In this document: piece after piece, positions 1-64,000 of the stretch
How the letters are laid out: each line of letters begins with the position of its first letter
Position numbering within the stretch: the first letter of the stretch is position 1
Assembly (NCBI RefSeq): GCF_009649955.1
Contig: NZ_CP045875.1
Location: 1,531,501 to 1,595,500 of the forward strand
DNA length: 64,000 nt
Source: Heliorestis convoluta
GTDB lineage: Bacteria > Bacillota > Desulfitobacteriia > Heliobacteriales > Heliobacteriaceae
Direction: 5' to 3'
Translations under genes and position numbers: made by a program
The notes under the pieces: model-generated
What the model was told of the DNA's origin: nothing
The model's database searches: none
What the model saw: the letters and a program-made list of their open reading frames with translations, nothing else

Positions 1-3
1 GTT

Positions 4-82
4 CCCTAGACATAACGGCTGCTCCTTTCACAGTTGTAGTTGGTGGTTAACTGTTGTTGGGGCAGTTGTAGTTTATCTAGGG
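4..82. repeat. Imperfect nested inverted repeat (hairpin)
   Basis: CCCTAGA at 4-10 pairs with TCTAGGG at 76-82. Inside it CTGCTCC pairs with GGGGCAG, and ACAGTT pairs with AACTGT. The 11-mer CAGTTGTAGTT occurs twice (31-41 and 63-73). There is no T-run, so it is not an ordinary terminator. It may be the end of an element or a structured RNA; function unknown. Confidence 0.5.
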
Positions 83-135
83 TGAGGGGAGAAGTGAAGG
101 GGGAAAATAGTGTCCAAAAAAATTGAAATTAACCA

Positions 136-185
136 TTGACTTTCCAACCTACACACTGTAGAATAAAAAACACTACACAATGTAG
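136..185 (+). promoter_or_regulatory. Promoter with two BlaI/MecI-type operators
   Basis: A -35 TTGACT (136-141), a 17-bp spacer and a -10 TAGAAT (159-164) form a good sigma-A promoter. The dyad CTACACACTGTAG (149-161) overlaps the -10, and a second dyad CTACACAATGTAG (173-185) lies 24 bp downstream. Paired TACA/TGTA half-sites over a promoter are typical of BlaI/MecI operators, and a BlaI-family gene lies at 816-1184. What it once drove is partly decayed (next feature). It may still serve the downstream blaI-M56 pair. Confidence 0.65.
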
Positions 186-208
186 GTTAAAAAACAGGGA
201 TATTTAGA

Positions 209-463
209 AGCACGAATTAGATCATTGGAAACGTAAGGGCTGAAGAATCTAATGCTTTTCACAAACGCATTCACGCTGGTTTAACCTTATTGTGTATCTG
301 TTTTGACGTGATATGGCTCGCTTTTGTGAAGTATTTTGAATTAAAGCGTTATTCGAGCCATGAATTCTCAAGAAAGGAGATGATACTGCGAGCTTTTTCT
401 CAATGTACTCTGGTAACCGACAAAAATGTCAAAGTGATAAATACCTTTAGTGATGAAAAATAG
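209..463 (+). pseudogene. Decayed fragment of an M56 (BlaR1-type) peptidase gene
   Basis: The stretch aligns at nucleotide level with about 1784-2048 of the intact M56 gene downstream. It matches the region from the HELTH zinc motif through the conserved ALHWFNP and RRYCELIL segments. It contains small indels and stop codons, so no reading frame survives. It sits directly behind the BlaI-type promoter, so an older blaR1-like gene was probably there and was lost by deletion after a duplication. Confidence 0.7.
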
Positions 464-500
464 CGAAGAAATCAAATAAAACTAAATGAGAGGTCTGAGC

Positions 501-743
501 ATGAAGATCAATCAGATTATTTCACTCATTTGTTTTTTTATTGGTATAACACTATGGATACCTAATATTGTATTTCAGATAGCATCACCTCTTTGGTTAT
601 TAACTTTTATTATTGCACCAATTGGGATCGTTTTTTCTATACGTGGAAAATCTAATATACTTTTAACCTTAAACTTATTGGTGTTGCTCAGTTTCTTTAT
701 CTTAATGTTTCTTGGATATTTAGCTTTAGTATTTACAAATTAA
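501..743 (+). CDS. Small hydrophobic membrane protein
   Basis: An 80-residue protein made almost entirely of two to three hydrophobic helices (residues about 5-25, 30-50 and 55-78) with very few charges. The start at 501 is preferred over the in-frame ATG at 486, because AGAGGT lies 7-8 nt upstream of 501 and nothing comparable precedes 486. It lies between the decayed M56 copy and blaI, so it may belong to the same regulated unit. I do not recognise the family. It could be an immunity-like or accessory membrane protein, but nothing in the sequence shows this. Confidence 0.55.
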   Translation: MKINQIISLICFFIGITLWIPNIVFQIASPLWLLTFIIAPIGIVFSIRGKSNILLTLNLLVLLSFFILMFLGYLALVFTN

Positions 744-815
744 AATGAAGCTGTTTTACTTTGTATGCCAATTTACATTCCCCTTAAGTCCCTTAAATAA
801 AGGAGCAGTATTTAC

Positions 816-1184
816 ATGAAAAAGATACAGAGAATGTCAGATGCAGAAAAACAAATTATGGAGTTTATATGGTCCGTCAAAGGCCCCGTAACGACGAAAG
901 ATATCATAGGTAATTTACCAGAAGGAAAGACATGGAAGAAGAACACAGTCATAACCTTTCTATCTCGCTTGACAGATAAAGGAATCCTTACAGCAACGAA
1001 AATAGGCAAAGCCCACCATTATGAACCTTGCCTAACAGAAGAAGAATATAAATTATTCGAAACAAAGCAATTTATTCAAGATGTTCATAAAGGATCACTC
1101 GTTGGCTTTTTAAGTACGCTTTGTGGTAGTGGTGATTTAACCAAGGAAGACATTGAAGAACTGAGAAAGAAACTGAAAGAGTGA
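816..1184 (+). CDS. blaI: BlaI/MecI/CopY family transcriptional repressor
   Basis: A 122-residue protein with the family's usual length and layout: an N-terminal winged helix (residues about 5-75, with the recognition-helix region KKNTVITFLSRLTDKG) and a C-terminal helical dimerisation segment. BlaI-type repressors bind TACA/TGTA dyads and are released when a partner M56 protease cleaves them. The partner gene starts 6 nt downstream. A GGAG-type RBS precedes the ATG. It is likely to act on the dyads at 149-185. The symbol marks the family only; nothing here points to beta-lactams. Confidence 0.85.
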   Translation: MKKIQRMSDAEKQIMEFIWSVKGPVTTKDIIGNLPEGKTWKKNTVITFLSRLTDKGILTATKIGKAHHYEPCLTEEEYKLFETKQFIQDVHKGSLVGFLSTLCGSGDLTKEDIEELRKKLKE

Positions 1185-1190
1185 GTTTTT

Positions 1191-2744
1191 ATGCTAAGTA
1201 GTATCTACAGTCAATTACTCACCCTGTCTATTGTAGCTAGCGGGCTATACCTTCTTTTCAAGCTAGTAAGCCCTACTACTTTGAAGCATTTCAGTCCCAG
1301 ATGGCACTATCTAACTTATCTGCTAGCTTACACTTTTTTTCTGATTCCTTATCACATGTTTCTACCCTGGCTGGATCTAACCTATCTTTACAGAGCGAGT
1401 CAAAATTCAGGGCTCTCTTACATAACTGAAGCAATCGATAAACAGAACTTGGTGATCCCACAGGAACAAGTGTATGTTACTTTTTCCTCTTACTATGACT
1501 TCTTACCTCATCTAATGATAGCTGGTACACTCATCTTTCTGACTGTTTTTTTGATTCAAAACTATCAATTGCATCGCCGTATTTTTCGCACCTGTCGACT
1601 ATCAGATAACAGACAGGCATTGAACGTTCTTGCTACATGTAAAAAAGAAATGAACATAACCAAAGAGATAGTCCTTTATCAGTCATCTTACGCATCAACG
1701 CCTTTTTTGTACGGTCTTTTTAAGCCTTGCATTGTATTACCGGATATCGAGTTTGCAGAAGAAGAGTTAAAGTATGTATTACAGCACGAATTGACCCATT
1801 GGAAACATAAGGACAACTGGTTGAAGGTTCTATTACTTTTCATAAACGCCCTTCATTGGTTTAACCCTATCGCTTACATGGCTCGACGTGACATGGATCG
1901 CTTTTGCGAACTAAATTGTGACCGAAGTGTTATAAGATCCATGAATTTCCAAGAAAAGAGACGATATTGCGAGCTTATTCTCAATGTACTTTGGAATGTA
2001 GCCGATAAAAATGCCAAGGTTATAGCTGCCTTTAGTAATGAGAAAAAACTGTTAGAAAGGAGAATAGAAATGATCTTGCAAAGTGAAGGTAGGAATAAAG
2101 TAGGGATTCAATTCATAGCAATCGTAATCACTGTAAGCCTTGCATTCATCGGTGTTGTCAGTGCGAATGCAGCTACCGAAAGAAAAAACGGAGTTATCGA
2201 AAGTACTATCCAACAGAACATAACTACAGAAGTCGCTGATAGATCATCCTTCCATGATAAAGCTGAACACCTTTTTCTAGACTCCTATGACGAAGCCAAT
2301 CCTAAAGGCGTTGATGAATGGCAAGAAAATAAAGCAACTGAGGAAGTTGACAACGCTTCTGCCCAGAATGAGATGGAAGATATATTTTTAGATTCATATT
2401 ATGAGAAAATACCTACAATTACAGAGGAAAGTCAAGTCGGTATAATGGCTGTGTATAGCATCAACAACTGGAACGTACCTGCCCACCAAAGCCGTTATGG
2501 CGTAAGTCGTCTTAGCATGACCCAAGGTGCTAAAGTCCCTTACGATATAACGTGGTCTCCCCAGCCTGGTGTAATACGTGTTGGCTTATACAATCACAAT
2601 ACAGGCAGATACTATTGGGCTACATCGTCTACGAGGCCACCACTTCGTGGAACGATAACAGTTTTAGAGACAGGTCTTTATAGTTTTGCAATCGGAAATG
2701 GTTCCGATAGAGCAGTTCTTGTGAATGGTTCTTTTACTTATTAG
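1191..2744 (+). CDS. M56 family membrane metallopeptidase (BlaR1-like) with non-PBP sensor domain
   Basis: A 517-residue protein. The N-terminal half has the M56 architecture: membrane helices near residues 5-25, 40-60 and 105-125, then the zinc motif H199-E-L-T-H203 and the conserved LHWFNP segment. A last membrane helix lies near 305-328. BlaR1 and MecR1 continue into a penicillin-binding domain with an STxK serine. Here the outer part (about 330-517) has no such motif. It has two acidic repeats built around FLDSY (near 362 and 399), then a beta-rich domain with VPYDITWSP and GLYSFAIG. It is probably a signal-responsive protease that cleaves the adjacent BlaI. The ligand is unknown. Confidence 0.8.
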   Translation: MLSSIYSQLLTLSIVASGLYLLFKLVSPTTLKHFSPRWHYLTYLLAYTFFLIPYHMFLPWLDLTYLYRASQNSGLSYITEAIDKQNLVIPQEQVYVTFSSYYDFLPHLMIAGTLIFLTVFLIQNYQLHRRIFRTCRLSDNRQALNVLATCKKEMNITKEIVLYQSSYASTPFLYGLFKPCIVLPDIEFAEEELKYVLQHELTHWKHKDNWLKVLLLFINALHWFNPIAYMARRDMDRFCELNCDRSVIRSMNFQEKRRYCELILNVLWNVADKNAKVIAAFSNEKKLLERRIEMILQSEGRNKVGIQFIAIVITVSLAFIGVVSANAATERKNGVIESTIQQNITTEVADRSSFHDKAEHLFLDSYDEANPKGVDEWQENKATEEVDNASAQNEMEDIFLDSYYEKIPTITEESQVGIMAVYSINNWNVPAHQSRYGVSRLSMTQGAKVPYDITWSPQPGVIRVGLYNHNTGRYYWATSSTRPPLRGTITVLETGLYSFAIGNGSDRAVLVNGSFTY

Positions 2745-2774
2745 TCTGGACTTTATTGTGGGGGAGGTGATCCC

Positions 2775-2968
2775 ATGAAATTGATAAATGCTAAATCCTG
2801 ATCAAGGCTACAAATGGCTATAATTACGAAAGCCTTGAATATTCAAAAGGAGCGACTGTTACGATAAGCAATGCACAAAGTGACGTTACTTACACTGTTA
2901 TCATCTTGAACACATCAACCAATAATATGATTGCAAAAGTTGATATTACAAGTTATATCAAGTGTTAA
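2775..2968 (+). pseudogene. Broken small secreted/beta-domain ORF
   Basis: An ATG at 2775 with a good GGAGGTGA site 6 nt upstream opens MKLINAKS and stops at 2799-2801. A second open frame starts at 2801 and runs to TAA at 2966-2968, ending in NMIAKVDITSYIKC. Together they look like a short protein whose signal-peptide region was lost by deletion and frameshift. The remaining part is Thr/Ser/Asn-rich and beta-like, similar in style to the C-terminal domain of the M56 protein just upstream. No function can be assigned. Confidence 0.45.
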
Positions 2969-2993
2969 TTGATTACCATTTAAATATATAGAG

Positions 2994-3037
2994 CCTTCAG
3001 ATCAAGATACCCGTCAAAGTAACTTTTGATCTGAAGG
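2994..3037. repeat. 12-bp perfect inverted repeat
   Basis: CCTTCAGATCAA (2994-3005) pairs perfectly with TTGATCTGAAGG (3026-3037) across a 20-nt loop, and a small GGGC/GCCC hairpin follows directly. There is no T-run. It lies between the broken ORF and the truncated 23S rRNA gene and could mark the end of a lost mobile element. Confidence 0.4.
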
Positions 3038-3145
3038 GCGTGCCCAATAGCCTTGCATCAAAGTAAAAAAATACAAAAAAATCTATTAGCAACCTGTGAT
3101 TTTTTCGTTGGATACAAGTCGACCGAAGGAAGATATCCCTTCTCA

Positions 3146-3520
<375 letters not shown>

Positions 3521-3582
3521 TACTCTATTACATCGCGAATATTTCTCTGTGTAGCTTTCAGGGAGCAACCTTGTAGATATTG

Positions 3583-3658
3583 GGCCCGTTGGTCAAGTGG
3601 TCTAAGACACCGCCCTTTCACGGCGGTAACAGGGGTTCGAATCCCCTACGGGTCACCA
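3583..3658 (+). tRNA. tRNA-Glu (anticodon TTC)
   Basis: A 76-nt cloverleaf with acceptor GGCCCGT/ACGGGTC, discriminator A and an encoded CCA. The anticodon stem CCGCC/GGCGG closes loop CTTTCAC, giving anticodon TTC at 3617-3619. It lies 62 nt after the 23S fragment, as tRNAs often do behind rRNA operons. Glu-tRNA is also the precursor for the HemA/HemL pathway encoded at 53.7-63.2 kb. Confidence 0.95.
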
Positions 3659-3673
3659 TTATTAAAGAATCAA

Positions 3674-3709
3674 AACCGTTAAGAGTATGATGCTCTTAAC
3701 GGTTTTTTT
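3674..3709 (+). terminator. Rho-independent terminator after tRNA-Glu
   Basis: The 12-bp stem AACCGTTAAGAG/CTCTTAACGGTT is followed by seven T residues. Confidence 0.9.
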
Positions 3710-3830
3710 ATGGAAAAGCGATAAAAATGAGCTCCTTTCGGATAATACTTTTACTCAACCGATCACAGATCTTTTCATAGTTTGGTTCGAGACATAGAAT
3801 AAGTTTTTCTGTAGAACCAGACGACATATG

Positions 3831-3858
3831 TTGACAAAGGTTTGTTCTATGTGATAAT
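3831..3858 (+). promoter_or_regulatory. Sigma-A type promoter for the LapA-like gene
   Basis: TTGACA (3831-3836), a 16-bp spacer and GATAAT (3853-3858) lie just upstream of the RBS and start at 3881. Confidence 0.6.
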
Positions 3859-3880
3859 TTTTACGTAAGAGGTGATCACC

Positions 3881-4288
3881 ATGCAATGGTCAATTATACT
3901 TGCCCTGGTAAGTGCACTTATTGTTGCACTCTTAGCGATTGCCAATATCGAAATCGTAACCATCCACTATATTGTAGGCTCAGTAAACTTGCCTTTGATC
4001 ATCGTTATCCTTGGTTCGACTTTATTAGGTGTCCTAATTGGTGGACTTCTTAGCTTTATCCGCCAGAGCAAAATGCGTAGAGATCAGAAAAAGCTAGAGA
4101 AAGATCTCGTCCTCTTAGAAGAAACATTGCGCCAAGAGCGGAACGAGAAAAAAGCACTTGCTTTACAAGTGGCAACATTAAAAGATGAAGAACCTTCTTC
4201 TTTTCAATCCTACATAAGCAAACAAAAAAGTTCCTTTGAAAAAAATGATGAGTCAGAAAACCGAGAAAAAAGTAAAGAATCGGAGTAA
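3881..4288 (+). CDS. LapA-domain (DUF1049-like) membrane protein
   Basis: A 135-residue protein with two hydrophobic helices (about 3-25 and 38-62) and a glycine-rich turn GVLIGGLLS. A cytoplasmic coiled coil of Lys/Glu/Arg-rich heptads follows (about 70-110), then a charged, Ser/Glu-rich tail. This is the layout of LapA-domain proteins, whose role in Firmicutes is not settled. ATG 3881 is preferred over GTG 3872 because AAGAGGTG lies 6-7 nt upstream. A promoter and a terminator flank it, so it is likely monocistronic. Confidence 0.7.
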   Translation: MQWSIILALVSALIVALLAIANIEIVTIHYIVGSVNLPLIIVILGSTLLGVLIGGLLSFIRQSKMRRDQKKLEKDLVLLEETLRQERNEKKALALQVATLKDEEPSSFQSYISKQKSSFEKNDESENREKSKESE

Positions 4289-4749
4289 GAAGCGCTATGA
4301 GATCGAAGATTGGCTAAACAAAGCCTGGCTAAAAGGAAGCATAATACGATACAGAAGTCTATGGCAGTGATCTTGCCATAGACTTTTTCTTAATGAAGGG
4401 AAATCACACCAAATTCAAGGGATGGAATAAAATATGAAAGATGGTAAGGAAGGATGGTTGTGGGATGAGAGTATTTTCCTAAGAGATGTTTTTTTTGCAA
4501 AAAAGAGAAGATATTAAAGGAATCTTGGCTGTACATATAGAAAAAATCATAACCACAATCACAAAAACATAGACATAAATGATAATCACATAAATGACAG
4601 CTACAAATTAGTATAAGAGGTTTAACAGATCCTATCCAATCCTCTTTTCGCTTGCCTTTTTTAAGAAAAAAGGTTTATAACAATGAGGTGGCCGTCGTGA
4701 ATAAAATAGGTATATCAAAACGAAACGATTGACTTGGGGAGGAGACTCT
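4289..4749. other. 461-bp intergenic region
   Basis: It holds the terminator at 4356-4390 and an AT-rich stretch with a short direct repeat ACATAAATGA (around 4570-4600). There is a weak hairpin of TTTTTT and AAAAAA arms near 4660-4672. I see no convincing gene. It presumably carries the promoter of the 4750 gene. Confidence 0.5.
4356..4390 (+). terminator. Rho-independent terminator
   Basis: AGTCTATGGCA (4356-4366) pairs with TGCCATAGACT (4374-4384) and is followed by TTTTTCT. It ends the LapA-like transcript. Confidence 0.8.
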
Positions 4750-6498
4750 ATGATTAAGAGCAAAGTCTTCAATAGCAAGGCTATTATTCGCATTAAAAAT
4801 GGCCTTTGCGAAACGACCGAAGACATTTTCTCCAGCCATTTCTTTAAGGATGTTATTCGGCTTTGTATCAATGATCTACAAGCCAAACAATCTCCTTTGC
4901 TGGGAATCTTCGGTGATAAGACCATCGATGAGCAAAATATCGATTTATTAATTGAGGCATTGCGTCACCTTTCCAAAATGCCTATAAAAGCCGTAACGGC
5001 TGTCGTAGATGATTCAGAAGTATTTTTCCGTGACAGCACTTTGCTGGCTCACTTTGTTCAATATCTCTATGATTTTTGGATTGGCTTTGAGAGATTTACC
5101 ATTTGCGAAGCAGAAGGAGAAATCTTTGACAAACGCTTATCCAATCAGTTTAGCCGCTCTGTTGATAGACTGAACGGCCTTATCCAAAAAGCTTATCAAG
5201 ACATAGAAGATAATATTTCTATGAACTATGTGCGCATTCACCGGCAAGTGATTGCGGGAGGCGATATCTCTGCTGTTGGTATGCGTAAAGAAATTCCCTA
5301 CCCTGAGCTATACAAAGATTTGAATCGTATCCAGATTATTCGAAAAGTCCTTTTGTACCCACCCCTTGTGCTTGACCCGTCCATGAATAAGCGTACGGGA
5401 CAATTTATCAAAATTGATCAAAATCCAATGAAACACTGCCAGCTCAATCCTGATGAGTGGCTATGCTATCCTGCGAAAGTCGGCCCATTGCTCATTAACA
5501 TTTATTTTCATGAAACATTTATCGATCTAGGCCTTTCTCTATGCAATCTTTTTGACCTCGCCAATCCAGAAGAGCTAAAAAGAAAGCCTGATGCCGTTTA
5601 CTTGTTTGGTGTTCCTGACGACTCTCTTGATGGTCTCGCATCTTTTCCCACCGTCTTTTATGACGACGAGGAAAACGATATGCTTGTTGCCGCAATTCCC
5701 AATCGTCAGCAATTTGGCTACTTTGGCTACTTAAAGAAAATGGTGCTTACACTTCATAACATCAAAATGATGAAACAAGGAAAATGGCCTTTTCACGGTG
5801 CTCTGGTACGAATTACATTGAAAGATGGCAAATCAGCTACAATTCTTATGATTGGCGATACAGGCGCTGGTAAATCAGAAACGCTAGAAGCTTTTCGAGT
5901 CATTGGTGGAGAAGAAATAGGAGAAATGCTTATCATCGCTGATGATATGGGCTCTTTACAAATTGATGAGCAAGAAGGTATTTTGGGTTACGGGACCGAG
6001 ATTGGCGCCTTCCTACGTATTGACGACTTGCAATCGGGCTATGCTTTTGGGCAACTGCATCGGTCAATTATTATGAGCGCCGGTCGAGTGAATGCTCGAA
6101 TCGTTATTCCTGTAACAGACTTCAAAAGTGTTATCAGTGGTCACCAGATTGACTTTATCCTATATTGCAACAATTACGACGAAGTGGACGAAGATCGTCC
6201 TTTGCTAGAACCTTTTTCCACTGCAGAAGAAGCTTTAGACGTCTTTCGAAAAGGTGCTGTTATGAGCAAAGGGACGACCACCTCCAGTGGCCTTGTCTAC
6301 AACTACTTTGGAAACATCTTCGGACCTGTTCAGTATAAAAAGATGCATGATGAACTGGCTGAAAAATATTTCGCCGCTTTTTTCGAGAAAGGCGTCTATG
6401 TAGGACAACTGCGAACCCGACTGGGCTTACCAGGTTGGGAGTTCAAAGGTCCTGAAGAAGCAGCTCGTGAATTGGCCAAACAAATACGTAACCGCTGA
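4750..6498 (+). CDS. PEPCK/HPr-kinase-like P-loop protein, function unknown
   Basis: A 582-residue soluble protein. A P-loop GDTGAGKSET lies near residue 369, with IIADDMGSLQ about 30 residues later. That spacing and the acidic pair resemble the nucleotide site of phosphoenolpyruvate carboxykinases and HPr kinases. The later segment AGRVNARIVIPV and the C-terminal arginine-rich part also fit that superfamily. The first 300 residues have no motif I recognise. The start at 4750 follows GGGGAGGAG at 6-8 nt; the in-frame ATG at 4729 lacks an RBS. Substrate unknown; it could be a protein or small-molecule kinase. A strong terminator follows. Confidence 0.55.
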   Translation: MIKSKVFNSKAIIRIKNGLCETTEDIFSSHFFKDVIRLCINDLQAKQSPLLGIFGDKTIDEQNIDLLIEALRHLSKMPIKAVTAVVDDSEVFFRDSTLLAHFVQYLYDFWIGFERFTICEAEGEIFDKRLSNQFSRSVDRLNGLIQKAYQDIEDNISMNYVRIHRQVIAGGDISAVGMRKEIPYPELYKDLNRIQIIRKVLLYPPLVLDPSMNKRTGQFIKIDQNPMKHCQLNPDEWLCYPAKVGPLLINIYFHETFIDLGLSLCNLFDLANPEELKRKPDAVYLFGVPDDSLDGLASFPTVFYDDEENDMLVAAIPNRQQFGYFGYLKKMVLTLHNIKMMKQGKWPFHGALVRITLKDGKSATILMIGDTGAGKSETLEAFRVIGGEEIGEMLIIADDMGSLQIDEQEGILGYGTEIGAFLRIDDLQSGYAFGQLHRSIIMSAGRVNARIVIPVTDFKSVISGHQIDFILYCNNYDEVDEDRPLLEPFSTAEEALDVFRKGAVMSKGTTTSSGLVYNYFGNIFGPVQYKKMHDELAEKYFAAFFEKGVYVGQLRTRLGLPGWEFKGPEEAARELAKQIRNR

Positions 6499-6509
6499 CT
6501 CCTTGTAAA

Positions 6510-6559
6510 AAGAGGCTCAGAAAAGTAGAAAATCAACTGCTTTTCCGGGCTTCTTTTTT
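6510..6559 (+). terminator. Rho-independent terminator
   Basis: The 19-bp stem 6510-6528/6537-6555 has one mismatch and a few G-T pairs. It is followed by a T-run and ends the P-loop gene. Confidence 0.85.
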
Positions 6560-6676
6560 CTTGCGAATAACAAATAGAGCACAGATTGTGAATATATTTC
6601 CAATTACAAAACAGGATAATAGAATTTTCTATAGAATTAGTTACTGTTATAGGGAAAGAGAAAAGAGGGTTATGTC

Positions 6677-8110
6677 TTGAAATACAAAGAACTTTCAGAA
6701 GATACAGAAAGATTGCTTAATAATCTGATAGATTGCTTTGCCATCTATCAAGCCCTTCTTGATGAAAAAGGAGACCCAGAAGATTTTACTGTTGTCTACC
6801 TCAATCGTGCAGCCCTTCAGTTTATTCGACGAGGAAAAGAAGATATTATCGGAAGAAAATTAAGTGACCTTATTCCAAATTTTCGGCGCTCCCGAATGTT
6901 TGTACTCCTCTGTGACGTTGTGAAAAAGAATAGACCTACAGAAATGGATTGCTTTGAATCGCTTAACTTTGCCCATGAGAGGAAGCTCGCCCAGGTTAGA
7001 ATCAGTTACTATAAGGAAAAGACAGTGGCCGTTTCCTGGCGTGATCAATCACAACAGATAGAAATGGAAGAGTCTTTTTATCAGTGTGAGGAACGTTTTC
7101 ACAAAATTTTTAACGCCAGTCCCATTCCTATGATGATTTTTGATTTTGCGACTGAAGCTATTATTAATGTTAATCAAAGTTTTTTGCAGATCGCAGAATA
7201 TGATCGAGAAGAGGTAGTAGGTCGAACGACAAAAAATATTCTGCTTTACGATAGAATGGAAGATCGCAGTAAAATATACAAGCAGATAGGAGAAAGAGGA
7301 TCCATTCGTAATTATCAATTGAATTTTCGCACTAGAACAAACCGATTGTGGGTAGGCTTATTTTCAGCGGAATTGATAACAATTAACAAAAAACCTTGTC
7401 TCTTGGTCCAGATTAATGATATTACAGATAAAAAAAAGTTAGAGAATGAATTAATTCGGTTAGAACGATTAAATCTTGTCGGTCAACTAGCAGCAGGTAT
7501 TGGCCATGAGATACGCAACCCTTTAACAAGCGTACGAGGTTTTTTGCAGCTCCTACAAGGAAAGAAAGAGCTTGAACATTACGATAACTATTTTGATTTG
7601 ATGATCGACGAACTTGATCGCGCGAATCAAATTATCACTGATTATCTTTCTCTTTCTACAATAAAGCATGATAGGAGAGAGGAAAAAGAGCTTCACTCTA
7701 TTGTTCTGGCTCTTCATCCTTTAATTCAAGCAGAAGCATTAAATGCGAACAAACATGTCAGATTCGATGTACAAGAAATACCGATTTCTCTCTACATCGA
7801 TGAACAAGAAATAAAACAATTATTATTGAATATGGTGCGCAATGGCTTTGAAGCCATGTCAGATGGTCAGACTTTATCGATACGTACTTACATGTCTGGT
7901 GATGAAGTCATTCTAGCAATTCAAGATGAAGGCAAGGGCATTGATGTGGACATTCTATCTAAGCTTGGTACACCATTTATGACTTCTAAAGAAGCTGGGA
8001 CCGGTCTGGGTTTAGCCATTTGCTACAATCTTGCTGCTAGAAATAACGCAACAATTCATGTTGAAACGAGTGATAAGGGCACCACCTTTTATATACTTTT
8101 TAAGAATTAA
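6677..8110 (+). CDS. PAS-domain sensor histidine kinase (sporulation-kinase-like)
   Basis: A 477-residue protein with a TTG start behind AAAGAGGG. It has two PAS-like domains (about 10-125 and 132-250), the second with FNASPIPMMIFD. A HisKA segment carries the phospho-acceptor H277 in GHEIRNPL, followed by a GHKL ATPase domain (N box NMVRNGFEAM, G1 DEGKGI, G2 GTGLGLAIC). There is no membrane helix, so it senses a cytoplasmic signal. Domain content resembles Bacillus KinA/KinE-type kinases feeding Spo0A. There is no response regulator next to it, so it is an orphan kinase. Confidence 0.85.
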   Translation: MKYKELSEDTERLLNNLIDCFAIYQALLDEKGDPEDFTVVYLNRAALQFIRRGKEDIIGRKLSDLIPNFRRSRMFVLLCDVVKKNRPTEMDCFESLNFAHERKLAQVRISYYKEKTVAVSWRDQSQQIEMEESFYQCEERFHKIFNASPIPMMIFDFATEAIINVNQSFLQIAEYDREEVVGRTTKNILLYDRMEDRSKIYKQIGERGSIRNYQLNFRTRTNRLWVGLFSAELITINKKPCLLVQINDITDKKKLENELIRLERLNLVGQLAAGIGHEIRNPLTSVRGFLQLLQGKKELEHYDNYFDLMIDELDRANQIITDYLSLSTIKHDRREEKELHSIVLALHPLIQAEALNANKHVRFDVQEIPISLYIDEQEIKQLLLNMVRNGFEAMSDGQTLSIRTYMSGDEVILAIQDEGKGIDVDILSKLGTPFMTSKEAGTGLGLAICYNLAARNNATIHVETSDKGTTFYILFKN

Positions 8111-8147
8111 AAAGCACCCGCGGTCTAGATTGACCATGGGTGCTTTT
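8110..8147. terminator. Bidirectional terminator between convergent genes
   Basis: AAAAGCACCC (8110-8119) pairs with GGGTGCTTTT (8138-8147). A/T tracts on both sides serve the kinase on the plus strand and the protease on the minus strand. Confidence 0.8.
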
Positions 8148-8151
8148 CCTT

Positions 8152-9654
8152 TTATGGTAAAATAACAACGATTTCACGGTTTTCTTCTTTATACTCCACT
8201 TGATAACCTAACTCTTCGCTGATAAGTCGAAGAGGTGCGAAAGCTCTATCTTCTTGCACAGGCAAAGATTGCAAAGACAAGGTGAGAGAGCGACCCTGGA
8301 AAAGGACTAACGCTTCCTCTCTATCTTCATCATGGGATGCGACACCACCAAGTGCTTCGATGAGAAAACGAAGAGGCAGATAGGCACGATCTTCTCGTAT
8401 CATCGGCGCTTGTTCAATGAAGAATTCTTTACCTGATAGGACTGCTTCGGGACGATCGAGATAGAGACGAAGCTCTCTTTGCGTCGGTGGCTCTAAAACT
8501 TCTTTGGCTCGTAAAAGCTGTAGACTTCTAGTACTAACAGGAAGGTCCGGCGCAAGTCCAACTTGATCAATCATCCTCCCCTGCGGTGACTGATATCGAG
8601 CAATTGTAGCTTTCAAGACACCGCCAGATTCTAAAGGAAAGAGACTTTGTACAGAGCCTTTGCCAAAACTGTTAGATCCAATAAGAAGAGCCTGGGAACG
8701 TTCTTGTAAAGCCGCACTTAGCAGTTCTGCAGCACTTGCTGTATGATGGTCAATGAGGACAGCCATGGGAAGAATCGTCTCTGACCCTTCTGTTCGAAAG
8801 ATGCTTTTATCCCCATCGTTATAAATAAGGTAATATAAAGTCCCTTCTGGTAAAAGGAAGTCTCCAATTGATTGAGCCGCTGTCATAGAACCACCGCCAT
8901 TGCCGCGCAGATCAAGAAGCAATTTTTCCATGCCTTGTTCTATCAGATCGTTATAAACATTGGCAAAGTCCTCGCCTGCTTGTTCTCCAAAGCTATAGAG
9001 ACGAATATAGCCAATGGACTCTCCGACGATCTCTCCTTCCGCTTGCGGTATAGAAATGCGTTCTCGAGTCATTGTTAGTTCATAAGGTTCACCGGTTCGA
9101 GAATTGTTCAATCTCATTGTAACAGAAGTTCCTTCTGGTCCTCGTACCTGGCTAGCCACGAGATCTGTTGTGACACCTTTCGTAAGCAGATCGTCAACCT
9201 GTAAGATAGTATCACCTTTGCCAATACCTGATTTTTCAGCCGGTGAATCAGGAAACACTCTGTCGACGACAGGGTAATCATCAATTTGCGTAATGACCAT
9301 GCCAATACCAGCGTAGTTCAAATTTAGAGAGTCGAGCAAAGCCTGTTCTTCCTCCGGTGTTAGATAGCTCGTATAAGGATCACCCAAGGCCTCTAAAATT
9401 TCATCAATTGAATTATGCTGGAGGATCGCGGCTCCAGGTTGGTCAATGTGATGATATTGCAACAACTGACGCACTTCTTCTAGCAACGCATCTGTGTCTT
9501 CTCTTTCACTAGCAACGATTGCTTCCTGTACTTCTACTGCTTCACTTAAAACAATTTCAGCAAGTTGATTTTGACTGCTTTGGTGATAAGCTTGTACAGG
9601 TATAAACGTTAAAAAGACAAGGAAAAGAAAAGTGAAAATAACAGTACCTTTCAT
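8152..9654 (-). CDS. ctpA: S41 carboxy-terminal processing protease with C-terminal stalk-like domains
   Basis: A 500-residue exported protease. A signal peptide or N-terminal anchor (about 1-22) is followed by a helical prodomain and a PDZ domain (about 100-190, GIGMVITQ). The S41 core follows, with LLDLRGNGGG, the catalytic serine in HHTASAAELLSAAL and the lysine in SNSFGKGSVQS. After the core come two short repeats of the copper-amine-oxidase N-terminal type (REDRAYLPLRFLIEALGG and QEDRAFAPLRLISEELGY), which probably bind the cell wall. The start at 9654 is chosen for its G-rich RBS and signal peptide. An upstream in-frame ATG at 9783 would bury the signal peptide. Confidence 0.85.
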   Translation of the reverse strand: MKGTVIFTFLFLVFLTFIPVQAYHQSSQNQLAEIVLSEAVEVQEAIVASEREDTDALLEEVRQLLQYHHIDQPGAAILQHNSIDEILEALGDPYTSYLTPEEEQALLDSLNLNYAGIGMVITQIDDYPVVDRVFPDSPAEKSGIGKGDTILQVDDLLTKGVTTDLVASQVRGPEGTSVTMRLNNSRTGEPYELTMTRERISIPQAEGEIVGESIGYIRLYSFGEQAGEDFANVYNDLIEQGMEKLLLDLRGNGGGSMTAAQSIGDFLLPEGTLYYLIYNDGDKSIFRTEGSETILPMAVLIDHHTASAAELLSAALQERSQALLIGSNSFGKGSVQSLFPLESGGVLKATIARYQSPQGRMIDQVGLAPDLPVSTRSLQLLRAKEVLEPPTQRELRLYLDRPEAVLSGKEFFIEQAPMIREDRAYLPLRFLIEALGGVASHDEDREEALVLFQGRSLTLSLQSLPVQEDRAFAPLRLISEELGYQVEYKEENREIVVILP

Positions 9655-9860
9655 AGTAGCGCCCCCCTTTGATTGAGAAAGGATACCTTGGTTACTACAG
9701 TAAAAGTGGTAGCAGTAGATATTGATAACAATACCTACTAGATTATACTCTATCTGCTTCTGCTTGTCAGTTAGATGGAGCAATAAGAATGGCTCAGTTT
9801 GTTACTTTTTTCTCACATCTAACGATACTTTGCCCTTTCGTTCTTTTCTCAAAAAAAGTA

Positions 9861-9889
9861 TTGACAAAAAAGTGGTAACCTGATAATTT
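9861..9889 (+). promoter_or_regulatory. trp operon promoter
   Basis: TTGACA (9861-9866) is followed by an AT-rich -10. Candidates are TAATTT at 9884 with a 17-bp spacer, or GATAAT at 9882 with a 15-bp spacer. Transcription would start near 9894-9896, right at the beginning of the GAG repeats. Confidence 0.65.
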
Positions 9890-9890
9890 T

Positions 9891-9951
9891 GAGTAGAGAT
9901 GAGTTTAGAGTTGAGTAGAGTTGAGAAGAGTAGAGTCGAGCGGAGAATGAG
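9891..9951 (+). promoter_or_regulatory. TRAP-type RNA binding site in the trpE leader
   Basis: GAG/TAG triplets start at 9891, 9896, 9901, 9906 (or 9908), 9913, 9918, 9923, 9928, 9933, 9938, 9943 and 9949. They are almost all separated by 2 nt. If transcription starts near 9895, exactly eleven triplets remain in the RNA, matching the 11-subunit trp RNA-binding attenuation protein (TRAP, MtrB). In Bacillus, tryptophan-loaded TRAP wraps such RNA and forces termination before trpE. A terminator follows here in the expected place. The mtrB gene is not in this window. Confidence 0.8.
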
Positions 9952-9954
9952 CGG

Positions 9955-10009
9955 GGTCTTTCTATTTATGTATGAAAGAACCGGTCTACTTCGGTAGGCC
10001 GGTTTTTTG
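9955..10009 (+). terminator. trp attenuator: antiterminator/terminator pair
   Basis: The terminator stem is AACCGGTCTAC/GTAGGCCGGTT (9979-9989/9994-10004) with a TTCG loop and a T-run. An alternative stem pairs GGTCTTTC (9955-9962) with GAAAGAACC (9974-9982, one bulged A), which would take the 5' arm of the terminator. The antiterminator starts 3 nt after the last GAG triplet, so a bound ring could block it and let the terminator form. Confidence 0.75.
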
Positions 10010-10068
10010 TTATGCTTTTTTAAGAAATTTAACTTTTTCGCTTGTCGATATAGAAAGGGAGAGTTCAT

Positions 10069-11559
10069 ATGAATGGGATCATCGGTTGTCAAGATTTTAT
10101 GGAACAAAGTAAAAAGTATCGTTATATTCCCATGCACAGTACTTTCTCAGCAGACTTAGATACACCGATTACGTTTTTTCACAAGTTGACAGGTCATGGC
10201 CTGGGATACTTATTAGAAAGTGTAGAGCGCGGTACTGTTCTGGGTCGCTACTCCTTCGTAGGCGCAGAACCTATGGCCTTTTTTACTTGGCCCGTAGATG
10301 ATAACAAGGGAAAAGAGGCCTGCACAGAGAAAAGAGACCCTTTGCTTGCTTTAAGGCATTGGTTAGAGCAATTGCAAGTAGCGCCGCTTTCAACAGAAGG
10401 TGAACTTCCTCGGTTCTATGGCGGTGCTGTTGGCTACTTTGCTTACGATTTGATTCGCTATTATGAACGATTGCCAGAAAGGGCTGTCGATGATCGCTCT
10501 TTACCAGAAGCTTCTCTGATGGTAACACGCTACACCCTGGTTATTGACCACCTGCGTCACAAAGCGACGTTGGTCTATCTTGCAGAAGCAGGCGATGAAG
10601 AAGCCTATCATTTTGCTCTAGAACAATTGCAAGAAAAGTTGCACCTTCTAAAAGCACAGCTAGAACCATCTTCTTTTGAAAAAGCTTTACTTGAAAAGCA
10701 AGGTCAAACCTTTGCAGGGAAAGCAGAAGTTACATCTACATTCAATCAAGAGACATTTTGCCGGGCTGTAGATAAGTGCAAAGAATATATTGCAGCCGGC
10801 GATGTTTTTCAAGTTGTATTGTCACAGCGCTTTTCACGACCTTTACGGGTCCATCCTTTTAATATCTATCGCTCTTTGCGGTCCCTCAATCCATCGCCTT
10901 ATCTTTTTTATTTGAACTTACCAGGCTTAACACTGGCCGGTTCTTCGCCGGAGTTGCTTGTTCGAGCAGAAGGCAATCATTTAGAGACCCATCCGATAGC
11001 AGGTACAAGGCGAAGAGGCAAAGATGAAGCAGCAGATCGTGAGTTGGCAGAAGATTTGTTGAGCGATCCAAAAGAAAGAGCAGAACATCTGATGCTGGTC
11101 GATCTGGGCCGCAATGACATAGGAAGAGTGAGTCGTACAGGTACAGTAAAAGTAGATCGTTTTATGGAAGTAGAGAAATACTCTCATGTGATTCACTTGG
11201 TCAGCAAAGTAACTGGCGAGATTGCAGAAGATAAGACAGGTCTCGATGCTTTGGCCAGTGTAATGCCAGCCGGTACCCTTAGCGGTGCTCCCAAAGTTCG
11301 AGCTATGGAGATTATTGATGAGCTAGAGCCTGTTCGGCGAGGTCCCTATGGTGGCGCTGTAGGATACCTTGGCTTCGATGGGAATTTAGATTCTTGTATC
11401 ACCATTCGTACGATGGTCATGCACAATAACCAGGTTGATATTCAAGTTGGTGCCGGTGTTGTCGCTGATTCCGTACCAATTCTAGAATATGAAGAGACCA
11501 TGAACAAAGCACGAGCCCTTTTTGAAGCGATTGATCGGGCGGAAGGAGAATTTCTATGA
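10069..11559 (+). CDS. trpE: Anthranilate synthase component I
   Basis: A 496-residue protein that converts chorismate plus ammonia to anthranilate, the first step of tryptophan synthesis. The chorismate-binding domain shows [11 protein letters not shown], the [10 protein letters not shown] substrate-loop motif and [15 protein letters not shown]. The N-terminal LLESVERG segment is the usual tryptophan feedback site. It is the first gene of trpEGDCFBA and overlaps trpG by 4 nt (ATGA). It is controlled by the TRAP-type leader upstream. Confidence 0.97.
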
Positions 11560-12122
11560 TCGTAATGATCGACAACTACGATTCCTTCACCTATAACCTC
11601 GTCCAGTATCTCGGGGAGTTAGGAGAACAAATACAAGTTTTTCGCAATGATCATGTAGAGATAGCGGAGATTGAAAAATTGCAACCTCAGCACATTGTTA
11701 TCTCGCCAGGGCCTTGTACGCCCAACGAAGCAGGCATATCGATGGATGTAATTCGACACTTTGCTGGTTCTATCCCTATCCTCGGAGTCTGCCTCGGTCA
11801 TCAATCGATTGGGCAAGTTTTCGGAGGAAGAGTGATTCGAGCAAGCCGCTTGATGCATGGAAAGACCTCGCCGATTTCTCATGATGGCAAGACAATTTTC
11901 GAAAATTTACCCGATCCTTTTACGGCAACGCGCTATCACTCACTGGTGGTAGAACAAGCAACTTTACCAGATTGTCTCGAAGTGTCAGCACGAAGCGATG
12001 ATGGAGAAATTATGGGGTTGCGTCACAAAGAATTCTGCGTCGAGGGAGTGCAGTTTCACCCGGAATCCATTTTAACAGATAATGGGAAAGGCCTATTAAA
12101 GAACTTCTTAAATTTACGATAG
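11556..12122 (+). CDS. trpG: Anthranilate synthase glutamine amidotransferase component
   Basis: A 188-residue class I amidotransferase that supplies ammonia to TrpE. The nucleophile cysteine is in GVCLGHQ and the His-Glu pair in QFHPES. The ATGA overlap with trpE implies translational coupling. It may also serve para-aminobenzoate synthesis, as in Bacillus where one amidotransferase is shared, but no pabB is seen here. Confidence 0.96.
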
Positions 12123-12218
12123 CATGAAGGTGAGTAGAGATGAGTCATTTGCAAGAGGATATTGCTCGTGAGAGCTTGTTGACTCTGCTAGATGGGGAGC
12201 TTTTAGGAGAGAAGAGAG
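12120..12218 (+). promoter_or_regulatory. GAG/TAG triplet cluster over the trpD ribosome binding site
   Basis: GAGTAGAGATGAG (12132-12144) spans the trpD start codon region and is identical to the first 13 nt of the trpE-leader repeat (9891-9903). More GAG/TAG triplets follow at 12155, 12170, 12189, 12197, 12204, 12207 and 12214, with one before at 12120. TRAP blocks translation of some Bacillus genes by binding such clusters at the RBS. The irregular spacing makes this a weak, inferred site. Confidence 0.3.
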
Positions 12219-13195
12219 CAGAATCACTTATGAACGCTGTTATGGAAGGCAAGGTGCCTCCCATACAACTTGCAGGTATCTTGGTGGCTTTGCGGTTTAT
12301 GGGAGAAAGAGAAGAAGAGTTGACAGGTCTGGCGCGAGCTATGCGCAACCGCGTCTATAGAGAGATGACTCCCTTTGTTCCTGCCAATTACCATGAGATC
12401 AAAGACTCTGTTGTAGATACTTGTGGTACCGGTGGCGATGGTGCAGGCACTTTTAATATCTCAACGGCGACAGCGATGGTAGTCGCAGCTGCAGGTGTTC
12501 CTGTAGCCAAACATGGCAACCGTGCTGTATCAGGCAAAGCAGGATCAGCAGATGTGTTGGAAGCGTTGGGCCTTGCTGTAGATTGTTCTCCCGAAAAATC
12601 ATTTCAATGTCTCATGAAGACTGGCTTTGGCTTCTTTTTCGCACCGCAATGTCATCGGGCCATGGCTCATGCAGGACCTGTTCGTCGGGAACTGGGAGTG
12701 CCGACCTTATTCAATCTGTTAGGGCCTCTTACCAATCCCGCAGGTGCGAAGAGGCAATTGGTAGGTGTCAATCGTCCTGAACGAGTAGAATTGATGGCTC
12801 GAGTCTTGCGAGGTCTCGGTGTTACAAAAGCTTGTGTTGTTCATGGTCACGGCGGCCTAGATGAACTGACACTTACAGGCCCTTCGCAAGTGGCCTTCTT
12901 GAAAGAAGGAGAAATCGAGAACACCCTTATTGATCCGAAAGATTATGGTTTTTCTTACTGCCACATAGAAGAAGTAACAGGTGGAACAAAAGAAGAAAAT
13001 GCAGCCATTCTTGAAAAAATATTTTATGGAGAGAAAGGTCCACAACGTGACATTGTTGTCTTGAACGCAGGTGCTACCTTCTATGTTGCTGATATTGTAT
13101 CAGATTTGCGTGAAGGGATTGCACTTGCGGAAGTAACGATTGATAGCGGAAATGTTATCGCTTTATTACAAAAGATTAGAACTTTTATGCAGTAA
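12140..13195 (+). CDS. trpD: Anthranilate phosphoribosyltransferase
   Basis: A 351-residue enzyme that transfers the phosphoribosyl group of PRPP to anthranilate. The PRPP-binding motif GTGGDGAGTFNIST and the anthranilate-site segment KHGNRAVSGKAGSADVLEALG are intact, as is PVRRELGVPTLFNLLGPL. It starts 17 nt after trpG. The RBS AAGGTGAG merges into three regularly spaced GAG triplets. Confidence 0.96.
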   Translation: MSHLQEDIARESLLTLLDGELLGEKRAESLMNAVMEGKVPPIQLAGILVALRFMGEREEELTGLARAMRNRVYREMTPFVPANYHEIKDSVVDTCGTGGDGAGTFNISTATAMVVAAAGVPVAKHGNRAVSGKAGSADVLEALGLAVDCSPEKSFQCLMKTGFGFFFAPQCHRAMAHAGPVRRELGVPTLFNLLGPLTNPAGAKRQLVGVNRPERVELMARVLRGLGVTKACVVHGHGGLDELTLTGPSQVAFLKEGEIENTLIDPKDYGFSYCHIEEVTGGTKEENAAILEKIFYGEKGPQRDIVVLNAGATFYVADIVSDLREGIALAEVTIDSGNVIALLQKIRTFMQ

Positions 13196-13210
13196 AAGGA
13201 GGCGCAATTC

Positions 13211-14050
13211 TTGGCACAACCTCAAGTTACTTTAGAAGGTTTTCTGCAAAGGGTATGGGATTGCAAGCAAAAAGAGCTTGCAGAGGCAAAAGCAAAAGTT
13301 TCTTTTAAGGATTTAGAAAATGAAGTGGTCAACGTACCAGCGCCTCTCGATCTAGCCCAAGCGCTTCGGAATAAGGGCAACCCTATGAAAGTTATCGCTG
13401 AGATCAAGAGAGCCTCTCCATCTAAAGGCCTTCTTCATGGTAGTCTACAAGCGCCTGTAATGGCTAAAACGTATGAACAAGCTGGTGCAGCAGCTATCTC
13501 GGTCTTAACAGAAGAAAAATATTTTCAAGGCTCCTTACAAGATCTTCGAGATGTAAGAAATCAAGTGAACATTCCTTTGCTGCGAAAAGACTTTCTTTCG
13601 GATCCTTATCAGATTGTAGAAGCGAGAGTAGCCGGTGCTGATGCAGTTTTGCTTATTGCAGCTTTTCTTGGGCCTGCCTTGTTAACAGAAATGGTGCAGG
13701 CAGCCCTTCATTATAAAGTACAGCCGCTCATTGAAATTCATGATAGCCATGAAATTGCCTGGGTCAATGAAGCCATAACAAGTGGACAGAAAACAGATAG
13801 ACAGTGGCAACCGATTGTGGGGATCAATGCCAGAAACCTACAAAGCCTTGTTGTTGATAAAGAACAGGTCTTAGAACTGGGAAAACAACTGCCTCAAGAC
13901 CTGATTAAAGTCGCAGAAAGTGGCCTTAAAGAGCCAGAAGAAGTCTTAAAAGCAAAGCAAGCTGGCTTTGATGCCATATTGGTAGGAGAAGCATTGGTTA
14001 CAGCAGACTATGCAGGCACAGCTCTAAGGAACCTAGTCAGTTTAACTTGA
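13211..14050 (+). CDS. trpC: Indole-3-glycerol phosphate synthase
   Basis: A 279-residue TIM-barrel enzyme that closes the indole ring. It has EIKRASPSKG (catalytic lysine), LLRKDF, VGINARNL and the phosphate-binding VAESGL and LVGEALV segments. The start is TTG at 13211, 8 nt behind AAAAGGAGG. It is a separate protein here, not fused to TrpF. Confidence 0.95.
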   Translation: MAQPQVTLEGFLQRVWDCKQKELAEAKAKVSFKDLENEVVNVPAPLDLAQALRNKGNPMKVIAEIKRASPSKGLLHGSLQAPVMAKTYEQAGAAAISVLTEEKYFQGSLQDLRDVRNQVNIPLLRKDFLSDPYQIVEARVAGADAVLLIAAFLGPALLTEMVQAALHYKVQPLIEIHDSHEIAWVNEAITSGQKTDRQWQPIVGINARNLQSLVVDKEQVLELGKQLPQDLIKVAESGLKEPEEVLKAKQAGFDAILVGEALVTADYAGTALRNLVSLT

Positions 14051-14066
14051 GGAGGCAATATCGACC

Positions 14067-14750
14067 GTGGCACGGGTAAAAATTTGCGGTATCGGTACCT
14101 ATGAAGACGCTATGGTGGCGATTGAAAGTGGCGCCCATGCTATTGCTTTTAACTTTGTTCGAGCTTCTAAGCGCTATATTAACCCTGAAAAAGCGCGAGA
14201 CATCATCTTGCAGCTACCACCTTTTGTATCGATAGTCGGTGTCTTTGCTGATGAACCTCGCTATAGTGTAGAAGAAATTGCTTCTTTATGTCGTCTTCAA
14301 GTTCTTCAGTTTCATGGCCAGGAATCGCCGGAATATTGTCGTCGATGGTCCTATCATACGATCAAAGCGTTTCGTCTTGCTGACGCTAAGAATGACATAG
14401 CGAAACAAGAACAGAGCAACGCTTTGTTCAGTTCATGGACTGCTCTGTTAGAAGAATCACAACAATATGACGTCGATGCTTTTCTCGTAGATGCCTACAG
14501 CCCTGGTGCATTGGGTGGGACAGGCAAAGCTTTTGATTGGTCTAAGATAGATGGCCCTCTTTCCAAACCTTTTGTTTTAGCGGGTGGACTTAATCCAGAC
14601 AATGTAGCAGAAGCTGTAAGAATAGTTAAGCCCTATGGCGTTGATGTTGCTTCCGGTGTTGAAGTAGGTGGACGAAAAGATCCTGCCAAAGCCAAAGCAT
14701 TTATCAATGCTGTTCATAAAGGAATAAGTCTCTACGGTGTTTCAATCTAA
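14067..14750 (+). CDS. trpF: Phosphoribosylanthranilate isomerase
   Basis: A 227-residue TIM barrel that carries out the Amadori rearrangement before TrpC. It has the N-terminal KICGI catalytic cysteine motif, [10 protein letters not shown], the catalytic aspartate region VDAY, and the phosphate site [10 protein letters not shown] with VDVASGVE. It has a GTG start behind GGAGG. It is slightly longer than the usual 200-210 residues, with extra residues around 115-140. Confidence 0.94.
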
Positions 14751-14778
14751 TAACAAAGGTCCAAAAGGAGATTCAGAG

Positions 14779-15969
14779 ATGTCAACAACTATAAAAGCCG
14801 GTCGCTTTGGTTATTTCGGTGGATCCTATGTACCGGAGACATTAAAGCCGGCCTTAGAAGAACTAGCGCAAGCCTATGAACAATACTCTCAAGATGAAGA
14901 GTTTCAAAATGAATTTATCTCTTACTTGAATGACTATGCAGGCAGGCCAAGCTTGCTTTATAAAGCAAATCGGTTAAGTGAACGCCTTGGTGGCGCTACG
15001 ATTTATCTTAAACGAGAAGATCTAAATCATACAGGGTCACATAAGATTAACAACGTTCTTGGTCAAGCCTTATTAGCTTATAAAATGGGCAAAAAGCGTG
15101 TGATTGCCGAAACAGGCGCTGGTCAACATGGTGTAGCTACGGCAACAGCCTGCGCCCTCTTTGGATTATCTTGCGAAGTTTATATGGGTGCTGAAGATGT
15201 GAAACGACAGGCCCTTAATGTATTGCGTATGGAACTTCTTGGCGCCAAAGTGATTGCTGTAGACAAAGGCACAGCGACACTAAAAGATGCGATCAATGAA
15301 GCGCTTCGTGACTGGGTCACAAACGTTGATAGTACTTACTATTGCTTTGGGACTGCTGCTGGACCCCACCCTTATCCAAGTATTGTTCGAGACTTTCAAT
15401 CGATCATTGGTAAAGAAGCACGAAAGCAAAGCTTACAAGCAGAAGGACGTTTGCCAGATGCTGTTATCGCTTGTATCGGCGGTGGTAGCAATGCCATGGG
15501 CATCTTCTCAGGCTTTATCGATGATCAAGAAGTGCCCCTGATTGGCGTAGAAGCAGGCGGCACAGGAATGGAACAAGGAAAGCATGCGGCCTCCCTCGTT
15601 GCTGGCAAGCCTGGTGTCTTACATGGGGCTCGTTCTTATCTATTGCAAGACCAATATGGTCAAGTTTTATCGACCCATTCCATTGCAGCAGGCTTAGACT
15701 ATCCTTCTGTCGGTCCCCAGCTTGCTTACTTAAAAGATTGTGGTAGAGCAAACTTCGAAGTTATTACAGATCGTGAAGCTCTTGATGCCTTTGCTCTTTT
15801 AGCAAGTACCGAAGGGATATTGCCCGCTTTAGAAAGCTCTCATGCTGTTGCTCAGGCGATAAAAGTGGCACCTGCTATGAGAAAAGATCAATTTATCATT
15901 GTCAACCTTTCTGGTCGAGGCGACAAAGATGTGCATACACTGGCAGAGGAGATGGGCAAGAAATGGTAG
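14779..15969 (+). CDS. trpB: Tryptophan synthase beta chain
   Basis: A 396-residue PLP enzyme that joins indole and serine. The Schiff-base lysine is in HTGSHKINN, the phosphate-binding loop is [10 protein letters not shown], and GRFGYFGG opens the protein as in most TrpB1. The ATG at 14779 behind AAAAGGAG fits the family. An earlier in-frame start at 14737 would overlap trpF and lacks an RBS. Confidence 0.96.
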
Positions 15970-16823
15970 AAGAAATGAAGAAAGGAACATACAAAGCCTT
16001 ACGGGGGACTCAAAAAATTGAAGCCACCTTCGAAGCCTTGAGAAAAAAAGGCAGCAAAGCTTTTATTCCTTATATTACAGCAGGCGATCCTGATATAGCG
16101 ACAACGAAAGAACTGGTTCTGGCCTTAGAGAACGAAGGGGCTCACATCATTGAGCTTGGAGTGCCTTTTAGCGACCCCGTAGCCGATGGACCTATCATAC
16201 AAGAAGCCACAGCGCGCTCTCTTGCTGCCGGCACGACTTTGGCATCAGTCCTTGATCTGGTAAAGCAAGTACGACAGGAGTCAGAAATACCTCTGATTCT
16301 TATGACCTATTACAACTTACTTCTCGCCTATGGACTGGAAGAATTTGCTCGAGATGGTGCTAAAGCGGGTGTTGATGGCGTCATCATTGCCGATCTTCCT
16401 GTAGAAGAAGGCGATGAATTGCGTGAAGTATTAGATCCACAAGGGCTGGCTCTTGTGCCTCTTGTGGCACCAACATCAACACAAGAACGCTTGCAACGTA
16501 TTGCAGAACATGCCCGTGGCTTTATTTACTGCGTTTCTTTAACGGGTGTTACAGGAGAAAGGCAAGAATTGCCGCCCGATGGCGAGAAGCTGCTTCAACG
16601 AATGAGAGAAGTGACCGATCTACCGCTGGCTCTTGGTTTTGGCATCTCGAAAGCGGAGCAAATTCCTTATATGGCAGAAAAAGCCGATGCTGTTATTGTT
16701 GGTAGTGCCATTGTAAAAGTAATTGCCCAGAATCTGAATGAAAGAGAAAAGCTGGTACCCCAGGTGGCTTCTTTGGTACGGCAAATGGTGCAGGCTTTGC
16801 CACAAAAATTGACAATTAAATAA
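15963..16823 (+). CDS. trpA: Tryptophan synthase alpha chain
   Basis: A 286-residue TIM barrel that cleaves indole-3-glycerol phosphate and channels indole to TrpB. It shows [14 protein letters not shown] (catalytic glutamate), [11 protein letters not shown] (catalytic aspartate), VSLTGVTG and FGISKAEQ. It overlaps trpB by 7 nt. Its first 20 residues are extra compared with typical TrpA, and ATG 15975 is an alternative start. It is the last trp gene before a new promoter. Confidence 0.95.
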
Positions 16824-16831
16824 TTCAATCA

Positions 16832-16860
16832 TTGTCAGCCGGTGGAGGCTGTGATATAGT
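16832..16860 (+). promoter_or_regulatory. Promoter for the aroF-pheA-tyrA-aroA segment
   Basis: TTGTCA (16832-16837), a 17-bp spacer and TATAGT (16855-16860) lie just after trpA. Confidence 0.6.
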
Positions 16861-16868
16861 TTATTTTG

Positions 16869-17015
16869 TAGGACCTTGCCAGAGCAAGGTGTGTAGTATG
16901 GGTAGTAGGCATGGAGTTTTGATTTTTTTGGATTCCCAATGTTGTAGGATGGTAGCACGGTAGGAGCCATGAAGATTTTTTAGGCACTCCACCTGTTCTG
17001 TTGGAGTGTCTTTTT
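16869..17015 (+). promoter_or_regulatory. aroF leader with attenuator; scattered GAG/TAG triplets
   Basis: A terminator GGCACTCCA/TGGAGTGTC (16983-16991/17002-17010) with TTTTT ends the leader. GGTAGGAGCC (16959-16968) can instead pair with GGCACTCCACC, giving an antiterminator. About ten GAG/TAG triplets occur from 16869 to 16966, and the last two (16961, 16964) fall inside that antiterminator arm. A hairpin ACCTTGC/GCAAGGT lies at about 16873-16890. The block GGATGGTAGCACGG resembles a T-box core, but the leader is short for a T-box. Regulation by tryptophan/TRAP or another aromatic signal is inferred. Confidence 0.5.
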
Positions 17016-17092
17016 GTCTCTTTATGAGAAATACCGATTGCCAAACCTTCCGAACGGAAAGATTAAAAGCAAAGAAAAGGGAGGCGTGGATA

Positions 17093-18106
17093 ATGATCAT
17101 TGTGATGAACCGAGGGGCATCGGATGAAGCCATCGATGCGGTCTGCGAAAGGTTACAGAAAGAAGGATTTGTGATTCATCTATCTAAAGGTGTGGAGAGA
17201 ACCATTATTGGAGCGGTCGGTGATAAGACGCGCATTGATCGATCTAACTTGGAGGCATTGCCTGGTGTGGAGAAAATTGTCCCGATTTTACAACCCTTTA
17301 AGTTAGCGGGAAGAGATTTCCGTCAAGAAGACACAGTGATTCGAATTGGTGATGTAGAAATAGGTGGCGATCAGGTTCAGATTTTTGCTGGTCCTTGCGC
17401 CGTCGAGAGCTGGGAGCAATTGATTGAGTCGGCTCGAGCTGTCAAAGCGGCTGGTGCTAAAATTTTACGAGGCGGTGCTTTTAAGCCTCGCACATCACCC
17501 TATGCTTTTCAAGGTCTCGAAGAAAAAGGCTTGCAGCTACTAGCACAGGCTCGAGAAGAGACGGGTCTGTTAATTACGACAGAAGTAATGGATCCACGTA
17601 GCATCGAAGTAATTGCTCATTACAGTGACATATTGCAAGTCGGCGCTCGCAATATGCAGAACTTTTTCCTGCTCAAAGAGCTATCGAGAGTCAACAAACC
17701 GATTTTACTAAAACGAGGCTTATCTTCGACCATAGAAGAATGGTTGATGGCAGCAGAATACTTAATGGCTGGTGGCAACCACCAGGTGATTCTTTGTGAA
17801 CGAGGCATTCGTACCTTTGAGACATACACTCGCAACACGCTGGATTTAAGTGCCATCCCCATAGTAAAGCAAATGAGCCATCTACCGGTAATTGTTGATC
17901 CCAGTCATGGCACAGGGAAGTGGCAACTTGTTCGTCCTATGTCCAAAGCAGCTCTCGCCGCCGGTGCCGATGGGATTATGATCGAAGTTCATCCTAACCC
18001 CAGTGAAGCTTTGTGCGATGGACCGCAGTCCTTAACACCTACCAATTTCGAAGCTTTGATGGAAGAATTGCGTACAATGACTCGAATGATGGGGAAGACT
18101 TTATAA
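17093..18106 (+). CDS. aroF: 3-deoxy-7-phosphoheptulonate synthase (DAHP synthase)
   Basis: A 337-residue enzyme that condenses PEP and erythrose 4-phosphate, the entry step of the shikimate pathway. An N-terminal ferredoxin-like regulatory domain (about 1-70) precedes the barrel with [28 protein letters not shown] and DPSHGTG. This is the Firmicutes/Thermotoga-type domain order. ATG 17093 behind AAAGGGAGG gives the usual length of about 338 residues; longer in-frame starts run into the attenuator. Confidence 0.95.
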
Positions 18107-18140
18107 TAATTGAGAAGCAGCAAAAGGTTTTGGAGGTTAT

Positions 18141-19006
18141 ATGAAAGAAAAAACCGTTAGAGCCGGTTATTTAGGACCTGAGGGAACCTTCAGTGAAGAG
18201 GCCGCTCAGGTCTTTTTTTCTGATCAAGAACAACAGGTTTCTCTATCTCCCTACCCATCCATTACGTCTCTTTATGATGCTTTAGGAACCCGGGAGATTG
18301 AGTCGCTGTATTGCCCGTGGAAAACTCCATTGAAGGAACCGTAAATCAAACGCTTGACGAATTGATTGAAAATCCCTCCTTGTTAATCAGTGGTGAAATA
18401 ATTGTGTCGATTCACCATTGCTTACTTGTTGCACCTGATTGTGACTGGCGACAGGTAGAAAAAGTTTTTTCTCACCCCCAGGCGCTGGCCCAATGTCGAC
18501 CTTTTCTAGAGAAAAAATTACCAGGTGCAACTTTGATTCCTACTTTATCGACGGCCGAAGGTGCGCAAAAAGTAACTACAATGCAAGGAGATGAAAAGAA
18601 GTATTCCGCAGCCATAGCTTCTGCCTTTGCAGCTTCTCGTCATGACTTGCAGGTGGCCAACTTCTCTATTCAAAGTCATGATAATAACAAAACGCGCTTC
18701 TTGGTCATGAGCCGCCAACTTACAGAGCCAACAGGAGACGACAAGACGTCGCTTGTCTGTGCACTGCCACAAGATCGACCCGGTGGACTGTACAGTATCT
18801 TAAAAGAGTTTGCAGAAAGACAGATTAATTTGACTCGCATTGAATCAAGACCAACCAAGCAAGAGTTGGGACACTACCTCTTTTATATTGATTGTGTAGG
18901 TCACCAACGAGATCCCAGGGTTGCAGAAGCTTTAAAGGCTATCGGTAAGAATTCGATTCTGACACGCATACTAGGCAGTTACAAAAAGGGAGCGGTACAA
19001 GAATGA
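18141..19006 (+). pseudogene. pheA: Prephenate dehydratase, apparent 1-nt frameshift
   Basis: The enzyme turns prephenate into phenylpyruvate. The first frame (from 18141) carries AGYLGPEGTFSEEAA and the early part up to GTREIES. The second frame (to 19006) resumes at PVENSIEGTVNQTLDELI and includes the TRFLVMSR catalytic region and a C-terminal ACT domain with the ESRP motif. Restoring one G near 18305 (TCG-CTG to TCG-GCT-G) would give an uninterrupted protein of about 288 residues. This is a sequencing error, a strain mutation or programmed slippage. Every motif on both sides is intact, so decay, if real, is recent. Confidence 0.85.
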
Positions 19007-20181
19007 GCAGCCTTTTTTCCCAGCAGGACCAGCACTGTTCCTTTCAAAGAATTGCTATTATCGGTATGGGCTTAATCGGTGGCTCTATGGGGATGGCCTT
19101 ACGACAAGGTAACATGGCAACAGAAGTGGTTGGTTGTGATCGTAATGAAGAAAGTTTAGCCCTAGCTCTTACAACCCAAGCGGCCCATCGTGTAGAAAAA
19201 GAAATTGCCAGAGCTGTCGAAGGGGCAGACTTGATCATATTAGCTACGCCAGTACGGACCTATCCGAAAATCCTAGATGCCATGAAAAAGCACTTAGAAC
19301 CGGGTGCCATTGTAACAGATGTTGGTTCTACCAAAAGTTGGGTTGTACAAGAACTTGAGTCGATGTTAGGTGAGAAAAACCCTTTTGTCGGTGGACATCC
19401 GATGGCTGGTTCAGAAAAAAAAGGCATCGAAGGAGCCGATCGCTATCTCTTAGAAAATGCAGTCTATGTGCTTACGCCAAGTGAGCGAACAGATCGCAAT
19501 GCATTAAAAAAAGTAGAGAAAATGGTGCAATCTTTAGGTGCTCGCACTTTAGAACTTTCGCCGGAAGAACACGATACCATGGTGGCTATGGTCAGCCACC
19601 TCCCTCACATGGTTGCCGTTGCACTTGTTGATACACTGGGAGAAGTGACAAAAACTCAACCTGAAGTGACCATGCTGGCCGCCGGTGGTTTCAGAGATAC
19701 GACAAGAATCGCGGCCGGAGACCCGCAGATGTGGTTCGACATAGCTTGTACCAATCGCAAGCATTTGGTAGAAAAAATCGAGCACTTCCAAAGGCTTTTG
19801 ACGCAATTAAAAGATGAAATCATTGCCTGTGGCCCTTCTTCCTCTAACGTCAAAAACGAGGGTCTTTCACAGAGTCCACAAGAACCTTTAAAAGGGCGGC
19901 TACATCGAGCTCGCGAGCTTCGCTTAACCATCCCCGGGAAAGCGAAAGGACTCCTGCCGGGCATTCACGAAGTTGTTGTAACAGTGCCCGATCGTCCTGG
20001 TATGATCGGGCATATAGCACGATTGTTAGGCGATGAAGAAGTGAACATAGCTGATATTGAAATCTTACGAGTCCGAGAAGGTCATGGCGGTACCATTCGT
20101 GTTGGTTTTTATAAAGAGGAAGAAGCAGAAAAAGCGTTGCAAATTCTAAGTCAAGATGGAATTATTGTGAAGAGATGGTAA
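19003..20181 (+). CDS. tyrA: Prephenate dehydrogenase with C-terminal ACT domain
   Basis: A 392-residue NAD(P)-dependent enzyme of tyrosine synthesis. The Rossmann motif [14 protein letters not shown] is at about residue 21. [18 protein letters not shown] and VSHLPHM are the TyrA signature segments. An ACT domain (about 320-390) probably gives tyrosine feedback. It overlaps the pheA stop by 4 nt (ATGA). Confidence 0.95.
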
Positions 20182-20195
20182 GGAGGAGTGGCTCT

Positions 20196-21515
20196 GTGCA
20201 AGGACAGGACGTTGTCGTAAAAGGACTGGGGCCTTTGCAAGGTGATCTCACTGTGCCCGGTGATAAGTCGATTTCTCATCGTGCAGTTATGTTCGGCTCT
20301 TTAGCAAAAGGGCAGACAAGGATCAAAAACTTTTTGCCGGGTCAAGATTGCCTATCGACGATTGCTTGCTTTCGCAAGATGGGTATAGCCATCTCCCAGC
20401 CAACAGCGACAGAAGTAATCGTACAAGGTCAAGGGCTACAGGGATTGCAAGAGCCTGGTGATGTTCTAGATGTAGGTAATTCAGGGACGACCATGCGTTT
20501 GATGACAGGTATCTTAAGTGGTCAACCTTTCTTCTCTGTTCTTACAGGCGATGACTCCATTCGAAGTCGACCGATGGGACGGGTGACGGAACCTCTAAAA
20601 AAGATGGGAGCTACGATTCTAGGACGTCAAGATAGCAAAAAAGCACCCTTAGCCGTTGCAGGGACAGGAAGACCTTTACAAGCCATTGATTATAGCACTC
20701 CTGTAGCCAGCGCCCAGATCAAGTCGGCAATTTTATTGGCAGGACTCTATGGCGATGGTATTACAACGGTCCGAGAACCTCACCGCTCTCGCGATCACAC
20801 TGAACGAATGCTTACGGCCTTTGGTGCAACAATCAGGCAATCGACAAATCCGTCGGTTGAAGGCTTTTTCAGTTCTATAGAAAGTTTTCCCACTTTACAG
20901 GGACAGGACATAGAGGTACCCGGTGATATTTCTTCGGCTGCTTTTTTACTTGTAGCCGCTTCTATCGTTCCGCAATCACAGTTGCGCATTCGCAATGTCG
21001 GTGTTAACCCAACCAGAGATGGCATCATCGAAGTTTTACAAGCCATGGGCAGTTCGATCCAGCAAGAAAATGAACGCATCGTAGCAGGGGAACCTGTCGC
21101 TGACCTAATTGTGAAATCGGCTTCTTTGCAGGGGACGACCATCGGAGGAGACTTGATACCACGGCTTATTGATGAGATACCGATTCTAGCTGTGGCTGCC
21201 CTTTGCGCGCAAGGAAAAACAGTGATTCGTGATGCCGCTGAACTACGGGTTAAAGAATCGGATCGCATTGCCGTCTTAGCTGGAGAGTTACGAAAGATGG
21301 GGGCCACCATAGAAGAACATCCTGACGGCATGACCATTTGTGGTTTTCAACGCCTACAAGGCGCTACAGTAGAAAGTAAGGGCGACCATCGCATTGCTAT
21401 GGCTTTAGCCATTGCAGCTCTTGTGGCAGAAGGTAGCACAACGATCCAAGATGCAGGCGCTGTCGATGTATCTTTTCCAGGCTTTTTTTCTACATTGAAG
21501 CTGCTGCAGCAATGA
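20196..21515 (+). CDS. aroA: 3-phosphoshikimate 1-carboxyvinyltransferase (EPSP synthase)
   Basis: A 439-residue two-domain enzyme that adds enolpyruvyl from PEP to shikimate 3-phosphate. It has [34 protein letters not shown] and KGDHRIAMA. The GTG at 20196 is favoured because AAGGAGGA (20180-20187) sits 8 nt before it. An in-frame ATG at 20175 overlaps tyrA and has no RBS of its own. Confidence 0.95.
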
Positions 21516-21569
21516 GAAAAATATGGTACAATACCGGCAGAAAAAGTGGCTGAAGGAGATTTTGTAACA

Positions 21570-22247
21570 GTGATAGAACCGATACAAATCGCAATTGATG
21601 GCCCTGCTGGTGCTGGCAAAAGTACGGTAGCCAAAGAAGTAGCTCGACGATTGGGCTTCCTCTATATAGATACAGGTGCCATGTATAGAGCAGTAACTTG
21701 GCTAGCCCTAGAAAGAGGTCTTTCTTTACATGATGAAGAAGTTCTCACGGCACTAGCCCAAGAGGCATCGATTCAGTTACTCCGTAAGGGTGACAGTCTC
21801 GCTGTGCTTGTAGATACTATTGACGTAACAGATGCAATACGAAGTCCTCAAATTTCTAGCAATGTCTCACAGGTGGCTGCTGTCGCTGGTGTACGCATGG
21901 TACTGGTAGAGCAGCAAAGAGCCATGGCCAAATCTCAAAATGTTGTTATGGATGGTCGTGATATTGGCAGTTATGTATTGCCTTTTGCGCAAGTAAAAAT
22001 ATTTCTGACTGCCTCCATTGAAGAGCGAGCGCATCGTCGTTATCTGGAATTTATGAACAAAGGCATTCCGGTAGAGGAAGAAAGACTGCGACAAGAGATT
22101 CGACGTCGCGATGAACAAGATGCTTCTCGCGATGTGGCTCCTCTTGTTCGGACAGCAGATGCTTTTCTCATTGACACAACAGGACTGGGAATAGAAGAAG
22201 TAATTCAAAAAATCCTAGATCTTCTGCCAAACCGTGGAGGCAGGTGA
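21570..22247 (+). CDS. cmk: Cytidylate kinase
   Basis: A 225-residue P-loop kinase that phosphorylates CMP/dCMP. It has IAIDGPAGAGKSTVAK at the N-terminus, YIDTGAMYR, VVMDGRDIGSYV and the lid RRDEQDASR. The GTG at 21570 follows AAGGAG. In Firmicutes cmk commonly sits between aroA/plsC and rpsA-type genes, and the same order is seen here. It overlaps plsC by 4 nt. Confidence 0.93.
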   Translation: MIEPIQIAIDGPAGAGKSTVAKEVARRLGFLYIDTGAMYRAVTWLALERGLSLHDEEVLTALAQEASIQLLRKGDSLAVLVDTIDVTDAIRSPQISSNVSQVAAVAGVRMVLVEQQRAMAKSQNVVMDGRDIGSYVLPFAQVKIFLTASIEERAHRRYLEFMNKGIPVEEERLRQEIRRRDEQDASRDVAPLVRTADAFLIDTTGLGIEEVIQKILDLLPNRGGR

Positions 22248-22924
22248 AGGCTGTGGAACATGAAGTTAATAAAGAGAAGGATTTTTCTCCTCATGAACGA
22301 CCTTCCTGGATCTTTCGTTTTTTTCGCCCGCTAATCATCTGGTTCTTTGCTAGAATCTGCCGTTGGGATGTACGAGGCCTTGAGAATATCCCCCGACAGG
22401 GACCTGTTATTATCGCTTCTAATCATATATCGAACTGGGATCCTTTGATTGTCGGTTGTGCTGTCCATCGGCCTGTTCATTTTATGGCCAAGATGGAATT
22501 GTTTAAGATACCCATACTTGGAGCGCTGCTTCGTAACTTTGGTGCTTTCCCCGTAGAAAGAGGCGGCACGGGGCGAAAAGCTTTGAAGAAATCGATAGAA
22601 TTGCTCGCTGAAGATAAAGTGATAGGCCTTTTTCCAGAAGGAACAAGAAGCAAAACGGGTACCCTAGGAGAAGGCAAATCGGGCGTTGCTTTAATTGCGG
22701 CCAAGTCTGGTGCCTCGATCGTACCGGTTGGCTTGTATAATACCTCTCAGGTTTTTTCTCGAGGTAGATTTAATTCTTTTGTGGTCTCCTTTGGTAAGCC
22801 CCTTGTCATCGAGACTGGAGCAGGGGAAAAGATATCGAGTCAGAAAATACAAGAAATAACAGATCAAATTATGACTTCCATTGCAGAGCAAATTGAGGAA
22901 GGCCGTAAAAACCATTGCGCTTAA
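22244..22924 (+). CDS. plsC: 1-acyl-sn-glycerol-3-phosphate acyltransferase
   Basis: A 226-residue membrane-associated acyltransferase of phospholipid synthesis. The catalytic motif is NHISNWDP (NHx4D), the substrate-binding motif FPEGTRSK, and a hydrophobic N-terminal segment WIFRFFRPLIIWFFARI lies at about 24-40. It has a GTG start coupled to cmk. Confidence 0.92.
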   Translation: MKAVEHEVNKEKDFSPHERPSWIFRFFRPLIIWFFARICRWDVRGLENIPRQGPVIIASNHISNWDPLIVGCAVHRPVHFMAKMELFKIPILGALLRNFGAFPVERGGTGRKALKKSIELLAEDKVIGLFPEGTRSKTGTLGEGKSGVALIAAKSGASIVPVGLYNTSQVFSRGRFNSFVVSFGKPLVIETGAGEKISSQKIQEITDQIMTSIAEQIEEGRKNHCA

Positions 22925-22958
22925 GAAAAATAAAAGCAAAGTAGCCTGCTAGTTTTTT

Positions 22959-22993
22959 TTCCCCTCATAGCGCAAGCGAAAGGGGAATTTTTA
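22959..22993 (+). terminator. Weak terminator/attenuator between plsC and ispH-rpsA
   Basis: TTCCCCT (22959-22965) pairs with AGGGGAA (22981-22987) around an inner CGC-AAG-CG turn and is followed by TTTTTAT. It may cause partial read-through into ispH-rpsA. Confidence 0.5.
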
Positions 22994-23060
22994 TATGTCA
23001 AGCAGGAATTATACGTTTTATCTCGAAAATAGTACCAGAACAAGGCAAGGAGTGATGGGA

Positions 23061-25094
23061 TTGCAAGTCATCCTGGCGGAGCACGCTGGGTTCTGTTTTG
23101 GCGTTCAGAAGGCTCTGGACAAAGTGGAAGAAGAGTTACAAAAGCATGATCATGTTTCCACCTATGGTCCCTTGATTCACAACCCCCAGGTTGTTGAAAG
23201 ATTGGCTCAGCAGGGTGTTCAGGCAATCGAAGACCTGCATACAGCCAATCCGACGCGGGTTGTAATCCGCTCTCATGGCGTCGGCCCTGAAGTATACAGC
23301 TGCGCTGAGCAACGGGGCTTCACTGTTATCGATGCCACTTGCCCTTTTGTCAAGAAAGTACAAAAGGCTGCACAGCGCTTCACTGATCAAGGGTACCAGG
23401 TTCTTGTAGCAGGGGACCGAGAACATCCAGAAGTTCAAGGCATCGTTGCTTGGACCGGCGGAAAGGCCTTGGTTGTAGCTAATCAAAAAGAGGCAGAAGC
23501 GTTAAACCTCTTGGGTAAGGTGGCGTTAATTGCGCAAACTACGCTTAAGGAAAGTACTTTGCGTGAGATAAGCCAGGCTCTTCATCAGAAAGAGTTACAG
23601 GTAGAGGTTGAGAATACCATCTGCTCAGCCACAGCGAAGCGGCAAGAAGCAGCCCAAAAGCTGGTTGAGCAGGTTGATGTGATGGTGGTCATCGGAGGCC
23701 GCAATAGCTCTAATACGAAAAAGCTAGCGCAGATCTGTCAGGAAGCAGGTGTACCCACCTATCACATAGAGAAGCCTGAAGAACTGGATTGTCATTACTT
23801 TAAGAATGTTCAAAAAGCCGGCGTTACGGCAGGGGCATCAACACCCCATTGGATAATCGAGGAGGTAGTTCAAAGAATGTCCGAGTGGAACCAGGAAGAA
23901 AACGAGAACAAAGAAATCGCTACAGAGCAAGAGGCTGCAAAGGTAGAAGAGGAAGTAACCTCTCAAGATGTTGAGATGGAAGATATGGGTAGCTCTTTCG
24001 AAGAGACTTTCAAGAAGTACGAAGAAGAACACAAAAAGTACGAAGAAGGTCAGCTTATCACAGGTGAAGTTGTTAAAGTAAGTTATGATGAAGTACTTAT
24101 CCACGTTGGTGGTAAGTCAGAAGGTGTTATTCCTCGTAGAGAGATTGCACCGCGCGTACCAGAGAATGTAGAAGAGATTGTGAAAGTTGGTCAAAAGATC
24201 CCAGTTATTGTATTGCGCGCAGAAAATGAAGACGGCACTCTTCTATTGTCTCGTCGCAGAGCCATCGAGAAAGAGAAAATGGTATCCTTAAAAGAAGCCA
24301 AAGAGCGCGAAGAGATTCTAACCGGTGAAGTCGTTGCTGCCGTCAAAGGTGGTCTACGCGTTGACATTGGCATTATCGGCTTCGTTCCTGCTTCTCATGT
24401 AGAGCGTGGTTTTGTTGAAAACCTTGATCAGTATGTAGGTCAAACACTAAGAATGAAGATTATGGAAATCGATGATCAGCGCAACAATGCTGTTTTATCG
24501 CAAAAAGTCGTTCTCGAAGAAGAATATCAAAAAGCTCGTAAAGAGACATGGGGAGAAATTGAAGAACATCAAAAACGTCGCGGTACCGTTCGTCGTTTAA
24601 CGGACTTTGGTGCTTTTGTTGATCTAGGTGGCGTCGATGGACTTCTTCACATTTCAGAAATGTCTTGGGGACGAATTAAGCATCCCGGCGACGTGTTAAA
24701 AGAAGGCGATCTAATCGAAGTTTATGTTCTCAAAGTAGATCGCGATAAAGAAAAAGTATCCTTAGGGCTCAAGCAAGTATTGCCCAATCCATGGGATACG
24801 GTTGCTGAAAAGTATCCTATCGGCTCGATCATTGAAGTAACAGTCGTTCGACTAACGACGTTCGGTGCCTTTGCCGAGCTAGAGCCTGGCGTAGATGGCT
24901 TAATTCACATTTCCCAGTTGGCCGACCGTCGTGTCAACAAACCAGAAGATGTTGTTGCAGTCGGACAGCAAGTAACTGTCAAAGTATTAGATATTAAAGA
25001 AGATGAGCGCCGTATCTCTTTAAGCATTCGTGCTGTACAAGATGATCAAGAACAAGAAGAAGTGCAATCCTACTTGGACAATCAAGAGGGTTAA
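23061..25094 (+). CDS. ispH-rpsA: IspH (HMBPP reductase) fused to ribosomal protein S1
   Basis: A fusion of about 677 residues. Residues 1-285 are 4-hydroxy-3-methylbut-2-enyl diphosphate reductase, the last step of the MEP isoprenoid route. The [4Fe-4S] cysteines are in HAGFCFGV, DATCPFV and NTICSATAKRQ, with the SSNTKKL motif. After an acidic linker come four S1 RNA-binding domains (about 335-665, with recurring FGAFVDLGGVDGLLHISEM-type segments). This fusion is known in many Clostridia. TTG 23061 lies 8 nt after AAGGAG; ATG 23055 is too close, and ATG 22995 is unlikely. It supplies isoprenyl units for the menaquinone genes downstream. Confidence 0.93.
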   Translation: MQVILAEHAGFCFGVQKALDKVEEELQKHDHVSTYGPLIHNPQVVERLAQQGVQAIEDLHTANPTRVVIRSHGVGPEVYSCAEQRGFTVIDATCPFVKKVQKAAQRFTDQGYQVLVAGDREHPEVQGIVAWTGGKALVVANQKEAEALNLLGKVALIAQTTLKESTLREISQALHQKELQVEVENTICSATAKRQEAAQKLVEQVDVMVVIGGRNSSNTKKLAQICQEAGVPTYHIEKPEELDCHYFKNVQKAGVTAGASTPHWIIEEVVQRMSEWNQEENENKEIATEQEAAKVEEEVTSQDVEMEDMGSSFEETFKKYEEEHKKYEEGQLITGEVVKVSYDEVLIHVGGKSEGVIPRREIAPRVPENVEEIVKVGQKIPVIVLRAENEDGTLLLSRRRAIEKEKMVSLKEAKEREEILTGEVVAAVKGGLRVDIGIIGFVPASHVERGFVENLDQYVGQTLRMKIMEIDDQRNNAVLSQKVVLEEEYQKARKETWGEIEEHQKRRGTVRRLTDFGAFVDLGGVDGLLHISEMSWGRIKHPGDVLKEGDLIEVYVLKVDRDKEKVSLGLKQVLPNPWDTVAEKYPIGSIIEVTVVRLTTFGAFAELEPGVDGLIHISQLADRRVNKPEDVVAVGQQVTVKVLDIKEDERRISLSIRAVQDDQEQEEVQSYLDNQEG

Positions 25095-25163
25095 AGATAG
25101 CCTTCTTCCCTTGAACTTACGCACAAGCTTATTACGGGATGGTAGCTGATTTGAATTAGTAAC

Positions 25164-25193
25164 AAAAAAGCGGGGCAATGGTCCCGCTTTTTT
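25164..25193 (+). terminator. Rho-independent terminator after ispH-rpsA
   Basis: AAAAAAGCGGG (25164-25174) pairs with CCCGCTTTTTT (25183-25193). Confidence 0.9.
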
Positions 25194-25225
25194 CTCTTTC
25201 TAAATATAGAAGGTAGGTAGGCTTT

Positions 25226-27451
25226 ATGATTTTAGTGATAGCCGAAAAGCCTTCAGCAGCTCGTGAAATTGGGCGTGTCATCGCACCCAATGCGAGAAAA
25301 AACAGCCAGGGCTTTTTAGAAAATGAAAACTTTGTCATAGCTCATGCCAGAGGACATCTCGTAGAACTGCAATTGCCCGGGGAAATCGACGGCAAATATA
25401 AGAGATGGAATCTAAACAATCTGCCCATTTTACCCCATACCATTCCATTGAAAATACGCAGCAGTACTGCAAAAGAGTTCAAAGCATTAAAAGGCCTATT
25501 GTTGCAGAGACGGTTTCGTTATGTTGTCTGTGCTACCGATGCCGGTCGTGAGGGTCAGTTGATTTTTGATTATATTTATGAGTTGGCTCAATCTTCTTTG
25601 CCCGTTAAACGGCTCTGGCTTTCTACTTTTACCGACGAAGGGATCAAAAAAGCCTGGGTTGCAATGAAGAATTACGATGAATATTCGGGTTTATCAAAAG
25701 CAGCGCGCTTACGAGCACAATCAGACTGGATTGTAGGCATGAATGCTTCACCGGCCCTGTCTTTATGTGCTGGTAGAAAGATTAATGTGGGTCGGGTTAT
25801 GACGCCTACACTTACTGTAATTGCCCAACGTACGGAAGCACATCGTAACTTTCATCCGGAGCCGTACTTTCTTGTAAAAGCTTTATTTGGCAATACCTAT
25901 TGGGGGACCCTTCTTGCAGAAGATAGTGACACCATCCATCGTTTGCAAGATAAGGCTCTTGGCGCAGCCATTATAGAAAAAATTGAAGGCCAAACAGGTG
26001 AAGTGCTGTGGCAAGACAATAAAAAAGAATGGCAAAGTGCGCCGCCACTTTTTAATCTTTCTGATCTACAAGTGACAGCTGCGAAAGCCTTTGGCTTTAC
26101 AGCCGATAAGACTCTGTCCCTGGCTCAAGCGCTTTATGAAAAACACAAATGCCTTTCGTACCCTCGTACTTCTTCACGACATCTAGAGCCTTCTCTGACA
26201 GCACAACTTCCGTCAATTATCCAGGTGGCTGAAGCCATTCCAGAACTATGCACGATAGCTCGTTCTATTCTTCATGCACCCTTGCCTCGCTTAAGCAAAA
26301 AATATATGGACAGTACCAAAGTAACGGATCACCACGGTTTGATTCCTACCGACAAAAAAGTAGGGTTAGATCGATTAACAAGCGATGAAAAAGCGATTTA
26401 CTTACTGGTGTTACGTCGCTTTTTGGCGATTTTTTTACCACCTGCACAATATGAGAAAAAAGAAATTATTACGGGACTGCCACAGCAAGAAGACGATAAG
26501 TTCTATCGGTTTCGCTCTCGTGGAAAAAGACTGCTTAGTCCGGGTTGGCTTGTCCTTTATGAACAGGGTGACAACAAGACAGCAAAAGACGATGATAGTC
26601 GCGAAAAGGATGGAGAAGAATCACAAAACTTACCGGATGTTGCAGTCGGCGACCGCTATCTCGTTACAAAGACTTCTCTTGAAGAGAAAATGACAACAGC
26701 ACCCCCTCTTTTTAATGATGGAACGATCATTAAAGCGATGCAGAACATTGCAGAGTTCATCGATGACAAAGCCTTAAAGGGAATCTTAAAACCACTAGGA
26801 TTAGGTACAGAAGCAACACGAGCCGCTATCCTTGAAAAACTGATAAAGCTTGATATGATTGAGCGAATCGGCAGAGGTAAAGTAAAACAGCTGGTAGCCA
26901 CTGACTTTGGTATGCAAGTCGTACAGGCCATTCGTGACGAGTCGATTAAATCACCGGCGTTAACAGCATTGTGGGAAGATAAGTTAGCACAAATAGAAGA
27001 AGGAACCTTGTCGGAAGAGAGCTATCGCCAAGAGTTAAACCTTTATATACATACTTTAATTGATAACTTGCAAAAAGCAAAAGTCGTTGAAAGTTCAACA
27101 ACAAATTCTACAGCAAAGATTGACAACATAGCTATAAAAAAGAATCAAGGGAATACCAATGAAAAGGGAACCCTAGAAAAAACTTCAAGTGAAAAAAATA
27201 TTGGACTTTGCCCTCTCTGCCAAGGAGAAGTAATTGAAGGTCGCAAAGGCTTTGGGTGCTCGAACTGGAAAAAGGGATGTACCTTTGTAATCTGGAAAGA
27301 GATCGCCGGCAAAAAACTGACGATGGCCTCCTTGCGAAAATTGCTTCGAGACGGCAAGACAGGTACTTTAAAAGGATTCCGTTCTAAAGCTGGAAAAACA
27401 TTCTCAGCGGCTCTGGTTTTACAAAATGGCAAAGTGGAGTTTCTTTTTTGA
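25226..27451 (+). CDS. topB: DNA topoisomerase III (type IA)
   Basis: A 741-residue enzyme that relaxes or decatenates DNA. It has a Toprim domain at the N-terminus (VIAEKPSAAREIG, ATDAGREGQLIFDY), the active-site tyrosine in LSYPRTSSRHL (about residue 312), and HHGLIPT. A C-terminal zinc-binding region (about 665-715) carries CPLC and GCSNWKKGC. The domain order matches TopB of Firmicutes. It reads into the next gene with a TGATG overlap. Confidence 0.93.
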   Translation: MILVIAEKPSAAREIGRVIAPNARKNSQGFLENENFVIAHARGHLVELQLPGEIDGKYKRWNLNNLPILPHTIPLKIRSSTAKEFKALKGLLLQRRFRYVVCATDAGREGQLIFDYIYELAQSSLPVKRLWLSTFTDEGIKKAWVAMKNYDEYSGLSKAARLRAQSDWIVGMNASPALSLCAGRKINVGRVMTPTLTVIAQRTEAHRNFHPEPYFLVKALFGNTYWGTLLAEDSDTIHRLQDKALGAAIIEKIEGQTGEVLWQDNKKEWQSAPPLFNLSDLQVTAAKAFGFTADKTLSLAQALYEKHKCLSYPRTSSRHLEPSLTAQLPSIIQVAEAIPELCTIARSILHAPLPRLSKKYMDSTKVTDHHGLIPTDKKVGLDRLTSDEKAIYLLVLRRFLAIFLPPAQYEKKEIITGLPQQEDDKFYRFRSRGKRLLSPGWLVLYEQGDNKTAKDDDSREKDGEESQNLPDVAVGDRYLVTKTSLEEKMTTAPPLFNDGTIIKAMQNIAEFIDDKALKGILKPLGLGTEATRAAILEKLIKLDMIERIGRGKVKQLVATDFGMQVVQAIRDESIKSPALTALWEDKLAQIEEGTLSEESYRQELNLYIHTLIDNLQKAKVVESSTTNSTAKIDNIAIKKNQGNTNEKGTLEKTSSEKNIGLCPLCQGEVIEGRKGFGCSNWKKGCTFVIWKEIAGKKLTMASLRKLLRDGKTGTLKGFRSKAGKTFSAALVLQNGKVEFLF

Positions 27452-27744
27452 TGGCATACACTTATATTTTGCAATGTGTGGACGGTACCTACTATACGGG
27501 CTGGACTGTAGATCTGGTAAAAAGAGTAAAAACTCACAATGCAGGGCTAGGCGGTGCCTATACAAGAATTCGTTTGCCCGTGCAATTGGTCTACTGGGAA
27601 TGCAAAGATACGAGGCAAGAAGCACAACGACGAGAGTGGGAAATTAAACAACTCAAAAGAGCTCAAAAACAGGCGTTAATAGACGCTTTTTCGCTTTCTA
27701 TAGAAAAATCCAGAGAAAAAAGCCTCATGAACCAAAGTTCATGA
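27451..27744 (+). CDS. GIY-YIG domain protein (UPF0213 type)
   Basis: A 97-residue single-domain protein. Its GIY-YIG core reads YTYILQCVDGTYYTGWTVDL, with the conserved arginine in KRVKTHN and the YEC-type YWECKDTRQEA segment. It belongs to the small stand-alone GIY-YIG nucleases (YhbQ/YazA-like), suspected to act on DNA. The ATG overlaps the topB stop (TGATG), so the pair is translationally coupled. Its own stop codon lies inside the terminator stem. Confidence 0.85.
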   Translation: MAYTYILQCVDGTYYTGWTVDLVKRVKTHNAGLGGAYTRIRLPVQLVYWECKDTRQEAQRREWEIKQLKRAQKQALIDAFSLSIEKSREKSLMNQSS

Positions 27745-27756
27745 GGCTTTTTTTTT
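27721..27756 (+). terminator. Rho-independent terminator overlapping the gene end
   Basis: AGCCTCATGAAC (27721-27732) pairs with GTTCATGAGGCT (27737-27748), and nine T residues follow. Confidence 0.92.
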
Positions 27757-27779
27757 AGAAGAAAGGGCAATGTAGACCT

Positions 27780-28433
27780 TTATTGCTTATTCGGTTCATT
27801 CTCACCGTCTCGCTCCGGCAAAGGTTCAGAAAAAGGAATAAGGTCTGGTTTTTTTACAGGTCTTGGAGGCATAGGCTTTAGAGGCTTTTCAATCGGTTTC
27901 TCGATCGGCTTTGGTGGTAGAGGCTTTTCAACTGGCTTTTTTACAGGTGGTGGTGGTACATCGATTGGTTTCGGTGGTAAAGGCTTCTCAATGGGCTTCG
28001 GTGGCAGAGGCTTTTCAATCGGCTTTTTCGGTGGTGGTGCTGGTTTTTTGATTGGCTTGGGCGGCTCTTCAATTGGTGCGACAGGCTTTGGTACAGCGGG
28101 GATTTTGGGTGGTGGGCACGGTTTTTTAGGCGCTTTGGGAGGAAGTGGCTTTCGTTCCGGAATGGGAGATAGAGCCGGCGGAGGACAAGGTTTGGTGGGC
28201 AAAGTTGGTTTCACATCTTCCTTCATGCATAGGAACATCATTTGCATATGTTTATATAACCGCCGATACATATGCTGACCATATTGATCCATCATGGCTC
28301 TAACCATTTGTTCCGTTCGCATTTCATGTTCTCGCATCAACCGATGGCACTCTTCAATTGGTTCTCTTTTTACCGGTTTTTTCACATGCTTTGGAGGGTG
28401 ACAGGGGTAGGGTGGGTAACGACAATCACACAT
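27780..28433 (-). CDS. Proline/lysine-rich repeat protein
   Basis: A 217-residue protein. The N-terminus is Cys/His/Pro-rich (MCDCRYPPYPCHPPKH) and is followed by a Met-rich helical segment (about 25-75). After that comes a long low-complexity tail of KPIEKPLPPKP-type repeats. It has no signal peptide and no membrane helix. The start at 28433 has AAAGGGGA about 8 nt upstream; an upstream ATG (28457) lacks an RBS. The composition suggests a structural or spore-coat-like protein, but that is only an inference. It is the only minus-strand gene between 10 and 64 kb. Confidence 0.65.
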   Translation of the reverse strand: MCDCRYPPYPCHPPKHVKKPVKREPIEECHRLMREHEMRTEQMVRAMMDQYGQHMYRRLYKHMQMMFLCMKEDVKPTLPTKPCPPPALSPIPERKPLPPKAPKKPCPPPKIPAVPKPVAPIEEPPKPIKKPAPPPKKPIEKPLPPKPIEKPLPPKPIDVPPPPVKKPVEKPLPPKPIEKPIEKPLKPMPPRPVKKPDLIPFSEPLPERDGENEPNKQ

Positions 28434-28588
28434 CGAAGGGTCCCCTTTCCAAATCAATCATATAAAAAGATATCGTTAATTATCGCTACATCATATGTAG
28501 ATTCACTGATTCTGGTGACGGCGTAAAAAGAAGTAAGAGAACTGGTTGACATGATAGGAAAAAAGTATAAATGAAAGGAGTGATAGTG

Positions 28589-29284
28589 ATGTCATTTTTA
28601 TTAAAAAAAATGCTGCTACTGCTAAGCATTGCGCTAGTTATAGTCACATTTCCTCAGAAATCCTATGGAGAAGAGCAAATTGTTTTCAGTGGTTCTCAGG
28701 CCAACGCTTTTGATAGGGCCATGGAAATTGAAGATTTATCAAAGAGAACTTTGATTTATGGAAACTTCTCCGTTAAAGGTCAGCGTGATTTTTTTCAAGT
28801 AAAAGCTCAAAAAGGAGAAACTGTAAATATTGAAATGGCCATACCTCAAGTAGACGCTCTCAATACTTTTCGCCCTTCTTTTTTTCTGGTGGGACCAGAC
28901 TTACCAACTTATGATGAGTTACCATTTTTTCTGCCCCTTTCTTCGGACTATGGAGCTTATAAAGTTATGCCTTCGGAGCAAGAAAAAGATTATCTAGATC
29001 CCATGACAGGAAACCTATACTGGATAACACAAGCTTTTCAGTATCCTATCACAACAACAGGAGACTACTATATCATTGTCTACGATGAAAAAAAGCAAGA
29101 AGGAAAATATTTGCTAAAAATTGGTCAAAAAGAAGAAAAGTATTTCTACCAGGCCCTCCTTCAGCCAATCAATTTCTTGGCCTTTCGTAGTTGGTATAAT
29201 CCCTTACAAGTGCTAATACCCTTAGCCCTCATTGCCATGGCAGGCCTTATATTTATCATCAACATCATAAAACGGAAGCACTAA
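28589..29284 (+). CDS. Exported membrane-anchored protein of unknown function
   Basis: A 231-residue protein. It has a signal peptide (about 1-24, ending PQKSYG), an extracellular domain of about 175 residues, and a C-terminal membrane helix (IPLALIAMAGLIFIINII) followed by a KRKH cytoplasmic stop. The outer domain has the look of a beta-sandwich of the pre-peptidase/bacterial P-domain kind (GQRDFFQVKAQKGETVNIEM, GDYYIIVYD). The ATG at 28589 lies 8 nt after AAAGGAG. I do not recognise a specific family. Confidence 0.7.
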   Translation: MSFLLKKMLLLLSIALVIVTFPQKSYGEEQIVFSGSQANAFDRAMEIEDLSKRTLIYGNFSVKGQRDFFQVKAQKGETVNIEMAIPQVDALNTFRPSFFLVGPDLPTYDELPFFLPLSSDYGAYKVMPSEQEKDYLDPMTGNLYWITQAFQYPITTTGDYYIIVYDEKKQEGKYLLKIGQKEEKYFYQALLQPINFLAFRSWYNPLQVLIPLALIAMAGLIFIINIIKRKH

Positions 29285-29314
29285 AAATAAATTGTGTAAC
29301 TTCTTCATTCCCTC

Positions 29315-29343
29315 TTGCTCTTGAGGACAAAGAAGCTTATAAT
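29315..29343 (+). promoter_or_regulatory. Promoter for the pheB-hom-thrC-thrB-lysC group
   Basis: TTGCTC (29315-29320), a 17-bp spacer and a perfect TATAAT (29338-29343). It implies that translation starts downstream, at 29393. Confidence 0.55.
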
Positions 29344-29392
29344 GTCTACGGTACAGAGAAATATTCCTCCGTGTGTGGACAGAGGTGAGACT

Positions 29393-29869
29393 GTGGAAAA
29401 GGGAGGAAGGCGGTTCTATCTCGTTGATGGCTCTATTTTGCCAGAAGCAATCTTGAAGACGGCCCTGGCCAACGAGATGCTGGCCAAAGGCGAAGTGAGC
29501 AAGGTCAGCGAAGCCGTCGAGAAAGTAGGTCTTAGTCGAAGCGCCTACTATAAATACAAAGATGGCGTTCTTCCTTTTCAAGGGAATGGACGCTCTCATA
29601 TTCTCTCCGTTCGCTTGTTGCTAGAACATCAACCTGGCATTTTATCTCGTGTTCTCCATACAGTAGCGTCTGTAGATGGTAATATTTTAACAATTAATCA
29701 ATCGGTGCCAGAGAAAGGGTTAGCGCCTGTTTTATTGGTGCTCGATATTTCTCGGCTTTCTGTTGTCATTCCTCGATTGCAAGAGGAACTAAAGCAGTTA
29801 CAAGGTGTAAGACAAGTTCAACTCGTTGCCGATGAATCCTCAGAGACGAATCATCAAAAAGAGGTGTAA
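29393..29869 (+). CDS. pheB: ACT domain protein (PheB/UPF0735 family)
   Basis: A 158-residue protein with an N-terminal helix-turn-helix-like segment (SKVSEAVEKVGLSRSAYYKYKDGV) and a C-terminal ACT domain (about 75-150, LLLEHQPGILSRVLHTVAS). Bacillus PheB has this layout and lies beside hom/thr or pheA genes. Its role is thought regulatory but is unproven. The GTG at 29393 behind GAGGTGAG gives the family's normal length; earlier starts lie upstream of, or inside, the promoter. Only 5 nt separate it from hom. Confidence 0.8.
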   Translation: MEKGGRRFYLVDGSILPEAILKTALANEMLAKGEVSKVSEAVEKVGLSRSAYYKYKDGVLPFQGNGRSHILSVRLLLEHQPGILSRVLHTVASVDGNILTINQSVPEKGLAPVLLVLDISRLSVVIPRLQEELKQLQGVRQVQLVADESSETNHQKEV

Positions 29870-29874
29870 TTAAG

Positions 29875-31164
29875 ATGAAAAAAGCGATTGGCATTGCTTT
29901 ATTAGGTCTTGGTACAGTAGGTGGCGGCACCTATCGGATACTGGAGAATCGAAGAAAAGAAATCGAACAACGTTTGGGACAGCCCATTGAAGTTAAGAAA
30001 GTTCTTGTTAGAGATGTGAATAAGCCAAGAGCTACGGCTGTGCCTATAGAGCTACTAACGGACAATCCCGCAGAAGTTATGAACAACGAAGAAATCAACA
30101 TTGTTGTCGAGTTAATGGGTGGTATTGAACCTGCTTTTACCTATATTAAAGATGCCTTAGAAGCTGGCAAAAGTGTTGTTACGGCTAACAAAGATCTCAT
30201 GGCTCTTCATGGTGGCGAGTTATTGGCCCTAGCGGAAAGCAGAGGTGTTGATCTAGAGTTTGAAGCTTCTGTTGCCGGTGGAATTCCCATTATTCGACCC
30301 CTGAAAGTTTGCTTAGCCGGCAATCGCATGGAAGAGCTAAAAGGGATTATCAATGGTACGACGAACTTTATTCTGACGAAAATGACCCAGGAAGGCAGCG
30401 ATTTTTCAGAAGTACTAAAGGAAGCACAAGAGCTTGGTTATGCAGAAGCAGATCCGACTTCTGACGTAGAAGGTCTTGATGCAGCTCGTAAGCTTGCGAT
30501 TTTAGCATCGATTGCCTTCAACACTCGTGTGCCTCTCGATCAGGTTTATGTAGAAGGGATTACGAAAATCTCGGCTCGCGATATTGAATATGCCCGTGAG
30601 ATGGGCTACACTATCAAGCTTCTGGGCATTGCCAAGGAAGAAGAGGGACAAGTAGAAGCGCGCGTTCACCCTGCTATGATTCCTTCTTGCCATCCTTTGG
30701 CTGCTGTCAATGATGCCTTTAACGCTATTTTTGTACGTGGTGATGCTGTCGGAGATGCTATGTTCTATGGTAGAGGCGCCGGTGACTTACCTACAGGCAG
30801 CGCTGTTGTTGGTGACATCATTGATGCAGCACGAAATCACATTCGTCAAAATCGTGGCCGCATTAGTTGCACTTGTTACGATGAAAAAGTCATCAAGCCA
30901 TTTGGACAGATCTCTTGTCGCTACTACTTGCGTCTACGTGTAGCAGACAAGCCTGGTGTGCTTGCTGCCATTGCTGGCGTATTGGGTGATCATGAAGTGA
31001 GTATTCAGACAGTCATTCAAAAAGAACAAGTTGATAAAGATGCAGAAATTGTCCTGGTTACCCACAAAGTCAAGGAAGAAAATTTGCAGAAAGCATTGCA
31101 AATTCTTGATAGCATGGATATTGTAGAAAAGATTGATAATGTCATACGGGTAGAGCAAGATTAG
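29875..31164 (+). CDS. hom: Homoserine dehydrogenase
   Basis: A 429-residue enzyme that reduces aspartate semialdehyde to homoserine. The nucleotide-binding motif GLGTVGGGTYRIL is at residue about 10. The catalytic region has TANKDLMALHG and GIINGTTNFILTKM, with YAEADPTSDVEGLDAARK. A C-terminal ACT domain (about 350-425) gives threonine feedback in relatives. It heads the threonine genes. Confidence 0.96.
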   Translation: MKKAIGIALLGLGTVGGGTYRILENRRKEIEQRLGQPIEVKKVLVRDVNKPRATAVPIELLTDNPAEVMNNEEINIVVELMGGIEPAFTYIKDALEAGKSVVTANKDLMALHGGELLALAESRGVDLEFEASVAGGIPIIRPLKVCLAGNRMEELKGIINGTTNFILTKMTQEGSDFSEVLKEAQELGYAEADPTSDVEGLDAARKLAILASIAFNTRVPLDQVYVEGITKISARDIEYAREMGYTIKLLGIAKEEEGQVEARVHPAMIPSCHPLAAVNDAFNAIFVRGDAVGDAMFYGRGAGDLPTGSAVVGDIIDAARNHIRQNRGRISCTCYDEKVIKPFGQISCRYYLRLRVADKPGVLAAIAGVLGDHEVSIQTVIQKEQVDKDAEIVLVTHKVKEENLQKALQILDSMDIVEKIDNVIRVEQD

Positions 31165-31244
31165 TGTTAATTCTTGCAGAATAGTGCATAAACCATTAGA
31201 ATAATCAGAGATTGAGTGAAAGGGTATCGGAAAGGGGCAGAACA

Positions 31245-32297
31245 ATGTCGGATTGGCAAGGGATTATCCCTGCATACAAAGATTTTCTTCCAGTCACAGA
31301 GCGTACGCCTATGTTAACGCTAAAAGAAGGCAATACACCGTTAATTAAAGCACCTCGGCTGTCAGAGCAGGTAGGTGTAAACTTATATTTTAAGTTTGAA
31401 GGTATGAATCCGACAGGTTCTTTTAAAGATCGTGGCATGGTCATGGCTGTTGCCAAAGCGGTTGAAGAAGGCGCGCAAGCGATTATGTGTGCTTCGACAG
31501 GCAATACGTCGGCAGCGGCAGCAGCTTATGCGGCTCGTTGTGGTATTAAATGTATTGTTCTCATTCCAGAAGGAAAAATTGCCCTTGGCAAATTGGCACA
31601 AGCTCTTATCTATGGCGCGAAAGTGATTTCTATAGAAGGCAACTTTGACGAAGCTTTGAAGATTGTACGCAACATTTGTGCCAATCACCCAGTAACACTG
31701 GTCAACTCTGTGAATCCTTATCGGATTGAAGGACAAAAAACAGCTGCTTTTGAAGTTTGTCAACAACTTGGAGCCGTGCCTGATTATCTGGCCATTCCTG
31801 TGGGCAACGCAGGCAATATTACAGCCTATTGGAAAGGCTTTGTAGAATGGCACCAAGCAGGCAAAGTAGATAAACGGCCGAAAATGATCGGTTTTGAAGC
31901 AGAAGGTGCTGCAGCCATTGTCTACGATCGTGTTATTGAGAAGCCAGAAACAGTGGCCACAGCCATTCGAATTGGCAACCCGGCCTCCTGGGAGAGTGCT
32001 GTTAATGCAGCAAAAGAATCAGGCGGCTTGATCGATTATGTAACAGACGAAGAGATTTTGGCGGCCTATCGTTTGCTAGCATCGCAAGAAGGGATTTTCT
32101 GTGAGCCTGCATCGGCAGCTTCTTTGGCTGGTGTGATCAAAAAGAGACAACAAGGTCTGCTCCGTGATGGAGCCACTGTCGTTTCCGTTCTTACCGGACA
32201 TGGCTTAAAAGATCCTGATAATGCCATTGCCTCTGTAGCTGGAGGACCAATCATGGTGCCGGCGACAGAAGAAGCGGTCCTGCGGGAGGTTTTTTAA
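31245..32297 (+). CDS. thrC: Threonine synthase
   Basis: A 350-residue PLP enzyme that converts O-phosphohomoserine to threonine. The Schiff-base lysine is in [10 protein letters not shown], the phosphate loop is [12 protein letters not shown], and the N-terminus has [15 protein letters not shown] 31245 follows AAAGGGGC; an in-frame upstream start at 31212 has no RBS. It is the compact bacterial form. Confidence 0.95.
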
Positions 32298-32298
32298 C

Positions 32299-33231
32299 AT
32301 GACAGCCGCCAGGACTTCTGGTTTCGTGCGCGTCAAAGTCCCGGCGACAACAGCGAACCTAGGTCCCGGCTTTGATACACTCGGTATGGCTTTAGAGCTT
32401 TACAATATCGTTGAATTAACAGCTCTTCCCCAAGGAGAGCTCGTGGTAGAAATAGAAGGAGAAGGTATCTCCAACATTCCGAGAGATGATTCGAATATTG
32501 TAATAAAAATAATTCGACAAGTCTATGCCAAAGCGAAGATGCAACCTTGTGGCTTCAAGCTTAAACTGATCAACCATATTCCTGTAGCAAGGGGTCTTGG
32601 TTCATCGGCAGCTGCTCTTGTCGGTGGTGCTGTTGCAGCCAATGAGCTTTGTGGCAATGTTCTCACAGATCAGGAAGTCTTAGAACTCGTAACGACTTTT
32701 GAAGGCCATCCCGATAATGTAGCGCCAGCTCTTTTTGGTGGTGTTGTTGTATCGGCAGAAGTGCAAAATGCCCAAGGCTCGGAAGTAGTCAGTCGCAAAA
32801 TTCCGCCACCTTATGGCTTAAAAGCACTGGTTGCTATACCGGACTTTCACTTGGCTACCAAAAAAGCACGCAGTGTTTTGCCACGACAAGTGCCTTTCGA
32901 AGATGCTTTGTTTAACCTTTCTCGTGTAAGCATGGTTATTATGGCCTTTGTCCATAACGACTGGGAACTTTTAGGAAAAGTAATGGATGATCGTTTGCAT
33001 CAGCCTTACCGAGAAGAATTGATTCCAGGGATGAAAGATGTCTTTGCTGCTGCTTATGATGCCGGCGCTATTGCTGCCGTTTTGAGTGGTGCTGGCCCTA
33101 CGCTAATTGCTTTTGCCCGAGAAAATACAGAAGACATTGCCAGAGCCATGAAAGAGGCTTTTGAGCGTCATGGTGTGAAGGCTACAATTCAAGAATTAAA
33201 GCCAAGTCCCGTCGGGGCGAAAGTATTCTAA
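32299..33231 (+). CDS. thrB: Homoserine kinase
   Basis: A 310-residue GHMP kinase. [19 protein letters not shown] opens the protein, the ATP-binding loop is [16 protein letters not shown], and the third motif is [11 protein letters not shown]. It makes the substrate of ThrC. It starts 2 nt after the thrC stop. Confidence 0.96.
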
Positions 33232-33248
33232 CAAAGGAAGTGAAGGTT

Positions 33249-34508
33249 GTGCCCATAGTAGTTCAGAAATTCGGTGGCTCTTCGGTCGCCAACGCTGAAC
33301 GGATCAAACGTGTGGCCCGACGGGTCGTAGAAACGAAAGAAGCAGGCAATCAAGTGATTGTAGTCGTATCAGCCATGGGTGATAGTACCGATGATCTGAT
33401 CGAACTAGCCAATCAAATCAACGAAAAACAAAAACCGCAAGCTCGTGAGATGGACATGCTCTTGGCGACAGGAGAACAAGTATCAATTGCTTTACTCGCC
33501 ATGGCCATTGCTCAACTGGGGCATGAAGCGGTCTCTTTAACAGGCCCGCAGGCAGGCGTTATGACCGAATCTGTTCACTGCAAAGCTCGAATTGTAGATA
33601 TTCGTACAGAGCGATTGCAAAAAGAATTAGAGGCCGGTCGCATCGTAATTGTTGCTGGATTCCAGGGTCTTACTGCCAACGGGGACATTGCCACTTTAGG
33701 CCGTGGTGGTTCTGATACAAGCGCTGTCGCTCTAGCAGTCGCAATTGGTGCACAAGTGTGTGAAATCTTTACAGATGTTGATGGCGTCTATACGACCGAT
33801 CCTCGTGTCGTTCCCAGAGCCCAGAAATTATCAAGAATTACTTATGATGAAATGCTAGAATTGGCCAGTTTAGGGGCCCAAGTTCTTCACCCGCGTTCAG
33901 TAGAACTGGGTAAAGCTTATAAAATGCCTATACATGTACGGTCTAGTTTTAATCATAATGACGGAACGATGGTGCAGGAGGCAGAAGGAGATATGGAAAA
34001 AGAGTTAATGGTCAGTGGTGTGACCTATGATATGAACGTAGTCAAGGTAGGTCTTTTTGACGTGCCCGATCGCCCCGGTATTGCAAGAATTCTTTTTACT
34101 GCACTGGCAAAAGCACATGTCAACGTAGACATGATCATACAAAGTGCCATGCACAATGAAAGAAACGATATATCTTTCACCGTAGGGCAAAGCGATCAAG
34201 AAGTGGCTGTTGCTGTCGTTCAACAAGTGAAGGAAGAAATCGGAGCTGGTGGTGTTATCTATGATGATAAAGTCGCCAAAGTTTCCATTGTTGGTGCGGG
34301 AATGATTAGTAGACCGGGTGTTGCTGCCCTGATGTTTGAAGCCATTTCCGAAGAAGGCATCAACATTGAAATGATTTCTACATCGGAAATTAAAGTTTCC
34401 TGTGTTATTGTGGCTGAAGATGCCAAAAGAGCTGTACAAGCAATTCACCGTAAGTTCGAACTCGATGGATTGGATGCAGTGAATTGTGAAGGATTTGCAA
34501 CAGCCTAA
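33249..34508 (+). CDS. lysC: Aspartate kinase
   Basis: A 419-residue enzyme of the first step of the Asp family (Lys, Thr, Met). It has [33 protein letters not shown] and [13 protein letters not shown]. Two C-terminal ACT domains (about 265-410) are the site of amino acid feedback. The GTG at 33249 is favoured by AAAGGAAG 8 nt upstream; the GTG at 33240 overlaps that RBS. Placement after thrB suggests threonine-linked control. Confidence 0.95.
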
Positions 34509-34510
34509 AA

Positions 34511-34559
34511 ACAAAGAAAACCCTGTCAGAGATGAACTGATAGGGTTTTCTTTGTCTAT
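34511..34559 (+). terminator. Strong Rho-independent terminator after lysC
   Basis: A perfect 19-bp stem (34511-34529/34537-34555), ACAAAGAAAACCCTGTCAG with its complement and one G-T pair, then a T-rich tail. Confidence 0.9.
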
Positions 34560-34891
34560 ACAGCATAAAAATACAAAAAAAAAGCAGCCAACACCGGGGA
34601 GGTTGACCGCTAAGGTAGGAGCAAAAATGTATGCAAACATGGTTTGCGCATGTCCGATCTTATCACAAAATAATTTTCGTTGTCTAGGAAAAAATTAGTG
34701 AAACTATGCACAATGAAGAAAGATTCAGCACATACATAACAGGATTTCAAAGAAACTACTAGAATTTATGATTTATATCCTATGATTCCGTCAAAGTATA
34801 ACGAATCAGTCATACCTTGTTGGGCACAACCCTTTGATGAAAATCACTAAAAATAAAGTAGTTACCAAAGATGAGAAAGAGAGAGGTTACT
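34560..34891. other. 332-bp intergenic region with a small hairpin
   Basis: A G-rich block CCGGGGAGGTTGACCGC (about 34594-34610) is followed by an ATGCAAAC/GTTTGCGCAT hairpin (about 34629-34651) and AT-rich DNA. I see no ORF with an RBS. The block is more structured than its surroundings and could hold a small RNA or the control region of the regulator at 34892. No known riboswitch class is recognisable. Confidence 0.35.
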
Positions 34892-35623
34892 ATGGTTTCA
34901 AAAGAAGAACAAGAAGAAGCGGTCCTTTCCGTGATTCATCGATACGACGAGCCTATCGGCTCAGGCAACATTCGTGAAAAAGTGGCAGAACGAGGTTTTC
35001 AGATCAGCGAAGCAACGGTGGGGCGATTGCTGAAAGACTTCGACAACCTCGGTTATACGCAGAAAATAGGTTACCAAGGGCGTATTATTACGAAGGAAGG
35101 CTACAGGCGTCTTTGCGAATTAAAGCATCGTCGTGAAAGAGAGTGTCTAAGCTTAGAATTGGCTGATAGCCTTTGCCCAGAAACACAAAAAAACATGCTA
35201 GATCTTTTAGTAGCCCGTCGAGCGATTGAAGGGGAAATAGCTTCTCTCGCAGCAGAACATATTCGAAAAGAAGAAATAATGGCTTTAGAAAAAATCTTAG
35301 AACATCAGATATTGCATCATCAACGAGGCGAACTTGCTGTAGAGCAAGACTTGGATTTTCATCGCATCGTGGCGCAAGCTTCACGAAATGAAATTCTAGA
35401 AAAAGCCATCTCACTGATTCGACAGCAAGGCCGTCATGCTACTTCTTTAGAGTACATACGACAACAGGTAAGCAAATCAACGATAGAAGATCATCAACAA
35501 ATCTATCAAGCTATATGTGAAGGTGACGCAGAAAAAGCTCGTCAAGCCATGATACAGCACATTGAAAATCTGATGAAAGATGTAAAAACCTATTGGCGCT
35601 ATAAAGAAAATCAAAAAAAGTAA
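34892..35623 (+). CDS. FCD-domain transcriptional regulator with NrpR-type winged helix
   Basis: A 243-residue protein. Residues about 5-70 form a winged helix (AVLSVIHRYDEPIGSGNIREKV, then SEATVGRLLKDFDNLGYT) of the RNase R/NrpR N-terminal type rather than the usual GntR domain. Residues about 90-230 are an all-helical FCD ligand-binding domain with the metal-site pattern DLDFHRIV and EDHQQIYQAI. FCD regulators (FadR, LldR) respond to small organic acids. It probably controls the five genes that follow in the same direction. The ATG at 34892 follows AGAGAGG. Confidence 0.75.
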   Translation: MVSKEEQEEAVLSVIHRYDEPIGSGNIREKVAERGFQISEATVGRLLKDFDNLGYTQKIGYQGRIITKEGYRRLCELKHRRERECLSLELADSLCPETQKNMLDLLVARRAIEGEIASLAAEHIRKEEIMALEKILEHQILHHQRGELAVEQDLDFHRIVAQASRNEILEKAISLIRQQGRHATSLEYIRQQVSKSTIEDHQQIYQAICEGDAEKARQAMIQHIENLMKDVKTYWRYKENQKK

Positions 35624-35733
35624 GGAAAAAGAGAAAAAAAGATCTTTTACAAGAAGGATTTTCATCTTCAAAAGCGAATTGATATAACTATCGCAACTCA
35701 TCAATGATGAGCGATGAATGGAGGTGACGCTTT

Positions 35734-36165
35734 TTGACGGATCCATACAGCAAAGGTCTTTTGAAAGTTCATCCCTATGCCAAGAAAAAAGATGTGACGG
35801 GTGAACTGGTTGCCATTCTCGATGGGAAAATAGAAAATCGCGGCTTAAAGCTAATTAAACCCATCTCAAGAGTTCTCTGCGAAGATGAAATTCATGAAAT
35901 TATCATCACCGATGAACAAGATGCAGCGCCAGGTAAAGAAGTAAACGCCATTGCCTATCTCGCTTTTTTTGAATTAAAAGGTGGCGGTGTCATTGTTACA
36001 GGTGATGAAGTATACCTGAAAGGAAAACTTATAGGACAAATCGCCGGTTTTGATGAAACCCATATGCCCAATCATATCAACATTATTGTCAAATCTGCAG
36101 AACGTTACACTGGCATGGAAATTAATGCTGAAATCGGAATGCAGTTATTGATAAAAAAACCTTAA
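35734..36165 (+). CDS. Conserved-looking hypothetical protein, island gene
   Basis: A 143-residue protein without signal peptide or membrane helix, rich in short beta strands (LVAILDGKIENRG, GVIVTGDEVYLKGKLIGQIAGFDETHMPNH). The TTG start follows GGAGGTGA. It lies 58 nt before the PLP enzyme, so the two are likely cotranscribed. I do not recognise the family. A small binding or accessory subunit of the neighbouring enzyme is possible but not shown. Confidence 0.55.
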   Translation: MTDPYSKGLLKVHPYAKKKDVTGELVAILDGKIENRGLKLIKPISRVLCEDEIHEIIITDEQDAAPGKEVNAIAYLAFFELKGGGVIVTGDEVYLKGKLIGQIAGFDETHMPNHINIIVKSAERYTGMEINAEIGMQLLIKKP

Positions 36166-36223
36166 GCAAACTTCATTAATGAAATGCGGAATTTTAGTTT
36201 CAAAATTCGAAAGGAGTTTCACT

Positions 36224-37687
36224 GTGAGCAAATTCAAGTACAAGTTCCAAATGTATAAGAACCTTCAAGCGAGCCTTCCAGCAATTTATGGAGAAGCAAA
36301 AAAAGCAGCCGATGAAATTGGCATTCCCACAGAAATTCGAGGCAAATTCGGTCTCACCGGTGCCATCTCTGGATGCCCTGCACCGCTTCGCAAAGACATT
36401 GTAGAAGCGGGCGAAAAAGCAGGTCAAGAAGTAGTCCCTCTCGCAAAATATGTCGATGAGATTCGAGAAATTGTAAAAGACGTTTATGGTGAAGAATACG
36501 ATGCTGCGCCTACAAGCACTTGCGAAGCGGCACTTTGGCTTACCTTCGACTGCCTCTTCACACCACCGAATTTAGGTCGCGGCGATAATTATAGAGCTCG
36601 CTATATAGCTCCTTATGAAAAACATCTCCATCACCAAGGTGCCTACGGTCGTCCTTTCCCTGCAAAGTACAAAGATATTTTTGCCGATCGTGGCACCACA
36701 GCCGGTGAATTGGGCTTCTATGGCAAAAGGCAAAACAACCTTGACAGCATTATCGTTCCACTAGAAGGTGCCAAATACGATGTTCACGGCATTAAGTACC
36801 ATCCGACGCCTTTGCTTTCAGGTGTAGATGCAGAAGCTTCATTGAAAAAGCTGCAAGAAGTAGCAGCTCAGCAAGCTGAAAGCCTAACAGGCCTCACTTC
36901 CTTAGGCTATGACACGCCAGGTTATGGATATGCGCAACAAGATGATGAAGGAACGCCTCTACTGCAAAAAGGCTTGTCTGACATAGCTAAGAAATACAAC
37001 GTTCCATATGTGATTGACAATGCCTGGGGTATTCCTTTTGCAGGGACAAGCATCGTCAAAACAGGTGCCGACGTTATGGTCTATGCCATGGACAAGGCAA
37101 CAGGAGCGGCCACATCCGGTCTTATTATCGGTAAAGAAGAGGTAATGGTTCCCCTTCGCAGAGCCATGGGCATGCATGGTGACCGCTTCGGAACGACAGC
37201 TTCCTATGGTAAAGCTGCTTATGTAACCTTTGATCCCGGTAAAGAAGCACTGGCTACACAAGTGCAAGCACTGAAAGTGCTTCGTGACAATCCAGAAATC
37301 GTTACAAAGCCTGTAGATGATTTAGAGCGACTCGTTCGTGAAGAGTTTGCGAATATTCATCCAAGATTAAAAGAAGGCATTGTCATTACCAAGTCCTATA
37401 ACTCTACAGCGGTAGAAGTGAACTATGAAGGTACTTGGAAAGATGGCATGGGCCTACCCATCTTCTCCATTGAAGATATGTATGCGGGATCAAACATTTT
37501 CCAAACAGGCATGGCCCAGATGGGTGTAATTCCAACAGTCGCTTATGATGGCAATATCTTTATCTCTCCCGGTCTCGGTACGACAGATGAAGAAGGTCAA
37601 TTAAATGAAGAATTGTCTCGCTATGCCATTCGTGCTCTCGTACGATTGCTAGAAATCGTTGGTCGTCACGTTGGTATTATCGAGTAA
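36224..37687 (+). CDS. Fold-type I PLP-dependent enzyme, substrate unknown
   Basis: A 487-residue enzyme. The aspartate that contacts the pyridine nitrogen is in VPYVIDNAWGIPFAG (about residue 262). The likely Schiff-base lysine is in YAMDKATGAATSG (about 290), as in aminotransferase/lyase/SepCysS-like enzymes. SGCPAPLRKDI and TSTCEAALWLTF shape the N-terminal substrate region. It carries more cysteines and histidines near the predicted active site (YEKHLHHQGAYGRP) than a standard aminotransferase. The GTG start lies 8 nt after AAAGGAG. The context (flavoprotein, permease, FCD regulator) suggests breakdown of an imported amino-type compound. The reaction is unknown. Confidence 0.6.
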   Translation: MSKFKYKFQMYKNLQASLPAIYGEAKKAADEIGIPTEIRGKFGLTGAISGCPAPLRKDIVEAGEKAGQEVVPLAKYVDEIREIVKDVYGEEYDAAPTSTCEAALWLTFDCLFTPPNLGRGDNYRARYIAPYEKHLHHQGAYGRPFPAKYKDIFADRGTTAGELGFYGKRQNNLDSIIVPLEGAKYDVHGIKYHPTPLLSGVDAEASLKKLQEVAAQQAESLTGLTSLGYDTPGYGYAQQDDEGTPLLQKGLSDIAKKYNVPYVIDNAWGIPFAGTSIVKTGADVMVYAMDKATGAATSGLIIGKEEVMVPLRRAMGMHGDRFGTTASYGKAAYVTFDPGKEALATQVQALKVLRDNPEIVTKPVDDLERLVREEFANIHPRLKEGIVITKSYNSTAVEVNYEGTWKDGMGLPIFSIEDMYAGSNIFQTGMAQMGVIPTVAYDGNIFISPGLGTTDEEGQLNEELSRYAIRALVRLLEIVGRHVGIIE

Positions 37688-37732
37688 AAAAGTGCCTCAA
37701 AAGCACTAGTTCCCTCTTTCTCTAGCTTTCCA

Positions 37733-37802
37733 CGGAGGCAGATGACGAAGAGCTTTACAAGGGAAGTCATCTGTCTCCATAAAAAAATAGTTTTTTTATG
37801 GA
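37733..37802 (+). promoter_or_regulatory. Two consecutive hairpins before the flavoprotein gene
   Basis: GGAGGCAGATGAC pairs with GTCATCTGTCTCC (37733-37778). Then CCATAAAAAAA pairs with TTTTTTTATGG (37778-37802). The second hairpin runs into the GGAGGG ribosome binding site of the gene at 37813, so it could mask that site or adjust expression within the operon. Confidence 0.55.
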
Positions 37803-37812
37803 GGGTCACAAC

Positions 37813-39090
37813 ATGGCAAAAGTCGTTATCATCGGTGGTGGTTGGGCAGGCGCTGGCGCAGCGGTAACTGCAGCCAAAGCAGGAGCAGACGTAGTATTAC
37901 TAGAGCGCACAGACATGCTGTTAGGAACAGGTCTGGTTGGTGGCATTATGCGCAACAACGGTCGTTTTACAGCTACAGAAGAAGCAATCGCACTAGGCGC
38001 GCCTGAACTTTTTCAGGCTGTTGATGATACAGCAAGACATAAAAACATAGAGTTTCCCGGTCACAAGCATGCCACGCTTTACGATGTTGCTAAAATAGAG
38101 CCTGCTGTACGTCAATGTTTAGAGCAATTGGCCGTCAACGTTCGCTTTGAAAGCCTCGTTAATGGCGTAAAAGTAGAAAACAATCGTATTACAGCAGTTG
38201 TACTTAAATCAGGTGAAGAAATTACGGGTGATGTATTCATTGAAACAACAGGTACAGCAGGCCCTATGGGCAACTGCGCCAAGTATGGCAATGGCTGTGC
38301 CATGTGTATCCTCCGCTGTCCCACCTTTGGTGGTAGAGTCAGCATTGCAGCCAAAGCCGGCGTTCAAGAAATTGTAGGTAAAAAAGGTGATGGCTCGATT
38401 GGTGCCATGTCTGGTTCTTGCAAACTCCATAAAGAATCACTAGCACCTTCTATTGTAGAAGAATTAGACAAAACAGGTGTTGCCATTGTACCCATTCCTG
38501 CAAAACTACAAAAAGGTGACAGCCTCGGGGTCAAAGCCTGTCAACAATACGCCTTAAAAGAGTTTGCAGAAAATATCATTCTTCTCGACACAGGTCATGC
38601 CAAATTAATGTCGCCTTACTATGCATTGGACAAGCTACGACAAATTCCCGGCTTTGAAGATGCTCGATTTGAAGATCCTTATTCAGGTGGTATCGGCAAC
38701 TCTGTACGTTACCTTGCTTTATCACCCCGTGACAACACTCTAAAAGTTGAAGGCATTGAAAACCTTTTCTGTGGTGGGGAAAAAGCGGGTCTGCTCGTCG
38801 GTCATACAGAAGCAATTGTGACAGGTTCCCTAGCAGGGCATAACGCTGTCCGTCAAGCCAAAGGAAAAGAGCTGGTGGAACTTCCTACCAACTTAGCCAT
38901 TGGTGATGCCATCGCGCATGTTAACGAACAAATGAAAACAGAAGAAGGACTGGGCAAAAAGTACACCTTCTCAGGCTCCGTTTATTTTGAGCGGATGAAA
39001 GCAGAAGGAATATACTGTACCGACATAGCCAAAATCCAAGAAAAGGTAGATCAAGCTGGGCTTACAGGCGTTTTTGCTAAGAAAATATAG
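37813..39090 (+). CDS. FAD-dependent oxidoreductase related to GidA/TrmFO
   Basis: A 425-residue flavoprotein. The FAD-binding motif VVIIGGGWAGAGAAVTAAKAG is at the N-terminus, and the C-terminal FAD segment reads GGEKAGLLVGHTEAIVTGSLAG, very like TrmFO/GidA. In the middle is a cysteine cluster NCAKYGNGCAMCILRCP (about 156-172) that could hold a metal or FeS centre and is not a standard TrmFO feature. The operon position suggests a metabolic oxidoreductase rather than tRNA modification. ATG 37813 is preferred over 37798, which sits in the hairpin. Confidence 0.65.
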   Translation: MAKVVIIGGGWAGAGAAVTAAKAGADVVLLERTDMLLGTGLVGGIMRNNGRFTATEEAIALGAPELFQAVDDTARHKNIEFPGHKHATLYDVAKIEPAVRQCLEQLAVNVRFESLVNGVKVENNRITAVVLKSGEEITGDVFIETTGTAGPMGNCAKYGNGCAMCILRCPTFGGRVSIAAKAGVQEIVGKKGDGSIGAMSGSCKLHKESLAPSIVEELDKTGVAIVPIPAKLQKGDSLGVKACQQYALKEFAENIILLDTGHAKLMSPYYALDKLRQIPGFEDARFEDPYSGGIGNSVRYLALSPRDNTLKVEGIENLFCGGEKAGLLVGHTEAIVTGSLAGHNAVRQAKGKELVELPTNLAIGDAIAHVNEQMKTEEGLGKKYTFSGSVYFERMKAEGIYCTDIAKIQEKVDQAGLTGVFAKKI

Positions 39091-39114
39091 CCTAAGGTAA
39101 GGCATAGAAGAGAA

Positions 39115-39152
39115 ACTTTTGCCATGCCTCTATATAGAGGCATGGCAAAAGT
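39115..39152. repeat. Perfect 38-bp palindrome
   Basis: ACTTTTGCCATGCCTCTAT at 39115-39133 is followed directly by its exact reverse complement at 39134-39152. No spacer separates the halves, and A-rich DNA rather than a T-run follows. It lies between the flavoprotein and the permease, so it may be an RNA hairpin that sets relative expression or a large operator. Confidence 0.8.
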
Positions 39153-39259
39153 AAAAAAACATGACCAATGTCATTTTACTATAAAAAAGTACCACGATGG
39201 TTCCTTTCATGCTCCCAGCACAGTAAAAAATCCAAATAATTAAGAAGGGATTTTTGCAA

Positions 39260-40663
39260 ATGCCAGAGTTAACACTTTTACACTGGATCTACTTATCGGT
39301 TGTGCTATGGGTTATCGGATCTATGATCTTTCGTAGAGACGTTGTGGTTCCCTGTATCGTCGGTATCTTTCTAATCGGTTGGGTCTACCAAGAGTTTAAA
39401 CTAGTTGGTGCTGCGCAGACAGTCTTCCGAGCTCTTGAAACATCAGGTACAGAACTTTTTGATATAATGTTGGTCATTGCTCTGATGGTAGCTATGCTAA
39501 AGGCGCTACAAAGCATTGGATCGGATGTCTTGATGGTTGCGCCAGCAAAGCGCTTTATGACCAAACCGACTGTAGCCTTTATTACCTTAGCAACAGTCAT
39601 GTATATTGCAGCAACCTTCTTCTGGCCTACACCTGCTGTTGCTCTTGTGGGAACAATACTAATCCCGGTTGCCATTAGCGCCGGCTTGGCTCCTCTGGCA
39701 GCTGCGATGGCCTTGAACTTAGCCGGACACGGTATGGCTCTCTCCGGTGACGTAGTCTTACAAGGCGCACCAGCCATTACAGCAAGAGCTGCTGATGTCG
39801 ATGTAGCCCTTCTTGTTACCAAAGGCTGGATGTTCGCTACGATTACCGGTATTGTTGCTCTTACTGTTGCATACTTTATGCTACGCAAGCGAAATGAATT
39901 GGTAGCCAATGCAGAACAAATCAAGAAAAATGAACTATTAAAATCGAATACAGAAGTGAAAAAGACGGCTGTATCAAAGTTTTTTGCCGCTGCCGTTCCT
40001 GCTGTTTTCTTCTTTATTATTATTGTTATGATTCGTTCTAACTTAAACCCCGATCTTCCCGATATCAAAGGTGGTGGCGCTACTTCACTGCTCGGTGGTA
40101 CAGCCGTTTTCTTCTTACTCGCATCGAGCCTAGCGGGCCACGGACTGTCCGCACTGGAAAAAGTGGTGGGCTTCCTGCGTGAAGGTTTTCTTTTCTCCAT
40201 TAAAATCTTTGCTGCTGTTATTCCCATTGCAGGCTTCTTCTTCTTGGGAGCGCCTAGCTTAGCCCCAGTTATTTTAGGAGAAGGTGCACCTGGATTTATG
40301 TTTGATCTAGGTACAGCACTGGCTCATGTACTACCTCTTGGTACGGTACCTCTGGCATTTGGTATTGTCCTGATCGGAATTATGACGGGTCTTGATGGTT
40401 CTGGATTCTCAGGGTTGCCTCTCGTTGGTTCTTTGGCCAACGCCTTAGGTGGACCTGCTGGTGTCGATGTCGCTACTTTAGCAGCTTTAGGCCAAGTGGC
40501 TGCCATTTGGACAGGCGGTGGTACTTTAACTGCTTGGGCTTTCGGTGTCGTTGCAGATGCTGGTATTGCTGGCGTCAGCCCTATAGACTTGGTGAGGCGA
40601 AACTTTGCTTGTGTTGCTATAGGACTCTTCATTACAACCCTTGTAGCTATAATGATACTATGA
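39260..40663 (+). CDS. Putative organic-anion permease (ion-transporter superfamily)
   Basis: A 467-residue integral membrane protein with about 11-12 hydrophobic helices across its whole length and one charged cytoplasmic loop (about 215-240). Its glycine/proline-rich pairs (WPTPAVALVGTILIPVAIS, MTGLDGSGFSGLPLVGSLANALGG) resemble dicarboxylate/citrate/gluconate permeases. The ATG at 39260 follows AAGAAGGGA. It probably imports the substrate of the PLP enzyme and flavoprotein upstream. The exact substrate is not visible. Confidence 0.65.
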   Translation: MPELTLLHWIYLSVVLWVIGSMIFRRDVVVPCIVGIFLIGWVYQEFKLVGAAQTVFRALETSGTELFDIMLVIALMVAMLKALQSIGSDVLMVAPAKRFMTKPTVAFITLATVMYIAATFFWPTPAVALVGTILIPVAISAGLAPLAAAMALNLAGHGMALSGDVVLQGAPAITARAADVDVALLVTKGWMFATITGIVALTVAYFMLRKRNELVANAEQIKKNELLKSNTEVKKTAVSKFFAAAVPAVFFFIIIVMIRSNLNPDLPDIKGGGATSLLGGTAVFFLLASSLAGHGLSALEKVVGFLREGFLFSIKIFAAVIPIAGFFFLGAPSLAPVILGEGAPGFMFDLGTALAHVLPLGTVPLAFGIVLIGIMTGLDGSGFSGLPLVGSLANALGGPAGVDVATLAALGQVAAIWTGGGTLTAWAFGVVADAGIAGVSPIDLVRRNFACVAIGLFITTLVAIMIL

Positions 40664-40743
40664 CGACGTTGGGTTTACTTGCTCGTCCCTGATAGAAAAG
40701 TGGATTTATATTGTTTTGTAATGTAAATAAGATATACCATAAC

Positions 40744-40773
40744 AAAAAGAGGGCTTTCGGAGTCCTCTTTTTT
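40744..40773 (+). terminator. Rho-independent terminator after the permease
   Basis: AAAAAGAGG pairs with CCTCTTTTT (40744-40752/40764-40772) around a GCTTTCGGAGT turn, followed by T residues. It separates the island from the aminotransferase. Confidence 0.85.
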
Positions 40774-40836
40774 GCATGAAATCATAATAAATGGATAAAT
40801 TGTACATATAGAGGAAGAAAAAGGAGGAATATTACC

Positions 40837-42093
40837 TTGTCTTCACTATTGCTACAGTATGAAAAAAATATTAACCCTTCAATGGCTCGTATCTTTCGTT
40901 TTATGGGATTGGGAACGGAAGCAGTTAGAGCAGAAGGTTCTTATGTATATGACGATCAGGGGAATTGCTATCTTGATTTTTTGGGCAACTTTGGTGTTTT
41001 CAATTTGGGTCATCGCCACCCTCGTGTTCTTGAAGCAGTTCGGCAGCAGTTAGAAAAACTTCCTCAGACAACACGCTACTTGGTCGATAGACCTACTGCG
41101 GAATTAGCGGCTTTGTTAGCAGAAGTAACGCCTGGTGACTTACAATATTCTTTTTTTTGCAACTCTGGTGCAGAAGCTGTAGAAGGTGCCATTAAGCTGG
41201 CTCGACTTTCAACAGGGAAGAAAGGGATTATTAGCACCTTTAATAGTTTTCATGGAAAAACAATGGGAGCTTTAACTGTTTCAGGTCGTGAACTTTTTCG
41301 AAAACCTTGTGAACCCTTGCTGCCTCAGGTAGAACATATTGCTTTTGGTGATATCGATGCACTTAAAAAAGTAATAGCCAATCATTCCGATTGGGCTGCT
41401 TTGGTTCTAGAGCCCATTCAAGGTGAAGGTGGTGTACAAGTTCCGCCGAAAGGATATCTTCGACAAGTAGAAGATATCTGTCGCAACGAGGGAATTCTAT
41501 TGATTCTTGATGAAGTCCAAACGGGCCTAGGCAGAAGTGGTTATTTTTTTGTTTGTGAAAAAGAAGAAGTCGTGCCTGATATTCTTTGTTTGGCCAAAGC
41601 TTTAGGCGGTGGAGTCATGCCGATAGGGGCCATTGTAGGGCGACCTACTGTTTGGGAACCTTTTTTAGAGAACCCATTTATTCATACGAGCACTTTTGGT
41701 GGCAATCCTCTCGCTTGTGCGGCAGCCCTGGCAACCATTAAAGTAATTATAGAAGAGGAATTGGTTCAGCAAAGTCGAGAGAAAGGAAACAAGGCTCTCA
41801 CGTATTTGCAACAAGTCGCTGCCAACCATGCCGATGTAATCGTAGAAGTTCGTGGACAAGGGTTACTCATTGGCATTGAGCTAGCCCATGAAGGGATGGG
41901 TGGCTATATGATCAATCGGATGGTTGAAGAGAAAATCATTGTTGGCTATACTTTAAATAACAGTCGCGTCATTCGATTAGAGCCACCTTTGAATATAGCC
42001 ATGGAGGACCTAGAAAGAGCTCTAGATCGAATTGCTACGATTACAAAAGAAATGACTGATCAGCGAGAAGATTTTATGGAATCGACTCAGTAA
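40837..42093 (+). CDS. Class III aminotransferase (ornithine/putrescine-type)
   Basis: A 418-residue PLP enzyme. It has FFCNSGAEAVEGAIKLAR, FHGKTMGALTVSG, LILDEVQTGLGRSG and the lysine in LAKALGGGVMPIGA. The FGVFNLGHRHP start and the overall sequence resemble putrescine or acetylornithine aminotransferases. It starts with TTG behind AAAGGAGG. It has no arg genes around it. Its neighbour is an SRPBCC protein, so it may act on a diamine or omega-amino acid. The substrate is not settled. Confidence 0.8.
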   Translation: MSSLLLQYEKNINPSMARIFRFMGLGTEAVRAEGSYVYDDQGNCYLDFLGNFGVFNLGHRHPRVLEAVRQQLEKLPQTTRYLVDRPTAELAALLAEVTPGDLQYSFFCNSGAEAVEGAIKLARLSTGKKGIISTFNSFHGKTMGALTVSGRELFRKPCEPLLPQVEHIAFGDIDALKKVIANHSDWAALVLEPIQGEGGVQVPPKGYLRQVEDICRNEGILLILDEVQTGLGRSGYFFVCEKEEVVPDILCLAKALGGGVMPIGAIVGRPTVWEPFLENPFIHTSTFGGNPLACAAALATIKVIIEEELVQQSREKGNKALTYLQQVAANHADVIVEVRGQGLLIGIELAHEGMGGYMINRMVEEKIIVGYTLNNSRVIRLEPPLNIAMEDLERALDRIATITKEMTDQREDFMESTQ

Positions 42094-42112
42094 GGGTAAG
42101 GAAGGTGTCTTA

Positions 42113-42577
42113 ATGCCCTATATTGAAATAACACGATGGGTACAAGGTGAACCCGAAAAAGTCTATCAACTTGCCAGTCAAATGGAGCAATACCCGGCGT
42201 TTATGAAAGATGTTCGATCGATTCAAATCCTAGAACGTGGAGAAGGATATACAATCACTGAATGGGTAACAGAAGTGGATGGCAGAGTTATTCGGTGGCA
42301 AGAGCGAGACGAATTTTTCCCTCACGAAGGCTTGATTCGATATCATCAACTTTCCGGTGATTTGAAAAAGTTTGAAGGTTACTGGAAAGTTGAAGAAAAA
42401 GAAGAAGGCGGCTTGAAGGGTTCTCAAATTACTTTGGTCATTGACTTTGATCTAGGGATCCCCATGTTGTCGGCTTTGCTCCATCCTGTTCTAAAGCAAA
42501 AAGTAAAAGCCAATTCCGAATCTATGGTAGAGGCAATTAAGAAACAAATCGAGCAAAAAGAGAGAACTCTAGGATAG
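42113..42577 (+). CDS. SRPBCC (START-like) family protein
   Basis: A 154-residue protein with the polyketide-cyclase/dehydrase pattern: IEITRWVQGEPEKVYQLASQMEQYP opens the fold, then RWQERDEFFP and an amphipathic C-terminal helix. Such proteins bind hydrophobic ligands. It follows the aminotransferase by 19 nt and precedes the menaquinone operon. A quinone- or lipid-binding role is conceivable by position only. Confidence 0.75.
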   Translation: MPYIEITRWVQGEPEKVYQLASQMEQYPAFMKDVRSIQILERGEGYTITEWVTEVDGRVIRWQERDEFFPHEGLIRYHQLSGDLKKFEGYWKVEEKEEGGLKGSQITLVIDFDLGIPMLSALLHPVLKQKVKANSESMVEAIKKQIEQKERTLG

Positions 42578-42591
42578 GGAAATAAATCTTA

Positions 42592-42622
42592 TTGACTTAA
42601 TTAGGGTATATGATGTTATAAT
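42592..42622 (+). promoter_or_regulatory. Promoter of the menaquinone operon
   Basis: TTGACT (42592-42597) and a perfect TATAAT (42617-42622) are separated by 19 bp. A leader of about 150 nt follows before the first start codon. Confidence 0.55.
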
Positions 42623-42660
42623 CATCTCTAGATTCGGAAGCGGGACTGGTTTTCGATGAT

Positions 42661-42715
42661 GAGCCTTTGCAAACCGTAACGGTGCCGTAGCGGTATTGTG
42701 AGGCTTTGTTTTTTT
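42661..42715 (+). terminator. Attenuator-like hairpin in the menaquinone leader
   Basis: GAGCCTTTGC...ACCG folds back on CGGT...AGGCTTTG around an inner CGTAACGG/CCGTAGCGG turn, and seven T residues follow. It lies inside the transcribed leader, so transcription may be terminated conditionally before the prenyl synthase subunit gene. No ligand-binding class is recognised. Confidence 0.5.
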
Positions 42716-42783
42716 GCAGGATTTTAAGAGCTTTGCTCGAAGTAGTATAGACGCTGCTGACCGGACGGAAAGGAGAGTTACAC

Positions 42784-43605
42784 ATGTCTTGGAATATCTG
42801 GGAGTCCCTTCTTCCCGAGCTGGCAGAAGTAAGATTAGAGCTTAAAGATAAGATACCTCTTCCAGTAAACTATGGAACCAATGGATCCAAGAAGGGCCTC
42901 TATGATGTGCAGAAAATGTTGCCAGCTATTTTGGTCTTTTTGACAACTCGTATGTATGGCGAAACAGACCGCTCGACCCGTTATCTGGCTCTTTCTGTTC
43001 AATTTATTCAAGCGGCAACGGATATTCATCGTACCGTACCGGAAGAAAGCTGGAATCGACAGTCCCTAGAGCAACAAATGATCCCTTCATCTGTTTTGAT
43101 GGGAGATCTTCTTTACGCGCAGGCTGTTGACTATCTCTGTGAAGGACAACTTTTTTCCTATCTCGATAGAGTATCAGAAGCAATCTGCCGTATCCATGAA
43201 GGTGCTGTCATTCGGAAAGAAATCATGGAGAATGCTTTCACAGCGGAAGAGCGATTGGAAAAGGCCAAGGAGCTTGAATTTGCAACACTGTCAGCGTTGG
43301 CTTGCCGACTGGCTGGTGAGATTCATGGTGTAGCACCTCAAGACCTGAAGGCTTTAGAGCAATTTGGTCGTGTGGCCGGTCTGTTGGCAGGACAAGGTAC
43401 CATCGCTTCGTCGATGCTTCAGTGTAATATTTGGTTGAAGCAAGGTTTGGAAGCCTTGGGTGATTTACCATCGGGTGTCATGAATGACGCAGGTCAACTT
43501 TTGTTAACACAGTTAACTGGATTTTCTTGGAATGAGATTATTCCTATGTCAGTGGAAAGCAAGAACGGCACCCTGACTGGTAAAACGAAAAAAGTGGTCG
43601 TTTAG
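42784..43605 (+). CDS. Degenerate polyprenyl synthase-like subunit (HepS-type)
   Basis: A 273-residue protein with the helical outline of trans-prenyltransferases (GLYDVQKMLPAILVFLTTR, SSVLMGDLLYAQAVDYL). The DDxxD metal-binding motifs are missing: the first motif region reads FIQAATDIHRTV. Small subunits of two-part heptaprenyl diphosphate synthases look like this and set chain length for a catalytic partner. In Bacillus the order is hepS-menG-hepT. Here ubiE/menG is next and hepT lies 6 kb on. It is probably the partner of the synthase at 49779. Confidence 0.7.
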   Translation: MSWNIWESLLPELAEVRLELKDKIPLPVNYGTNGSKKGLYDVQKMLPAILVFLTTRMYGETDRSTRYLALSVQFIQAATDIHRTVPEESWNRQSLEQQMIPSSVLMGDLLYAQAVDYLCEGQLFSYLDRVSEAICRIHEGAVIRKEIMENAFTAEERLEKAKELEFATLSALACRLAGEIHGVAPQDLKALEQFGRVAGLLAGQGTIASSMLQCNIWLKQGLEALGDLPSGVMNDAGQLLLTQLTGFSWNEIIPMSVESKNGTLTGKTKKVVV

Positions 43606-43630
43606 AACAGGGTAGAAGGAGGTAAAGTTC

Positions 43631-44362
43631 TTGCAGTATTCAGATGGCTTTCGTTCTGCTGAAGAGAAAGAACGATATATACAATCTACTTTTTCTGCCA
43701 TTGCGAACCACTATGACAGCATGAATCAATGGATGACTTTTAATCTTGATAGTCGCTGGCGTAAGAAGACAGCTCTTTTTTCGGCTGTTCCGCTAGGCGG
43801 GAAAGCGCTCGATGTATGCTGTGGTACAGGGGAGCTGAGCCACTGTCTGGCAAGTCAAGTTGGCACGACTGGTGAAGTTATCGGCCTTGATTTTAATGAA
43901 GATATGCTTGCAGTAGCCCGTGAGAAACAGAAAAAAGATCAGATACACAAAAACATTATTTTTGTGCAAGGCAATGCTATGACTTTGCCTTTTCCTGATA
44001 ATACCTTTCATACGGCTACGATTGGTTTTGGTTTGCGTAATGTCCCTGACTTTCGTCATGTTCTCGGAGAAATGATGAGAGTGATACAACCGGGTGGTAC
44101 TGTTGTCTCTTTAGAGACAGGCAAGCCAGAGGCTTTCTTGATTAAAGACATGCACAAGCTTTATGTAAAGAAAATGGTGCCTATGCTTGATAAACTTTCT
44201 GGTGGTCCCCGAGGCCCTTACGCTTGGCTGGCTCGCTCTGCACAAAGCTTTTTGCCCCAGGAAGAATTGGCCAAAGAATATAAAGCACTCGGTCTTGAAA
44301 AAGTAAAGTATTATAATCTTTTGGGCGGTGCTGTAGCAATTCATGTGGGATTCAAAGTATAA
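43631..44362 (+). CDS. menG: Demethylmenaquinone methyltransferase
   Basis: A 243-residue SAM-dependent methyltransferase of the UbiE/MenG family. Motif I is ALDVCCGTGELSH, with the UbiE signatures FSAIANHYDSMN near the N-terminus and IGFGLRNVPDF in the middle. It performs the last step of menaquinone synthesis. It has a TTG start behind GGAGG and lies between two other quinone genes. Confidence 0.92.
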   Translation: MQYSDGFRSAEEKERYIQSTFSAIANHYDSMNQWMTFNLDSRWRKKTALFSAVPLGGKALDVCCGTGELSHCLASQVGTTGEVIGLDFNEDMLAVAREKQKKDQIHKNIIFVQGNAMTLPFPDNTFHTATIGFGLRNVPDFRHVLGEMMRVIQPGGTVVSLETGKPEAFLIKDMHKLYVKKMVPMLDKLSGGPRGPYAWLARSAQSFLPQEELAKEYKALGLEKVKYYNLLGGAVAIHVGFKV

Positions 44363-44383
44363 AGGAAAAGGTACTTTTTCATA

Positions 44384-44431
44384 CCGGAGAGTCTTTCTTA
44401 TTGGTAGCAATAGGTAAGTCTCTCCGGATTT
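44384..44431 (+). terminator. Long hairpin between menG and ubiA
   Basis: CCGGAGAG pairs with CTCTCCGG (44384-44391/44420-44427), extended inward by an imperfect stem to a GTAG loop, then ATTTTC. The T-run is broken, so partial termination or an mRNA-stability element is likely. Confidence 0.5.
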
Positions 44432-44517
44432 TCGTGTTTTCTTTTTTCGCGTTCTCACGCCCCCACTGGGAAAAGATAAAGAATATAAAGACGATAGGCC
44501 AGAAAGGAGGTCGTCGC

Positions 44518-45420
44518 TTGTCACAAAGCACTACCGAAAGAACAGGAAATAATAACGGATCAAGTAATACGCTGAAGCGTATAAAAATTTTCATGGAAAT
44601 GATCAAGTTTGAACACACCATCTTCGCCTTGCCTTTTGCTTATATGGGTGCCCTCTTGGCACAACAACAAATACCTGCTTGGGATGTTCTCTTCTGGATC
44701 ACTGTCGCTATGGTCGGTGCTCGAACAGCCGCTATGACTCTCAACCGTATGATTGATCGCCACATCGACCGCGACAATCCGAGAACAGCAGATCGCGCCA
44801 TGGCCAAGGGTGCGATCAAAGTGGGCGAAGCTTGGATCTATACCCTAATCAGTTTTGGCTTGTTGATCCTAGCCGCAGCTATGTTAAACCCTTTGGCCTT
44901 ACTACTATCGCCGTTGGCTGTCTTTATTCTGACTATCTACTCCTACACCAAACGCTTTACCTGGGCTTGCCACATTGTCCTCGGTGCTGCTCTCGCTGCC
45001 GCTCCCGTTGGCGCTTGGATCGGTGTAAACGGCTCTATAGAGGGTTCTATCATTATTTTAGGGCTTGCCGTTCTCACCTGGGTAGCCGGCTTCGATATCC
45101 TCTATGCCTGCCAGGATACAGAATTCGACCGTTCCTATGGTCTTCACTCTATTCCTGCCCGCTTTGGCATTGCCAGATCCCTCTGGATCGCCCGTCTTTT
45201 CCACATAGCCGCCGCTCTACTCTTAATCATGACAGGCCTTTTGCTTGGACTCGGTTATTGGTACTATATAGGCGTCCTTATCGCGATTATCCTTCTGATC
45301 TACGAACACAGCTTGGTATCGCCCCAGGATTTAAGCAAGCTCGATGCCGCTTTTTTTGCTATGAATGGCTATATTAGTGTCACCATGTTCTTCTTCACAT
45401 TGCTAGATATTGTGCTATAA
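44518..45420 (+). CDS. ubiA: UbiA-family prenyltransferase (menaquinone, MqnP-like)
   Basis: A 300-residue membrane enzyme with about eight helices. The first Asp-rich motif is NRMIDRHIDRDNPRTADR, and the second is DILYACQDTEFDRSYGLHS. It attaches the polyprenyl chain to the aromatic head group. With mqnE/A/C next door, the substrate is probably the futalosine-pathway 1,4-dihydroxy-6-naphthoate. The TTG at 44518 lies 7 nt after AGAAAGGAGG. Confidence 0.88.
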   Translation: MSQSTTERTGNNNGSSNTLKRIKIFMEMIKFEHTIFALPFAYMGALLAQQQIPAWDVLFWITVAMVGARTAAMTLNRMIDRHIDRDNPRTADRAMAKGAIKVGEAWIYTLISFGLLILAAAMLNPLALLLSPLAVFILTIYSYTKRFTWACHIVLGAALAAAPVGAWIGVNGSIEGSIIILGLAVLTWVAGFDILYACQDTEFDRSYGLHSIPARFGIARSLWIARLFHIAAALLLIMTGLLLGLGYWYYIGVLIAIILLIYEHSLVSPQDLSKLDAAFFAMNGYISVTMFFFTLLDIVL

Positions 45421-45504
45421 ATGAGAAAGAATCCTCTAAGACGCATTGATTATGAGTCCAAAGTTATTGCCAACCACTAGACAAAACGCAGAGGGAGGAA
45501 AAAA

Positions 45505-46611
45505 GTGCAGGACCTACTAACAGAGAAGAGTCCCTTGGCCGATTTGATACCCAAAGTTCAGGCTGGACAGCGCTTAACAAGAGAAGAAGGGATTCGGCTC
45601 TATCAATCCAATGATCTCCTTACCATCGGCTACTTAGCCGATATCATAAGACGTCGAAAAAACGGCGACAACGTTTACTTTATTAATAACCGTCATATTA
45701 ATCCGACCAATGTATGTATCAATCGTTGTCCTCTCTGTGCATTTGGCGTGGACAAAGAAGACCCCAAATCCTATGTCATGACACTTGATCAAATTGAAGA
45801 AAAAGCGAGGGAATCGAGAGAGAGCAACCCCTCAGAAGTCCATATTGTGGGAGGGCTTCACCCTGATATTTCATTTGATTTCCAAGTAGAGATGTTACAA
45901 CGGGTGCGCAAAGCTTTACCAGATAGCCATATTCAGGCTTTCACAGCGGTGGAAATTGACTACTTCAGTGAACAAACAGGCATGGATCCTCTTCAAGTTC
46001 TCAAAACATTGCAAGAAGCAGGCCTCGGCTCTTTGCCAGGAGGCGGTGCTGAAATATTTAGCGAAGGCGTACGCAAAAAAATCTGTGAGAAAAAGATATC
46101 AGGAGAGCGCTGGCTAGAAATTCATGGCCTAGCCCATCAACTAGGTATGAAGACAAATGCAACGATGCTCTACGGTCATATAGAGACCATAGAAGAACGA
46201 GTCGATCACTTAATTCAATTACGAGAACAGCAAGATAGAACTGGGGGCTTTCAAGCTTTCATTCCTCTGGCTTTTCACCCTAAAAACACAGGCCTCGAAG
46301 AGTACGGTCTCGCTCGAACAACAGGCTATGACGATTTAAAGGCACTGGCCATCGCTCGCTTGATGCTTGATAACTTTGATCATATCAAAGCTTTTTGGAT
46401 TATGATTGGCCCGAAGCTAGCGCAAGTGTCCCTGGCTTTTGGTGTCGATGATATTGACGGTACCGTGGTAGAAGAAAAAATTACCCATGCAGCCGGTGCA
46501 GATACAGGACAAGCTTTGACCAGGCAAGAACTGGTACAAATGATTCGTGCTGCTGGCCGGGTACCTTTGGAGCGAGATACATTGTATAAGGTTATTCGCA
46601 AGGAGTTTTAG
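45505..46611 (+). CDS. mqnE: Aminofutalosine synthase (radical SAM)
   Basis: A 368-residue radical SAM enzyme. The [4Fe-4S] motif is CINRCPLC (Cx3Cx2C, about residue 73-80), followed by EVHIVGGLHPD and LGSLPGGGAEI, which are MqnE/MqnC-family signatures. It joins the enolpyruvyl-benzoate made by MqnA to SAM, giving aminofutalosine. It has a GTG start behind GGGAGG. The mqnA start is 3 nt downstream. Confidence 0.92.
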   Translation: MQDLLTEKSPLADLIPKVQAGQRLTREEGIRLYQSNDLLTIGYLADIIRRRKNGDNVYFINNRHINPTNVCINRCPLCAFGVDKEDPKSYVMTLDQIEEKARESRESNPSEVHIVGGLHPDISFDFQVEMLQRVRKALPDSHIQAFTAVEIDYFSEQTGMDPLQVLKTLQEAGLGSLPGGGAEIFSEGVRKKICEKKISGERWLEIHGLAHQLGMKTNATMLYGHIETIEERVDHLIQLREQQDRTGGFQAFIPLAFHPKNTGLEEYGLARTTGYDDLKALAIARLMLDNFDHIKAFWIMIGPKLAQVSLAFGVDDIDGTVVEEKITHAAGADTGQALTRQELVQMIRAAGRVPLERDTLYKVIRKEF

Positions 46612-46614
46612 CCC

Positions 46615-47439
46615 ATGTTACGCTTGGGAAAAGTGGACTATCTCAATGTTCTACCCATCTACCACGCTTTTTCCTCCCGCTCTGTACCTTTAGAAGCTGA
46701 GCTAGTAGCAGGCGTTCCCGCCTTACTCAATCAAAAATTTCTAGCCGGCGAACTTGATATTACTCCTATCTCATCGATTGCTTATGCAAGGCAACCGGAA
46801 GCCGGTTGGGTCTTGCCTGACATCTCGATTAGTGCTGATGGTGAAGTTGAATCGATTCTGCTCTTTTTAAATTGCCCTGTTGAAGAATTACAAGGTAAGA
46901 CAATAGCTGTTACGACTTCTTCAGCAACATCGGTTGTTCTTTTGAAGATCCTTATGGAGCGGTATTTTCATATTTCTTGTTCTTATCAGCCACTACAGCC
47001 CAACCTATCGGAGATGCTAGCACAGTATCCTGCCGCTTTACTGATTGGGGATGATGCTTTATTGGCTCGTGAGAACTGCAAAAGACCTTATGTAGACCTA
47101 GGTTTTTTGTGGAAAGAAATGACAGGACTTCCTATGGTCTATGCACTTTGGGTGATTCATCGTGATTATGTACAATCGAAGAGCCATCAGATAGGTTCTG
47201 TCGTAGAAGCATTTCAACAGAGTCGTCGCTGGGGCATGAACCATCGAAGTGAAGTGATCAGAGAAGCTAGAAAAATCTGCTCCTTGCCGACTCCCCTTTT
47301 AGAAAGATACTTTGATACGATACGATACGATTTAGACGATTCATATCGAAAAGCTGTGGAAGTTTTTTTTGATTATGCGGCACAGGTCAAAGCTTTGCCG
47401 GCACCTGTGAAGCTTAAAGTTTGGGGCGTTGATGGATGA
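46615..47439 (+). CDS. mqnA: Chorismate dehydratase
   Basis: A 274-residue periplasmic-binding-protein-like enzyme without signal peptide. It has RLGKVDYLNVLPIYHAF at the N-terminus, then LDITPISSIAYA, ISADGEVESILLF and LLIGDDAL. MqnA converts chorismate to 3-enolpyruvyl-benzoate, the first step of the futalosine route. Chorismate comes from the aro genes at 17-21 kb. It overlaps mqnC by 4 nt. Confidence 0.92.
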   Translation: MLRLGKVDYLNVLPIYHAFSSRSVPLEAELVAGVPALLNQKFLAGELDITPISSIAYARQPEAGWVLPDISISADGEVESILLFLNCPVEELQGKTIAVTTSSATSVVLLKILMERYFHISCSYQPLQPNLSEMLAQYPAALLIGDDALLARENCKRPYVDLGFLWKEMTGLPMVYALWVIHRDYVQSKSHQIGSVVEAFQQSRRWGMNHRSEVIREARKICSLPTPLLERYFDTIRYDLDDSYRKAVEVFFDYAAQVKALPAPVKLKVWGVDG

Positions 47440-48506
47440 CGAAAAAGCTACTTCATATTGTTGAAAAAGTAAGGCAGCGTCAACGTTTATCTGTCGAAGA
47501 GGCAGAAATACTGTGGACAGAAGGCGATCTTCTTCTACTCGGTCTATTGGCGCAAGAAGTGCGCAAAGCAATGCATGGTGATGATACAGTTACTTTTGTC
47601 ATTGATCGGAACATTAACTACACGAATGTATGTACCGTAGGTTGTCGTTTTTGTGCTTTTTATAAAAACCCAGATCAAGAAGGTGCCTACCTTTTACGTC
47701 ATGAAGAGATTTTTCAAAAAATTGAAGAGACCCTTGCTGTAGGAGGCACCCAAATCTTAATGCAAGGTGGTATTCATCCTGATCTATCTCTGGAATATTA
47801 TGAAGACCTTCTAAAAGCTATCAAGAAAAGATATATCATTCATATTCATTCTTTTTCCCCACCAGAGATTTTTTCCATGGCTGAAAAAAGTGGATTGTCG
47901 ATTGATAAGACTCTTTGTCGATTGAAAGAAGCTGGTCTTGATTCCATACCTGGCGGCGGTGCAGAAATCTTAGATGATCGAGTTCGCGCGATTATCAGTC
48001 CTCGAAAGATAGGCTGGCAGCGTTGGATGGAGGTTATGCAAAGCGCCCATCGTCAAGGCTTAAAAACAACAGCAACGATGATGTTTGGCTCTGTAGAAAC
48101 CCTTCAAGAGAGGCTTTATCATTTAGAGCGCCTTCGTCAAGGGCAAGATGAAACAGGGGGCTTTACAGCTTTTATTCCATGGAGCTTTCAACCGACTTAT
48201 ACAGAGTTGGGAGGAAAGACAGCTACTGGTGTCGAATACCTAAAAACTTTGGCGTTGTCTAGAGTTTTTTTGGATAATATTCCAAATATACAAGCGTCTT
48301 GGGTAACGCAGGGCTCTAAGATGGCACAAGTTGCCCTTGCTTTTGGTGCCAATGATTTTGGCGGAACCATGTTAGAAGAAAATGTTGTAAGGGCAACAGG
48401 GATTCGTTATCGTGTTCCTCTTGATGAGATTTTACATTGTATTCGTGAAACAGGGAAAAAACCTGTGCAGAGGGACACGTTGTACCGAGCGCTTCGTGCG
48501 TTCTGA
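47436..48506 (+). CDS. mqnC: Cyclic dehypoxanthine futalosine synthase (radical SAM)
   Basis: A 356-residue radical SAM enzyme with CTVGCRFCAF (about residue 68-77), LMQGGIHPDL and LDSIPGGGAEIL. It cyclises dehypoxanthine futalosine. The intermediate steps, mqnB (nucleosidase) and mqnD, are not in the window and must lie elsewhere. It is paralogous to MqnE two genes upstream. Confidence 0.92.
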   Translation: MTKKLLHIVEKVRQRQRLSVEEAEILWTEGDLLLLGLLAQEVRKAMHGDDTVTFVIDRNINYTNVCTVGCRFCAFYKNPDQEGAYLLRHEEIFQKIEETLAVGGTQILMQGGIHPDLSLEYYEDLLKAIKKRYIIHIHSFSPPEIFSMAEKSGLSIDKTLCRLKEAGLDSIPGGGAEILDDRVRAIISPRKIGWQRWMEVMQSAHRQGLKTTATMMFGSVETLQERLYHLERLRQGQDETGGFTAFIPWSFQPTYTELGGKTATGVEYLKTLALSRVFLDNIPNIQASWVTQGSKMAQVALAFGANDFGGTMLEENVVRATGIRYRVPLDEILHCIRETGKKPVQRDTLYRALRAF

Positions 48507-48522
48507 GGAGGCGAAGTTTTTC

Positions 48523-49323
48523 GTGGCTGAAGAAGAAAAAAAAGAAAATACCATGTCCCTTACGGATCATTTAGAAGAGCTTCGCAATGTCTTGATCTGG
48601 TCTCTTGTTTTTATGGCGATAGGTACGGCGATTGCTTGGATTTGGCATGAAGAGTTAACAGCGATGTTGGTAAAACCTTTAACCGATTTGGGATTAAAGC
48701 CAGTTATCTTAAGACCTGCTGAAGGCTTTTTTGCATCCTTAAAAGTTGCTTTTTTTGCAGGCTTAATTATTGCATCGCCTGCTGTTTTTTGGAAGATTTG
48801 GAGCTTTATTGTCCCTGCCCTCTATCCCAATGAGCGGAAATGGGTCTATATTTTGTTGCCCTTTTCGATTCTTTTGCTTGTAACAGGTGTTTTGTTTTCC
48901 TATTTTACAGTCTATCCTTTGGCCATTCGTTTTCTTGTCACCTTTGGTGATTTTACGCCTATGCTTTCCATCGGTGAATATTTAAGCTTTGCAATTACCT
49001 TCATTTTACCTTTTGGGATTGTATTTCAACTGCCTCTTGTTGTGATGTTTCTTGTTCGGATTGGTGTAGTAAATCATCACTTTCTAAAGCATTATCGCCG
49101 TCATGCTCTGATTCTTATGTTTGTTATGGCAGCTATCTTCACACCTACGCCCGATGTGATTTCGCAAATACTTATGGCCGGTCCTATGTATATTCTTTAT
49201 GAAATCAGCATTGTGATTGCTCGCGTAATAGAACCGAAAAAGAAAAAAGAATCAGAGGAAGAAGATACAGAAGAAAAGGAAGAAGGCTCGAAGGAAGAAG
49301 CTATAACAGAACGTAAGGAATAA
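48523..49323 (+). CDS. tatC: Sec-independent (Tat) translocase subunit TatC
   Basis: A 266-residue membrane protein with six helices. It has MSLTDHLEELR at about residue 11, ALYPNERKW after the second helix, and a conserved FTPTPDVISQILMAGPMYILYEISI near the end. A highly charged Lys/Glu C-terminal tail follows. It recognises twin-arginine signal peptides. GTG 48523 follows GAGGAGG; ATG 48553 is an alternative start. Its location inside the quinone/cytochrome group fits export of folded cofactor proteins such as Rieske subunits. Confidence 0.92.
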   Translation: MAEEEKKENTMSLTDHLEELRNVLIWSLVFMAIGTAIAWIWHEELTAMLVKPLTDLGLKPVILRPAEGFFASLKVAFFAGLIIASPAVFWKIWSFIVPALYPNERKWVYILLPFSILLLVTGVLFSYFTVYPLAIRFLVTFGDFTPMLSIGEYLSFAITFILPFGIVFQLPLVVMFLVRIGVVNHHFLKHYRRHALILMFVMAAIFTPTPDVISQILMAGPMYILYEISIVIARVIEPKKKKESEEEDTEEKEEGSKEEAITERKE

Positions 49324-49473
49324 AAGGCCCTTTTCTTTACAGAAATCAGACATTATGCGATAATACTCCACAAGGACTTTACGTAGTTTTAACAAGAGAT
49401 TGCTTGAGATGTTCAATGCCAAGAAAGAATATACTTTAAATGATTATGGCGTCAGCCTTAGGAGGTGTTGGTT

Positions 49474-49698
49474 TTGTTCGGCTTTATTCCTAACATAGGT
49501 TTTCCCGAACTCCTCCTTATTCTGGTCGTTGCACTACTTGTATTTGGACCTGGCAAATTGCCGGAGATAGGAAAATCTCTGGGCAGGGGTATCAATGAAT
49601 TTAAGAGAGCAACGTCGCAACAGAAAGAACTGGATGAACCTCCTCAAAAGTCTGAGGAGTCTCAAAGTAAAGGGGAGACTCCTTCAAAGGACAAATGA
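49474..49698 (+). CDS. tatA: Tat translocase subunit TatA
   Basis: A 74-residue protein with one N-terminal membrane helix ([29 protein letters not shown]), the FGPGKLPE hinge, an amphipathic helix and a charged tail. It forms the Tat pore. The TTG at 49474 lies 8 nt after AGGAGG. It lies 150 nt after tatC with no strong terminator between. Confidence 0.93.
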
Positions 49699-49707
49699 CC
49701 TTCCCAT

Positions 49708-49732
49708 GAGGCACGTCCATAGGACGTGCCTC
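49708..49732 (+). terminator. Hairpin after tatA
   Basis: GAGGCACGTCC pairs perfectly with GGACGTGCCTC around ATA. The T-run is poor (TATTATCG), so termination may be partial. Confidence 0.6.
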
Positions 49733-49778
49733 TATTATCGTTTCGGAAGAGAATATCAAGATAGTAGCAGGTGAGCCT

Positions 49779-50735
49779 ATGGCTTTTCATCTATTTCAAG
49801 AAATTGAAGAAGATCTAAGAAGTGTGGAAGCAGAACTGAATAAACAAATGGAGACAACGCACCCAACCATCACGGCCGCCTCGAGTCATCTACTTTTAGG
49901 TGGAGGAAAAAGGTTAAGACCGGCTTTTGTGCTTTTAGCTGGAAAGTTGTACAATTATCAACTTAACCGTCTTCTGCCTCTTGCTGTTGCCTTAGAAATG
50001 GTTCATATGGCTACGCTTGTCCATGATGATGTTATTGATGAGTCAAAAACTCGACGAGGTATTGCAACGGTGCGTGCTCGCTGGGGCAACAAAATCTCCA
50101 TTCATACAGGCGATCACCTATTTGCTCGTGCTTTAATTCTGATTGCTGAGCTCGGTGATAGTAGAATTACACAATTATTAGCCAAAGCAAGTGTGCAGAT
50201 GTGTGAAGGCGAGATTCAGCAAATGGAAAGCACTTTTAATGTGAATCAATCTTTCCGCGATTATCTGTATCGCATTAATCGTAAAACAGCGTTGTTACTC
50301 TCCCTATCCTGCCAACTCGGTGCGATGGCTGTTCAAGCGGAACCTAGGGCTGCGAGAACGATGAAATGGTACGGTCACCATTTAGGTATGGCTTTTCAGA
50401 TAACCGATGACATCTTAGATCTTGTGGCCAATGAAGAAGAACTGGGAAAACCAGTAGGGTCTGATCTTCGTCAAGGCATTATGACATTGCCTATTTTAAC
50501 GGCCACTGTGCGAGATCCTTTATTAAAAGATCTGGTTCATCAAAAAGAAAAAACAGAAGAAGAAGTAAAAGAGGCAATTGAAAGAATCGTTAAAACTGGC
50601 GCTATAGAAGAAAGCAAAAAGGTAGCTCTTTTGTACTTACAAAAGGCCAAAAAAGAACTGGATCATTTGCCTGATTCATCGGTGAAAGAATCTTTCCACA
50701 AAATTGCTGACTTTATAGCACAAAGAAACTACTAA
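49779..50735 (+). CDS. hepT: Polyprenyl diphosphate synthase, catalytic subunit
   Basis: A 318-residue trans-prenyltransferase. The first Asp-rich motif is LVHDDVIDESKTRRG, the second is ITDDILDLVANEEELGKP, with GGGKRLRPA upstream. It makes the long isoprenoid tail of menaquinone. The chain length cannot be read from sequence alone. The degenerate subunit at 42784 is the likely partner. IspH at 23 kb supplies precursors. Confidence 0.92.
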   Translation: MAFHLFQEIEEDLRSVEAELNKQMETTHPTITAASSHLLLGGGKRLRPAFVLLAGKLYNYQLNRLLPLAVALEMVHMATLVHDDVIDESKTRRGIATVRARWGNKISIHTGDHLFARALILIAELGDSRITQLLAKASVQMCEGEIQQMESTFNVNQSFRDYLYRINRKTALLLSLSCQLGAMAVQAEPRAARTMKWYGHHLGMAFQITDDILDLVANEEELGKPVGSDLRQGIMTLPILTATVRDPLLKDLVHQKEKTEEEVKEAIERIVKTGAIEESKKVALLYLQKAKKELDHLPDSSVKESFHKIADFIAQRNY

Positions 50736-50855
50736 GGGTAAATAATTCATTCATCAAATGACAAAATCTACATTTTATGATAGTGATATTAAGCCTATTA
50801 ATGATAGTGTTAATATGCTAGAATGTTTAGGGTTCAAGTAGAAGGAGGGGAAGTT

Positions 50856-52265
50856 TTGTCGAAGAACAAGGAAGACTTAGACATGCTACCGGAAGGAGCC
50901 AAGCAGGAACAGGAGCCACAGACTGGTTTTGTCGATCGTTTGTGGAATATCTTTAGCTCGATGAAGCTAGGCCTATTCTTGTTGCTCGTGATTGCCATTA
51001 CTTCTATTGCTGGCACTATCATTCCACAGAAACGCATGCCTCAAGACTATGGTTCTCTCTACCCCTTGTACTCAGCGCTTGGATTGACGGATATGTATGC
51101 TTCTTGGTGGTTTGTCACTTTACTATTTCTTTTGGCGATGAACTTGTTTATATGTTCATTTAATCGCATGACACCCTTATGGAACCTTTTTGCAAAGCCA
51201 AAGGCAAAAGTAAGTGAAGGTTATCTTACAAGGTTAGATCATCATCTCACGCATCAAAGTACAAAAAACCAAGAGGGCTTGTGTCAACAAGTCAAAGAAG
51301 ACTGGCAAGGTCGCGGTTATCGAGTTGTAGAAGAAAAGCTAGATGGCAAAGTATTTCTTCACGGTGACAAAGGTCGATATGGAATCTGGGGCTCTTTTAT
51401 AACCCATGTTTCATTGCTTGTTATTTTATTTGGGGCTGTTTTAGGGATCTACTTTGGAACAGAAGGACGTATTGCAGCCGAAGTGGGACGCACTTTCTCG
51501 CTTCATGAAGTATATGAATTGACACCTGATGAGGATTTTAAAGTTCGTGTCGATGATTTTAAGACAATTTACAGAGACGATGGCTCTGTCGATGCTTGGG
51601 TTAGTACGCTAACGGTTATTGATGAGGGTCAGGAAGTATTAACAGAAGAAATTCGTGTTAATCACCCCCTCAACTACAAAGGCTATAAGTTTTATCAATC
51701 TTTTTACGGATCTTACATTCCTCTTAGAGTTGCTTCTCCCGGATCGCCTGAAGGCGTTGAAGTAACCGTTACAGAACGAGATTTCGTTCCTGTACCAGGA
51801 ACAAATCTTGGCGTATGGGTTGCTCAATATATTCCTGATTTTGATCCCAATCTAGGTTGGGTCTCCAAATCGCCAGATCCGAACAATCCGAGAATCATAT
51901 ATGTGCTTTATCGAGGCAATCAACAAATTGGCATCGGTGCTGCTACGATCGGGGAGCCAGAAATCTTAGTGGGCGGTGAAGGCGCTGTTACTTTTCTAGA
52001 CTACAAGCCCTACACAGGGCTATCGGTCCGAAAAGATCCTGGTGTTGGTATCGTATGGCTCGGCTGTGGCCTCATGATTTTGGGCTTATCTCTATCTTTT
52101 TATGTGCCTCACCGACGCATCTGGGCCATCATTGAAGAAAAAGACGGAAAAGGCCATTTCACCATGGGTGGTCATGCACAAAAGAATAAGATCGCTTTTG
52201 TTAAAGAATTTGAAGATATTGCTACACCATATGCGAGAAAAGCAGAGGGGAGTGGGACATCATAG
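50856..52265 (+). CDS. resB: Cytochrome c biogenesis protein ResB/Ccs1
   Basis: A 469-residue protein with membrane helices near residues 40-60, 85-105 and 160-180, and one at about 395-415. A large outer domain (about 200-390) lies between. It has GTIIPQ, the ResB signature segment HPLNYKGYKFYQSFYG, and a final GLSLSFYVPHRRIW. With CcsA it forms System II heme delivery to apocytochromes. The TTG at 50856 follows AAGGAGGGG. Two near-repeats of ATGATAGTG lie 30-80 nt upstream of the start and may be a regulatory site. Confidence 0.9.
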   Translation: MSKNKEDLDMLPEGAKQEQEPQTGFVDRLWNIFSSMKLGLFLLLVIAITSIAGTIIPQKRMPQDYGSLYPLYSALGLTDMYASWWFVTLLFLLAMNLFICSFNRMTPLWNLFAKPKAKVSEGYLTRLDHHLTHQSTKNQEGLCQQVKEDWQGRGYRVVEEKLDGKVFLHGDKGRYGIWGSFITHVSLLVILFGAVLGIYFGTEGRIAAEVGRTFSLHEVYELTPDEDFKVRVDDFKTIYRDDGSVDAWVSTLTVIDEGQEVLTEEIRVNHPLNYKGYKFYQSFYGSYIPLRVASPGSPEGVEVTVTERDFVPVPGTNLGVWVAQYIPDFDPNLGWVSKSPDPNNPRIIYVLYRGNQQIGIGAATIGEPEILVGGEGAVTFLDYKPYTGLSVRKDPGVGIVWLGCGLMILGLSLSFYVPHRRIWAIIEEKDGKGHFTMGGHAQKNKIAFVKEFEDIATPYARKAEGSGTS

Positions 52266-52270
52266 AAACA

Positions 52271-53107
52271 ATGGGTTTTGAAGAGAATTTGTTATTCTAT
52301 CTCACCTTCGCAGCCTACGGGATAGCATCGCTGTTATACATTTCCTATGTAGGTACGAAAAATGCAGTAACAGCGAAAGTTGCATTTTACATTGTCGTTT
52401 TTGGTGTTGTCGTTAATACGGCCGCCATGCTCTTAAGAGGCTACATTGGCGGTTACGTCCCCTTAAGTAACGGCTACGAATTTTTGTTGGCTTTCTCATG
52501 GGGTATCGCTTTCGTGTACTTGGTGACGGAATGGAAATATAAAGTACCGATTACAGGTGCTTTCGTAATTCCTATCGCTTGGTTGCTTCTTGCGTATGTG
52601 GCTATTTTGATGCCCGTAGAATATAAAGTAGCTAGACCTTTGATGCCAGCTTTACAATCAAACTGGCTTACCTATCATGTAATTACAGCACAATTTGGCT
52701 ATGGTGCTTTTGCTTTTTCTTTTGGTGCTGGCATCATGTATCTGATTAAAGAAAGAGCAATCAACTTGGGAATAAAAAGCGGTTTGGCCGCAAAGTTACC
52801 TTCTTTAGAGACACTGGATCAATTGGGTTATCGTCTGATAGCAGTAGGTTTCCCTCTTTTATCTCTTTGTATTATTACTGGTGCAATCTGGGCTGAATAT
52901 GCCTGGGGTCGCTACTGGAGCTGGGATCCAAAAGAGACTTGGTCACTGATCACTTGGCTTGTCTATGCTGTCTATCTTCATGCTCGCTTCACCTATGGAT
53001 GGCGCGGAAAAAAAGCTGCCATCTTAGCTATCATTGGCTTTATTGCCGTACTCTTTACTTTCTTCGGAGTGAATTACTTCCTCTCTGGTTTACACTCTTA
53101 CGCATAA
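52271..53107 (+). CDS. ccsA: Cytochrome c biogenesis protein CcsA (CcmC-like)
   Basis: A 278-residue protein with eight membrane helices. The tryptophan-rich heme-handling motif WGRYWSWDPKETWSLI (about 215-230) is flanked by conserved histidines (YHVITAQFGYG, the C-terminal LSGLHSYA). It exports heme and passes it to apocytochrome c together with ResB. It lies 5 nt after resB and just before the heme genes. Confidence 0.92.
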   Translation: MGFEENLLFYLTFAAYGIASLLYISYVGTKNAVTAKVAFYIVVFGVVVNTAAMLLRGYIGGYVPLSNGYEFLLAFSWGIAFVYLVTEWKYKVPITGAFVIPIAWLLLAYVAILMPVEYKVARPLMPALQSNWLTYHVITAQFGYGAFAFSFGAGIMYLIKERAINLGIKSGLAAKLPSLETLDQLGYRLIAVGFPLLSLCIITGAIWAEYAWGRYWSWDPKETWSLITWLVYAVYLHARFTYGWRGKKAAILAIIGFIAVLFTFFGVNYFLSGLHSYA

Positions 53108-53140
53108 GATTCTTTCTAGTTGCAGGAGAAAGGGGATAGC

Positions 53141-53776
53141 GTGTTGTATCCTATTATATTGAAGCTAGAAAGTCGTCCCTGCTTGGTTGTTGGAGGCGGG
53201 AAGGTTGCTGAACGTAAAGTTAACAGCCTTGTCGACGCGGGTGCAAAAGTTGCTGTAATTAGTCCTATGATTACGGAAAATATTCAGAAATGGGTTGACC
53301 AAGGTACGGTGCGCTATCAAGGGCGAGGCTACCAAGAAGGTGATGCAGCGGGATATTTTTTAGTTGTTGCTGCTACCGACTTACAAGAAGTGAACGATTT
53401 AGTAACTCGCGATTGTAATCAGCGCAATATCCTGATCAACACTGTGGATAATCCTGAAGGAAGCAACTTTTATGTACCGGCCACCATTCGAAGAGGCGAT
53501 TTACAGATTGCTATATCAACGGGTGGTGCTAGCCCGGCTGTGGCTCGAAGGATACGCCAGAGTTTAGAAGTTCAGTTCGGAGAGGAGTACGGGGAGTTTT
53601 TAACTTTGATGGCTCGTTTGCGTGAACAGGTTCTCAGAGAGGTTCCTTGTCCTGTCCGTCGAAAAGCAATTTTTGATAGTTTGGCAGATGCAGATCTTCT
53701 AGAGCTCATCAAATGTGGTGAAGAAAAACGCTTAAAGGAGCGGGTCGCCCAGTGTTTATCTTCGTCGTTGGATTAA
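53141..53776 (+). CDS. Precorrin-2 dehydrogenase / siroheme synthase N-terminal type (Met8-like)
   Basis: A 211-residue protein. The NAD-binding motif VVGGGKVAERKVNSLVDAGA lies near the N-terminus, followed by ATDLQEVN and ISTGGASPAVARRIR. It oxidises precorrin-2 to sirohydrochlorin and may also insert iron, as Met8 and the CysG N-terminal part do. In the operon it feeds the siroheme-dependent heme path. GTG 53141 or TTG 53144 is the likely start. It overlaps hemA by 25 nt. Confidence 0.88.
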   Translation: MLYPIILKLESRPCLVVGGGKVAERKVNSLVDAGAKVAVISPMITENIQKWVDQGTVRYQGRGYQEGDAAGYFLVVAATDLQEVNDLVTRDCNQRNILINTVDNPEGSNFYVPATIRRGDLQIAISTGGASPAVARRIRQSLEVQFGEEYGEFLTLMARLREQVLREVPCPVRRKAIFDSLADADLLELIKCGEEKRLKERVAQCLSSSLD

Positions 53777-55071
53777 ATCACAAATCAGCGCCCGTTGAAG
53801 TGCGTGAGCAGCTTACTTTTCCAGAAAGCACAATTGGTGAATCCTTAACTCGCCTTAGGAGCGAAAAAGCGATTGAAGGTTGCATCATCTTATCGACCTG
53901 TAATCGTACAGAAATTTATTGTGCAACCACCGATCTGGAGAAAGGCCTGGCATCGGTTCGACGATTTGTTACGAATTCAGGGCCTCTTGTCGTCGACGAT
54001 TTTGCGAACCACTTCTACACCCATAGTATCTATGATGCTATTCGGCATTTGTTCCGTGTCGCCGCTGGACTGGACTCCATGGTTCTGGGTGAAACCCAGA
54101 TCCTGGGGCAGGTCCGGCGGGCCTACCAACTAGCCTGTGAACATGGAGCTTCTAACAGTGTTTTGAACACATGGTTTCAACAAGCTATTGCCGTAGGCAA
54201 GAGAGTTAGAACGGAGACAGGGATCGATCAGAACCCCGTATCTATTTCTTACACGGCTGTGGAACTAGCCCGACAAGTCTTTGATTCCCTAGGAGGGAAA
54301 ACGGCTCTAATTCTTGGCGCTGGGAAGATGAGCGAATTAACCTTAAAACATCTTTGTAGTAACGGCGTATCGACGGTCATTGTAGCCAATCGCTCTTTTG
54401 ATAGAGCAGAAGCTTTAGCAAGCCAATTTGGTGGACGAGCCATTTCTTTTTCTGAGCTAGAAAATTATATTGTTGAAGCCGATATTATCATTTCTTGTAC
54501 AGCAGCAACGCACTATGTAGTCAGAAAAAACATGGTTGAAAATATTATGGCTTGCAGAGCAGAACGCCCCCTATTCTTGATTGATATTGCCGTACCAAGA
54601 GATGTAGAGCCTTCTGTAGGTACAGTGCAAGGCGTTCATTTGTTTGATGTGGACGATCTGCAAAATGTCATTGACCAGAATCTTGCAGAACGGCGAAAGG
54701 CAGCTTCTCAAGCTGAAATTATCATTGAACAGGAAATTAATAAATTTCTTAAGTGGTTGAACTCTCTTTTTGTTGTTCCAACGATTATTGCCTTAAAATC
54801 AAAAGGAGACGATATCAAGAACAAAGAGCTTGACCGGGCTTTTGCAAAGCTGAAAAACCTTTCTGAAAAAGAGCAAAATGCGATTGGGGCTTTGGCCTCC
54901 TCCCTGGTCAATCAAATTCTTCACGATCCGATCACACAGATACGACAGCATGCTGCTAGTCCTGAAGGACATCTATATTCAGAGATCTTACAAAATCTCT
55001 TTAACTTAGAGGTAGCTGGGCAAAGGCAGAAAAAGAATGTTGAATACTCTGAGACAAGGAGCCAGAAGTAA
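53752..55071 (+). CDS. hemA: Glutamyl-tRNA reductase
   Basis: A 439-residue enzyme that reduces Glu-tRNA to glutamate-1-semialdehyde. GLNHKSAPVEVREQ opens the protein, the catalytic cysteine is in LSTCNRTEIY (about residue 50), with GETQILGQVRRAY and the NADPH motif ALILGAGKMSE. The start is GTG at 53752, 11 nt after AAAGGAG and inside the previous gene. It is normally the control point of tetrapyrrole synthesis. Confidence 0.95.
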   Translation: MFIFVVGLNHKSAPVEVREQLTFPESTIGESLTRLRSEKAIEGCIILSTCNRTEIYCATTDLEKGLASVRRFVTNSGPLVVDDFANHFYTHSIYDAIRHLFRVAAGLDSMVLGETQILGQVRRAYQLACEHGASNSVLNTWFQQAIAVGKRVRTETGIDQNPVSISYTAVELARQVFDSLGGKTALILGAGKMSELTLKHLCSNGVSTVIVANRSFDRAEALASQFGGRAISFSELENYIVEADIIISCTAATHYVVRKNMVENIMACRAERPLFLIDIAVPRDVEPSVGTVQGVHLFDVDDLQNVIDQNLAERRKAASQAEIIIEQEINKFLKWLNSLFVVPTIIALKSKGDDIKNKELDRAFAKLKNLSEKEQNAIGALASSLVNQILHDPITQIRQHAASPEGHLYSEILQNLFNLEVAGQRQKKNVEYSETRSQK

Positions 55072-56030
55072 TGTCAGCAATCATAAATCGTCCTGTTATT
55101 ATTGGAACTAGAGACAGTGCCCTTGCTTTATGGCAAACAAACTGGGTCTTAGGAAGATTGAAAGAACTCTTTCCTGAGCAAGCCTTTGAAGTAAAAGCCA
55201 TTAAGACCAAAGGAGACAAAATCCTTGATGTAGCCCTGGCCAAGATTGGTGACAAAGGACTATTTACCAAGGAACTAGAAATGGCCATGCTCGAAGGTGA
55301 GATTGATATGGCTGTTCACTCCCTGAAAGATATGCCAACAACATTACCAGAAGGTCTTGTGATTGGTGCTATCTGTGAGCGGGAAGATTGCCGTGACATC
55401 TTTATTTCACCAACAGGAACTAAAATTGAAGAATTGCCCCAAGGTGCTAAAGTGGCTACATCAAGCTTGCGACGCAAATCACAGCTCTGGAAATGGAGAT
55501 CCGATCTTGAGCTTGTTGACATTAGGGGTAATCTTCAGACGCGCATGCGCAAATTAGAAGAACAAAAATTAGATGGCCTTATTCTAGCGGCGGCCGGCGT
55601 AATTCGCCTTGGCTGGGCCGATAAAATTACGCAGTATATACCAACCGATGTGATCCTTCCTGCCGTAGGACAAGGATCTATCACCATTGAAATGCGTGAG
55701 GGAGACGAAGAGATCGCTCAAGTTGTTAAACCTCTTAATCACGAAGAATCATCTCTCACCATTCGAGCTGAAAGAGCTCTTATGCGTACTCTTGAAGGTG
55801 GCTGTCAAGTTCCGATTGGAGCCCTTGGCTCTCTACAAGGCCAAGGTGATAATAGACGTCTCGTTTTAAATGGTCTCGTTGCTTCCCTAGATGGGCAAAA
55901 GATTTGCCAGGGACAAGAAGAAGGGAATGCTGATGAGCCTGAACAAATTGGTTTACGTCTGGCTGAGCGTCTGCTCCAATTGGGTGCCAGAGAGATACTA
56001 AATGAAGTGAGACAGGAGTCGAAGCAGTGA
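55071..56030 (+). CDS. hemC: Hydroxymethylbilane synthase (porphobilinogen deaminase)
   Basis: A 319-residue enzyme that links four porphobilinogens. It has GTRDSALALWQTNWV, MAVHSLKDMPT, TSSLRRKSQL and the cysteine that holds the dipyrromethane cofactor in LEGGCQVPIGA. It overlaps hemA by 1 nt and cobA-hemD by 4 nt. Confidence 0.96.
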   Translation: MSAIINRPVIIGTRDSALALWQTNWVLGRLKELFPEQAFEVKAIKTKGDKILDVALAKIGDKGLFTKELEMAMLEGEIDMAVHSLKDMPTTLPEGLVIGAICEREDCRDIFISPTGTKIEELPQGAKVATSSLRRKSQLWKWRSDLELVDIRGNLQTRMRKLEEQKLDGLILAAAGVIRLGWADKITQYIPTDVILPAVGQGSITIEMREGDEEIAQVVKPLNHEESSLTIRAERALMRTLEGGCQVPIGALGSLQGQGDNRRLVLNGLVASLDGQKICQGQEEGNADEPEQIGLRLAERLLQLGAREILNEVRQESKQ

Positions 56031-57568
56031 TGAATCCAAAAAATGTAGGTAAAGTATATCTAGTCGGCGCCGGGCCGGGAGATCCCGGACTCATCACCGT
56101 AAAAGGCTTGCAATGCATTCAAAAAGCAGAGGTTCTCGTCTATGATCGCCTTGCAGGTCATCGCTTGCTAACCTATGCAAGACCTGATGCAGAGCTGATT
56201 TTTGTTGGCAAAGGTCCCGATCTTCATGTGTACAAACAAGAAGAAATTAATGAAGTATTAAAGCAAAAAGGTCTTGAAGGGAAAATTGTAACAAGACTAA
56301 AAGGTGGAGACCCTTACGTTTTTGGACGGGGTGGGGAAGAAGCGGAAGTTTTAAAAGAAGCTGGTGTACCTTTTGAGGTTGTACCGGGCATTACTTCAGC
56401 TATTTCTGTACCTGCTTATGCAGGCATTCCTGTTACACACCGTGACTTTACTTCTAACTTTGCAGTCATTACAGGCAACGAAGATCCGAACAAAGAAGAT
56501 TCAGCCATTGACTGGGCCAAGATCAGCACTGGCATCGGTACGCTCGTCTTCCTTATGGGCATGGGCAATTTGCCAATGATCGTGAAAAAGTTAATTGAAA
56601 ACGGCAGAGATGCAGAAACACCTGTCGCTTTAATCCGTTGGGGTACTCGTCCCGAACAGAAAACGTTAACAGGCACTCTGAACAACATAGTTGAAAAAGC
56701 CACAGAAGTAAACTTCAAAAATCCTGCCATTATTATTGTGGGAGAAGTGGTGAAGCTTCGCGATACCTTAAACTGGTTTGAGAAAAAGCCTCTTTTTGGC
56801 AAGCGCGTTGTAGTAACTCGTTCCCGTCAGCAAGCTTCTGCTTTTGCGGCTAAATTAGAAGGACTCGGAGCAGAACCTTGGGAGTTCCCAACAATCGACA
56901 TACAAGATCCAGAAGATTTGGCACCACTGCAACAAGCCATTGCAAAAATCCACGAATATGAGTGGATTGTCTTTACGTCTCCCAATGGCGTACAACGGTT
57001 CTTTACTCGCTACTTTGAAGCGGGTCACGACATTCGTGATCTCTCGGGTGTTCGTCTTTGTGCCATTGGACCACAGACGAAGAAAGAACTGGCCAAATTC
57101 GGTCTCAAAGTTGACTATGTACCAGAAGAGTATAGAGCAGAAGCTATTATTGATGGCTTGAAAGATTTAGACTGGAAAGGTCGCAAAGTTCTATTGCCAA
57201 GAGCTGATATTGCTCGCAAAATTTTACCAGAAGCACTGGCCTCTTTTGGTGCAGAAGTCGATGATGTAATTACTTATAGAACGGTACGCGGTGGCGGGGA
57301 TGCCAAGCTGCTTCGTCAGATGCTGGCAGAAAAAATGATTCATGCTGTTACCTTCACCAGCTCTTCGACAGCCCGCAACTTTGTTGAAATGCTTGGTGTT
57401 GATGATCAGGAAGAGTTGAAGCAACTATTAGAAGGTGTTACTCTTGCTTCGATTGGACCTGTCACTTCCGGAACGATGGTGGAGCTCGGTCTTACTGTAG
57501 ATATTGAAGCAACAGAATATACCATTCCAGGACTGACAGATGCACTGTTAAAGCACTGGGGTTTATAA
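56027..57568 (+). CDS. cobA-hemD: Uroporphyrinogen-III C-methyltransferase / uroporphyrinogen-III synthase fusion
   Basis: A 513-residue fusion. Residues 1-245 are CobA/SUMT: VYLVGAGPGDPGLITVKG, TRLKGGDPYVFGRGGEEA and PGITSAISVPAYAGIPVTHR. Residues about 255-510 are HemD: VVVTRSRQQASAFAAKLEGLGA with the C-terminal TFTSSSTARNF. One polypeptide therefore makes uro'gen III and methylates it to precorrin-2. Start GTG 56027 or ATG 56030. Confidence 0.95.
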   Translation: MMNPKNVGKVYLVGAGPGDPGLITVKGLQCIQKAEVLVYDRLAGHRLLTYARPDAELIFVGKGPDLHVYKQEEINEVLKQKGLEGKIVTRLKGGDPYVFGRGGEEAEVLKEAGVPFEVVPGITSAISVPAYAGIPVTHRDFTSNFAVITGNEDPNKEDSAIDWAKISTGIGTLVFLMGMGNLPMIVKKLIENGRDAETPVALIRWGTRPEQKTLTGTLNNIVEKATEVNFKNPAIIIVGEVVKLRDTLNWFEKKPLFGKRVVVTRSRQQASAFAAKLEGLGAEPWEFPTIDIQDPEDLAPLQQAIAKIHEYEWIVFTSPNGVQRFFTRYFEAGHDIRDLSGVRLCAIGPQTKKELAKFGLKVDYVPEEYRAEAIIDGLKDLDWKGRKVLLPRADIARKILPEALASFGAEVDDVITYRTVRGGGDAKLLRQMLAEKMIHAVTFTSSSTARNFVEMLGVDDQEELKQLLEGVTLASIGPVTSGTMVELGLTVDIEATEYTIPGLTDALLKHWGL

Positions 57569-57600
57569 GAGACTTCCTAAAAAACATTGCAATATAGAGG

Positions 57601-57634
57601 AGCCCGCTGGGAAAAAAATGAAGCCTGGCGGGCT
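57601..57634 (+). promoter_or_regulatory. Hairpin upstream of ahbC
   Basis: AGCCCGCTGGG (57601-57611) pairs with CCTGGCGGGCT (57624-57634), giving 11 pairs including two G-T pairs. There is no T-run. The loop contains an ATG (57618) that would lengthen AhbC, which argues for the later start. It could set the ratio of ahbC to upstream translation. Confidence 0.5.
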
Positions 57635-57656
57635 TATCAAGGAAAGGAAGAACGAT

Positions 57657-58835
57657 ATGATCGGCGTAACAAAACTACTTTGTGATTCAGAAAACTTTGG
57701 TGATCGACTCCGTTATGCCCACGGTTCCCAAGGACAGAAGCACGGTGCCGTTGCAGGATATGGGCCTGTTGTGGCTTGGAACGTTTCTAGAACTTGTAAC
57801 CTAAACTGCATTCATTGTTACTCTGACTCAGAAGATAAAGACTACCCCAATGAGTTAACGACAGAAGAAGCGAAAAAATTTATTGATGATCTGGCTGACT
57901 TTAATGTACCTGTTTTGCTTCTTTCTGGCGGCGAACCTTTGATGCGTCCCGATATATTTGACTTGGTCGCCTATGCGACAGAACATAAAATCCGCGTAAC
58001 TTTCTCCACCAATGGAACCTTGATTACGCCCGATGTTGCCAAAGAAATTAAAAAGTTTGGCGTAGGCTATGTTGGAATCAGCCTTGATGGCATTGGCGAA
58101 AACAATGACCGTTTCCGTGGAAAAAAAGGCGCTTTCAATGAAGCTTTAGAAGGCATCCGCAATTGCCTAGCCATCGATCAGCGTGTTGGCTTACGTTTTA
58201 CGATTAATCGTCATAACTTTAACCAGCTAGAAGATATTTTCAGACTGATTGAAGAAGAAAAAATTCCTCGCGTCTGCTTCTACCACTTGGTCTACTCCGG
58301 TCGCGGTGGCAGCATGATGGAAGAAGATATTACCCATGAAGAATCAAGACAAGCCATGGATCTGATCATGGACAAAGTCTTAGAATTTCAGCGCAAGAAC
58401 TTTGATTGTGAAATTCTTACCGTCGACAACCATGCCGATATCGTCTATCTCTACCTACAAATGCTGAAAAAAGATCCAGAGAGAGCTGAAAAGGTCTGGA
58501 AGCTTATGCAGTTCAACGGTGGCAATCGCACAGGCATCGCTTTTGCTAACGTAGATTCCCAAGGCTTTGTGCACCCTGATCAGTTCACACAAAACCATAC
58601 TTTTGGCAACGTAAAAGAAAGACCTTTTGGCGAGATCTGGACAGATACTAGTAAGAGTGAGATTCTAGCGGGACTGAAAGATCGCAAGCCCTTGCTCAAA
58701 GGTCGTTGTAGCCAGTGTAAGTGGCTGAATGTTTGTAACGGTAACTTCCGAGCTCGTGCAGAAGCTGTGACTGGAGACTTCTGGGAATCCGATCCAGCTT
58801 GCTACCTCACCGATGAGGAAATTGGTTTAAAATAA
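57657..58835 (+). CDS. ahbC: Didecarboxysiroheme deacetylase AhbC (NirJ-type radical SAM)
   Basis: A 392-residue radical SAM enzyme. The cluster motif is CNLNCIHCYS (Cx3Cx2C, about 43-50), then LLSGGEPLMRPDIF. A C-terminal SPASM-type cysteine set CSQCKWLNVCNGNFRARAE (about 355-373) is present. It removes acetate side chains from 12,18-didecarboxysiroheme to give iron-coproporphyrin III. It resembles AhbD at 59882, but length and position beside cobA-hemD favour AhbC. The start follows GGAAAGGAAG. Confidence 0.85.
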   Translation: MIGVTKLLCDSENFGDRLRYAHGSQGQKHGAVAGYGPVVAWNVSRTCNLNCIHCYSDSEDKDYPNELTTEEAKKFIDDLADFNVPVLLLSGGEPLMRPDIFDLVAYATEHKIRVTFSTNGTLITPDVAKEIKKFGVGYVGISLDGIGENNDRFRGKKGAFNEALEGIRNCLAIDQRVGLRFTINRHNFNQLEDIFRLIEEEKIPRVCFYHLVYSGRGGSMMEEDITHEESRQAMDLIMDKVLEFQRKNFDCEILTVDNHADIVYLYLQMLKKDPERAEKVWKLMQFNGGNRTGIAFANVDSQGFVHPDQFTQNHTFGNVKERPFGEIWTDTSKSEILAGLKDRKPLLKGRCSQCKWLNVCNGNFRARAEAVTGDFWESDPACYLTDEEIGLK

Positions 58836-58867
58836 AACCTTCAGATTTCTTTGGAGGCGTAAAGACG

Positions 58868-59863
58868 ATGAAAGATATCTATCCTGGCTTTCCAGTCCAA
58901 CGGCTTCGTCGCTTGCGAGAGAATGCTGTACTGAGACAGATGGTTCGAGAGAACCATCTGTCTCCAGAGGATTTAATTTATCCTTTGTTTGTTATACCAG
59001 GGGAAAACCGAAGCAATCCCATTTCATCGATGCCTGGTGTTAGCCAGCTTACCATTGATCTTCTTGTTAAAGAAGCCATCGATGCTTACCAAGTTGGTGT
59101 CAAAGCGGTAGAAATCTTTGGTATACCGCCAGAAAAAGATGAAATTGCTTCTGGTGCTTACGATCCCAACGGCATTGTCCAAGAAGCCGTTCGTGCTTTG
59201 AAAAAAGCTTGCCCTGACTTGTATGTCATTACAGACGTATGTCTTTGTCAATTTACCAACCACGGTCACTGCGGAATTGTAGAAGAAGGCAAAATCTTAA
59301 ATGATCCTTCTCTTGATTACTTAGCTCGTACAGCGCTGTCTCATGCCCAAGCAGGTGCTGATATGGTTGCGCCTTCTGACATGATGGATGGACGGGTCGC
59401 AGCAATTCGTAAAGCCCTTGATGAAAATGGTTTTGACCATATTCCCATTATGTCCTATTCAGCCAAATATGCTTCTAGCTTTTATGGACCTTTCCGAGAA
59501 GCGGCAGAGTCGGCACCGCAATGGGGTGACCGTCGAACTTATCAGATGGATGCATCCAACAGCGAAGAAGCCCTTCGAGAAACAGCTTTAGATATTCAAG
59601 AAGGTGCTGACATTGTTATGGTGAAGCCTGGTATGGCTTACATGGATATTGTTCGCAGATTAAAAGATACCTTTGGTTTACCTGTTGCTGTCTACAATGT
59701 ATCAGGTGAGTATGCCATGGTAAAAGCGGCTGCAGAAAAAGGCTGGATCCATGAAAAAAGGATTGTTTTGGAGCTACTACTTAGCTTTAAACGGGCTGGT
59801 GCAGATCTTATTATCACCTATCATGCCAAAGATGCAGTACGCTGGATGAAAGAACAGGCCTAG
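58868..59863 (+). CDS. hemB: Porphobilinogen synthase (delta-aminolevulinate dehydratase)
   Basis: A 331-residue TIM barrel. The zinc cysteines are in DVCLCQFTNHGHCGI (about 121-135), and the Schiff-base lysines are in SYSAKYASSFYGPFR and VMVKPGMAY. It condenses two ALA molecules. The zinc-type active site is evident. It starts after a GGAGG site. Confidence 0.96.
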   Translation: MKDIYPGFPVQRLRRLRENAVLRQMVRENHLSPEDLIYPLFVIPGENRSNPISSMPGVSQLTIDLLVKEAIDAYQVGVKAVEIFGIPPEKDEIASGAYDPNGIVQEAVRALKKACPDLYVITDVCLCQFTNHGHCGIVEEGKILNDPSLDYLARTALSHAQAGADMVAPSDMMDGRVAAIRKALDENGFDHIPIMSYSAKYASSFYGPFREAAESAPQWGDRRTYQMDASNSEEALRETALDIQEGADIVMVKPGMAYMDIVRRLKDTFGLPVAVYNVSGEYAMVKAAAEKGWIHEKRIVLELLLSFKRAGADLIITYHAKDAVRWMKEQA

Positions 59864-59881
59864 AAAGGAAGGAACAGAGCA

Positions 59882-60877
59882 ATGATTATTTCTTGGAATA
59901 CTACCAATGATTGTAATATGTATTGTGATCACTGCTATCGCGATGCTGGGGTAAAAGCGGATGAGGAGCTGTCCACCCAGGAAGGAAAAAATCTAATTGA
60001 TGAGATTGCCAAAGCAGGCTTTAAGATTATGATCTTTTCCGGTGGAGAGCCTCTAATGCGTCCTGATATAGTTGAACTGGTAGCATATGCCACCTCAAAA
60101 GGCCTACGCTCTGTCTTTGGCACCAATGGCACCTACATTGATCTTGATATGGCCAAAGCACTTAAAGAAGCAGGCGCCATGGGTATGGGTATTTCCTTAG
60201 ACTCCCTAGACAAGGAAAAGCATGATCGTCTACGCAAATACGACAATGCTTGGGATGAAGCTGTACGAGGCATGGAAAACTGCCGTGCTGTAGGACTTCC
60301 CTTTCAGATTCATACAACTGTTATGGACTGGAACCGTCATGAGGTGAGTGCCCTCACAGACTTTGCTGTTGAGATGGGAGCAGTCGGTCACCATACCTTC
60401 TTCCTCGTACCAACGGGACGAGCAGTATCGATTGAAGAAGAATCTCTTCGCGCGGAAGAATATGAGCAGATTCTGACTGAAATTATGGAAAAGCAAAAAA
60501 CTGTCGACATTGAGTTAAAGCCGACTTGTGCCCCTCAGTTTATGCGTATTGCTAAAGAAATGGGTCTGAATCTTCGCTACGGTCGGGGTTGCTTAGCAGG
60601 CACACATTACTGCATTATCTCTCCTGTTGGTGTCGTACAACCTTGCGCCTACTTAAACATATCAGCTGGCAATGTAAGAGAAAAGCCCTTCTCCGAGATC
60701 TGGACCGATGCACCTATCTTTAAAGAGCTGCGCACTCTAGATTACAAAGGTGGCTGCGCGAGTTGTAAGTACAAAGTCGCTTGCGGTGGTTGTAGAGCTC
60801 GTGCTTACTACTATCATGACCAAGATTTTATGGCTGAAGAGCCATGGTGCCTCTATCACGGTCGAAAGGGGTATTAA
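59882..60877 (+). CDS. ahbD: Iron-coproporphyrin oxidative decarboxylase AhbD (radical SAM)
   Basis: A 331-residue radical SAM enzyme. TTNDCNMYCDHCYRD holds the cluster motif at residue 10-18, with MIFSGGEPLMRPDI. A C-terminal cysteine set (CASCKYKVACGGCRARAYYYHDQDFMAEEPWC) binds an auxiliary cluster. It converts the two propionates to vinyls, giving heme b, the last step of the siroheme-derived route. It has the short N-terminus typical of AhbD/NirJ1 compared with AhbC. Confidence 0.85.
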   Translation: MIISWNTTNDCNMYCDHCYRDAGVKADEELSTQEGKNLIDEIAKAGFKIMIFSGGEPLMRPDIVELVAYATSKGLRSVFGTNGTYIDLDMAKALKEAGAMGMGISLDSLDKEKHDRLRKYDNAWDEAVRGMENCRAVGLPFQIHTTVMDWNRHEVSALTDFAVEMGAVGHHTFFLVPTGRAVSIEEESLRAEEYEQILTEIMEKQKTVDIELKPTCAPQFMRIAKEMGLNLRYGRGCLAGTHYCIISPVGVVQPCAYLNISAGNVREKPFSEIWTDAPIFKELRTLDYKGGCASCKYKVACGGCRARAYYYHDQDFMAEEPWCLYHGRKGY

Positions 60878-60880
60878 GCC

Positions 60881-61342
60881 ATGAGACTGGACGAGTTAGA
60901 TCGCCAAATCTTAAATATCGTTCAATATTCTTTTCCTGTAGCAGCAGAGCCATATAAAGCTCTAGCAGAACAAGTGGGTTCAACAGAAGAAGAGATCATG
61001 AGCCGGCTAAAAAAACTCAAAGAAGATGGCGCCATTCGTCGGATCGGTGGTATCTTTGATTCTCGCAAGCTTGGTTACAAGTCATCGCTTTGTGCCATGA
61101 AAGTTCCTGTAGAAAAACTCCAAGAAGCAGAAGAGATTATCAATGCTTATCCTGGAGTGACTCATAATTACTTGCGTGAGCATGAATACAATATGTGGTT
61201 TACATTAATCTCACCTTCAGAAGAAGCGATGGAAGCGACTCTAGAAGAGATGAGAGAAAAAAGTGGCTGCGAGATCCGGAATCTCCCTGCAGTTCGTTTC
61301 TTTAAGATTAAAGTTGACTTTAAGCTTACCGACAACAAATAA
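60881..61342 (+). CDS. ahbA: Siroheme decarboxylase subunit (AhbA/NirD-type)
   Basis: A 153-residue Lrp/AsnC-fold protein: a winged helix at the N-terminus (LDELDRQILNIVQYSFPV, EEIMSRLKKLKEDGAIRRIGGI) and a RAM-like ferredoxin fold after it. Together with the next gene it forms the siroheme decarboxylase of the Ahb pathway rather than a DNA-binding regulator. It starts 3 nt after ahbD. Which of the two subunits is A and which is B is by order only. Confidence 0.82.
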   Translation: MRLDELDRQILNIVQYSFPVAAEPYKALAEQVGSTEEEIMSRLKKLKEDGAIRRIGGIFDSRKLGYKSSLCAMKVPVEKLQEAEEIINAYPGVTHNYLREHEYNMWFTLISPSEEAMEATLEEMREKSGCEIRNLPAVRFFKIKVDFKLTDNK

Positions 61343-61388
61343 AGCTTGGCTCCTTAGAACATATAGATCAATCATGAAGGAATGAGTG

Positions 61389-61871
61389 ATGATCATGATC
61401 ACAGAATTAGATAAGAAGCTAATTCGTTTTTTACAAGACGACTTGCCGATCACTTCAAGACCTTTTACAGCCATTGCCCAAGAACTGGATATCACAGAAG
61501 AGGAAGTTTTGGCTCGAATTGAAAAATACTTGGAAGAGGGATCGATGCGTCGCTTTGGTGTCGCTTTAAGACACCGCGAAGTCGGCTTTACAGCCAACGG
61601 CATGGGATGCTGGGATGTACCTGAAGAGCGAGCTGAAGAAGTTGGAAAAATTATGGCTACCTTCCCTGACGTTTCTCACTGCTATCAGAGACCCCGCTTT
61701 GAAGGATGGCCTTACAGCCACTTTACAATGTTGCATGGGCAAACAAGAGAAGATTGCGAAGCTGTAGCCAAGCGCATCTCGGAAGCAACAGGCATCACCA
61801 ACTATAGACTCCTTTTTTCTACAGCAGAGCTGAAGAAAACCAGCATGCGTTACTTTATGGAAGAAAAGTAA
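61389..61871 (+). CDS. ahbB: Siroheme decarboxylase subunit (AhbB/NirL-type)
   Basis: A 160-residue paralogue of the previous gene with [38 protein letters not shown] and the conserved [21 protein letters not shown] segment, whose histidines are thought to contact siroheme. ATG 61389 or 61395 are both possible. It forms a heterodimer with the 60881 product in known systems. Confidence 0.82.
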
Positions 61872-61885
61872 GGAGGTTACTCGGT

Positions 61886-63196
61886 TTGCATAAAGGATAC
61901 CAACGTTCTGAAGCTCTTTTTGCTGAAGCAAAACAACTGATTCCGGGTGGCGTGAACAGTCCTGTTCGTGCTTTTAAAGCAGTTGGTGCCAACCCTGTTT
62001 TTATTGATAGAGCAGAAGGACCTTATCTCTATGATGTTGATGGCAATCGTTATATTGATTACGTCTTATCATGGGGACCTATGATTGCCGGTCATGCCAA
62101 CGAAGAAGTTTCTGCAGCTTTGAAAGAAGCCATCGATCGCGGTACATCCTATGGTGCCCCCACAGAACTAGAGACTCGTCTGGCCCAGCTTCTTCTCGAT
62201 GCTTTCCCCGCCATGGACATGGTTAGGATGGTGAACTCAGGCACTGAGGCAACGATGAGCGCCCTTCGTCTGGCTCGAGGTTATACCGGTCGCAACAAAA
62301 TTGTGAAATTTGAAGGTTGCTACCATGGTCACGCTGATAGCCTCTTGATTAAAGCAGGCTCTGGTGCTTTGACCCTCGGTGTACCGACAAGTCCTGGTGT
62401 TCCAAGCAATATCGCCAACAACACAATTACAGCACCCTACAATGATCTAGAGACCATGAAAAAAATCTTCGAAGAAGCTGGCGATGATATTGCAGCTTTG
62501 ATCATTGAAGGTGTACCTGGTAATATGGGTTGTATTCCGCCGAAAGAAGGATATTTGCAAGGTCTTCGTGATTTAACCCGTCAATATGGTGCCTTACTAA
62601 TCATGGATGAAGTGATGAGTGGCTTCCGTGTTGCTTATGGCGGTGCGCAGGTTCTATACGATATTGAACCAGATATCACTTGCCTTGGTAAGATCATTGG
62701 CGGAGGCTTGCCTGTGGGTGCCTACGGTGGAAAAAAAGAAATTATGGAAATGATTGCACCAGCAGGTCCAATCTATCAGGCAGGAACACTTTCAGGCAAT
62801 CCTTTGGCTATGACAGCAGGGATTGCTATGCTAGAAATCCTGAAGCGCCCGGGCACTTATGAAACGCTAGCAGAGAAAACGCGCTATGTAGCGGAAGGAA
62901 TTGCAGCGGCTGCAAAAGATGCAGGCGTGCCCCTTTATAGCACTCGGGTAGGCTCTATGTTTTCTGGATTTATTACGACAGAAACAGTAGAAGACTTTGC
63001 ATCTGCATGCACCTCTGATACAGAAGCTTTTGGAGCATACTTCAGAGCGATGTTAGAAGAAGGCGTCTATCTCGCTTGTTCCCAATTTGAAGCCGGCTTT
63101 ATGTCCTTAGCACACAGCCAAGAAGATCTAGACTTTACGATTGCTGCTGCTCAGAAAGCTTTCCGCAAGGTAGCTGAAAGAAATGGTGGGAAATAA
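61886..63196 (+). CDS. hemL: Glutamate-1-semialdehyde 2,1-aminomutase
   Basis: A 436-residue PLP enzyme that isomerises GSA to 5-aminolevulinate. It has [60 protein letters not shown], and the lysine in [17 protein letters not shown]. The start is TTG behind AAGGAGG. With hemA and hemB it completes the C5 route in one operon. Confidence 0.96.
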
Positions 63197-63199
63197 AGG

Positions 63200-63457
63200 G
63201 TGGATCGAAAGAAGATAGGTCGCCTGCTTACTTTGGTCTTTGTTTTTGCATTTGCTGCTGTGTTCTATTTTGCTTTTCTACAAGAAAGGAATCCACACGG
63301 CAACTTGGAAAAATGGGAAGTAGAACATGGTGATGTTGTACTCAATAATCAGAATCCTGAACGATTTTGCTATCAGTGTCACGTTGGAAGGGCTTCCTAT
63401 TGTAACCAATGTCATGATGCGAATAACATTCAACTAGAGATACCTCTTCCTGAGTAG
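63200..63457 (+). CDS. Small membrane-anchored diheme cytochrome c
   Basis: An 85-residue protein: a single N-terminal membrane helix (about 7-28) followed by a short outer domain with two heme c motifs, CYQCH and CNQCH, only about 10 residues apart. Its size and layout recall the N-terminal part of NapC/NrfH-type quinol dehydrogenases. It starts with GTG 3 nt after hemL, so it is made together with heme, and ResB/CcsA in the same cluster would attach the heme. The exact electron partner is unknown. Confidence 0.75.
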   Translation: MDRKKIGRLLTLVFVFAFAAVFYFAFLQERNPHGNLEKWEVEHGDVVLNNQNPERFCYQCHVGRASYCNQCHDANNIQLEIPLPE

Positions 63458-63466
63458 GTGGTCTTA

Positions 63467-63505
63467 GATAACTCCGCAGATAACCGATCTGCGGAGTTAT
63501 CTTTT
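63467..63505 (+). terminator. Strong Rho-independent terminator of the heme operon
   Basis: A perfect 15-bp stem (63467-63481/63487-63501), GATAACTCCGCAGAT with its complement, followed by TTTT. A second A/T-rich hairpin follows at 63506-63530. Confidence 0.93.
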
Positions 63506-63606
63506 CATAGAAAAAATCTTTTTTCTATGAAAGGATTTTTTAACTTTGCATAGAATAGCTAGTGATAATACAAATGCAATTGATAATTGAAAAACTGTCA
63601 AATCCG

Positions 63607-63948
63607 ATGCGGGGAAAGAGTACTGAGATACTGTTGCAGTTGATAGAGAGCCACTCTAGGCTGAAAGGTGGCACTGTCAGATCTCTTAGGGAAAATCATC
63701 CCCAAGGTGCAGGCTGAAAGCAAAGGCAAGTAAGCTGAGCCGGTAAGGTCACCGTTAGCAGACCGGGGCGAGTATTGTCTCGCCTTTCCAGGGAGATCTT
63801 TCTCTTCTATTATTAGGGTAGGAACCTGATAAGGGCTTGGAGCAGGATTTATAACGAATCTAGGCCTCCTGCCAAAAGGAAGATTTCCAAACAAGGGTGG
63901 TACCGCGAAAGTAAACCTTCGCCTCTTGAAAGAGGTGAAGGTTTTTTT
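63607..63948 (+). promoter_or_regulatory. T-box leader before the ilvB-like gene
   Basis: The T-box core AGGGTGGTACCGCG is at 63894-63907. It is followed by a 14-bp terminator stem (63913-63926/63931-63944) with a T-run. The 5' part has the stem I signature GGGGAAAGAGTACTGAG, AGAGAGCC and closing AAAATCATCCCC (63611-63703). An uncharged tRNA binding here allows read-through. Possible specifier triplets just before the closing helix are ATC, CTC or GTC (around 63676-63686). All encode branched-chain amino acids, but which one is read cannot be fixed by eye. Confidence 0.92.
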
Positions 63949-63985
63949 AATTTCAAAAAAACATAAATAAAACGAGGTGTCAGGT

Positions 63986-64000
63986 ATGAAGATGACCGGA
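63986..64000 (+). CDS. ilvB: Start of acetolactate synthase large subunit (partial)
   Basis: Only five codons, MKMTG, are in the window, with the RBS ACGAGGTG 6-7 nt upstream. MKMTG is a common IlvB N-terminus, and a T-box ahead of ilv genes is typical in Firmicutes. An aminoacyl-tRNA synthetase would be the alternative. Confidence 0.55.

Follow-up and report, generated by a model that had tools for sequence, protein, structure and literature searches.

Introduction

Heliorestis is a soda-lake photosynthetic bacterium. What do five adjacent genes in a 64,000-nucleotide stretch of the Heliorestis convoluta genome (the window) encode, and do they form a pathway on their own? An earlier note had described them as an undescribed metabolic island, possibly a catabolic route for an amino-type anion. 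We compared the island with curated families, predicted structures and related loci in other genomes.

Results and discussion

Layout of the island

All five open reading frames lie on the + strand across 34892–40663, as claimed, and end at an intrinsic terminator (Table 1). The regulator open reading frame opens at 34871 and has its second in-frame ATG at 34892, and 40663 is the permease stop. The hairpin at 34506–34560 is the upstream boundary of the island and divides it from the thr/lysC genes. The predicted FCD domain of the regulator was found in the Pfam search, where its N-terminus matched HTH_12 and not the GntR winged helix. For the permease, which had been said to resemble anion transporters, neither Pfam nor NCBIfam gave any match, so that this likeness found no support; a relationship to NhaC or CaCA exchangers was rejected on comparison. 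A second, unlinked permease copy is located at 2.934 Mb of the Heliorestis genome. No convincing relative of solved structure was identified for either DUF6917 or the permease, and a 26-residue match to a designed protein contained no stretch that passed alone. The palindrome between the FAD and permease genes occurs once in the Heliorestis genome and is not conserved in the sister species; it is perhaps an operator. Four Rfam scans of 27 sources revealed no riboswitch or T-box near the clusters as a clue to the substrate. The T-box in L093 adjoins a large valS-like gene.

Table 1. Features of the island and its borders (window coordinates).
Feature	Position	Strand	Evidence
Terminator-like hairpin after lysC	34506..34560	+	inverted repeat with arms of 24 nt and 88% complementarity; folding energy -29.1 kcal/mol (z -8.1)
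Transcriptional regulator, FCD domain plus HTH_12 winged helix	34871..35623	+	PF07729 86.9 bits, PF08461 48.1 bits; alternative start 34892
DUF6917 protein, 143 aa	35734..36165	+	PF21891 163.9 bits (gathering cut-off 27)
PLP fold-type-I enzyme, uncurated family	36179..37687	+	no family above cut-off; AF2 model; 37-sequence alignment
GidA-like FAD oxidoreductase with invariant Cys cluster	37798..39090	+	PF01134 122 bits; alignment
Perfect 38-bp palindrome	39115..39152	.	inverted-repeat search
Permease, ~11 hydrophobic segments	39254..40663	+	no Pfam/NCBIfam match; hydropathy
Intrinsic terminator ending the island	40744..40772	+	folding energy -16.3 kcal/mol (z -3.8)

The PLP enzyme, DUF6917 and the FAD protein

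The best scores of the PLP enzyme against curated families were 14.1 versus a cut-off of 22.8 (Pfam) and 29 versus 385 (NCBIfam). By its fold and its conserved candidate PLP lysine it is a fold-type-I enzyme. The PDB matches of its AF2 model (pLDDT 81.7) are of fold type I, with query-normalised TM-scores that do not exceed about 0.5 against the solved structures listed. K306 (MDKATG) and D280 are invariant in the alignment of 37 sequences and are the candidate Schiff-base lysine and the candidate partner of the pyridine nitrogen, respectively. Local similarity around the PLP lysine and the overall fold are shared with DgaE, SelA and Cys/Met PLP enzymes, but the window enzyme scores far below every curated cut-off. 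Alignments of homologues indicate that translation likely starts later than annotated in Table 1, at GTG 36224. The unusual His and Cys residues noticed earlier are real and invariant (C115, H149, H151 and H152), whereas their placement near the active site is conjectural.

DUF6917 occurs in 28 of 299 genomes, every one of which also encodes the PLP enzyme and a full-length mutase-like protein (see below), and in most multi-copy genomes it is present in as many copies as the PLP enzyme. We infer that it is a partner of this enzyme. Elsewhere, DUF6917 adjoins ThDP enzymes or is fused to them. Its identity with OrtA was rejected, as hhalign against 24 OrtA sequences gave a P of 0.058, like the controls (this and all hhalign values below were obtained by single comparisons of shallow alignments). 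DUF6917 was named in no paper that we found.

The flavoprotein had been described as GidA-like with an added Cys cluster, and both parts of this description hold: C160, C167, C170 and C174 are invariant in 31 homologues. It has the GIDA Pfam domain in common with MnmG and TrmFO but differs from them in its Cys cluster and its metabolic gene context, and it reaches 34–41 bits against the curated equivalogs of these proteins, compared with cut-offs of 262–525. It is a putative amine or amino-acid dehydrogenase with a predicted Fe-S cluster.

Probable B12 partner proteins encoded outside the window

At most loci of the PLP enzyme a partner set was found that the earlier note had missed, consisting of a fused B12-binding/barrel protein (~606 aa), a ~84-aa protein and a homologue of the KamB reactivase. 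Genome comparisons showed that the genes predicted to encode the PLP enzyme, DUF6917 and the fused B12 protein almost always share a genome, usually in one cluster with those for the KamB-type reactivase, the ~84-aa protein, the FAD protein and RidA. Among 398 genomes of the phylum surveyed for mutase-like and PLP proteins, 38 contained the full-length mutase-like protein (814 bits or more, the next match scoring 74 bits), and every one of these possessed the PLP enzyme. Conversely, the PLP family was present in 39 genomes, 38 of them with the mutase-like protein, and the exception is a diverged PLP relic. Assuming that genomes are independent, the probability of this co-occurrence by chance is 2e-52. 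It spans about 20 families, within which presence is patchy, and this patchiness argues for a dispensable trait.

Clustering was analysed at 80 PLP-enzyme loci, all of which derive from one query (the PLP enzyme) and are not phylogenetically independent: within about 10 kb, the B12 protein was encoded at 63, DUF6917 at 59, KamB at 55 and the FAD protein at 53 loci. An FCD-type regulator was present at 42 of 80 related loci. FAD and diaminopimelate (DAP) dehydrogenase genes were never found at one locus (48 versus 8 loci); RidA accompanies 32 of the 48 FAD loci and none of the eight DAP dehydrogenase loci. In several anaerobes the locus lacks FAD protein, RidA and dehydrogenase; the FAD and RidA steps are thus not universal. 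Distant PLP homologues without the mutase also exist, for example in Variovorax together with RidA and an ABC transporter of the sulfonate type, and hence not every lineage links the PLP reaction to B12. Loss is seen in two heliobacteria, which at the same syntenic site retain just a diverged PLP gene, with or without RidA. Annotated plasmid relatives provided gene context and no function.

Heliorestis itself has two PLP enzymes and two mutases. One cluster at 1.10 Mb is complete, and a second at 1.84 Mb comprises RidA, small protein, mutase and KamB. Because the former is complete and the latter B12-only, the window island and the 1.84 Mb cluster together make up a second set; similarity profiles gave no clear pairing between the PLP gene of the island and the mutase at 1.84 Mb. 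The earlier note held that its proposal would fall if the genes did not stay together in other genomes or matched a characterised operon. They keep together across phyla (Bacillota, Ignavibacteria and others) and match no characterised operon, so the proposal of an undescribed system stands. As a route of its own the island probably does not, since the B12 protein, small subunit and reactivase of the core are encoded elsewhere in the genome. No paper describing the gene set was found, and the H. convoluta genome paper does not mention an aminomutase.

Relation to known B12 enzymes

The B12 protein contains a B12-binding Rossmann domain (PF02310, 55.6 bits) with the cobalt-ligand His (HxxG) as invariant H15 in DPVHD(I/V)G (30 sequences). 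Its AF2 model (pLDDT 87; best PDB matches 1xrs_A, 8t0v_A and 9q1a_C) is closest to the lysine 5,6-aminomutase alpha subunit (E 1e-15), followed by glutamate mutase and OraE. A barrel of the KamD/OraE type was supported by a 401-column hhalign alignment with KamD (P 2.6e-6), and the small protein aligned to the KamE N-terminus (P 7e-6; controls negative). The two Heliorestis KamB copies, one in each B12 cluster, score 216.6 and 221.3 bits, above the curated cut-off of 210 (NF052386), although this equivalog name is no proof of the same client enzyme.

Does the set, then, belong to one of the known fermentation systems for lysine (Kam) or ornithine (Ora/Ort), with genes that have diverged? This explanation would account for the KamD-like barrel, the KamE-like B12 and N-terminal domains and the KamB reactivase, and for the Ignavibacteria operon, whose order (dehydrogenase, small protein, PLP enzyme, small subunit, mutase, reactivase) and inferred logic resemble those of ord-ortA-ortB-oraS-oraE-mutL. 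However, unlike in KamDE, the B12 domain is fused in front of the barrel and the KamE-N domain is a separate protein, scores against KamE are 45–56 bits with a cut-off of 280, and no MutS-like KamC gene was seen in these clusters. The ornithine cluster differs in having OrtA, to which DUF6917 is not detectably related, and in using MutL where a KamB-like reactivase is found here, and the PLP enzyme here is of fold type I; OraS was rejected as a counterpart of the small protein, to which it is unrelated. The barrel motif IRTxGQS of KamD and OraE has a PLP-site role. Its strict pattern was present in 4/4 OraE and 4/7 KamD sequences, whereas the B12 protein has HFDPSWGAR instead in 4/4 partner proteins checked, invariant in the alignment. 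The PLP-binding lysine of OraE is Lys629, supplied by the B12 domain (PMC4256349). In 10 of 10 B12 proteins aligned, the stretch that carries the PLP lysine of KamE/OraE is deleted. As both sequence marks of an own PLP are absent, the B12 protein is by motif not a class III aminomutase. The motif tests largely refute membership in the Kam or Ora systems, which we regard as highly improbable.

With glutamate mutase (GlmE/MutE + S), one of the top fold matches, the protein shares barrel plus B12 domain and the lack of an own PLP. Membership in that family was rejected, since its profile gave no alignment to GlmE with hhalign; moreover, Pfam Met_asp_mut_E had no match in the Heliorestis genome. 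Tentatively, the B12 protein may represent a new class of AdoCbl isomerase, in which a lysine-5,6-aminomutase fold has been re-cut into two chains and has lost its own PLP, and which would act in an obligate pathway with the fold-type-I PLP enzyme and DUF6917 on an amino compound without a known anaerobic route of this kind.

A proposed pathway and its alternatives

The predicted conserved core is the PLP enzyme, DUF6917, the AdoCbl mutase-like protein with its small subunit and the KamB-type reactivase. We consider it probable that the island represents half of an AdoCbl-dependent pathway, widely conserved and split in two, which processes an amino compound and whose halves are almost never apart. 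In such a pathway, the permease would import the substrate, and the FCD regulator would sense substrate or product. The two-part B12 enzyme could then isomerise the substrate or an intermediate via an adenosyl radical, with KamB keeping the enzyme active. The FAD/Fe-S enzyme, or in Ignavibacteria the DAP dehydrogenase homologue, might oxidise the amine to an imine, to be hydrolysed by RidA; Rid proteins hydrolyse imines formed by FAD amine oxidases (PMC4433059, PMC5619798). Finally, the PLP enzyme and DUF6917 would cleave or deaminate an amino-keto acid to central metabolites. This division of labour seems to parallel the ornithine pathway (Ora mutase, Ord dehydrogenase, OrtAB), with proteins that are unrelated or re-partitioned. 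Our guess for the substrate is a diamino or dicarboxylic amino acid, and the route may be catabolic for an amino-type anion, as first suggested.

In a narrower form of this explanation, cell-wall debris supplies the substrate, which would be meso-diaminopimelate or its 2-amino-6-keto product. A DAP dehydrogenase homologue stands beside the PLP cluster at eight Ignavibacteria-type loci, in most of them directly preceding DUF6917-PLP, and three scanned homologues score 297–334 bits for TIGR01921 (cut-off 181). DapF is also present in six such genomes, so that the dehydrogenase need not serve biosynthesis there; for DapL, considered as a biosynthetic alternative to the dehydrogenase, no genome exceeded the cut-off, and only DapF was clear. 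However, the dehydrogenase is confined to one lineage and adjoined by lysA in some genomes, its family name is no proof of substrate, and no supporting literature was found; we consider this substrate very unlikely. The island might instead be a self-contained five-gene catabolic route, with the B12 genes serving another process. Its own regulator, permease and terminators, as well as the PLP homologues without mutase, fit this idea, but the near-perfect reciprocal co-occurrence (38/38 and 38/39), the presence of both genes in one cluster at most loci and the two copies of each in Heliorestis speak against it, and we judge it quite improbable.

Less easily set aside, though still unlikely, is a role in biosynthesis, salvage or damage repair, in which an intracellular amino compound, perhaps linked to the aspartate family, is made or recycled. 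The heliobacterial cluster B contains no transporter gene and has housekeeping neighbours, the cluster lies next to genes of threonine/lysine biosynthesis in Heliorestis, Sporomusa, Lucifera and others, and RidA is a damage-control protein. On the other hand, FCD-type regulators and permease or antiporter genes recur at many loci, and patchy presence within families suits a dispensable trait.

Biological significance

AdoCbl isomerases are a small group in which every known class has its own chemistry. A discrete and widespread family that has the lysine-aminomutase fold and lacks the marks of its PLP site would bear on the origin of class III enzymes and on PLP-free barrel chemistry. The gene sets place several linked orphan families (PLP enzyme, DUF6917, permease, mutase-like protein and small partner) in one common context, and the predicted partners make the proposal testable. 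They point to an unknown metabolic step for an amino compound in heliobacteria, sulfate reducers, acetogens and sediment bacteria.

Gene families and structure of the window island

The H. convoluta genome is a single closed contig of 3.22 Mb, in which the window occupies positions 1,531,501–1,595,500. Pfam and NCBIfam assigned the island's regulator to FCD and HTH_12, its small second protein to DUF6917 and its flavoprotein to GIDA; the PLP enzyme matched no family of either collection over cut-off, and the permease gave no match of any strength. Among named relatives, Heliorestis acidaminivorans has the closest counterpart of the island (93% identity for the PLP enzyme). Modelled with AlphaFold (pLDDT 81.7, pTM 0.86; models were built on 30–37 sequences), the PLP enzyme has the type I fold of PLP proteins, and structure comparison links it only distantly to solved proteins. 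K306, invariant among 37 aligned sequences, lies where the Schiff-base lysine is expected and probably fills that role. A loop-free perfect palindrome between the FAD and permease genes, single-copy in the genome, is absent from the equivalent place in H. acidaminivorans. Just past the terminator lies a class III aminotransferase, under the putrescine aminotransferase cut-off, with relatives also near the gene cluster in loci L013 and L038. Elsewhere in the window, a partial 23S rRNA copy (3′ end only, about 390 bases, model positions 2527–2912) is followed by tRNA-Glu; no remainder of the 23S gene was seen upstream.

A recurrent gene set includes a B12 protein

With the PLP enzyme as sole query against genome contigs, 80 loci were obtained from Firmicutes, Ignavibacteria, Treponema, Ca. 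Adiutrix and others. Clustering of all neighbouring ORFs found the PLP enzyme at 73 loci, a B12-domain protein at 63, DUF6917 at 59, a KamB-like reactivase at 55, the FAD protein at 53, a protein of about 84 residues at 47, the regulator at 42, RidA at 37 and the permease at 28, all lower bounds because of contig ends and a simple ORF caller that discards overlapping frames (in cluster B, for example, the small protein came to light only on re-examination). As the loci were picked by one query and are mutually related, these counts describe the family, and co-occurrence across genomes is the test. The earlier note had described a metabolic island of five genes, with a new catabolic route as its best guess. 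The five-gene island is confirmed, and the genes keep together elsewhere; the system still stands as undescribed, but its B12 half (B12 protein, small protein and KamB) had been overlooked.

Full-length B12 proteins are set apart by a clean gap from generic B12 domains (at least 814 versus at most 74 bits), and 38 of 398 genomes from the phylum encode one. A member of the PLP family is present in each of these 38 and in one further genome, 39 in all. The lone exception is a heliobacterium (G004) with a diverged PLP gene at the cluster's usual site; G003 likewise has no mutase, and PLP and RidA remain. DUF6917 (28/299 genomes) was found exclusively within the PLP and B12-protein set, and its copies equal those of PLP in G000 (H. 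convoluta), G097, G138, G262 and G331 (2/2) and in G308 (3/3), with 1/2 in G092 and G285. The hypergeometric value for co-occurrence, 2e-52, assumes independent genomes and is hence overstated. Mere shared ancestry is disfavoured, since presence is patchy within several families. Two heliobacteria keep a diverged relic of the PLP gene where synteny would place cluster B, having lost the mutase and DUF6917, and provide a natural loss series.

In the H. convoluta genome, searches recovered no more than two PLP enzymes and two B12 proteins, split over three clusters such that A and C make up a second set. Clusters A and C would work together, a pairing for which similarity profiles gave no confirmation. 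A second permease copy is isolated.

Coordinates of features (window positions, H. convoluta genome positions in Mb, or positions within loci L or genomes G)
Feature	Location	Content
Upstream boundary hairpin	34506-34560	
Downstream boundary hairpin	40744-40772	
Palindrome	39115-39152	38 bp
Class III aminotransferase	40837-42093	
Partial 23S rRNA	3124-3658	
Cluster A		window island
Cluster B	~1.099-1.106 Mb	DUF6917-RidA-PLP-FAD-small protein-B12 protein-KamB
Cluster C	~1.843-1.847 Mb	RidA-small protein-B12 protein-KamB, then membrane-transport gene
Second permease	2.934 Mb	
Relic PLP genes	L155 7051-8562; L156 7395-8810	
DUF6917 with ThDP enzyme	L205 11995-14322; L204 11986-14233; L157 8435-10330	Streptomyces; Thermomicrobium; G308
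Variovorax set	L203 8119-13926	GntR-sulfonate-type ABC transporter-PLP-RidA
Plasmid permease homologues	L207 7983-9596; L208 7980-9467	Caballeronia; Arthrobacter
Na/Ca-exchanger-family genes	L028 3254-4303; L036 7825-8841	examples
Cys-rich proteins	L059 19364-20320; L016 12825-13628; L036 13090-13884	
Met_asp_mut_E-like proteins	G113:C1:1102007; G137:C18:65512; G151:C2:377940	~560-615 aa

The B12 protein resembles a rearranged lysine aminomutase

By sequence alone, only the first ~125 residues of the B12 protein could be assigned, and these came nearest to KamE, the beta subunit of lysine 5,6-aminomutase. Its AlphaFold model (pLDDT 87) matched best the alpha subunit (KamD), followed by glutamate mutase and ornithine aminomutase. 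Profile alignment with KamD covered 401 columns (21% identity, P 2.6e-6), and the ~84-residue protein aligned with the KamE N-terminal domain (P 7e-6; controls 0.005–0.45), both P values being single comparisons on shallow alignments; no such profile relation was seen between the B12 protein and glutamate mutase GlmE. The picture is of a lysine-aminomutase-like enzyme differently cut: unlike in lysine 5,6-aminomutase, the KamE N-terminal part is a separate chain and the B12 domain is fused ahead of the barrel.

Class III enzymes hold PLP in the barrel, tethered by a lysine of the B12 domain (PMC4256349). In the alignment the stretch carrying this lysine is deleted from the B12 protein, and IRTxGQS, common to KamD and the ornithine-pathway protein OraE, is replaced by HFDPSWGAR; by motif the protein therefore falls outside class III. 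It appears to have lost PLP binding and may be an isomerase acting on an amino compound. Three proteins with weak Met_asp_mut_E matches (26–31 bits) possibly represent another uncharacterised mutase group.

Proposed oxidation and PLP steps, and possible direction of the pathway

The FAD gene (48 loci) and a DAP-dehydrogenase gene (8 loci) never share a locus, and RidA accompanies FAD at 32 of the 48 and the dehydrogenase at none. NAD dehydrogenases hydrolyse their own imine. FAD amine oxidation requires subsequent imine hydrolysis, done by Rid proteins (PMC4433059, PMC5619798). Together this suggests that the two oxidoreductases are alternatives; the split also tracks lineage (Bacillota versus Ignavibacteria), and several loci have neither. 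Cys-rich proteins that share a Cys motif at their N-termini are encoded beside the FAD gene, on either strand; one type gives a weak 2Fe-2S match, and they are possible electron partners. Na/Ca-exchanger-family genes adjoin the cluster at about nine loci.

Because the Ignavibacteria operon (dehydrogenase-DUF6917-PLP-small subunit-mutase-reactivase-NhaC) parallels the ornithine cluster ord-ortA-ortB-oraS-oraE in order, we propose that the PLP enzyme and DUF6917 would perform the final, carbon-cleaving or deaminating step. Identity of DUF6917 with OrtA was rejected by profile comparison. DUF6917 adjoins a ThDP enzyme in Thermomicrobium, and on a Streptomyces plasmid its match falls in the N-terminal region of a dxs-annotated ThDP enzyme, two contexts that might weakly point to a role alongside enzymes that cleave C-C bonds. 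In G308 a DUF6917 match runs into the beginning of a ThDP-like ORF region. In the aerobe Variovorax, a PLP homologue (45% identity) belongs to a set without mutase. Permease homologues on two plasmids neighbour oxygenase, amidase, aldehyde dehydrogenase and Rid genes and may transport ring-type or aromatic compounds.

The pathway may be catabolic, as the regulator and permease would favour. Cluster B has no transporter and hom-thrC-thrB-lysC (families from ORF translations) precede the island, which leaves room for salvage or biosynthesis. We rate the system as a further AdoCbl-isomerase pathway, and there is a substantial chance that its isomerase belongs to a new class.
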